Shown: positions 1 through 32,734, counted from the first letter of the stretch. The stretch: DNA of 32,734 nt from SAR324 cluster bacterium (GCA_016764995.1 JAESQU010000143.1:1-32734), one strand, 5' to 3'. Program-made: numbers and translations. The notes: generated by a model not told the origin, from the sequence alone.

Positions 1-987
1 ACGTTCCTGATAGTTTAATTCGACTATCTTCAAGCCAGATTCATAAAGAAATTGTTGCTCCGGAGTTTGGGCAACGCAAGCAATCCGGACTTGCTGATAC
101 CAATGAAATAATGCTGTCAACTCCGCAAGAACATTAACCTGTTTTGTTACAATTCCTAAAGCTCCCAAAAAAATTCTCGGATCGTAGTCAACTTTTCCTT
201 TTGGCAAAGAATGTCCAAAATGGAGTCCGGAAGTCAATGTGCCGTTGATCCTGACATCCGCAGCAGTCATCGCACCAAAGTCGGCTTGGATCGGCCCCAG
301 TAGGCTGTTATTGCCTCCAATGAAAAGACGCTCCTGATCCAAAAAAACTCCGCGAATGACATCGCCAAATAAAGAAGCGGTTGCTTTATCACCTCTGATA
401 CTAAAATTAAAATGAATGGTACCGCTGCCAACTTCACTGAAAAAACCAGGTTCCGGCGCTGTTCCTCCTGATAGCAGGACATCACAAAAATTAATATTAC
501 TTCCCAATGTTGCCCAGGGGAAAAGTACAGTCATTTTTGTGTCGGTATGTTGGGCGGATGACGCATCTTCCTCATACAGACTTCCTTTGCGGATGCGGAA
601 TCCGTAACCGGTGGTGAAGTCATTGACCTTAGTTTCTTTGCCTAAAAGAACCGCCTGTTCCGCCACTCCGGAGCCCAGAATTGATTCCGGCCCCACAACA
701 GTATCTTTTAAAGTGACCGGACCTAAACTTCCCACAACCGCATTTTCTCCAATCCAGCTATTATCCAAAGTAGCGGGACCGAAAACGCCAATATTTGCAC
801 CGGAATGAATTTTTGTTCCGGAACCGTTAATCCGGACGAAAGGATGGAGCGAAGATCCGGGATAAATATTTTCCGGATGAACTTCCCGTCCAATTCTAAC
901 AGAACTCAAATCAGGAATTATTACTCCGCGTTCCCGAAATTTTCTGAGTTCTTCGGAATTATAATAATTGGTTTCGTTTTCAATCAT
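1..987 (-). CDS. GlmU-like left-handed beta-helix (hexapeptide) protein, 3' end cut by window edge
   Basis: The frame is open from an ATG at 987 to the window edge, giving 329 residues with no stop, so the C-terminus is missing. Residues about 30-150 and 225-255 show the short Ile/Val/Gly-rich periodicity of hexapeptide repeats (for example VRIGREVHPENI, TLDNSWIGENAVVGSLGPV). The stretch LFPWATLGSNINFCDVLLSGG followed by IHFNF and GGNNSLLGP resembles proteins annotated as UDP-N-acetylglucosamine pyrophosphorylase/GlmU-like in Desulfobacterota; this is from memory of that family, not a search. There is no nucleotidyltransferase (GlmU N-terminal) domain in the visible part, so a bifunctional GlmU is unlikely and the substrate is unknown. 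It starts 8 nt after the serB stop and has no clear Shine-Dalgarno, so it is probably the last visible gene of the htrA-hemD-serB run. Confidence 0.75.
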   Translation of the reverse strand, partial: MIENETNYYNSEELRKFRERGVIIPDLSSVRIGREVHPENIYPGSSLHPFVRINGSGTKIHSGANIGVFGPATLDNSWIGENAVVGSLGPVTLKDTVVGPESILGSGVAEQAVLLGKETKVNDFTTGYGFRIRKGSLYEEDASSAQHTDTKMTVLFPWATLGSNINFCDVLLSGGTAPEPGFFSEVGSGTIHFNFSIRGDKATASLFGDVIRGVFLDQERLFIGGNNSLLGPIQADFGAMTAADVRINGTLTSGLHFGHSLPKGKVDYDPRIFLGALGIVTKQVNVLAELTALFHWYQQVRIACVAQTPEQQFLYESGLKIVELNYQER

Positions 988-995
988 CTAAGAGT

Positions 996-2192
996 TTATG
1001 GTTTAAATAATCCGCTGATTTCTGTTTTTGAAATTCCTAAAAAATAAAGCAATGCGTCGAGGTTTGGAAGAGAGAGGCTGCCTGCGGCACGTTCCCTTAA
1101 ATACCGTTTTGCGTTAAACGCGATGCCTAAACTGGCACTGGAAAGCATTTCTAAATCATTAGCGCCATCACCAACCGCAATTACTTGTTCCGGAAGAAGT
1201 TTTTCTTTGAGAGCAACTTCCCGGAGGATAACCCCTTTTTGGTGTCCATCCAGTATGTCACCTAAGATACGTCCGGTAAGTTCTCCATTTTTAACTTCGA
1301 GTGTGTTAGCAAATCCGTAATCGAGATCGTAACGCTGCTTGATGTGATCAATAACTCGGGTAAATCCGCCGCTCACAATTCCTATTTTATAGCCAAGAGT
1401 TTTTAGAATATAAACCAGACGTTCAACGCCGGGAGTGTAAGGGATATTTAAAATTAAGCGTTCCAGATCACTGAGTCGTACGCCTTTGAGCAGGGAGACT
1501 CGTTGCTGCAAGGCTTCATTAAATTGAATTTCTCCATCCATAGCCCTTTTAGTTATTTCGGCAACCTCTACTTCTTTACCAGCTAAGCGACTTATATCAT
1601 TAATCATTTCACATTGGATGAAAGTCATATCTGCATCCAGAAAAATCAAACGTTTGTTGCGCCGAAATAAATCGTCTTTCTGCAAAGCAAGATCAAATTT
1701 AAATTCAGACTTCAATTCTAGCAATTCTTTCATTAATTGCTGTCGATCAATGGGGGCATCTGCCTGAATTCTTACTTCAAAAACATGCAAATCATTTGCT
1801 TCCAATGGACTAACTTCTGTTACAATCAGTTGCCTTTTCCGGAGATGACGGAAGAGTTTTGTCAATAATTGTGGAGGAAGGTACTGACACAACAAGGTTA
1901 AAATATAACTATGACTTCCGACAGTAGCGCAGCTTTCTGGAAGTGGATAGATTAGCAGTTCAAGCTTATATTTCTTGGCTACTTTGTCCAAAACTTTGGT
2001 CAGAGATTCTTTGTCTGCGGATTCCGCAAGTTCGAGGCGCATTAAGAGAGAAAGTGATGATTCAAAGTTAAGGTAATGCATATCCCGGATGGTAAATGAA
2101 AGCTGCTCCAACTGTTCCGTAAAGCGCTCCAAAACATCCTTCTCCGTAGTAGCGCCCTGGATGGTGATTAGAAAATTTTGAAAAGCTTTCAT
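996..2192 (-). CDS. serB: Phosphoserine phosphatase SerB, two N-terminal ACT domains
   Basis: This catalyses O-phosphoserine to serine, the last step of serine synthesis. Two ACT-like regulatory modules (about residues 1-80 and 90-160) precede a HAD phosphatase domain. Motif I is LDADMTF (nucleophile D186, acid/base D188), motif II is SGG, the motif III Lys is in HQKGV, and motif IV is GDGANDLEM. The ACT pair suggests allosteric control by amino acids. The frame can be extended upstream to a TTG at 2225 (409 aa), but the ATG at 2192 overlaps the hemD stop as ATGA, the signature of translational coupling, so 398 aa is preferred. The Met where many SerB proteins have Ser in DxDST is slightly unusual but keeps the HAD consensus. 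Confidence 0.93.
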   Translation of the reverse strand: MKAFQNFLITIQGATTEKDVLERFTEQLEQLSFTIRDMHYLNFESSLSLLMRLELAESADKESLTKVLDKVAKKYKLELLIYPLPESCATVGSHSYILTLLCQYLPPQLLTKLFRHLRKRQLIVTEVSPLEANDLHVFEVRIQADAPIDRQQLMKELLELKSEFKFDLALQKDDLFRRNKRLIFLDADMTFIQCEMINDISRLAGKEVEVAEITKRAMDGEIQFNEALQQRVSLLKGVRLSDLERLILNIPYTPGVERLVYILKTLGYKIGIVSGGFTRVIDHIKQRYDLDYGFANTLEVKNGELTGRILGDILDGHQKGVILREVALKEKLLPEQVIAVGDGANDLEMLSSASLGIAFNAKRYLRERAAGSLSLPNLDALLYFLGISKTEISGLFKP

Positions 2193-3013
2193 TTTGAATA
2201 AATATTTTTTAAATATATTTCGCAAAGTGTTTGCACAAGATGTTCAAAATCCTGGATGCTTGGTTTGGCCTCCACTATCCAACCTAAACTCTGAACAGCC
2301 TCGGAAGTGAATTCTCCGAGACAGGCAATTTTTGGTTTTGTAATCAGGTTAAGCCAAAATCCGTCTGGTAAAATATTTTGAAAATTTTGAACAGCAGACG
2401 GACTTGCAAACAAAATCCAATCTAAATTATTTTTTTCAAGCTCTGCCAGCAAAAAAGAGCAGTCCATTTCCGCAGGAATATTTTGATAAACCGGAGTTGA
2501 GATAATTTTTGCTCCTTGTTTTTGCAGCGCATGAGCCAGGATTTCACGGGGAGATTCTGCCTGAATCAGCCAACAAATTTTTTGGTTTAAATCATATTTG
2601 CTGAAAGCCGAAATCAGCCCTTCGCTTTGAAAATGATCTGGAACAAGTTCCGCAACCAGCCCATTTTCTGCAACAGCAGACGCAGTCGCTTTTCCAACAC
2701 AGGCAATTTTAAGAGTCGAAAATACATTTTTTGGCGACAACTCCAATTCTTTCAGGCGCGACAAACAGTGTGTGACACCTTTTCTGCTGGTGAAAACAGC
2801 CCAATCAAAATTTGTTGCTTGCAGTACCTTTTCGTCAAAAGATTCCCATGATGTCGGTGGTCCGATTTGTGTCATTGGTACTGAGATTACTGACGCTCCT
2901 TTAGATTCCAGCATCCCGGAAAGTGAAGATTCGGAAGTGTCTTGACGAGTTACTAAAATACGGACTCCCGCCAGCGGAAATTTTTCTGATGACTGGTCGG
3001 AGACGAATCTCAT
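2189..3013 (-). CDS. hemD: Uroporphyrinogen-III synthase
   Basis: HemD closes and inverts ring D of hydroxymethylbilane to make uroporphyrinogen III, the branch point to haem, sirohaem and cobalamin. The 274-aa length fits the family. Two similar alpha/beta lobes are visible: the first has VRILVTRQ and AVFTSRKGV (about residues 17-100), the second has WILFASPSAVQNF (about 195-208), followed by KIACLGEFTSEAVQSLGW, which is the conserved late 'G..T...' region of HemD. Sequence conservation in this family is low, but the motif order is characteristic. It lies 6 nt after the PspC-like gene and overlaps serB by 4 nt. No hemC, cobA or other tetrapyrrole gene is in the window, so its operon partners are unrelated to haem. 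Confidence 0.88.
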   Translation of the reverse strand: MRFVSDQSSEKFPLAGVRILVTRQDTSESSLSGMLESKGASVISVPMTQIGPPTSWESFDEKVLQATNFDWAVFTSRKGVTHCLSRLKELELSPKNVFSTLKIACVGKATASAVAENGLVAELVPDHFQSEGLISAFSKYDLNQKICWLIQAESPREILAHALQKQGAKIISTPVYQNIPAEMDCSFLLAELEKNNLDWILFASPSAVQNFQNILPDGFWLNLITKPKIACLGEFTSEAVQSLGWIVEAKPSIQDFEHLVQTLCEIYLKNIYSK

Positions 3014-3019
3014 AGCAAC

Positions 3020-3352
3020 TCAGGAGCGGTAATAGTGGCTTTCGATTTTCGTAATTTGCAGTTCACGTTCCGGAATAGTCGGAGGCAAAGTCGCAGGTTT
3101 CCGGATTGCAAAATAGTAAATAAAATAAAACACCACACCCAATCCAACTGGTGTGTAGAGCAGGATTATGAATCTGACAAAACCGACTGGAATCCCCACT
3201 GTTGTGGAAAAATCTGCACAAACTCCAAGCCACCATTTTTGTTGAACAGGACTTTCCGGAAGATTCCCTGCATGTCTACGATACAATCCGGATGCCGTCC
3301 AAAATGCAAAAATCAGTGACGGTAATCCAATTAAGAGGAGAAGATAATTCAT
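3020..3352 (-). CDS. PspC-domain-like small membrane protein
   Basis: A 110-aa protein with a hydrophobic N-terminal segment (about residues 3-20) and a second long hydrophobic stretch (about 55-85). The part KWWLGVCADFSTTVGIPVGFVRFI followed by GLGVVFYFIYYFAI matches the PspC pattern of a 'GVCgGla.yfgi...vR' turn before a membrane helix. In other bacteria PspC-type proteins take part in envelope-stress sensing. The neighbour upstream in the same run is the periplasmic HtrA protease, which would fit an envelope-quality theme, but that link is inference. No pspA/pspB homologue is nearby. Confidence 0.65.
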   Translation of the reverse strand: MNYLLLLIGLPSLIFAFWTASGLYRRHAGNLPESPVQQKWWLGVCADFSTTVGIPVGFVRFIILLYTPVGLGVVFYFIYYFAIRKPATLPPTIPERELQITKIESHYYRS

Positions 3353-3375
3353 CTAATCAGACTGTTCAATAACTT

Positions 3376-3582
3376 TCAAAGTCCTTCGACAACTCGCCGA
3401 TATGCTTTGCGGAATCCTCGTGTCTGTAATTCTTCAGTAGTTAAATTATAAAAGACCGACATTTCTTCCAGCAAAGGATAATAATCCATTTTCTCCTGAA
3501 CAGTTTCTTGCTGATTTAGCTGATACAATTTCAGCAGTAAATGCTCAAAATGTAATTTCGTTTTTTTCTGCGAATGTTCCAT
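3376..3582 (-). CDS. Small conserved-looking hypothetical protein, 68 aa
   Basis: I do not recognise a family. The protein is charged and apparently helical, with no signal peptide or membrane segment. It begins with a basic patch (QKKTKLHF) and ends with RKAYRRVVEGL. Reality as a gene is supported by position: it starts 4 nt after the htrA stop and ends 23 nt before the PspC-like gene in a run of co-directional genes, and no competing frame occupies the space. Function unknown. Confidence 0.55.
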   Translation of the reverse strand: MEHSQKKTKLHFEHLLLKLYQLNQQETVQEKMDYYPLLEEMSVFYNLTTEELQTRGFRKAYRRVVEGL

Positions 3583-3586
3583 GGAT

Positions 3587-5062
3587 TCAGTTTGCTTGAA
3601 GAAAAATATAACGCGAACCGTTAGCAGTTGTGATCAGCAGGAGAATCCCTTTTTGCGGATCCAATTCGCTGGCAAGTTTTTTAAAATAGTTGAGGTTAGC
3701 AATTGCATGACGCTCTACTTCCTGAACAATCATGCCCGGAAGCAAGCCTGTTTTTTCCGCAGGACTTCCTGGTTTAACTTCGACAATCACAATGCCGCTT
3801 CCGGATTCTATCCCGAGTTCCTTTGCAGTTTCTTCGGTGAGTTCCTCAACAATCATCCCCAACATTTCCACCTGTTCAGTTGTCGGAATTGGTTTAGGTG
3901 CAATTTTAATTTGACCAAGTTTCTTGGGACGTTCGTCCAGCTTTAGTTTTATGATGATGGATTTACCATCTCTGACAAGTTCAATTTCGATCTCGGCGAA
4001 AGCACCGGCATTTGCGATTTCGTTACGCAAATGGTTGCTGTCCCTAATTGAAATTTCATTGATGCGGATGACAACATCACCTTTGCGCATCCCTGCTTTT
4101 TGTGCAGGTGTGTCTTGCATGACACCTGTAATTAGACTGCCTTTGGTGTTTTCCAACTTAAATGCCTGCATCAAATCATGACTTACATCCTGTATTCCAA
4201 CACCTAACCAGCCTCTTGAGACCGAGCCTGTGTTGATCAAATCGCGCATAATCTTGCGTGCCATGTTAATTGGTACAGCAAAACCAATTCCCTGATATCC
4301 GCCGCTTCTAGTGAATATAGCGCTGTTCACCCCAATAATTTCTCCGCGTAGACTGACCAGTGGCCCCCCGCTGTTGCCAGGATTAATCGCTGCATCAGTT
4401 TGAATAAAATTTTCGTATTCATTTATGCCGACATTTGAGCGACCTTTTGCGCTGACAATTCCGTAGGTCACGGTTTGAATCAAGCCAAATGGATTACCAA
4501 CGGCAATCACATCTTCTCCAACAAGGATTTCATCAGAATTTCCCATTGGCAAAACCGGCAGACCGTTCCCTTCAATTTTAATCACCGCAATATCAGTCTC
4601 CGGATCAGTACCAACAAGTTTTGCTTCTTTTTCCGTTCCGTCATATAGTATTACTAAAATCCTGTCTGCCTCTCCTACTACATGATGGTTCGTCAGTATA
4701 TAACCTTTGCTGTCGATAATAGAACCGGAACCCATTCCTTGCTGACGGAATTCTCGATTAGGATTTTGACGTTTTTTTGGCTGTTGATTTTTTGGAGGGC
4801 GAAGCTCAGGAAAGAATCGTCGGAAAAACTCATCATTGTAAAGATCCATAGGATTGTTGAGCATTTTTCCATCAGGGTTACGCACAATTTTTTCGACTTT
4901 GATATGGACGACAGCTTTTCGGACATTTTGCACCAAAATCGCACGGGTTTTTGATGCACGAATCATTTGCTCCAAATCATCAGAATTTTGTGCGGCAACT
5001 TGTCCAAAACAAAATATGACTGTGAGAAAAATCAGAGTGAGTAACTTGAATTGAATTTGCAT
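3587..5062 (-). CDS. Periplasmic serine protease of the HtrA/DegP family
   Basis: A trypsin-like protease with two PDZ domains that degrades or refolds damaged envelope proteins. In 491-aa numbering the catalytic triad is H127 (TNHHVV), D157 (DPETDIAVIK) and S231 (NPGNSGGPL). PDZ1 follows at about residues 290-375 (GWLGVGIQDV..., GMRKGDVVIRI) and PDZ2 at about 395-485 (GSPAEKTGLLPGMIVQEV). A Sec signal peptide covers the first 25 residues with a probable cleavage after VAA. The frame extends to a TTG at 5086, but the ATG at 5062 has a good Shine-Dalgarno (AGGA, 8-nt spacing), so the shorter form is preferred. It heads the minus-strand operon running to the left window edge. Confidence 0.93.
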   Translation of the reverse strand: MQIQFKLLTLIFLTVIFCFGQVAAQNSDDLEQMIRASKTRAILVQNVRKAVVHIKVEKIVRNPDGKMLNNPMDLYNDEFFRRFFPELRPPKNQQPKKRQNPNREFRQQGMGSGSIIDSKGYILTNHHVVGEADRILVILYDGTEKEAKLVGTDPETDIAVIKIEGNGLPVLPMGNSDEILVGEDVIAVGNPFGLIQTVTYGIVSAKGRSNVGINEYENFIQTDAAINPGNSGGPLVSLRGEIIGVNSAIFTRSGGYQGIGFAVPINMARKIMRDLINTGSVSRGWLGVGIQDVSHDLMQAFKLENTKGSLITGVMQDTPAQKAGMRKGDVVIRINEISIRDSNHLRNEIANAGAFAEIEIELVRDGKSIIIKLKLDERPKKLGQIKIAPKPIPTTEQVEMLGMIVEELTEETAKELGIESGSGIVIVEVKPGSPAEKTGLLPGMIVQEVERHAIANLNYFKKLASELDPQKGILLLITTANGSRYIFLQAN

Positions 5063-5114
5063 TATAATTTTCCTGACTGGTAACAATAATTAAAAAGGTC
5101 TTTTCATGTCTACT

Positions 5115-5120
5115 ATTATA
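5115..5120 (-). promoter_or_regulatory. Candidate -10 box for the htrA operon
   Basis: On the minus strand TATAAT occurs in the divergent htrA/gcvH intergenic region, about 53 nt upstream of the preferred htrA start. The hexamer 17 nt further upstream (TGGAAG) matches the -35 consensus poorly, so only the -10 is supported. An alternative stress sigma factor would be plausible for htrA but I see no clear motif for one. Confidence 0.3.
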
Positions 5121-5225
5121 TCCTGCTTTATGGGTATCTTCCATTGATTTTTTTCTTTAAAACAGGTGCTAAAACAAAAGATATGTTTTTTTTGCTGGAC
5201 TTATATCTTTCTATGGCTAAATTAG

Positions 5226-5231
5226 TATAAT
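5226..5231 (+). promoter_or_regulatory. Candidate -10 box for gcvH
   Basis: TATAAT lies about 83 nt upstream of the gcvH ATG in the 251-bp divergent intergenic region. No convincing -35 hexamer is placed 16-18 nt upstream. The implied leader is about 75 nt, too short to hold a classical tandem glycine riboswitch, and I saw no such fold. Confidence 0.3.
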
Positions 5232-5313
5232 CATGTTGGAAAGCACAAAATCGTTCAAGTGGACCACAGAGTACATATTGGACAACCCTCATCAACCATT
5301 TAAAAGAGGAATT

Positions 5314-5706
5314 ATGAGTACAATCCCTAAAGATAATCTTTACACTCGCGACCACGAGTGGGTACGAATTGAAGGCAATAAAGCCGAAGTTGGAATCACT
5401 GATCATGCTCAAAAAGCATTGGGTGACATTGTTTTTGTAGAGCTGCCGGATCTTGAAGACGAAATTGAATCCGGGGATGAGTTTGGTTCGATTGAATCTG
5501 TGAAGACAGTTACTTCGCTATTTATGCCGGTGAGTGGACGAATAATTGCGGTCAACACCGAGTTGAAAGACAGCCCGGAGTTAATCAATGAAGAGTGTTA
5601 TGACGAGGGCTGGGTGATCCGTCTGGAACTGTCTAATCCGGATGAGTCGGCAGAACTATTATCGTCTAAAAATTATGAAGAATTTTTGCTGGACGAAGAA
5701 GCTTAA
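5314..5706 (+). CDS. gcvH: Glycine cleavage system H protein
   Basis: GcvH is the lipoyl carrier that shuttles the aminomethyl group between GcvP, GcvT and GcvL. The 130-aa length is typical. The lipoylation site is K64 in GSIESVKTVTS, followed by MPVSGRI, and the N-terminal TRDHEWVR is canonical. The open frame reaches back to 5233, but the ATG at 5314 has an AGAGGA Shine-Dalgarno and is the family start. No gcvT, gcvP or lipoate ligase is in the window, so the gene stands alone. GcvH can also serve as a lipoate relay to other 2-oxoacid complexes, which an isolated copy might do; this is inference. Confidence 0.96.
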   Translation: MSTIPKDNLYTRDHEWVRIEGNKAEVGITDHAQKALGDIVFVELPDLEDEIESGDEFGSIESVKTVTSLFMPVSGRIIAVNTELKDSPELINEECYDEGWVIRLELSNPDESAELLSSKNYEEFLLDEEA

Positions 5707-5736
5707 TTTGTAGTCCAATTCAATTTCTGATAGTTA

Positions 5737-7323
5737 ATGAAAAATAAACGTAAAAACATCTTGTTCATTACGGCAGATCAATGGCGTGGTGATTCCCTGG
5801 GATGTGTTGGTCACTCCGTGGTATTGACACCTAACATAGACCAACTTGCCAGAGAAGGGGTGATTTTTCGTAAACACTATACCCAAACTGTACCTTGTGG
5901 ACCGGCAAGAGCCTCTTTGTTAACAGGACTGTATGCGATGAACCATCGTTCAGTCAATAACGGAACTCCATTGAATGGACGTTTCACCAACATTGCTTTG
6001 GAAGCTCGCAAATCCGGCTACGATCCAACTTTGTTCGGTTACACTGACACTTCAGCCGACCCTCGTGATTTCCATCAAAAAGATCCGTTGCTGACCACAT
6101 ACGAAGGATTGATTCCGGGAATGAGTAGCGGAGTGACATTGACGAACAACCAACGCCCGTGGATTGCGGAGTTGATTACCAAGGGTTATGATCAAACATT
6201 GAATCAGCACACTGTGTATGATCCTATCCCAAACTACCCCGGAGCGGAGAAACGCGGTGCGACTTTTCCTCCACCGGTTTATTCTAATGAAGACAGCAGT
6301 GCGGCATTTTTGACAGATGAGCTTCTCAAGTGGTTAAGTGTTCGTGTAGCAGAAAACTGGTTTGCTCATTTATCTTTTTTGCGGCCTCATCCGCCGTGGA
6401 TTGCACCGGAACCTTATAACACAATGTATGATCCTTCCGATGTATCAAAACCGATGCGCAGAGAATCGTTGAAGCAAGAGGGAAAACAGCATCCACTCCT
6501 GAAAATGCTTCATGCAAAAATTCCGCGAAGTAAATTTTTTTCAGACAATTATCAGGGACTTGCCGCTGAGACAAGTGAAAAGGATATTTTACAGGCACGC
6601 GCAACCTATTATGGTTTGATGAGTGAGATTGATCATCATTTGGGCAGAGTAATCTCATATTTAAAGCAATCAGGACAATATGAATCCACGCTGATTGTTT
6701 TTACGAGTGATCATGGAGAACAACTGGGAGATCATTATTTATTCGGCAAAGTGGGATATTTCGATGCATCTTATTCAATACCCTTGATTATCCGGAATCC
6801 AGAAAACGCTGTCCTATCGTCTGGTAAATCATTTGGTTCAGCTAATTCAATTGAAGTATTCACGGAAGGAATTGATGTGATGCCCACCATTTTAGACTGG
6901 CTGGGAGCAGAAATTCCGGAAGAAATTGATGGCCGTTCACTCTTGCCTTTCCTGAACGGAAATGTTCCGGAGAACTGGAGAACAGAGGCGCATTGGGAAT
7001 ACGACTTCCGTGAAATAGGTTCGTTTCAACCAATGATTGAACAACAATTCGGCTTGTCTCCGGATCAATGTTCGCTGACGGTTATACGTGATGATCGTTA
7101 TAAATATGTTCACATGACAGCCCTGCCTCCACTTTTGTTTGATTTGCAAGATGATCCGGAAGAATTTGTGAATCGAGCAGATGATCCGGATTGTCGGAAT
7201 ATTGTTTTGGAATATGCGCAAAAAATGCTTTCGTGGTCTATGCTCCACCGAGACCGCACGCTCGTTAACATAAATATGGAATCCGGCAGCCTTGTTCATT
7301 GGAAAGGTCCAAGGATTTTATGA
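5737..7323 (+). CDS. Formylglycine-dependent sulfatase/phosphonate monoester hydrolase family enzyme
   Basis: A 528-aa alkaline-phosphatase-superfamily hydrolase. The N-terminal metal site is NILFITADQWRGDS. The activation motif is C54-GPAR followed by ASLLTG, in which the Cys is normally oxidised to formylglycine. The second metal cluster is FTSDHGEQLGDH. The segment TVPCGPARASLLTGLY with MNHRSV and the later GYDPTLFGYTDTSADPR resembles the phosphonate monoester hydrolases of Rhizobium and Burkholderia more than ordinary arylsulfatases; those enzymes are promiscuous on phosphonate and phosphate monoesters and on sulfates. No signal peptide is visible, so it appears cytoplasmic. It lies 30 nt after gcvH with no Shine-Dalgarno. 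No sulfatase-maturing enzyme (FGE or anSME) is in the window. Confidence 0.85.
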   Translation: MKNKRKNILFITADQWRGDSLGCVGHSVVLTPNIDQLAREGVIFRKHYTQTVPCGPARASLLTGLYAMNHRSVNNGTPLNGRFTNIALEARKSGYDPTLFGYTDTSADPRDFHQKDPLLTTYEGLIPGMSSGVTLTNNQRPWIAELITKGYDQTLNQHTVYDPIPNYPGAEKRGATFPPPVYSNEDSSAAFLTDELLKWLSVRVAENWFAHLSFLRPHPPWIAPEPYNTMYDPSDVSKPMRRESLKQEGKQHPLLKMLHAKIPRSKFFSDNYQGLAAETSEKDILQARATYYGLMSEIDHHLGRVISYLKQSGQYESTLIVFTSDHGEQLGDHYLFGKVGYFDASYSIPLIIRNPENAVLSSGKSFGSANSIEVFTEGIDVMPTILDWLGAEIPEEIDGRSLLPFLNGNVPENWRTEAHWEYDFREIGSFQPMIEQQFGLSPDQCSLTVIRDDRYKYVHMTALPPLLFDLQDDPEEFVNRADDPDCRNIVLEYAQKMLSWSMLHRDRTLVNINMESGSLVHWKGPRIL

Positions 7324-7443
7324 AAAAATGTAACCTGATGTGCATACACCTCGAAGCAAAAATGGAAGGCAGAATAAAATCTTGCCCTCAAAACACAAAA
7401 ACTGCTGTATAGTCCAAAGACTAAATTATTAATTCTAAAAAAA

Positions 7444-7471
7444 TGTCGAGGATATTTTGAACATCCTGACA
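7444..7471. promoter_or_regulatory. Inverted repeat in the moaE leader
   Basis: TGTCGAGGAT at 7444-7453 pairs with ATCCTGACA at 7463-7471 (nine pairs with one bulged base, 9-nt loop). It lies 20 nt before the moaE ATG, with the GGAG Shine-Dalgarno just downstream. It could be an mRNA hairpin or a repressor site. It is too small to be a molybdenum-cofactor riboswitch. Confidence 0.35.
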
Positions 7472-7491
7472 TGAACTCACCTTGGAGATAG

Positions 7492-7977
7492 ATGCCCTGT
7501 TCGATAGTCCGCGAAGTTATAGATCTTGAAGCCCTGCGACTGCGTGCGCAACATCCTCAAGCTGGGGCAGTTTTAATTTTTTATGGAGATATCCGAAATC
7601 ACAGTCAACAGCAGGAAGTGTCGTACTTGGAATATGAAGCCCATGAAAGCATGGCACTGAAACAGATCTCACAGGTTGTTGAAGAAGCTCAGAAAAAATG
7701 GCAGCTTCACACGGTAGAAGTTATTCACCGCCTCGGTAAACTTGCGGTGAAAGATTGCTCAATTGCCATTGCTGTTTCTACTTCACATCGTGGTGATGCT
7801 TATGAAGCAAGTCGTTACATCATTGATACAATCAAACATGCTGTGCCAATTTGGAAAAAAGAACATTTTGTTGATAGTCCGGCCATGTGGAGTAAAGGTT
7901 GTGAAGCAAGCAGTGTTGTCGCAGAAAATGCTGAAGCTCCTGCTGTTGTGAAAGAAGAGGTGACAGAATGCAATTAG
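7492..7977 (+). CDS. moaE: Molybdopterin synthase catalytic subunit MoaE
   Basis: MoaE, with thiocarboxylated MoaD, converts precursor Z (cPMP) to molybdopterin. The family signature is intact: H99-R100 in TSHRGDAYEAS, K115 in DTIKHAVPIWKKEHF and K122, which line up with the active-site residues His103, Arg104, Lys119 and Lys126 of E. coli MoaE. The last 22 residues form an Ala/Glu-rich tail beyond the usual domain. The ATG at 7492 has a GGAG Shine-Dalgarno. Its 3' end overlaps the 2-phosphoglycerate kinase gene by 10 nt, implying co-translation. No moaD, moaA, moaC or other molybdenum-cofactor gene is present, and the link to its downstream partners is not explained by known biology. Confidence 0.93.
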   Translation: MPCSIVREVIDLEALRLRAQHPQAGAVLIFYGDIRNHSQQQEVSYLEYEAHESMALKQISQVVEEAQKKWQLHTVEVIHRLGKLAVKDCSIAIAVSTSHRGDAYEASRYIIDTIKHAVPIWKKEHFVDSPAMWSKGCEASSVVAENAEAPAVVKEEVTECN

Positions 7978-9134
7978 AAATTATACGCCAGGACAGATCA
8001 AAACATCCCTTCATGAGGGGAATGCTGGCCCACAAACTGATTCAGCGTGGATTATCTTTTGATCAGGCCTACCAGATCTCAAAAGATGCCAAATCATTTT
8101 TTCATGAACAAGCAGAGGTTAGCTCAGAATCCTTAATGCGGTCGGTTGACGCATTGATCGTTAAGCGTTACGGAAAGGAACTGTTGAAGGGGCTGACAAA
8201 GGAACTCTTTCCCTCAGGCAAACAAATCTGCGTTTTTCGAAGAAACGCAACCGCTCCATTTTCAAAAGGTTTATTAACACAATCGATTACCGCTTCTGGC
8301 TTAAAACCGGAAGAAGCATTCCAAATTGCTTTTGAGTTGGAAGCAAATTTGATGAAAGAAGACATTCTACGTATCAGTAAAAAGAAATTATTTGGAGAAG
8401 TTTTCAGCATCATCAAGAACAAATATAACTCTCATATTGCAGACTTATATAAATTGGCCAGCCGAATTGACGAATTGGATCGACCTGTGATTATTTATCT
8501 TGGTGGTGCTTCCGGAACAGGAAAATCGGTCATGTCAACCTTTTTAGCCGGAAGACTGGGCATTAACAAAATTACAGGTACCGACACTATTCGTGAGATC
8601 ATGCGGCTTGTTTTTAAAAGAGATTTGCTTCCTTCTTTGCATAATTCCTCTACCAAAGCCGGTATTGGAATGCCAAAGACATTGGAGAAAAGTGCCCGCT
8701 TAATCGGTGGGTTTTGTTTGCAGGCTCAGCAGGTTAGTGTTGGAGTGAAAGCTGTAGTTGATCGTGCCGTCAAAGAAAAGACTAGCATGATTATCGAAGG
8801 CATTCATTTGCTGCCAAATATGCAACAGGCCATCAAAGAAGGCACCAAACGGGCATTTCACATTCCCATCACACTGTCTCTGATGAATGAGAAAGACCAC
8901 AGAGATCGATTTTTTGAAAGAGGCAAAGGAAACGAATTAAGGAGAAAGGAGATCTATTTACGCAGCTTTGAAAATATTAGAACTATTCATGAATTTGTTA
9001 ACTTAGAGAGTGAAAAAAACGAGATTGAAGTTGTCGACAATGAGGATTTTGACGAAACAACAAATACTCTGATGCAATTAATCATTAATACTCTGCAAGA
9101 GCAGGTAAATTCAATTAATCTAACTAAATCCTGA
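7968..9134 (+). CDS. 2-phosphoglycerate kinase with tandem ATP-cone domains
   Basis: A P-loop kinase with Walker A GGASGTGKS at residues 179-187, followed by TGTDTIREIMR, which in archaeal 2-phosphoglycerate kinases lies next to the substrate site. Those enzymes convert 2-phosphoglycerate plus ATP to 2,3-bisphosphoglycerate, best known as the first step of cyclic 2,3-diphosphoglycerate synthesis in methanogens. The N-terminal half has two ATP-cone-like modules: residues about 1-75 (PFMRGMLAHKLIQRGLSFDQA) and about 85-165 (VFRRNATAPFSKGLL...), so ATP or dATP sensing is likely. At 388 aa it is longer than the roughly 300-aa methanogen enzyme. It overlaps moaE by 10 nt and is followed after 9 nt by an aPGAM-like gene. 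The substrate is inferred from family. Confidence 0.8.
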   Translation: MQLEIIRQDRSKHPFMRGMLAHKLIQRGLSFDQAYQISKDAKSFFHEQAEVSSESLMRSVDALIVKRYGKELLKGLTKELFPSGKQICVFRRNATAPFSKGLLTQSITASGLKPEEAFQIAFELEANLMKEDILRISKKKLFGEVFSIIKNKYNSHIADLYKLASRIDELDRPVIIYLGGASGTGKSVMSTFLAGRLGINKITGTDTIREIMRLVFKRDLLPSLHNSSTKAGIGMPKTLEKSARLIGGFCLQAQQVSVGVKAVVDRAVKEKTSMIIEGIHLLPNMQQAIKEGTKRAFHIPITLSLMNEKDHRDRFFERGKGNELRRKEIYLRSFENIRTIHEFVNLESEKNEIEVVDNEDFDETTNTLMQLIINTLQEQVNSINLTKS

Positions 9135-9143
9135 ATTTATTTT

Positions 9144-10367
9144 GTGTATAGAATTCCTCGACTAATTCTGATTATAGACGGCATGGGGGATCGTCCGATT
9201 CTTGAATTGGGCGACAAAACCCCATTGCAGTCAGCAAATTTGCCTGTGCTGGACAGATTGGCTCAGGAAGGGCAATGCGGTGTTGCGGATCCAGTCAAGC
9301 GTGGCATTGTTGCCACAACAGTTTTAGGTACTTTGGCAATACTCGGTTATGATCCTCTCAAGTATTCAATTGCACGGGGAGTGATTGAGGCTCATGGCAG
9401 CGAGATGGAGATCATGCCGGGTGACGTAGCATTTCGTGGAAATTGGGCGACCCTTGATGATCAAGGAAAGATAGTGGATCGCCGCGCGGGACGCCTTCGT
9501 GAAGGCACAGAAGAATTAGCCTCCAGTCTCTGCGGGCTAAAGGTTGAGGATATTACAGTTGATGTTGGCGCCGGAACGGAACACCGTGTTGCCGTAGTTC
9601 TCAGGGGTGCAGGACTTGGGGATTGTGTCTCCGGAAGCGATCCGGGAGATCGATATCGTTCAGGTATAAAACCTCGACTCCCAATACCACTGAATAAAAA
9701 TGATGAAAAAAGTTACCGAACCGCAAAATTGTTGAATCTGTTTGAGCTTGAAGCAAGAAAGATTTTAGCGAAACATCCGCTAAATATAGCGCGTGTGTCA
9801 AAAGGACTTTTTGCGGCAAATGCAATTTTGACCAGAGAACCGGGACAAGTTAAGACGTTACCTAAATTAAAACGTCCGTCCGGATTTGGTTTGTCCGGAG
9901 TTTGTATCAGCGGTGATGACACTATTTCCGGGATTTCACGAGTGACAGGAATGGATGTCTGTAAAACTCCGGAAATGACAGCAAATCTGGATACCGATTT
10001 AAAACAGAAATTTATGCTTGCCGCAAAAATGTTAACAAAATACGGAGTTGTTGTCCTGCACATAAAAGGTTGTGACATTGCGGCACACAACAGACAAGCA
10101 GTAAAGAAGAAGGAATTTCTCGAAAAAATAGATGCTGAACTTGGACGATTTCTAAACAAGTGGAGCGGGAAATTGCGGATTGCCGTTACTGCCGATCATG
10201 CTACTTGGAGCCAAGAAGGAATACATGTTGATGATCCTGTCCCTGTTTTACTGCACGGACGTGGGATTTCAGCAGATTCAGTGAAAGGATTCGATGAATT
10301 TCAAGCATCGGAAGGAAAGTTGGGATTGTTCAGAATGTATAAATTGTGGTCCAAATTTTTTGCCTGA
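9144..10367 (+). CDS. Archaeal-type cofactor-independent phosphoglycerate mutase homologue with Thr for Ser nucleophile
   Basis: A 407-aa member of the aPGAM branch of the alkaline phosphatase superfamily (3-phosphoglycerate/2-phosphoglycerate interconversion). Metal-site motifs are intact: IDGMGDRP (D12, D16), HIKGCDIAAH (the Asp and His of the late metal site) and TADHAT followed by HVDDPVPVLLHG. The usual motif PGSDTAH-L-ILGYDP reads ATTVLGTLAILGYDP here: the catalytic Ser aligns with T59, the following Asp with V60 and the His with T63. Thr is a known nucleophile in other members of the superfamily (nucleotide pyrophosphatases, phosphonoacetate hydrolase), so the enzyme could be active on a different substrate. 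It starts with GTG, 9 nt after the 2-phosphoglycerate kinase stop. Confidence 0.82.
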   Translation: MYRIPRLILIIDGMGDRPILELGDKTPLQSANLPVLDRLAQEGQCGVADPVKRGIVATTVLGTLAILGYDPLKYSIARGVIEAHGSEMEIMPGDVAFRGNWATLDDQGKIVDRRAGRLREGTEELASSLCGLKVEDITVDVGAGTEHRVAVVLRGAGLGDCVSGSDPGDRYRSGIKPRLPIPLNKNDEKSYRTAKLLNLFELEARKILAKHPLNIARVSKGLFAANAILTREPGQVKTLPKLKRPSGFGLSGVCISGDDTISGISRVTGMDVCKTPEMTANLDTDLKQKFMLAAKMLTKYGVVVLHIKGCDIAAHNRQAVKKKEFLEKIDAELGRFLNKWSGKLRIAVTADHATWSQEGIHVDDPVPVLLHGRGISADSVKGFDEFQASEGKLGLFRMYKLWSKFFA

Positions 10368-10542
10368 ATTCTTTCACTGAAGCATAATCTGGTTTAAAAA
10401 CCAAAATATTATTGCCGGCTACAAGTTAACACAATCAAAAAATCATGTTCATTAAAGTCTTTCTTCGGCTCTCATGAGACTCGTTTAAACAGCATTTATT
10501 TGATTTTTTTAATTATAGACATCATTTAATTTACCATTTTTT

Positions 10543-14459
<3,917 letters not shown>

Positions 14460-14461
14460 GC

Positions 14462-15178
14462 ATGTGCGGTCGTTTTGCCCAAATAGACAACGAAGACAAA
14501 GTGATGAGCGCATTTGATATTTTGCAGTCAGAAATGATTCTGGAACCACGCTACAACATTTGTCCTTCTCAGAGAATTCCGGTCATTATCCAGCAAGATG
14601 GTTTGCGCACACTTGAAATACGCGAATGGGGCTTAATTCCTTTTTGGGCAAAAGAGCCTAATCCGATGATAAACGCACGGTCGGAAACCGCTGCGGAAAA
14701 ACCTTCATTTCGACATGCTTTCCGGAAACGGCGCTGTTTGATTCCGGCTTCAGGATTTTATGAATGGGGCAAAGAAGGCGGACAAAAACTGCCTTATTTT
14801 ATTCGCTTGAAAAACGAACAGCCCATGGCATTTGCGGGTTTGTGGGAAGAGTGGCTTTCATCTGAAGGCGAAACCAGGCGAACCTGCGCTATTTTGACAG
14901 TCGCCGCAAATTCATTTATGCAGAAAATTCATCACCGTATGCCGGTCATTTTAACGCCGACAAGCGGAGCAATGTGGCTCGATCTTTCCGGAACAGTAAT
15001 TCCGCCGGAAAAACTACTTCTGCCTTTTCCTGGAGATGAACTGGAAGCGTGGAGAGTCTCTCGGAAGGTCAACACTCCATCTTTCGATAATCCGGATTGT
15101 CTTTTAAAACTGGATGTTCCGGAAAACCTGGGAAAAAAGCCTGAACCTCCTGAAGCGCAAGCTACACTTTTTGATTAA
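14462..15178 (+). CDS. SOS response-associated peptidase (SRAP/YedK/HMCES family)
   Basis: SRAP proteins crosslink to abasic sites in single-stranded DNA through their second residue and so protect replication forks. The catalytic set is complete: C2 (MCGRF, exposed after Met removal), N71 (INARSE), E101 (GFYEW) and H157 (HHRMPV). Length 238 aa is normal. It follows tgt with a 2-nt gap. Its stop codon overlaps, tail to tail, the stop of the membrane protein on the other strand. I see no LexA-type box in front of it, as expected for an internal operon gene. Confidence 0.95.
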   Translation: MCGRFAQIDNEDKVMSAFDILQSEMILEPRYNICPSQRIPVIIQQDGLRTLEIREWGLIPFWAKEPNPMINARSETAAEKPSFRHAFRKRRCLIPASGFYEWGKEGGQKLPYFIRLKNEQPMAFAGLWEEWLSSEGETRRTCAILTVAANSFMQKIHHRMPVILTPTSGAMWLDLSGTVIPPEKLLLPFPGDELEAWRVSRKVNTPSFDNPDCLLKLDVPENLGKKPEPPEAQATLFD

Positions 15179-17481
15179 AGCTCCTCTATTATTTTGACGG
15201 CGTCTGCATGGGCGATACGGTGCAGACCGTTTGCTCCTGCCACTTGAGAATCAGCCTCAAATTGATAAACCATCTTTTGTCGCAATGGCCGGAAGCTGAT
15301 TGTTACGGAAGAAAAGCTTTCAAAAATTTCATTCTCAGCAGAGTCTTCTATTTTCACAAAAATAAAATTAGGCGTATTCAACTGCACATTTGCTAGTAAT
15401 TCAAACAGTTCGTTATTCGGAGGTAAATTTCCGGCAATCTTCAGTTTCGTTCCCACGGCAACTTGACGACTGGTTGAGATAATAAGTTTGGGGTTCTCTG
15501 AATTGAAATTCAGTTTTTCACGCAAAGCAACCAGGGATTCCAAACGCACCTCGTCAATATTCTGTAAATCGCGTAGAATTAATTCGAAATTTGCTGCATT
15601 GGTACTGACTTGCTCCACTTCCTTTATTTTCGTCATCCGTGACATTTCCCAGAGCAAATCCATTTCTGACGTTGTCAGTTTATATTTTTCTGTTGTTGTT
15701 TTCTTCAACTGTGCTTCTGCCAATCCATAAAGACGCTGCTTGAAACCATCAATTTGATCCTGATCTGATGTGTAGTAGATGTTGAGATTCCCTCTATCTG
15801 TATCCTCCCAAAAAGTTGGTCCGGAAAAAAGGAGCCGGTTTGAAGTCATTTCAATAACTTGTGAAAAAGTTGCTTCGCCCAATACTTCCAGATCATCGAG
15901 TACGTCCTTGGCAATGCGATCAACAAAATCAGTCATTCCTTCACGTTGATAAAACAAGGCCAATCCAAACTGCAGGACACGCACGCCGTTGTTGATCAGC
16001 ACACCGCGAGCCATGTCCTCTTTATTGAAATCAGGAGGACTGTCCACCTGCAGCATTTCACCGAGCATTCCTTTCTGAATTTCAATGTCCCAGCCGTCAT
16101 GATAAATCTGCTCCAGCACTTTTTTCATTTCTGTGGCAATCACATCCACAATGAAGTACATTGCGGGACTGTTGCTTCCATGTTTGAAAATTTCTACTCC
16201 GTAAATCCGCAGATACATGAAACAGCGTTTTACGTGGTCAATCTTTTTGTGCTCAACCAAATATTTGATAAAATTTCCGTAATAAAATCCGAGGTTATAA
16301 AGATTTCGCGGTTCATTATTTCGGACACCATGTTTTATGGCAAAACGCAGTAAAGTATTGAAACGGATAATAATAATGTCAACTAATTCAATATTTTCCT
16401 CTTCAATCGCAGTCTGACCCAATGTCGCCATTTCACCCGCAACCATTGATGACAAATCAAATTCACCATGTTCCAGCAGACGAATATAAACGTTGCCCAG
16501 CAGACGGAAACATTTTTGTTCATAGAAACTTTGGTTACGCTCCATTTCCCCAAATTGACCCACCATCGTTTTAAAAGAAATATCGGTGCGGACTTTGGGG
16601 GAGACTTTGAAAAAACCTGGCGCGATGTCTTTTTTGAGTCGGATGTAATTTTGTAAGGTCACACTCATATCATGAACAATGTCTGCCTTCAATTCCTTGA
16701 AAGAGACAAATTCGAGAATATCATCAAGTTGATTAAGTGCCTCAAAAATTGTGTATTGCTGATGTTCAACAACCTTTGGAATATGAGACAGGGCACGGTT
16801 CCTTTGCGAAGTAAGGGCCATGATCTGATCCATATTATTGTTATAAATACGGTTGATGATGTTGGTTGGTTTGGTATAACGCAGGATATAAAAAACATAA
16901 GGGAAGGCGATTATTGAACAAATCGTCAGCAGGAAATGAGTGTTGAAAATCCGACTTGGTTCCCGTATCAGTCCAATTTCACCATAAATTTTGATAATCA
17001 GCGCATGTCCGCCGGAAATGATTAAAAACCAGATGTAAAGCAGACTCGGAATATCCTTCATGTATAGATCGATCAGCTTTGGAATACTTTGGGATGCAAT
17101 CGAAATCACCAAAATAAGCGTGCCCAGAATCATGCCCAGCAGCGCTTGCCAGACTTCTGGCGCAAAACCCACATCAAGTTCCGCAAATCCTCCCGGCTGC
17201 ACACCGGATAAGGATTCAATCAGTTTGGTATATGGGGTAAAAAGGAAATTGTTAAAAATAATGTCACAGATTACGACCAGGGAGAGAACAATCAAAAATG
17301 AGACAATGGAGCGGCGGGCATCTGCGTAGGCAATCAGTCGATAAAGAAAAAAACTGAAAGATACATTTGTACTTTTGTGCTCTGTAAGTTCTTCCGAATT
17401 TGCTTCAGAATTGTCAGTAGAATCGTTTTTTGCTTCGAGTACCGCGTTCATATAATTATTGAATTTGCTGCTGAGTGACAA
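15175..17481 (-). CDS. Large membrane protein of unknown function, 4 TM helices plus long soluble C-terminus
   Basis: A 768-aa protein with a charged N-terminus, predicted membrane helices at about residues 59-79, 112-132, 146-165 and 182-200, then a roughly 560-residue helical soluble region. The second helix region (LLGMILGTLILVISIASQSI) recalls DUF2254 membrane proteins, but the length is greater than usual and I would not assign the family without a search. The listed start is a TTG; an ATG at 17451 (residue 11) is an equally possible start and neither has a clear Shine-Dalgarno. It begins 10 nt after the pgk stop, suggesting co-transcription. Its stop overlaps the SRAP stop by 4 nt, leaving no room for a terminator between the converging operons. 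Confidence 0.75.
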   Translation of the reverse strand: MSLSSKFNNYMNAVLEAKNDSTDNSEANSEELTEHKSTNVSFSFFLYRLIAYADARRSIVSFLIVLSLVVICDIIFNNFLFTPYTKLIESLSGVQPGGFAELDVGFAPEVWQALLGMILGTLILVISIASQSIPKLIDLYMKDIPSLLYIWFLIISGGHALIIKIYGEIGLIREPSRIFNTHFLLTICSIIAFPYVFYILRYTKPTNIINRIYNNNMDQIMALTSQRNRALSHIPKVVEHQQYTIFEALNQLDDILEFVSFKELKADIVHDMSVTLQNYIRLKKDIAPGFFKVSPKVRTDISFKTMVGQFGEMERNQSFYEQKCFRLLGNVYIRLLEHGEFDLSSMVAGEMATLGQTAIEEENIELVDIIIIRFNTLLRFAIKHGVRNNEPRNLYNLGFYYGNFIKYLVEHKKIDHVKRCFMYLRIYGVEIFKHGSNSPAMYFIVDVIATEMKKVLEQIYHDGWDIEIQKGMLGEMLQVDSPPDFNKEDMARGVLINNGVRVLQFGLALFYQREGMTDFVDRIAKDVLDDLEVLGEATFSQVIEMTSNRLLFSGPTFWEDTDRGNLNIYYTSDQDQIDGFKQRLYGLAEAQLKKTTTEKYKLTTSEMDLLWEMSRMTKIKEVEQVSTNAANFELILRDLQNIDEVRLESLVALREKLNFNSENPKLIISTSRQVAVGTKLKIAGNLPPNNELFELLANVQLNTPNFIFVKIEDSAENEIFESFSSVTISFRPLRQKMVYQFEADSQVAGANGLHRIAHADAVKIIEEL

Positions 17482-17491
17482 GCCTGTTGAA

Positions 17492-18697
17492 TTATTTTGC
17501 TTGCTGAATTGCGCTCACTCCGGGAAGTTCTTTGCCTTCCAAAAATTCAAGCGAGGCTCCCCCACCGGTGGAAACATGAGTGATGCGTTCACTGAGTCCG
17601 GACTGTTGAATTGCTGCTGCGGAATCTCCGCCACCGATAATTGTCACGGCACCTTTGTCAGTCGCATCCGCAAGACTTTGTGCGATTGCGAATGTTCCTT
17701 TTGCAAAGGCGTCCATCTCAAAAACCCCCATTGGACCATTCCAAAGGACGGTTCCAGCGCGACTTACCGCGTCACAAAATATTTTAGCACTTTGCGGACC
17801 AATATCCAAAATTAGCCAACTTTCCGGTGCACCGTCTGCCGCAGAAACCACACGGGTTTCAGCATTTTTGTTAAAACTGTCTGCAATCACCGCATCAACC
17901 GGTAGCAGGAGTTCAACACCTTTTTCCTGTGCCTTGTAAATCAATTCATTCGCATAATCCAGCGAGTCCTCTTCCAGTAGAGAAGCACCGATTTCATATC
18001 CCTGCGCTTTCATAAAAGTACAGGCCATTCCTCCGCCGATGATTAAAGTTTGAACTTTGTCGAGAAGTTTTTCAATAACCTTAATTTTATCAGAAACTTT
18101 TGCACCGCCCAGAATGGCGGCAAAAGGTCTTTTCGGTTCCGAAACTGCTCCGCCTAAAAACTGAAGTTCCTTACGTATCAAATATCCAACCGCTGATTCC
18201 GCAATAAATTCTGCAACTCCGGCAGTTGACGCATGTGCTCGATGCGCTGTTCCGAAGGCATCATTGACATACACATCACCGAGTTTTCCCAACTCTTTGC
18301 AAAAATCAGTCTCATTCTTAGTTTCTGCTTTGTGAAAACGCAAATTTTCGAGCAAAACCACATCACCGTTTTGCATACCATTGACCAGCGTTTCGACTTC
18401 CTGACCAACGCAATCCGGAGCTAATATCACCTTTTGTCCAAGCAGTTCGGACAATTCTTCTGCGGCAGGTTTTAGACTCATGCTCTCAATTCGTTCTCCT
18501 CCTGGACGACCCAGATGCGACATTAGGATTGCTTTTCCACCTTGTTCAACGATGTGCCGAATGGTCGGTAAAGCCCCCTTTATTCGGCCATTATCCGTAA
18601 TTTGAAGATTATCATTCAGTGGAACATTAAAATCAACTCGTGTCAAAACACGCTGCCCTTCAAGTTTCAAATCTTCAATGAATTGTTTATTGAGCAT
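17492..18697 (-). CDS. pgk: Phosphoglycerate kinase
   Basis: Pgk interconverts 1,3-bisphosphoglycerate plus ADP and 3-phosphoglycerate plus ATP. The 401-aa protein has all landmarks: VDFNVPL near the N-terminus, SHLGRPGG, GGAKVSDK, LWNGPMGVFE, and the nucleotide-loop GGGDSAAA followed by STGGGASLEFLEG. No gap, tpi or eno is adjacent. The neighbouring gene on the same strand is the membrane protein, while the other C3-acid enzymes of the window (2-phosphoglycerate kinase, aPGAM-like) are 8 kb away on the other strand. Confidence 0.97.
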   Translation of the reverse strand: MLNKQFIEDLKLEGQRVLTRVDFNVPLNDNLQITDNGRIKGALPTIRHIVEQGGKAILMSHLGRPGGERIESMSLKPAAEELSELLGQKVILAPDCVGQEVETLVNGMQNGDVVLLENLRFHKAETKNETDFCKELGKLGDVYVNDAFGTAHRAHASTAGVAEFIAESAVGYLIRKELQFLGGAVSEPKRPFAAILGGAKVSDKIKVIEKLLDKVQTLIIGGGMACTFMKAQGYEIGASLLEEDSLDYANELIYKAQEKGVELLLPVDAVIADSFNKNAETRVVSAADGAPESWLILDIGPQSAKIFCDAVSRAGTVLWNGPMGVFEMDAFAKGTFAIAQSLADATDKGAVTIIGGGDSAAAIQQSGLSERITHVSTGGGASLEFLEGKELPGVSAIQQAK

Positions 18698-18756
18698 GCT
18701 CAGTCTGTCCGTTCCCCAAATGAAATGGCGAAATCTAATTTACCAAAAACAGTTGA

Positions 18757-18785
18757 ATTGTATGATTTTGCAAGGAAGATGTTAA
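18757..18785 (-). promoter_or_regulatory. Candidate sigma70-type promoter of pgk
   Basis: On the minus strand TTAACA (18785-18780) and TACAAT (18762-18757) are separated by exactly 17 nt, each 5 of 6 matches to consensus. The predicted start point lies about 50 nt upstream of the pgk ATG. Confidence 0.55.
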
Positions 18786-18983
18786 ATGTTTACTCCATAA
18801 GATTACAATTGTTTGGACTGTTCTCGCAAGACAGATTTGAGTATTATTCCTGTAGAAGTTTTAGGAAGTACTCATTAAACAACAATTTTGGGTGTTATTA
18901 AGGATTTCAAATAAAGTAGTAGCTTACACTATAAAAAAATGAAAGATGATTGTCAAAGAGGACTTCACTCATAAAAAAATAAT
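18786..18983. other. AT-rich divergent intergenic spacer between pgk and the MetE-like gene
   Basis: The 420-bp spacer 18698-19117 holds the two promoters listed separately. In the central part I see only AT-rich sequence with no convincing gene, repeat or riboswitch fold. The 300-nt frame that can be read on the plus strand at 18602-18901 overlaps pgk and has no coding character. Confidence 0.5.
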
Positions 18984-19011
18984 TTGAACAATAATTTATA
19001 AATACTATAAT
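18984..19011 (+). promoter_or_regulatory. Candidate sigma70-type promoter of the MetE-like/kdsA operon
   Basis: TTGAAC (18984-18989) and a perfect TATAAT (19006-19011) are separated by 16 nt. The predicted start point is near 19018, leaving a leader of about 100 nt. The Shine-Dalgarno AAAAGGGA lies at 19105-19112, 5 nt before the ATG. I did not recognise a SAM riboswitch in the leader. Confidence 0.55.
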
Positions 19012-19117
19012 TACGGTTCTTGAAATAAAACTGGTTGTCTTTGATAATTGATTTTACAACTTAAGAGCATACATGCAAAAATAAGCGGTTCACCTAACAT
19101 CTACAAAAGGGATAAAC

Positions 19118-20167
19118 ATGGGACTTTTAACTACCACGATTGGCGCATATCCAAAACCGGAATATGTAAAACTTCCGGATTGGTTCGGCAACCTCGACAC
19201 AGCGGATCCGACACGCGGTTGGGCGAAAGCAAAGGAAGCTATGGGCCACGAAGCGGAATCCATCATCAAACGCGGAACTCATGAAGCAGTAAGCGATCAG
19301 GTAAACGCGGGAATTGACATTCCGACTGATGGTGAAATTGCCCGCGAAAATTACATTCACTATCACTGCCGGCACCTCGAAGGAATGGATTTTGAGAATC
19401 TAACCGAAAAATCTTTACGTACCGGAAATTACTCATCTTTACTACCAACCGTGCGGGGCCCTGTCAAGCCGCGGGATTTGTTTTTAGTTGATGATTGGAA
19501 GCGGGCGCAAGAAGCCACGGACAAACCAGTCAAAATCACTATGCCCGGACCCTTAACGGTTGCGGATACTGTTGTTGATGAATATTACGGCAATCTAAAA
19601 GATTTTGGCAAAGCGATTGCGGAAGCACTCAATCAGGAAGTTCTCAGCCTAGCAAAAGCTGGTTGCAGGCACATTCAAATCGATGAACCGCTCTTTGCAC
19701 GTTATCCGGAACGCGCTCTTGAATATGGTGTCGAAAATTTGGAACGGGCTTTTCAGAACTGTCCGGAAGGAGTTACTCGAACCGCTCATATGTGCTGCGG
19801 ATATCCGGATAAGATTGACGTGGTTGATTATCCAAAAGCGCCGCGTGAATCATACTTCCAAATTGCGGATGCGATGGAAGCTTCTTCGGTAATGGCTGTC
19901 TCTCTGGAAGACGCACACCGATACAATGATTTGAGTTTGCTCGAACATTTCAAAACCACAACCATAATTTTTGGAGTAGTCGCCATTGCCAAAAGCCATG
20001 TGGAAGCAATCGAAGAAATTCGCAAACGATTGCTGGACGCCCTTGAACACATTGACGCGAATCGTCTGATTGCCGGACCCGACTGCGGATTGGGAATTCT
20101 GGGACGCGAACTGGCAATAGAAAAAATGCGTAACCTGAGCGAAGCCGCACACTCGATTGAAACATGA
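19118..20167 (+). CDS. Core MetE-like (catalytic-half) cobalamin-independent methyltransferase family protein
   Basis: The 349-aa protein corresponds only to the C-terminal catalytic half of MetE (full MetE is about 750 aa). The zinc site is visible as H224 and C226 (AHMCCG), E264 (SLEDAH) and C323 (GPDCGLG), matching His641, Cys643, Glu665 and Cys726 of E. coli Met[10 protein letters not shown] at the N-terminus and QIDEP (about 187-191) are the substrate-pocket motifs. Stand-alone halves are known from archaea, where they take methyl groups from corrinoid proteins, and from coenzyme-M-dependent alkyltransferases. Methyl transfer to homocysteine is therefore likely but the donor and acceptor are unproven. 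Its stop overlaps the kdsA start as ATGA, so the two are co-translated. Confidence 0.82.
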
Positions 20168-21024
20168 GTCAGCAGATGATTTCACAAAAAATAATTACTG
20201 TTGGTGATTTGAAATTAGGCAACGAAAAACCTTTCGTGCTCGTCGGTGGAATCAATGTGATTGAATCCGAAAGCATGGCTTTGAAAGTTGCTGAGACTTT
20301 CAAATCAGTTACCGAGCGTCTCGGAATTCCCTTTATTTTCAAAGCCTCATTCGACAAAGCAAACCGGTCTTCAATCGATTCATTCCGGGGTCCGGGACTG
20401 GAAAAAGGTTTACGGATTCTGGAAAAAGTTAAATCCGAAATTGAGGTTCCCATCCTGACCGACATTCATGAAGCGCAACAGGCCGCACTCGCCGCGGAAG
20501 TCGCGGACATTCTGCAGCTTCCGGCATTTCTGTCCCGTCAAACGGATTTGGTGGTAGCTCTGGCAAAAACAAAAGCGGTTATCAATATCAAAAAAGCACA
20601 GTTTCTTGCTCCACAGGAAATGGGAAATATTATCAAAAAATGTGAAAATTCCGGCAACGCTCAGCTCATTCTGTGCGAGCGTGGTTCAAGCTTTGGTTAC
20701 AACAATTTAGTGGTTGATATGCTCGGATTTTCGGGGCTGAAAGAATTTGCTTATCCGGTACTGTTTGACGTAACTCACGCGCTACAACGTCCGGGAGGTT
20801 TGGGGGACGCCGCGGCGGGACGGCGTGAATCTGTCCGCGAATTGGCCTTGGCGGGATTGTCACAAAAAATTGCCGGACTCTTTCTCGAGGCTCATCCGGA
20901 ACCTGAAAAAGCGCTTTGTGATGGACCCTGCGCACTTCGGCTGAATCAGCTCGAAGCATTTCTAAAGCAAATGAAAGCAATGGATGATTTGGTCAAAACT
21001 TTTGAACCACTCGACACAGCTTAA
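20164..21024 (+). CDS. kdsA: 2-dehydro-3-deoxyphosphooctonate aldolase (Kdo-8-phosphate synthase)
   Basis: KdsA condenses PEP with arabinose-5-phosphate to give Kdo-8-phosphate for the LPS inner core. The 286-aa sequence carries [63 protein letters not shown] and [16 protein letters not shown]. At the position that is Cys in metal-dependent enzymes (AGPC) it has N31 in VGGINVIES, the hallmark of the metal-independent class as in E. coli (GGMN). The start at 20164 overlaps the MetE-like stop by 4 nt. It implies a Gram-negative outer membrane. No other Kdo gene is in the window. Confidence 0.97.
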
Positions 21025-21053
21025 AAACTTAACCTTTAATTTGAAACTACTTT

Positions 21054-21413
21054 ATGACTCAACATTATCAGGGTAAATGTCACTGCGGAGCCGTCCGCTT
21101 TTCTTATCAAGGCGAGGAAATCAGCATAGGAATCCGTTGCAATTGTTCAATCTGTGTCCGAAAAGGTGCACTGATGACGACAGAAGCGATTGCGCCGGAA
21201 AATATGAAAATTGATAGGGAAGAAGGCGCTTTAGGACTTTACGAATTCGGCACAAAAACAGCGAAACATTATTTTTGCAAAAAATGCGGAATTTATACTT
21301 TTCATCAAACTTTACGGCAGCCCGGTTTTTACAAAGCAAACATCGGTTGTCTGGAAGGAGTAGATTCGTCTGTAATCGAAGTGATCAATTTTGATGGTAA
21401 AAACTTACTTTGA
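21054..21413 (+). CDS. GFA/CENP-V domain zinc-binding protein
   Basis: A 119-aa protein of the glutathione-dependent formaldehyde-activating (GFA) fold. Zinc ligands appear in the expected order: C9 and C11 (CHCG), C29, C31 and C34 (CNCSIC), C75 and C78 (CKKCG). The family covers many poorly characterised small enzymes, so true formaldehyde-glutathione chemistry cannot be inferred from the fold. It lies 29 nt after kdsA on the same strand and may share its transcript. Confidence 0.88.
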   Translation: MTQHYQGKCHCGAVRFSYQGEEISIGIRCNCSICVRKGALMTTEAIAPENMKIDREEGALGLYEFGTKTAKHYFCKKCGIYTFHQTLRQPGFYKANIGCLEGVDSSVIEVINFDGKNLL

Positions 21414-21479
21414 GTGGTGAGATCCTAAACCGGAAAGAGTTAAACTTTGACTGTTCTGCGAATAGTTAGCACTTAAATG

Positions 21480-21526
21480 TTGACATTACAACGTTATAAC
21501 ATTACGATGTCATTATACGTTACAAC
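21480..21526 (+). promoter_or_regulatory. Promoter with overlapping operator-like repeats for the RelBE-type pair
   Basis: A consensus TTGACA (21480-21485) is followed after 17 nt by TACGAT (21503-21508). The spacer and the region just downstream carry repeats: TTACAAC occurs twice (21486-21492 and 21520-21526), GTTATAAC (21493-21500) is a perfect 8-bp palindrome, and AACGTTATAAC (21490-21500) is an imperfect inverted match to ATTATACGTT (21512-21521). This fits autorepression by the ribbon-helix-helix antitoxin, as is known for such operons. Confidence 0.5.
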
Positions 21527-21547
21527 TCAAACACATGAGAAAGATCT

Positions 21548-21781
21548 ATGTCTGCACTAACTAAAAGATCAACAGTGTATTTCGACCCATCAATTCACAA
21601 TATTTTAAAAGTTAAAGCATTAGAATCATCCCGCTCAATCTCAGACCTCGTAAATGAAGCCCTGCTTCATGAACTTTCAGAAGATGCCGATGACCTGGAA
21701 GCCTTTGAACAAAGGGCTGCTGAGCCGTCCATTTCCTTTGAAGTCTTGGTGAAAGCTCTAAAAGCTGATGGGAAAATATAA
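21548..21781 (+). CDS. Ribbon-helix-helix antitoxin (RelB/CopG-like)
   Basis: A 77-aa protein whose N-terminal part (TKRSTVYFDPSIHNILK followed by ALESSRSISDLVNEAL) is a typical beta-strand/helix/helix DNA-binding unit of RHH antitoxins. The acidic C-terminal half (SEDADDLEAFEQR) would wrap the toxin. It overlaps the toxin gene by 14 nt, the usual arrangement for coupled antitoxin-toxin synthesis, and its promoter has operator-like repeats. Confidence 0.85.
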   Translation: MSALTKRSTVYFDPSIHNILKVKALESSRSISDLVNEALLHELSEDADDLEAFEQRAAEPSISFEVLVKALKADGKI

Positions 21782-22025
21782 GCTTAAAGTAAAAAAGTCA
21801 GCAGAGAAAGAACTGGGGAAAATACCAAAAAGAGAACTGATTAAAATCATCAATAAAATTCAGAGTCTTTCAGATGATCCACATCCGGAGGGAAGTATAA
21901 AACTTTCGAATCAGGAAAAGTACAGGCTGCGTGTAGGAAATTATCGAGTTTTATATAAAGTTGAAGACAATATCCTAACAATATTCATCGTTAAAATTGG
22001 ACACAGGAAGGATATTTATAGCTAA
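21768..22025 (+). CDS. RelE/ParE-superfamily toxin
   Basis: An 85-aa basic protein with the RelE-type core: KKSAEKELGKIPK at the N-terminus, DDPHPEGSIKL in the middle and YRLRVGNYRVLYKVEDN followed by IVKIGHRKDIY at the C-terminus. The R-x-GxYRV and GHR-x-xIY residues are those associated with ribosome-dependent mRNA cleavage in RelE relatives; DNA-gyrase-targeting ParE members share the fold, so the target is not certain. It is translated in overlap with the antitoxin. Confidence 0.88.
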   Translation: MGKYKLKVKKSAEKELGKIPKRELIKIINKIQSLSDDPHPEGSIKLSNQEKYRLRVGNYRVLYKVEDNILTIFIVKIGHRKDIYS

Positions 22026-22114
22026 ATTGTCATGTCACGTGAACAGCTAAACGGCTTGTTAACTCAACTTGAAATATATTGAGTACATTTGCGAATGATA
22101 GAAAAAAGGCCTCA

Positions 22115-23416
22115 TTATAAAGTTGCCCTGTTTACCAAATCAAAAGCCATGCGTTCGGCCTCCCGCATGGTTTCCGCCACATCCATTGTTTTTAGTTCAT
22201 AATTCTCCATCAACACCTTGCCGTTGACCAGCACAGTACTCACGTCTGCAGCCTGTGCGGAATAGACAATCGAAGAAACAGGGTTATGACGCGGGAAATA
22301 GTGCGGTTTGGTCGCGTCCAGCAAAATCAAATCCGCGCGTTTGCCGACCTCAAGAGAGCCAATTTCATTTTCCAGTCCCAGCGCTTTTGCTCCGTTGATT
22401 GTGGCCATCCGTAAAACTTGCTGTGCCGGAACTGATTCTGCGTCTTCGGTAACGGCTTTGTTGACGAGTGCGGCGAGGTGCATTTCTTCAAATAAATTAA
22501 CATTGTTGTTACTGGCGGAACCGTCTGTGCCGAGCGCCACGTTGATACCTTTTTTCAGCATAGCGTGAATCGGAGCAAAGCCGTTGGCCAGTTTCATATT
22601 ACTTGTTGGATTATTGAGCACACTCACTTTGTGCTTTTCTAAAAGTTCAATATCCTCTGTCGAAACGTGAACACAGTGCGCGGCTGCGGTTCGGCATTCA
22701 AACATTCCTAAATCCGCCAGATGCTGAACTGGAGATTTTCCATATTTTTCGAGACTGTCCGCAACTTCCTGCCGACTTTCAGACAGGTGAATGTGAATTC
22801 CGGTTTTACGTTTCAGGGCTTCTTCGGTCGTTTCCCGCAAATATTCCGGACCGCACAAGTACATCGAATGTGGGCCGAAAAAAGCCTTGATCCGTCCATC
22901 TGCTTTGCCGTGCCATGAGTCGTGAAAGTCGATAGCGGCTTTCATGAATGTCGGCCCCAAATCATCAACTTCCAGCAATACTCCGCTCAAACAGGCACGG
23001 ATTCCGGACTCTTTTACCACAGTTGCAACTTCGTCCATGTAAAAATACATATCCGAAAAACAGCTTACTCCGGATTGAATCAATTCTATAATACCAAGTT
23101 TTGCACCCCAGTAAACATGTTCGGCATTGAGGTGGTCTTCCGCGGGTTTTATTTTTTCCATCAGCCATGGCCAGAACGGAAGATCATCGGCGTAATTCCG
23201 GAACAGCGACATTGGAATATGTGTGTGTGCGTTAACCAGTCCGGGCAGCGCAATTTGATCTGTTGCGTCAATCACTTTGTCTGCTTGAAAATTTTCCGGA
23301 ACCTTTCCAATTGCCTGAATGCGTCCATCTTCAAGTGCAATATCCGCGTTTTCCAACACTTCATTATGCTGATTGACCGTCAGGATTATCGCGTTTTTGA
23401 TTAGTAATTTCATCAT
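22115..23416 (-). CDS. mtaD: 5-methylthioadenosine/S-adenosylhomocysteine deaminase
   Basis: An amidohydrolase of 433 aa that deaminates MTA and SAH to the inosyl compounds. Metal and catalytic motifs are present: H64 and H66 (NAHTHIPM), GIHIHLSES, AAHCVHVS and GTDGSASNNN, with the family-typical LPGLVNAHTH entry and DLILLD...RHNPVSSIVYSA near the end. Two consecutive ATGs (23416 and 23413) are possible starts. It lies between two toxin-antitoxin loci on the opposite strand. With ahcY 2 kb away it suggests SAH recycling through deamination; related adenosine-type activities cannot be excluded. Confidence 0.9.
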   Translation of the reverse strand: MMKLLIKNAIILTVNQHNEVLENADIALEDGRIQAIGKVPENFQADKVIDATDQIALPGLVNAHTHIPMSLFRNYADDLPFWPWLMEKIKPAEDHLNAEHVYWGAKLGIIELIQSGVSCFSDMYFYMDEVATVVKESGIRACLSGVLLEVDDLGPTFMKAAIDFHDSWHGKADGRIKAFFGPHSMYLCGPEYLRETTEEALKRKTGIHIHLSESRQEVADSLEKYGKSPVQHLADLGMFECRTAAAHCVHVSTEDIELLEKHKVSVLNNPTSNMKLANGFAPIHAMLKKGINVALGTDGSASNNNVNLFEEMHLAALVNKAVTEDAESVPAQQVLRMATINGAKALGLENEIGSLEVGKRADLILLDATKPHYFPRHNPVSSIVYSAQAADVSTVLVNGKVLMENYELKTMDVAETMREAERMAFDLVNRATL

Positions 23417-23578
23417 GCTTTAAAAAATCTTCTTTGTTTTGACTTTCAGCAATTTAGAGAAAGTATTTGTTCCGATCTTTTAAGAAAAATAACAATAATT
23501 TTCCTGATTCCAGGACTGAAACTATACTAACAAATTTCTAATGAATTGTCATTCTCTCGCAGATTCAATTTCAGCATC

Positions 23579-23606
23579 TTGACATATTGTCAAAGGCTTT
23601 TACAAT
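23579..23606 (+). promoter_or_regulatory. Promoter of the AbiE-type operon with a dyad over the -35 box
   Basis: A perfect TTGACA (23579-23584) and TACAAT (23601-23606) are 16 nt apart. The -35 is itself the left arm of the inverted repeat TTGACA-TAT-TGTCAA (23579-23593). A repressor bound there would block RNA polymerase. The predicted start point is near 23613, about 155 nt before the antitoxin ATG. Confidence 0.6.
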
Positions 23607-23669
23607 TTTGCACAACTAGTAAGAAAAAGTTTTAGAGCGGCAAAAGAAAAAAATAAGTTTTTTTTGATT

Positions 23670-23685
23670 AAATCAATGTTGATTT
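23670..23685. repeat. Perfect 7-bp inverted repeat in the AbiE leader
   Basis: AAATCAA and TTGATTT flank a 2-nt centre. It lies inside the predicted transcript leader, so it could be a second operator or a weak RNA hairpin. AbiEi antitoxins of other bacteria are known to repress through inverted repeats near their own promoter. Confidence 0.4.
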
Positions 23686-23766
23686 TGAAATCTTGTAATC
23701 CTGTCTAATCATTTTTAAAAATTCTTTATACTTGCATATTATGGAAGTTTAGAGTATGTTTGATTC

Positions 23767-24420
23767 ATGCAAACTTTAACAAATATGATTATTGAGCACG
23801 GGCTAAGAGATCGAATTATTCGGATTAGTCAATTGAGTAGTTTAGTAGGTGGCAGTGAAGGACGACTTTATGGATTACTTAATCGTGCGTTAAGTAATGG
23901 GGAATTATTACGTCTGCAGCGCGGATTATACATTTTGGCGGACCGCTTTCGCCGAAACCAAGCTCACCCTTTTTCTCTCGCTAATGCCCTCATTCCAGGC
24001 AGTTATATTTCCTTTGAAACAGCATTATCTTTTCATAATTGGATTCCGGAACATGTCCTTACAACTGCTTGTGTGGTCCCTGGCAGAAAATCACAAAAAT
24101 ATGTAAATGAAAAAATTGGAAATTTTAGCTTTCATCCACTTGCCATAAATAAAGGCTACTTTTTAGAATTGGTGAACAGACACCATGTAGATGGACAGAC
24201 AATGTTGATTGCAAAACCTTGTCGTGCCTTAATGGACTTAATTTGCTTGAGGAAAATTGATTGGCAAGGAATGGGTTGGCAATCTGAAGGTTTACGTATT
24301 GATTCAGATTTGTTGCGTAGTATCACAAAAAAAGATTTAAAAATACTAATGCATGTTTACAAACATCAGCGGATTAAATCCTTTATCCGTTCAATGATTG
24401 AGGAGATATATTTTGATTGA
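23767..24420 (+). CDS. AbiEi-type antitoxin/transcriptional regulator
   Basis: A 217-aa protein with an N-terminal winged-helix-like segment (RIIRISQLSSLVGGSEGRLYGLLNRALSNGELLRLQRGLYIL, about residues 17-58), then the AbiEi core with the phrase SYISFETALSFHNWIPE and KPCRALMDLICLRK. In type IV AbiE systems this protein neutralises the nucleotidyltransferase toxin and represses the operon. Its 3' end overlaps the toxin gene by 8 nt, and the promoter has an inverted repeat over the -35 box. The assignment rests on motif order and the gene pair. Confidence 0.82.
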   Translation: MQTLTNMIIEHGLRDRIIRISQLSSLVGGSEGRLYGLLNRALSNGELLRLQRGLYILADRFRRNQAHPFSLANALIPGSYISFETALSFHNWIPEHVLTTACVVPGRKSQKYVNEKIGNFSFHPLAINKGYFLELVNRHHVDGQTMLIAKPCRALMDLICLRKIDWQGMGWQSEGLRIDSDLLRSITKKDLKILMHVYKHQRIKSFIRSMIEEIYFD

Positions 24421-25255
24421 ACTGATTCAGAAAAAAATTAGTGAGTTCAAAGCAAAGAATCAACTGGAAGAAGATCACGCCATTAGGGAAATTTTACAGG
24501 ATATTGCCTTGTATGGTTTGTGGCGCACTGGTTTTTTTGATGTTGCTGCGTTTCAGGGAGGGACAAGCTTACGGATTCTACATGGAATGTCAAGGTTTTC
24601 GGAAGACCTTGATTTTATATTAAAAACTCCGGACCTGAGTTTTAGCTGGTCGACATACCTAAGCGGGATGTCAGATTGTTTTGCAGAGTTCGGGCTCAAA
24701 TCGGAGATCCTGAACAAAGAAAAGATGGATCAACGTGTAAAGAAAGCTCTGATCAAAGATAACTCCATCGGCAAACAACTAAACCTTTCATTTTATCGCG
24801 AAAACCCTAATCGAAAACAAAAAATAAAACTGGTAATTGATGTCGATCCACCTTCAAATTCTTTTTTTGAAAACAGCTTTCTGGACTTTCCTTTGGATTT
24901 TGAAGTGTGCCACCAGGATTTGGAAAGTAACTTTGCTTTGAAAATACATGCCATGCTCTGTCGGCCATATCTGAAAGGGAGGGACTGGTTTGATTTTAGC
25001 TGGTATGTGAAAAATCAAATCCACCCAAATCTGCCTCACCTGCAGGCTGCACTTTTACAATGGGGGCCGTGGAAAAATCAAGAATTGAAGATTGATATAA
25101 AATGGCTTAAAAGTAAATTAACTGAAAAGATTCTGAAAATAAACTGGCAGGATGCTGCAATTGATGTTGAACGATTTCTAAGTGTTCAGGAACAGCACAG
25201 CTTAAAATTATGGAGTGTTAAGTTTTTCATACACAAAACAGATATGATGAACTAG
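24413..25255 (+). CDS. AbiEii/AbiGii-type nucleotidyltransferase toxin
   Basis: A 280-aa protein of the DNA-polymerase-beta-like nucleotidyltransferase fold: GGTSLRILHGMSRFSEDLDF (GGTS at residues 49-52, D65 and D67 as the metal-binding DxD), the third acidic strand VIDVD, and KGRDWFDFSWY, the family's motif IV. Homologues stop growth on phage infection by nucleotide transfer to tRNA or other targets. The frame can be read from a TTG at 24398, but TTG at 24413 has a good Shine-Dalgarno (AGGAG at 24401-24405, 7-nt spacing) and is preferred; either start overlaps the antitoxin stop. The toxin looks intact. Confidence 0.87.
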   Translation: MIELIQKKISEFKAKNQLEEDHAIREILQDIALYGLWRTGFFDVAAFQGGTSLRILHGMSRFSEDLDFILKTPDLSFSWSTYLSGMSDCFAEFGLKSEILNKEKMDQRVKKALIKDNSIGKQLNLSFYRENPNRKQKIKLVIDVDPPSNSFFENSFLDFPLDFEVCHQDLESNFALKIHAMLCRPYLKGRDWFDFSWYVKNQIHPNLPHLQAALLQWGPWKNQELKIDIKWLKSKLTEKILKINWQDAAIDVERFLSVQEQHSLKLWSVKFFIHKTDMMN

Positions 25256-25273
25256 TAAAAAGTCCTAAAGTCG

Positions 25274-25293
25274 TGTCATTGCTTGCGAAGCTT
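25274..25293. repeat. Possible REP remnant or weak hairpin between converging genes
   Basis: TGTCATTGCTTGCGAAGCTT lies in the 45-bp gap between the AbiEii stop and the ahcY stop. GCTT and AAGC form a short stem and the start TGTCATTGC recalls a widespread class of bacterial palindromic repeats. The stem is too short and the T-run too broken to call it a terminator. Confidence 0.25.
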
Positions 25294-25300
25294 ATTTATA

Positions 25301-26551
25301 TCACTCCTCCCAGTTTTCCAGATATGCTTTTTGTTCCGGAAGTAGTTCGTCGATGGAAATGCCGGAACCTTTCAGTTTCAGGCGTGCGACTTCTTCATCA
25401 ATTTCATCTGGAACACGATGTACGTCTTTCTGTAAGGCAGTTCGATTTTGCACAACGTATTTTCCGGAAAGTGCCTGTAGCGCAAAACTGGTGTCCATGA
25501 TTTCCGCGGGATGACCGTCGGCGCAGGCGATGTTCACCAAATCTCCGCCTCCGAGCAAATTCAGCCAGCGTCCGTCCGCCATCCGAAAACCTTTAATGTT
25601 GTGACGCATTTCTCTTTGTTCAACTGCAATATTTTGCAATGCCTGCAAATCGAATTCGACTTTGAAATGTCCGGCATTGGCCAGAATCACTCCATCCTTC
25701 ATCCGTTCGTAATGTTCCCTGCGGATGACATGTTTCCCGCCTGTAACTGTCAGAATCATGTCCCCCTGCAAAACAGCTTCGTTCAAGGGCATCACCCGCA
25801 ATCCGTGCATTAGCGCATCAGCGGCTTTAATTGGATCAACTTCACAAACAATCACATTCGCGCCTAATCCTTTCGCTCGCTCAGCACAGCCTTTTCCGCA
25901 CCAGCCGAAACCGATTATCACCACTGTTTTTCCGCTGATGACCAAATTCGTGGTTCTCATCACTCCGTCCCAAACCGATTGTCCGGTTCCATGATAATTG
26001 TCGAATAGATATTTGCAACGGGCGTCATTGATTAAAATGACCGGAAACTCCAGGATGTCTGCTTTTGCTCTGGCTTTGGCACGGTGAACTCCGGTGGTTG
26101 TTTCCTCACATGCTCCCCAGACTTCCGGAAGTAATTCCTGACGCTTATTGTGCAGTAATTCTACTAAATCTCCGCCGTCGTCAATCACAATATTCGGCCG
26201 TAAATCAAGAGCCAGATTCATGTATTGTTGCATCTCTTCCGGAGTGGCTCCGTAACGGGCATAAACATGTAATCCTTCTTCCGCCAATGCGGCTACGACA
26301 TCGTCTTTGGTTGAATGCGGATTGCTTCCGGTAACCGCGACTTCCGCTCCGCCCGCAGCAAAGACCTGCGCCAAGTACGCTGTTTTTGCTTCAAGGTGAA
26401 TGCAGACCAAAACCCGCAAACCACTGAAATACTGCTGTTCGCGAAAATCATTTTCAATTTGACGCAGTATGGGCATATAGCGTTTTACCCATTCAATTTT
26501 CTGTTTTCCCTGTTCCGCCAATTGTGGTGCGGCAACGATATTTTCATGCAT
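25301..26551 (-). CDS. ahcY: Adenosylhomocysteinase, short (archaeal/Thermotoga-like) form
   Basis: AhcY hydrolyses S-adenosylhomocysteine to adenosine and homocysteine with tightly bound NAD. Visible: IHLEAKTAYLA, IDDGGDLVELLH, EETTTGV, YLFDNYHGTGQSVWDG, the Rossmann loop IGFGWCGKGCAERAKGLGA, ANAGHFKVEFD and the C-terminal VPDEIDEEVARLKL. The sequence follows the short type without the inserted segment of eukaryotic forms. The frame extends to a GTG at 26644 (447 aa), but residues 5-15 of that extension are encoded by an inverted intergenic repeat (26602-26631), and family members begin near the preferred ATG at 26551 (416 aa). With mtaD nearby, an S-inosylhomocysteine substrate is possible. 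Confidence 0.93.
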   Translation of the reverse strand: MHENIVAAPQLAEQGKQKIEWVKRYMPILRQIENDFREQQYFSGLRVLVCIHLEAKTAYLAQVFAAGGAEVAVTGSNPHSTKDDVVAALAEEGLHVYARYGATPEEMQQYMNLALDLRPNIVIDDGGDLVELLHNKRQELLPEVWGACEETTTGVHRAKARAKADILEFPVILINDARCKYLFDNYHGTGQSVWDGVMRTTNLVISGKTVVIIGFGWCGKGCAERAKGLGANVIVCEVDPIKAADALMHGLRVMPLNEAVLQGDMILTVTGGKHVIRREHYERMKDGVILANAGHFKVEFDLQALQNIAVEQREMRHNIKGFRMADGRWLNLLGGGDLVNIACADGHPAEIMDTSFALQALSGKYVVQNRTALQKDVHRVPDEIDEEVARLKLKGSGISIDELLPEQKAYLENWEE

Positions 26552-26601
26552 GTTTTGTTTGTTTTTCTTTTCTTTAGATAAAAAGTCCAAATGGTACTCT
26601 T

Positions 26602-26685
26602 GTTTGTCATTTACGCGAAAGTGGAAATCCATTATTTCAGACACTTACAAGTTCCTGGATTCCCACTTTCGTGGGAATGACAAAC
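26602..26685. repeat. REP-doublet-like element, two inverted 30-nt palindromic repeats
   Basis: The arm at 26656-26685 and the reverse complement of 26602-26631 agree at 26 of 30 bases; they are separated by 24 nt. The arm at 26656-26685 is itself palindromic (ATTCCCAC-TTTC-GTGGGAAT). The sequence type (GGATTCCC...GGGAATGACA) recalls REP-like repeats scattered in many proteobacterial genomes. The element lies just upstream of the preferred ahcY start and reads into the frame upstream of it. Confidence 0.75.
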
Positions 26686-26752
26686 TAATTACAAATATTC
26701 TTTTAGTTTGATGAACTTGAATATAATCAAATACTACCTTAAAGGTGTTTAA

Positions 26753-26819
26753 ACAAAGAGTTACTGAGAGCACGGTTAACTATTTATATTTTTTCTCTGC
26801 GTACTCTGTGACTCTGTGG
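26753..26819. repeat. Degenerate CTCTGTG-type inverted repeat
   Basis: The right part (26797-26819) is built of three near-tandem CTCTG(T/C)G units. Its reverse complement matches the left arm 26753-26775 at about 15 of 23 positions, with a 21-nt loop. Similar CACAGAG/CTCTGTG repeats are common between genes in several phyla. It lies between the TPR gene stop and the ahcY leader. Confidence 0.5.
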
Positions 26820-26851
26820 TAAATTTTATTTTTACCATCAAGTTCAGTCAA

Positions 26852-28132
26852 TTATTCAATTTCCATTTTATTTAACAGCATGCGCGCTCTGTCTTTCCAC
26901 AAGCGTAGCGGAAAGTTTTGCTTTATAAATTTTTGCCAGGTAGCATGGGCCTCCTTGTGGCGTCCCTGCTGCCAGTATAATTGTCCCAGCACAAAATTCG
27001 TAAAAGGATAATGCCCCGGAAATTCCAGTTGCAATTCCTGCAAATCACGGATACCACCTTCATATTCGTCAAGTTTCGGATTGTTTTGCAGCAGTGACGC
27101 ATAGGTTGCAAAGGCCAATTCATAATCACCTTGCTTGAGGTGGACAATTCCCAAATTCATACGCGCATAATTCAGTCCAGGTTTGAGAGCCAATGCATGA
27201 CGGCTGCTTGCTATCGATGATGAATAATCTCCCAGAAGGTAATATCCCCAACCTAAATTTCCATACAAATATGGATCTTCTCCATAAAGCAATGCTGATT
27301 CGTATGCCTCAACAGAGTTGCGAACATCGTCAAGATCATAACGCGCCAAACCGTTCGGCTGGAGTTTGTACCCTTTGTAATAATAAACTGTGCCTAAATC
27401 CTGATAAATTTTTTCCAGCTGCGACGGTGTTTCCGCATAGTGCAGGCCGTCATTCAAGGTTGAAAGTGCGGATTCAAATTCGCGTGCCTCAAACAAACCT
27501 CTGGCGGTCAAAGCATAATAATCGGTTGGGCCTTTTCCAAAGTTTGGACTTTGTGAAAGTTCCAGCCAGCGTTTTAATTTTTCACGAACATCTTCACTCA
27601 GTTCTTCACTTTTGCTGCCGAAGATGTTTTGCCAACTTTTCTGGAGCATGGGCCACAACTCGTCTGCTCCAAAACGCCGACTGATCGACCGCGAGGTTGG
27701 CCTGCCGGTATCCCACCACTCATCCCAAAAAGAATATTCTCCGGAAGTTGAACTGCCGATAGAAATTCGGAAAGGTTCCGGCTCACGCTGAAACAAAGTA
27801 AAAACCAGCACATACAAAGAAATTATAACAAGTACAACTGAGCCGATTGTCTGCAGCTGAATTTTACGATGGTTTAAGAAAAAAGGTTCCGGAAGCGAGT
27901 CGGCTTCCAAAGTATGACCTGAAAGTAGAGCTGATTTCTGCCATGCCAGTTCTGCGGCCTGTTTTTGTTCCGCAGAGTAGAAGCTGTTTCCCAGACGATA
28001 GAAACGCTCTGCGAGGATTCCGACAGGTTCTTTCTCATTTGCTAACAAATTTTCCGCAGATTTATAATCTCCGGAAATTACAATTTCCTGCGGAACAAGG
28101 TTTTCAGGATAAGTGAGAGTTGGCAGGGACAT
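26852..28132 (-). CDS. TPR-repeat membrane-anchored protein
   Basis: A 426-aa protein with one membrane helix at about residues 94-114 (SVVLVIISLYVLVFTLF) and tetratricopeptide-like repeats after it, clearest at about 270-345 (DPYLYGNLGWGYYLLGDYSSS, then ALKPGLNYARMNLGIVHLKQGDYELA) and 370-410 (NFVLGQLYWQQGRHKEAHATW). The N-terminal 90 residues also look like a half-TPR unit and would be cytoplasmic if the C-terminal part is periplasmic. The role is unknown; TPR proteins beside pilin-like genes can act in pilus assembly, but nothing here proves that. It starts 7 nt after the DUF2062 gene. Confidence 0.75.
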   Translation of the reverse strand: MSLPTLTYPENLVPQEIVISGDYKSAENLLANEKEPVGILAERFYRLGNSFYSAEQKQAAELAWQKSALLSGHTLEADSLPEPFFLNHRKIQLQTIGSVVLVIISLYVLVFTLFQREPEPFRISIGSSTSGEYSFWDEWWDTGRPTSRSISRRFGADELWPMLQKSWQNIFGSKSEELSEDVREKLKRWLELSQSPNFGKGPTDYYALTARGLFEAREFESALSTLNDGLHYAETPSQLEKIYQDLGTVYYYKGYKLQPNGLARYDLDDVRNSVEAYESALLYGEDPYLYGNLGWGYYLLGDYSSSIASSRHALALKPGLNYARMNLGIVHLKQGDYELAFATYASLLQNNPKLDEYEGGIRDLQELQLEFPGHYPFTNFVLGQLYWQQGRHKEAHATWQKFIKQNFPLRLWKDRARMLLNKMEIE

Positions 28133-28139
28133 ACAGATT

Positions 28140-28709
28140 TTAGTGTTGTGTCTCGTTTTGAATTCGCCAATCTTCGTAGCTCATTTCGGCTAAGCTTGCC
28201 ATGCTTTTACGGTGCGAAGTCACAATTTTATTTGTCATGAAATAGCTGATGATGAAGCCCGGAAATGCATAAACAAGACTACCGATAATCATGGGCCATC
28301 CCAAGTCAATCAGCAAGAAACGTGCGCCTGGAACAATCATTTCCCATGTTCCCTCTGTTGAAGAAATGTGGCTGAGATATTCTCTAAAAAGTTCATAAGA
28401 AAGGCCGTTTTGCGTTTCAAGCAGCCAATAGCCGGTCAGCAAAAATAAATAATAAAGAGGCACCATGGTGAGCGGATTGGAAATCCAAACCAGAGCCACT
28501 CCTACCGGCAAATTAAAATGTCTGCTAAATATGTAACGATAAATACTCCAGACAATGGCGACCAAATACATCTGCACACCAACCGTTGGAGTTAATCCCA
28601 AAAATACTCCAACCGCCACTCCCAGACTCACTTCTGAAACAGGCGCGGTTGAACGCAAAACCGGATTAATTAATTTCTCTTGAATAAATTGTTCAATTAT
28701 TTTCTTCAT
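28140..28709 (-). CDS. DUF2062 membrane protein
   Basis: A 189-aa membrane protein with the DUF2062 pattern: SEVSLGVAVGVFLGLTPTVGVQ near residue 25-50, then VALVWISNPLTMVPLYYLFL and a C-terminal hydrophobic hairpin (WPMIIGSLVYAFPGFIISYF). The family has no established function. It starts 1 nt after the gloA stop, so it is co-transcribed with gloA and the TPR gene. Confidence 0.85.
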   Translation of the reverse strand: MKKIIEQFIQEKLINPVLRSTAPVSEVSLGVAVGVFLGLTPTVGVQMYLVAIVWSIYRYIFSRHFNLPVGVALVWISNPLTMVPLYYLFLLTGYWLLETQNGLSYELFREYLSHISSTEGTWEMIVPGARFLLIDLGWPMIIGSLVYAFPGFIISYFMTNKIVTSHRKSMASLAEMSYEDWRIQNETQH

Positions 28710-28710
28710 T

Positions 28711-29130
28711 CTACCACTTGCCCTGGTTTTTCATGGAGACCCAAGGTTCCCGGATTGGAAGCGGTTTTCCGATTTGAAGCAATTCAATTGAGATTTGATC
28801 TGGACTGCGGATAAAAGCCATTTTACCATCCTTCGGCGGACGCAAAATAGGGACTCCCTTATTTTGTAATTTTTCACAAAATTCATAAATATTCTCAACT
28901 CCATAAGCCACATGTCCAAAATTTTCACCGCTACTGTAGGGCTCACTTTGCTCCCAGTTGTAAGTTAACTCCAGTTGAGAATCATTTTCTTCTGCCGCTA
29001 AAAAAACGAGAGTGAATTTTCCTTCCGGTACTTCTTTGCGTCTCACCTCCATCATGCCGAGTTTGTTGATGAAAAAATCTAGTGCGGATTCAAGATTTTG
29101 GACACGGATCATGGTGTGTAAATATTTCAT
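28711..29130 (-). CDS. gloA: Lactoylglutathione lyase (glyoxalase I)
   Basis: GloA isomerises the methylglyoxal-glutathione hemithioacetal to S-lactoylglutathione. The 139-aa protein starts [10 protein letters not shown] as the E. coli enzyme does (MRLLHTMLRV) and has all four metal ligands: H5, E54 (LELTYNW), H73 (FGHVAYGV) and E116 (ISIELLQ). A good Shine-Dalgarno (AAAGG) precedes the ATG. Metal preference (Ni or Zn) cannot be told from this. No glyoxalase II is in the window. Confidence 0.93.
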
Positions 29131-29154
29131 TTTAGCCTTTCATATTATTTATGT

Positions 29155-29682
29155 TCACCAGTCTAACTGGCACAAAATGGTTTCTTCTTCAGCTGTATCA
29201 ATTATTACTTGAACTGTCACCTTTATGCAAGTTTGAGGTGGAGTTTGAGTCTGTTCAAATTTAAGTGCGGCAATGGATTCAATCAGGGTTTGATAGGCGG
29301 CATTTCCTGATTTCCGGGAGAGCACTTTTGTTTCCGGATCATAACGATAGTAAATTGTTTCACGGGTATCCGCAACGTCACCATCACGATTGCGGTCTGC
29401 TTTGAAGGAAAGCGAGTATGTAGAAATTTGCACTGCGGTTTCATTTCCGGAACTGAGGCCGTAACCGGCCTGAATCAGTTCCGATTTTAAGAGCATCAGG
29501 AATCGTTGGAAGTCTCCCTGCAATACTATTTTTTGCTGCTCCTGGAAAGCAATCCGGTGAAATTCGAGCAAGGGACGCTGTGCCGCAAGAAGCACCACAG
29601 AGACGATTGCCAATACGAGCATCAACTCAATCAGGGTATATCCGGAAATTTGCAAACGAAAATCCGGGGTTTTTTTGATCAT
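29155..29682 (-). CDS. PilW-like type IV pilin/pseudopilin-like protein
   Basis: The prepilin signal is DFRLQISG-YTLIELMLVLAIVSVVL, with cleavage expected after the Gly and methylation of the new N-terminal residue; the hydrophobic helix follows. The 175-aa length and the late region with QISTYSLSF, YYRYDPETKVLSRKSG and ALKFEQ fit minor pilins of the PilW/GspJ kind. A longer reading frame reaches back to 29706, but the ATG at 29682 overlaps the stop of the upstream PilV-like gene as ATGA, so it is preferred. Confidence 0.8.
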   Translation of the reverse strand: MIKKTPDFRLQISGYTLIELMLVLAIVSVVLLAAQRPLLEFHRIAFQEQQKIVLQGDFQRFLMLLKSELIQAGYGLSSGNETAVQISTYSLSFKADRNRDGDVADTRETIYYRYDPETKVLSRKSGNAAYQTLIESIAALKFEQTQTPPQTCIKVTVQVIIDTAEEETILCQLDW

Positions 29683-30029
29683 GGTGTTTTCAGTGCAGTC
29701 CGCCATTGCGCCAACACTTTTGGAACTGCGTCACTGCTTTTGACTTGAAAGAACAGAGACTTAAGTTTTGGTTCGATCATTGTTACTTGCCAATGCAATT
29801 CCGCATTCTGTCCGGACAAAGTCACATTTTCCTGGTAACTTCCCGGATTTAATTCGCCGGCCAGTTTTTCCAGAGTCCAGTTATCGAGTTGTGAAGCTAA
29901 TTCCGATTTTTGCTTTCTAAGCTGCATTTGCTCAAACGTTTTTTCTGTGATATCAGCAAATCCTGCCACTAGAATAACTAACATCGTATTTGCAATCATT
30001 ACCTCAACCAGGGTAAATCCAGCTTTCAT
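29679..30029 (-). CDS. PilV-like minor type IV pilin/pseudopilin-like protein
   Basis: A 116-aa protein beginning MKAG-FTLVEVMIANTMLVILVAG, a very short prepilin leader with the G/F cleavage site, E5 and hydrophobic helix. The rest is a small soluble domain without recognisable sub-family motifs. A strong Shine-Dalgarno (AAGAGGAG) precedes the ATG. It heads the minus-strand run of pilW-like, gloA, DUF2062 and TPR genes. No prepilin peptidase, assembly ATPase or secretin is in the window, so whether it serves a pilus or a type II secretion pseudopilus is open. Confidence 0.8.
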   Translation of the reverse strand: MKAGFTLVEVMIANTMLVILVAGFADITEKTFEQMQLRKQKSELASQLDNWTLEKLAGELNPGSYQENVTLSGQNAELHWQVTMIEPKLKSLFFQVKSSDAVPKVLAQWRTALKTP

Positions 30030-30160
30030 TTGTTCACTCCTCTTTCATAACATTTTTTGCAATTACTTGCTGGAGATGTCAGACTTGCATTTAATAGTTG
30101 TTGTGATCCTCGGTTTCCGAAAAAGACTGAAATTCACACAGTCATGTCCATCGTATGTCT

Positions 30161-30242
30161 TGTCATCTCGAACGTATAGAGATATCTTAATGGTTTCAGT
30201 CCAACAGTTAATGCAGGATTTCTCGTTTCGCTCGAAATCACA
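30161..30242. repeat. Second REP-doublet-like element
   Basis: The arm at 30161-30188 and the reverse complement of 30215-30242 agree at 20 of 28 bases, with a 26-nt loop. The right arm has the inner palindrome ATTTCTCG...CGAAAT. Its size (82 bp) and design match the 84-bp element at 26602-26685, and both right arms share GGATT...TTTCG...AAT.ACA. It lies in the 294-bp spacer between the pilin-like operon and the Ca2+-ATPase gene. Confidence 0.6.
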
Positions 30243-30247
30243 TGGTT

Positions 30248-30276
30248 TTAGAAATTTTTCAGATTCATCATACAAT
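30248..30276 (+). promoter_or_regulatory. Candidate promoter of the P-type ATPase gene
   Basis: TTAGAA (30248-30253) and TACAAT (30271-30276) are 17 nt apart. The start point would be near 30283, about 41 nt before the ATG. It begins directly after the REP-doublet-like element. Confidence 0.4.
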
Positions 30277-30323
30277 TTTGGTCATGATGATATCTTCCCA
30301 ATCTTTGCAAAGAGAGTCAATCA

Positions 30324-32734
30324 ATGAAATTTAGTTATCCCGGCTTGAGTGAAAAAGAGGTCTCAGAATCGCGTCAAAGCAACGGCGCGAATGTTGTTAC
30401 CACACAGGAAGCAGAGGGCTTTTACGCAAAATTGCTGACCAACTTAAAAGATCCGATCATTGTCATTTTGCTTGTTGCTCTGGGTGTTACAGTTTTTTTG
30501 GCCGTCTTGGGATTTGCTCCATGGTACGAAGGTCTCGGAATCGCAATTGCAGTCGTGGCGGCTACCTTGATCGCAACCTGGTCCGAATACAGCAACGAAA
30601 ATGAATTTCAACGTTTGCTGGAGGAAGCCTCAAAAGTTAAAGTGAAAGTTTTCCGCAACAACACTTTGGCTGAAATTTTTATTGATGATTTGGTTGTTAA
30701 CGATTTGGTGCTTTTGCAGCCCGGAGACACGGTGCCGGCCGATGGATTTTTGCTCGAAGGAGACCTGGAATTAAATGAATCAGCTCTCACCGGAGAATCT
30801 GAAACAGTCAAAAAAACAGGTGCCACAAATGAAAAACTTTCTGAAGCAAATGAAAAAAATGAAATGTCACGTGCCGCCTTGGTAGAAGATGGCGAAGCGG
30901 TTATGAAGGTTTTGGAGGTTGGAGACCAAACCAAGTACGGCGCGACGCTGAAAGAGTTAACTTCCGCAGAAACACGCCCCTCTCCTCTGCAGGAAAAACT
31001 GGCTATTCTTGGAAAACAGATTAGCCGTTTTGGTTACATCGGCGCCCTCTTTATCGCCTTTTCATTTATGTTTAATCATATTTTTCTGGAAGCTGGCGGT
31101 TGGGAAATTTATTTCAACAAACCTTCAGGTGAGATAATTTATCATCTGGTGACAGCCATAATTTTGGCTATCATTATTATTGTAGTTGCTGTTCCGGAAG
31201 GTTTGCCCATGATGATTGCGGTGGTGCTTTCGATGAATATGCGTAAACTGCTCAATGCAAAAGTGCTCGTAAGAAAACTGCTCGGCATTGAAACCTCCGG
31301 AAGTTTGACCGTACTTTTTACCGACAAAACCGGAACGCTGACACAAGGAAAATTAATGGTTTCAGAACTGCTTGGAGGCAATGGCGAGCATTTCACTTCT
31401 TACGAAGAAATTCCTGAAAAATTGCGTGAAACGGTGTCCTTTGCCCTGAGAAACAATACCCCTGCTTCGATTGATACGGGAGATCCGGAAAACCCGAAAA
31501 TCGTTGGCGCTAATCCAACAGGACAAGCTTTATTGCGTTTCCTCGGCGCAGATTTAGCCAAGCAGGATGATGTAAAAGTAAAGATAAATATTCCTTTTAA
31601 CAGTGCTTATAAATTTTCAGCTACACAGGTTGAAGGTTCGCAAAATTTAACACTGGTCAAGGGTGCCGCAGAAATCGTGCTCGCCGGATGTACGCATTGT
31701 TTGGATGGGGACGGAAACAAAGTCGAACTGGATTCCGAAAAACTCAAAGAAGAAATGCTGGGGCTTTCCGCACGCGCAATGCGTCTCATCGGACTGGCGG
31801 TTTCAGAGCAGAATTTAGGCGATGAAAATGAGCTTCCCAAACAATTGACTTTGGTCGGAGTTTTTGGACTGCGTGATGAAATGCGTAAGGAATCAAAGAC
31901 TGCGGTTAATACTGCGCGGCAAGCTGGAATTCAGGTGGTGATGATTACCGGTGATGCAAAAGATACTGCGGAAGCCATTGCCAAAGAAGTTGGTATTCTT
32001 GAAAATGAAAATTCGCTCGTGCTGACTTCAAGCGAACTGGGCGAAATGTCGGACGAAGATATGATAAAAATTCTTCCGGAATTACGTGTTGTTGCACGTG
32101 CGCTTCCTACGGATAAAAGCAGATTGGTAAAATTGGCAAAATCCATGGATTGGGTTGTCGGCATGACGGGAGATGGGGTTAATGACGCTCCTGCTGTGAA
32201 AAACGCTGACGTTGGTTTTTCGATGGGAAATGGTACAGACATGACCAAGGAGTCCAGCGATATTGTCATTCTTGATAATAATTTTATCTCGCTGACAAAT
32301 GCGGTTCGCTACGGACGGACACTCTTAAAATCAATCAGAAAATTTTTGATTTTCCAATTGACGGTCAATGTTGCCGCCATTTTGGTAGCATTTCTGGGGC
32401 CGTTTTTCGGCATCGATTTGCCGCTGACCATGACTCAGCTTTTGTGGGTCAACATTGTGATGGACACTCTGGCAGCCTTCGCCTTCTCCGGAGAAGCGGC
32501 GCTTCAGCGTTACATGAATGAAAAACCGATTCCGAAAGGTGAATCCCTCATTTCCGGTGACATGTGGTCCGCCATTTTGATCGATGGATTTTACATGGCA
32601 TTCCTCAGTTTATTTTTTCTAACCTCTGATTTTGTTTCCGGATTATTTGTCTGTGATGCAGTACGCTGTCCGGATTCTGAAGTTAATCTTGTCTTACTGA
32701 CGGCCTTCTTCGGCTTCTTTGTATTCATGAACAA
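30324..32734 (+). CDS. P-type (type II) Ca2+-transporting ATPase, 3' end cut by window edge
   Basis: The frame is open from the ATG at 30324 to the window edge (803 codons). All P-type landmarks are seen: TGES in the actuator domain, VAVPEGLPM in M4, the phosphorylated D334 in FTDKTGTLTQ, KGAAE in the nucleotide domain, MITGDAKDTAEAIA and MTGDGVNDAPAVKNADVG at the hinge. M6 carries LLWVNIVMDTLAAFAF, with the Asn and Asp of the Ca2+ site in plasma-membrane-type Ca2+ pumps. The N-terminal cation-ATPase domain is short. It probably exports Ca2+; Mn2+ or related ions cannot be excluded. The last membrane helices are missing. Confidence 0.9.
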   Translation, partial: MKFSYPGLSEKEVSESRQSNGANVVTTQEAEGFYAKLLTNLKDPIIVILLVALGVTVFLAVLGFAPWYEGLGIAIAVVAATLIATWSEYSNENEFQRLLEEASKVKVKVFRNNTLAEIFIDDLVVNDLVLLQPGDTVPADGFLLEGDLELNESALTGESETVKKTGATNEKLSEANEKNEMSRAALVEDGEAVMKVLEVGDQTKYGATLKELTSAETRPSPLQEKLAILGKQISRFGYIGALFIAFSFMFNHIFLEAGGWEIYFNKPSGEIIYHLVTAIILAIIIIVVAVPEGLPMMIAVVLSMNMRKLLNAKVLVRKLLGIETSGSLTVLFTDKTGTLTQGKLMVSELLGGNGEHFTSYEEIPEKLRETVSFALRNNTPASIDTGDPENPKIVGANPTGQALLRFLGADLAKQDDVKVKINIPFNSAYKFSATQVEGSQNLTLVKGAAEIVLAGCTHCLDGDGNKVELDSEKLKEEMLGLSARAMRLIGLAVSEQNLGDENELPKQLTLVGVFGLRDEMRKESKTAVNTARQAGIQVVMITGDAKDTAEAIAKEVGILENENSLVLTSSELGEMSDEDMIKILPELRVVARALPTDKSRLVKLAKSMDWVVGMTGDGVNDAPAVKNADVGFSMGNGTDMTKESSDIVILDNNFISLTNAVRYGRTLLKSIRKFLIFQLTVNVAAILVAFLGPFFGIDLPLTMTQLLWVNIVMDTLAAFAFSGEAALQRYMNEKPIPKGESLISGDMWSAILIDGFYMAFLSLFFLTSDFVSGLFVCDAVRCPDSEVNLVLLTAFFGFFVFMN

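Follow-up and report, generated by a model that had tools for sequence, protein, structure and literature searches.

2-Phosphoglycerate kinase and its described settings

The methanogen 2-phosphoglycerate kinase (2PGK) was characterised in Methanothermus fervidus (Lehmacher and Hensel 1994, as cited in PMC10690619). Together with the cyclase cDPGS it serves the biosynthesis of cyclic 2,3-diphosphoglycerate (cDPG), a compound that has been called exclusive to hyperthermophilic methanogens (PMC10690619). The kinase is also present in many organisms without cDPGS, and its role in that setting has been stated as an open question for mesophilic class I methanogens (PMC2686161). In 2005, a phosphoglycerate mutase of COG3635 and 2PGK were listed together in Thermus and Deinococcus as archaeal-like gene content; the passage that makes this point mentions neither an operon nor a residue change (PMC1274311). 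A search of the literature available without subscription returned no description of a phosphoglycerate mutase with a threonine (Thr) at the nucleophile position linked to 2PGK.

A three-gene locus in a SAR324 bacterium

The window analysed here is a stretch of 32,734 nucleotides from a SAR324 cluster bacterium (GCA_016764995.1 JAESQU010000143.1:1-32734), whose assembly is 85% complete. Three adjacent genes, all on the plus strand, encode homologues of MoaE, 2PGK and the archaeal-type phosphoglycerate mutase (aPGAM). The kinase start overlaps the end of moaE by 10 nt, and the aPGAM homologue begins with GTG after a 9-nt gap; these ORF coordinates agree with the layout proposed in an earlier, sequence-only reading of the locus. 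The features are as follows.

7492-7977, + strand: moaE, molybdopterin synthase large subunit homologue (PF02391, 2e-36)
7968-9134, + strand: 2PGK homologue, 388 aa (NCBIfam PRK04220, 1e-84; PRK12337, 2e-84)
7980-8192, + strand: first ATP-cone-like region, aa 5-75, approximate (alignment with relatives matching PF03477)
8223-8462, + strand: second ATP-cone-like region, aa 86-165, approximate (alignment with relatives matching PF03477)
8502-8528, + strand: kinase Walker A motif GGASGTGKS (from the sequence; GxxGxGK[ST] in 12 of 12 aligned 2PGKs)
8580-8606, + strand: kinase TDTIREIMR motif, common to bacterial and archaeal 2PGKs
9144-10367, + strand: aPGAM-family protein of the alkaline phosphatase (AP) superfamily, 407 aa, putative Thr-nucleophile type (TIGR00306, 348 bits; nearest structures 3kd8 and 3idd; tree)
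9177-9179, + strand: Asp12 of the aPGAM-like protein, inferred metal ligand (invariant in Thr-type alignments; role from aPGAM/iPGM)
9318-9320, + strand: Thr59 codon ACA, at the catalytic Ser position of aPGAM (GSD motif, 3kd8)
10074-10088, + strand: D311-x3-H315, inferred metal ligands (invariant; role from aPGAM/iPGM)
10194-10226, + strand: D351, H352 and H361, inferred metal ligands (invariant; role from aPGAM/iPGM)

The kinase matches PRK04220 over nearly its full length at 284.5 bits, below the 343-bit cut-off, and PRK12337 at 283.7 bits, below the 603-bit cut-off. Two N-terminal ATP-cone-like regions precede a C-terminal P-loop kinase domain, whose predicted fold is nearest to NMP/adenylate kinases. 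The ATP-cone-like regions are placed by alignment to relatives; a Pfam search matched PF03477 in those relatives and gave no direct match in the window kinase. The P-loop, TDxIRE and LHxSS motifs are all present, and the active-site blocks, including the TDTIREIMR block that served as the pattern for 2PGK searching, are common to the 2PGKs of cDPG operons. The NCBIfam matches and the motifs thus bear out the first identification of this gene as a 2PGK homologue, with scores below the curated cut-offs, so that the kinase could use a related substrate.

An aPGAM homologue with an altered nucleophile

The product of the third gene scores 348 bits against TIGR00306 (apgM), above the cut-off of 320, and also matches PF10143. 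Residues D12, D311, H315, D351, H352 and H361 are invariant in our alignments, which indicates that the two-metal site is retained, the ligand roles being assigned by homology. The AlphaFold model is too weak for active-site geometry (mean pLDDT 65, with the active-site region below 50), and a structure search with this weak model returned aPGAMs first and phosphopentomutase next. The nucleophile motif is altered: 3kd8 contains GSDTSH (canonical GSDxxH) where the window protein contains TTVLGT, so that Ser becomes Thr59 and both the Asp and the His are absent. This Thr is invariant in all intact homologues from the family ([ST]T[VAT]), and the catalytic Ser of aPGAM is accordingly missing from them.

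The window genome also encodes a canonical iPGM with the motif GGSEVGH, and iPGM occurs in nearly all SAR324-family genomes searched. Any putative 3PG/2PG mutase activity of the Thr protein would therefore be dispensable. With a Ser iPGM present and the nucleophile changed, we reject an ordinary glycolytic aPGAM as the likely role; judged on its sequence, the aPGAM-like protein is not a glycolytic mutase, and the mutase identity is unsupported. We consider it distinctly unlikely that the protein is a glycolytic mutase, normal or a little diverged, whose place beside 2PGK is accidental or serves to provide the kinase with substrate. The TIGR00306 score and the aPGAM identity of the nearest solved structures would fit such an enzyme, whereas the substitution in every intact family member, the loss of the motif Asp and His, the canonical iPGM, and the loss or decay of the gene in several genomes that retain the kinase (see next section) would not. 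Of the initial description of the kinase's neighbour as an aPGAM, family membership stands and the ordinary enzyme does not. Proteins annotated as phosphoglycerate mutase in such genomes are probably misannotated.

Conservation of the kinase-aPGAM pair

Within the window's genus, 16 of 17 genomes encode the kinase, as do 12 of 14 other genomes of the family, but none of 10 sister-family genomes, where one marginal 19-bit match was disregarded. It adjoins the aPGAM-like gene in 13 of the 17 same-genus genomes, the arrangement being interrupted by a contig end in one genome and shortened in another, and in three other SAR324-family genera. Ka/Ks lies between 0.05 and 0.16 across moaE, the kinase and the aPGAM-like gene, with the aPGAM-like gene highest; all three genes are under purifying selection. 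This recurrence, together with the Ka/Ks values, indicates that the arrangement is not due to chance. The proposed pairing of 2PGK with an aPGAM homologue would have fallen had relatives lacked it, and it survived this check. The same gene order is seen on contigs L169-L182, which are labelled SAR324 cluster, Deltaproteobacteria or Proteobacteria.

Two genomes carry an aPGAM-like gene full of stops and frameshifts beside an intact kinase, and in nine further genomes of the family the kinase is present and no aPGAM homologue was detected; the reverse, an aPGAM-like gene without the kinase, has zero cases among the SAR324-family genomes searched. The genomes are mostly MAGs, in which absence calls from a single genome are weak, and the family-wide pattern is consistent. 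In one further case, G020, the kinase has no aPGAM-like partner and lies between genes resembling a Pst phosphate system and a gene resembling a Na/Pi symporter. This neighbourhood is compatible with a phosphate-related role, as a single case.

Thr-type aPGAMs and cDPGS in other lineages

The residue at the nucleophile column was determined for ∼120 aPGAM homologues, a figure that counts repeated loci. Within the close aPGAM family, Thr is confined to genomes that encode 2PGK, cDPGS or both (SAR324, Abyssobacteria, family f38, G280 and Thermococcus), and the other close homologues typed, from ∼60 background genomes that mostly lack 2PGK, have Ser; these association counts ignore kinship, and most of the Thr clade traces to a single lineage event. 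One distant homologue has Ala. The link runs one way, since there are 2PGK genomes with only Ser-type aPGAM: the f23 genomes (Thermus-like by sequence) have 2PGK and only Ser-type aPGAM among the homologues typed, and f14 (Desulfurobacteriaceae-like) likewise has 2PGK without a Thr-type partner. A distant aPGAM subfamily from Coriobacteriia and Methanococci (GTELAHF/GTEVAHF) has Thr without 2PGK adjacency; Thr is thus not exclusive to 2PGK partners, nor is it by itself proof of specificity for 2,3-bisphosphoglycerate (2,3-BPG). Several loci of this subfamily lie near a gene with a GRDSxAA motif.

Several of the Thr-type genes accompany cDPGS. In G075 (Candidatus Abyssobacteria SURF_17) and relatives, including a Poribacteria-labelled contig, the operon reads 2PGK-cDPGS-aPGAM(GTD)-CBS, and its cDPGS matches PDB 8oru at 2e-131; G075 additionally carries two Ser-type aPGAM paralogues. 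The f38 genomes with cDPGS have the same Thr-type aPGAM. A Thermococcus genome encodes cDPGS-aPGAM(GTD)-CBS; its 2PGK gene lies at another locus, and it also has a Ser paralogue. G085 has the Thr protein and cDPGS with no detectable 2PGK. In G280, from another family, 2PGK directly adjoins aPGAM(GTE), and a canonical iPGM is encoded separately. When the motif columns were masked before tree building, the bacterial Thr proteins (from SAR324, Abyssobacteria, f38 and G280) grouped in a single clade (100/98), so they probably go back to one event, after which the gene was inherited or transferred. The Thr of Thermococcus may have a separate origin, as in one tree, or may share this one, as in another.

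cDPGS itself gave 0 matches in the window genome and in every sampled SAR324-family genome; a hidden cDPGS was searched for in SAR324 and none was found. The initial observation that the locus lacks a cDPG cyclase thus extends to the genome and to all sampled family members. Given that the Asp and His of GSDxxH are lost in SAR324, the chemistry of its Thr protein may differ from that of the cDPG-operon enzymes.

These operons also bear on what the kinase phosphorylates. Its scores under the 2PGK equivalog cut-offs, the different substrate of its relative mevalonate-3-phosphate 5-kinase, and the turn of the aPGAM homologue PhpG to a transferase (NCBIfam description) would all suit a kinase that uses another phosphorylated acid or polyol and a Thr protein that acts as phosphatase or phosphotransferase on its product, with no relation to glycolytic intermediates. 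However, kinases and same-clade Thr-type aPGAMs share operons with cDPGS, an enzyme that uses 2,3-BPG, and the kinase active-site blocks are those of the cDPG-operon 2PGKs. We regard this reading as quite improbable.

A parallel substitution in iPGM, and the place of moaE

A similar change is found in a second mutase family. In loci L106, L107 and L108 (labelled Glassbacteria or Gemmatimonadales), 2PGK is directly followed by an iPGM-family protein with GSTAVGH in place of the GNSEVGH of Bacillus stearothermophilus iPGM (1ejj), i.e., Ser→Thr and Glu→Ala. The replaced Ser is Ser62 of 1ejj. Genomes G385 and G383 also contain a canonical GNSEVGH iPGM, which makes the Thr form an additional copy in these two; in G384 and G386 the search gave no second iPGM. 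As iPGM and aPGAM form separate families within one superfamily, Ser→Thr beside 2PGK has at least one independent repeat. Read by eye, a CBS-domain gene adjoins 2PGK in L106 and L109.

The iPGM-type motif GSTAVGH resembles the active-site motif of phosphopentomutase, an AP-superfamily mutase with a Thr nucleophile. This likeness, and the position of phosphopentomutase as the next structural neighbour of the window protein's model after aPGAM, raise the main alternative: the Thr protein could be a phosphoglycerate mutase of the phosphopentomutase kind, working through a phospho-Thr enzyme and a bisphosphorylated intermediate, with 2PGK supplying 2,3-BPG as primer. Such an enzyme would explain a nearby kinase that makes 2,3-BPG. 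It would also be redundant in most of these genomes, which already have a cofactor-free mutase, and in G075, which retains its Ser-type paralogues beside the Thr copy; moreover, the structural comparison involves a model of low confidence. We consider this alternative unlikely.

The iPGM-type loci further help to place moaE. The window MoaE is a clear family member (PF02391, 124.9 bits against a cut-off of 23.4), and within the SAR324 family its gene lies next to the kinase in two genera only, that of the window and g4. moaE does not accompany the pair in three genera of this family, nor in Abyssobacteria, G280 or Glassbacteria. Because the adjacency is limited to two genera, we take the overlap of moaE with the kinase to reflect local operon structure, and moaE is probably a local passenger. 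A functional part for MoaE, e.g., in providing the molybdenum cofactor for an enzyme of the pathway, would account for the 10-nt overlap and its retention across the genus and g4, but on synteny we reject MoaE as a part of the pathway, and we hold such a part to be highly improbable. The suggestion that moaE is coupled to the pathway was therefore not borne out.

A putative 2,3-BPG module

We propose that the conserved pair of kinase and aPGAM-like gene is a 2,3-BPG module outside glycolysis, in which the kinase would make 2,3-BPG and the Thr partner would act on it, and we give this proposal about an even chance of being right. By homology, the kinase would convert 2-phosphoglycerate and ATP to 2,3-BPG. 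The partner, with an aPGAM fold, a metal site and a putative Thr nucleophile, would most likely hydrolyse 2,3-BPG to monophosphoglycerate via a phospho-threonine intermediate; a 2,3-BPG phosphatase opposing the kinase is the simplest and most likely assignment. SPAP, an AP-superfamily phosphomonoesterase, has a Thr nucleophile, whereas E. coli alkaline phosphatase does not tolerate Ser→Thr (PMC3145672). M. thermautotrophicus has a membrane-bound cDPG hydrolase (PMC1224877), and nothing in the data equates the Thr protein with that enzyme.

The cDPGS operons point to 2,3-BPG or cDPG as substrate, and SAR324, without cDPGS, leaves 2,3-BPG, which is probably itself the product there and may be used as an effector or phosphate buffer. 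The idea of 2,3-BPG as the likely shared metabolite, put forward in the sequence-only reading, gains support from homology and from the cDPGS operons of relatives, in which the same pair would accompany cDPG synthesis. The ATP-cone-like regions of the kinase and the nearby CBS proteins suggest adenylate control, and the former could tie 2,3-BPG synthesis to the adenylate/dATP state.

More tentatively, we conjecture a widespread bacterial and archaeal control module for 2,3-BPG (and cDPG), in which an adenylate-sensing 2PGK is joined by a 2,3-BPG enzyme with a Thr nucleophile that arose independently out of aPGAM and out of iPGM, often with a CBS sensor; in SAR324, 2,3-BPG would serve in regulation or as a phosphate buffer, with no cDPG involved. 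For the many organisms that have 2PGK without cDPGS, a partner with a diagnostic active-site change in two families offers a concrete, assayable hypothesis for the role of the kinase. In addition, cDPG-type operons are present in bacteria, despite the described restriction of cDPG to hyperthermophilic methanogens (PMC10690619).

Comparison with known systems

The window protein shares with aPGAM (TIGR00306, PF10143; 3kd8, 3idd, 2zkt) full-length homology, an inferred fold and the metal-ligand positions. It differs in having Thr for Ser, in lacking the GSDxxH Asp and His, in being unneeded for glycolysis, and in its link to 2PGK. PhpG (NF038358, phosphonoformyl transferase) is likewise homologous to aPGAM and has been co-opted for a reaction on phosphoglycerate other than that of a mutase; the window protein reaches 239 bits against the PhpG cut-off of 545, a score so far below that we reject a PhpG-like phosphonate role, and no phosphonate genes were seen nearby. 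Phosphopentomutase and SPAP belong to the AP superfamily and have a Thr nucleophile, as the window protein appears to; they are members of different families, and the likeness is a mechanistic analogy only.

The window kinase and the methanogen 2PGK (PRK04220) have in common the P-loop, TDxIREIMR and LHxSS motifs and the ATP-cone. In contrast to the methanogen enzyme, the window kinase has two ATP-cone-like regions, scores 284 bits against the 343-bit cut-off, and comes from a marine SAR324 bacterium whose genome lacks cDPGS. The same difference separates the locus from cDPG biosynthesis (2PGK and cDPGS; 8oru): the sampled SAR324 genomes are all without cDPGS, whereas the cDPGS of Abyssobacteria is flanked by 2PGK and by a Thr-type aPGAM of the same clade as the window protein.

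Neighbouring genes

Around moaE and the 2-phosphoglycerate kinase (2PGK) and archaeal-type phosphoglycerate mutase (aPGAM) homologues, the window also encodes:

5737–7323, sulfatase-family protein, nearest to the PehA phosphoric/sulfuric ester hydrolase
10543–13320, 925-aa fusion of biotin-carboxylase-like and biotin carrier domains
23767–25255, adjacent ORF pair resembling an AbiEi/AbiEii-type antitoxin and nucleotidyltransferase (by eye)

The sulfatase-family protein scores 618 bits against PehA, below the cut-off of 900; genus g4 (L068), from the same SAR324 family, carries a similar gene on the far side of moaE. Every NCBIfam match to the fusion falls under its cut-off, and no Pfam family matches the long stretch in the middle of the protein.

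Related modules in other genomes

Threonine in the nucleophile position (Thr59 in the window) also occurs in a distant aPGAM subfamily of Coriobacteriia and Methanococci, within a GTELAHF or GTEVAHF motif (loci L371, L374 and L369, and also L264, L262, L255, L277 and L273). At three inspected loci, a gene with a GRDSxAA motif lies near or adjoins the gene of this subfamily.

In G020, a SAR324-family genome lacking the aPGAM-like partner, pstSCAB/phoU-like genes and a Na/Pi symporter-like gene with a PhoU-like domain flank 2PGK (L069:2350-11200).

Read by eye, CBS-domain protein genes (L106:1624-2070, L109:7377-8000, L078:9797-10240 and L370:3917-4333) adjoin modules of 2PGK or cyclic-2,3-diphosphoglycerate synthetase (cDPGS) in Glassbacteria, Abyssobacteria and Thermococcus, where they may encode adenylate sensors.

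cDPGS adjoins 2PGK in more than 40 contigs, most labelled Actinomycetota/Coriobacteriia, and likewise in two additional bacterial families.

Loci with adjoining cDPGS and 2PGK
L121, L124-L133, L135-L147, L149-L154, L156-L160, L162, L163, L166, L168, L171, L177, L180, L181; L098; L101

This gene order points to an apparent bacterial pathway to the cyclic product, cDPG, although cDPG has been described as exclusive to hyperthermophilic methanogens (PMC10690619).
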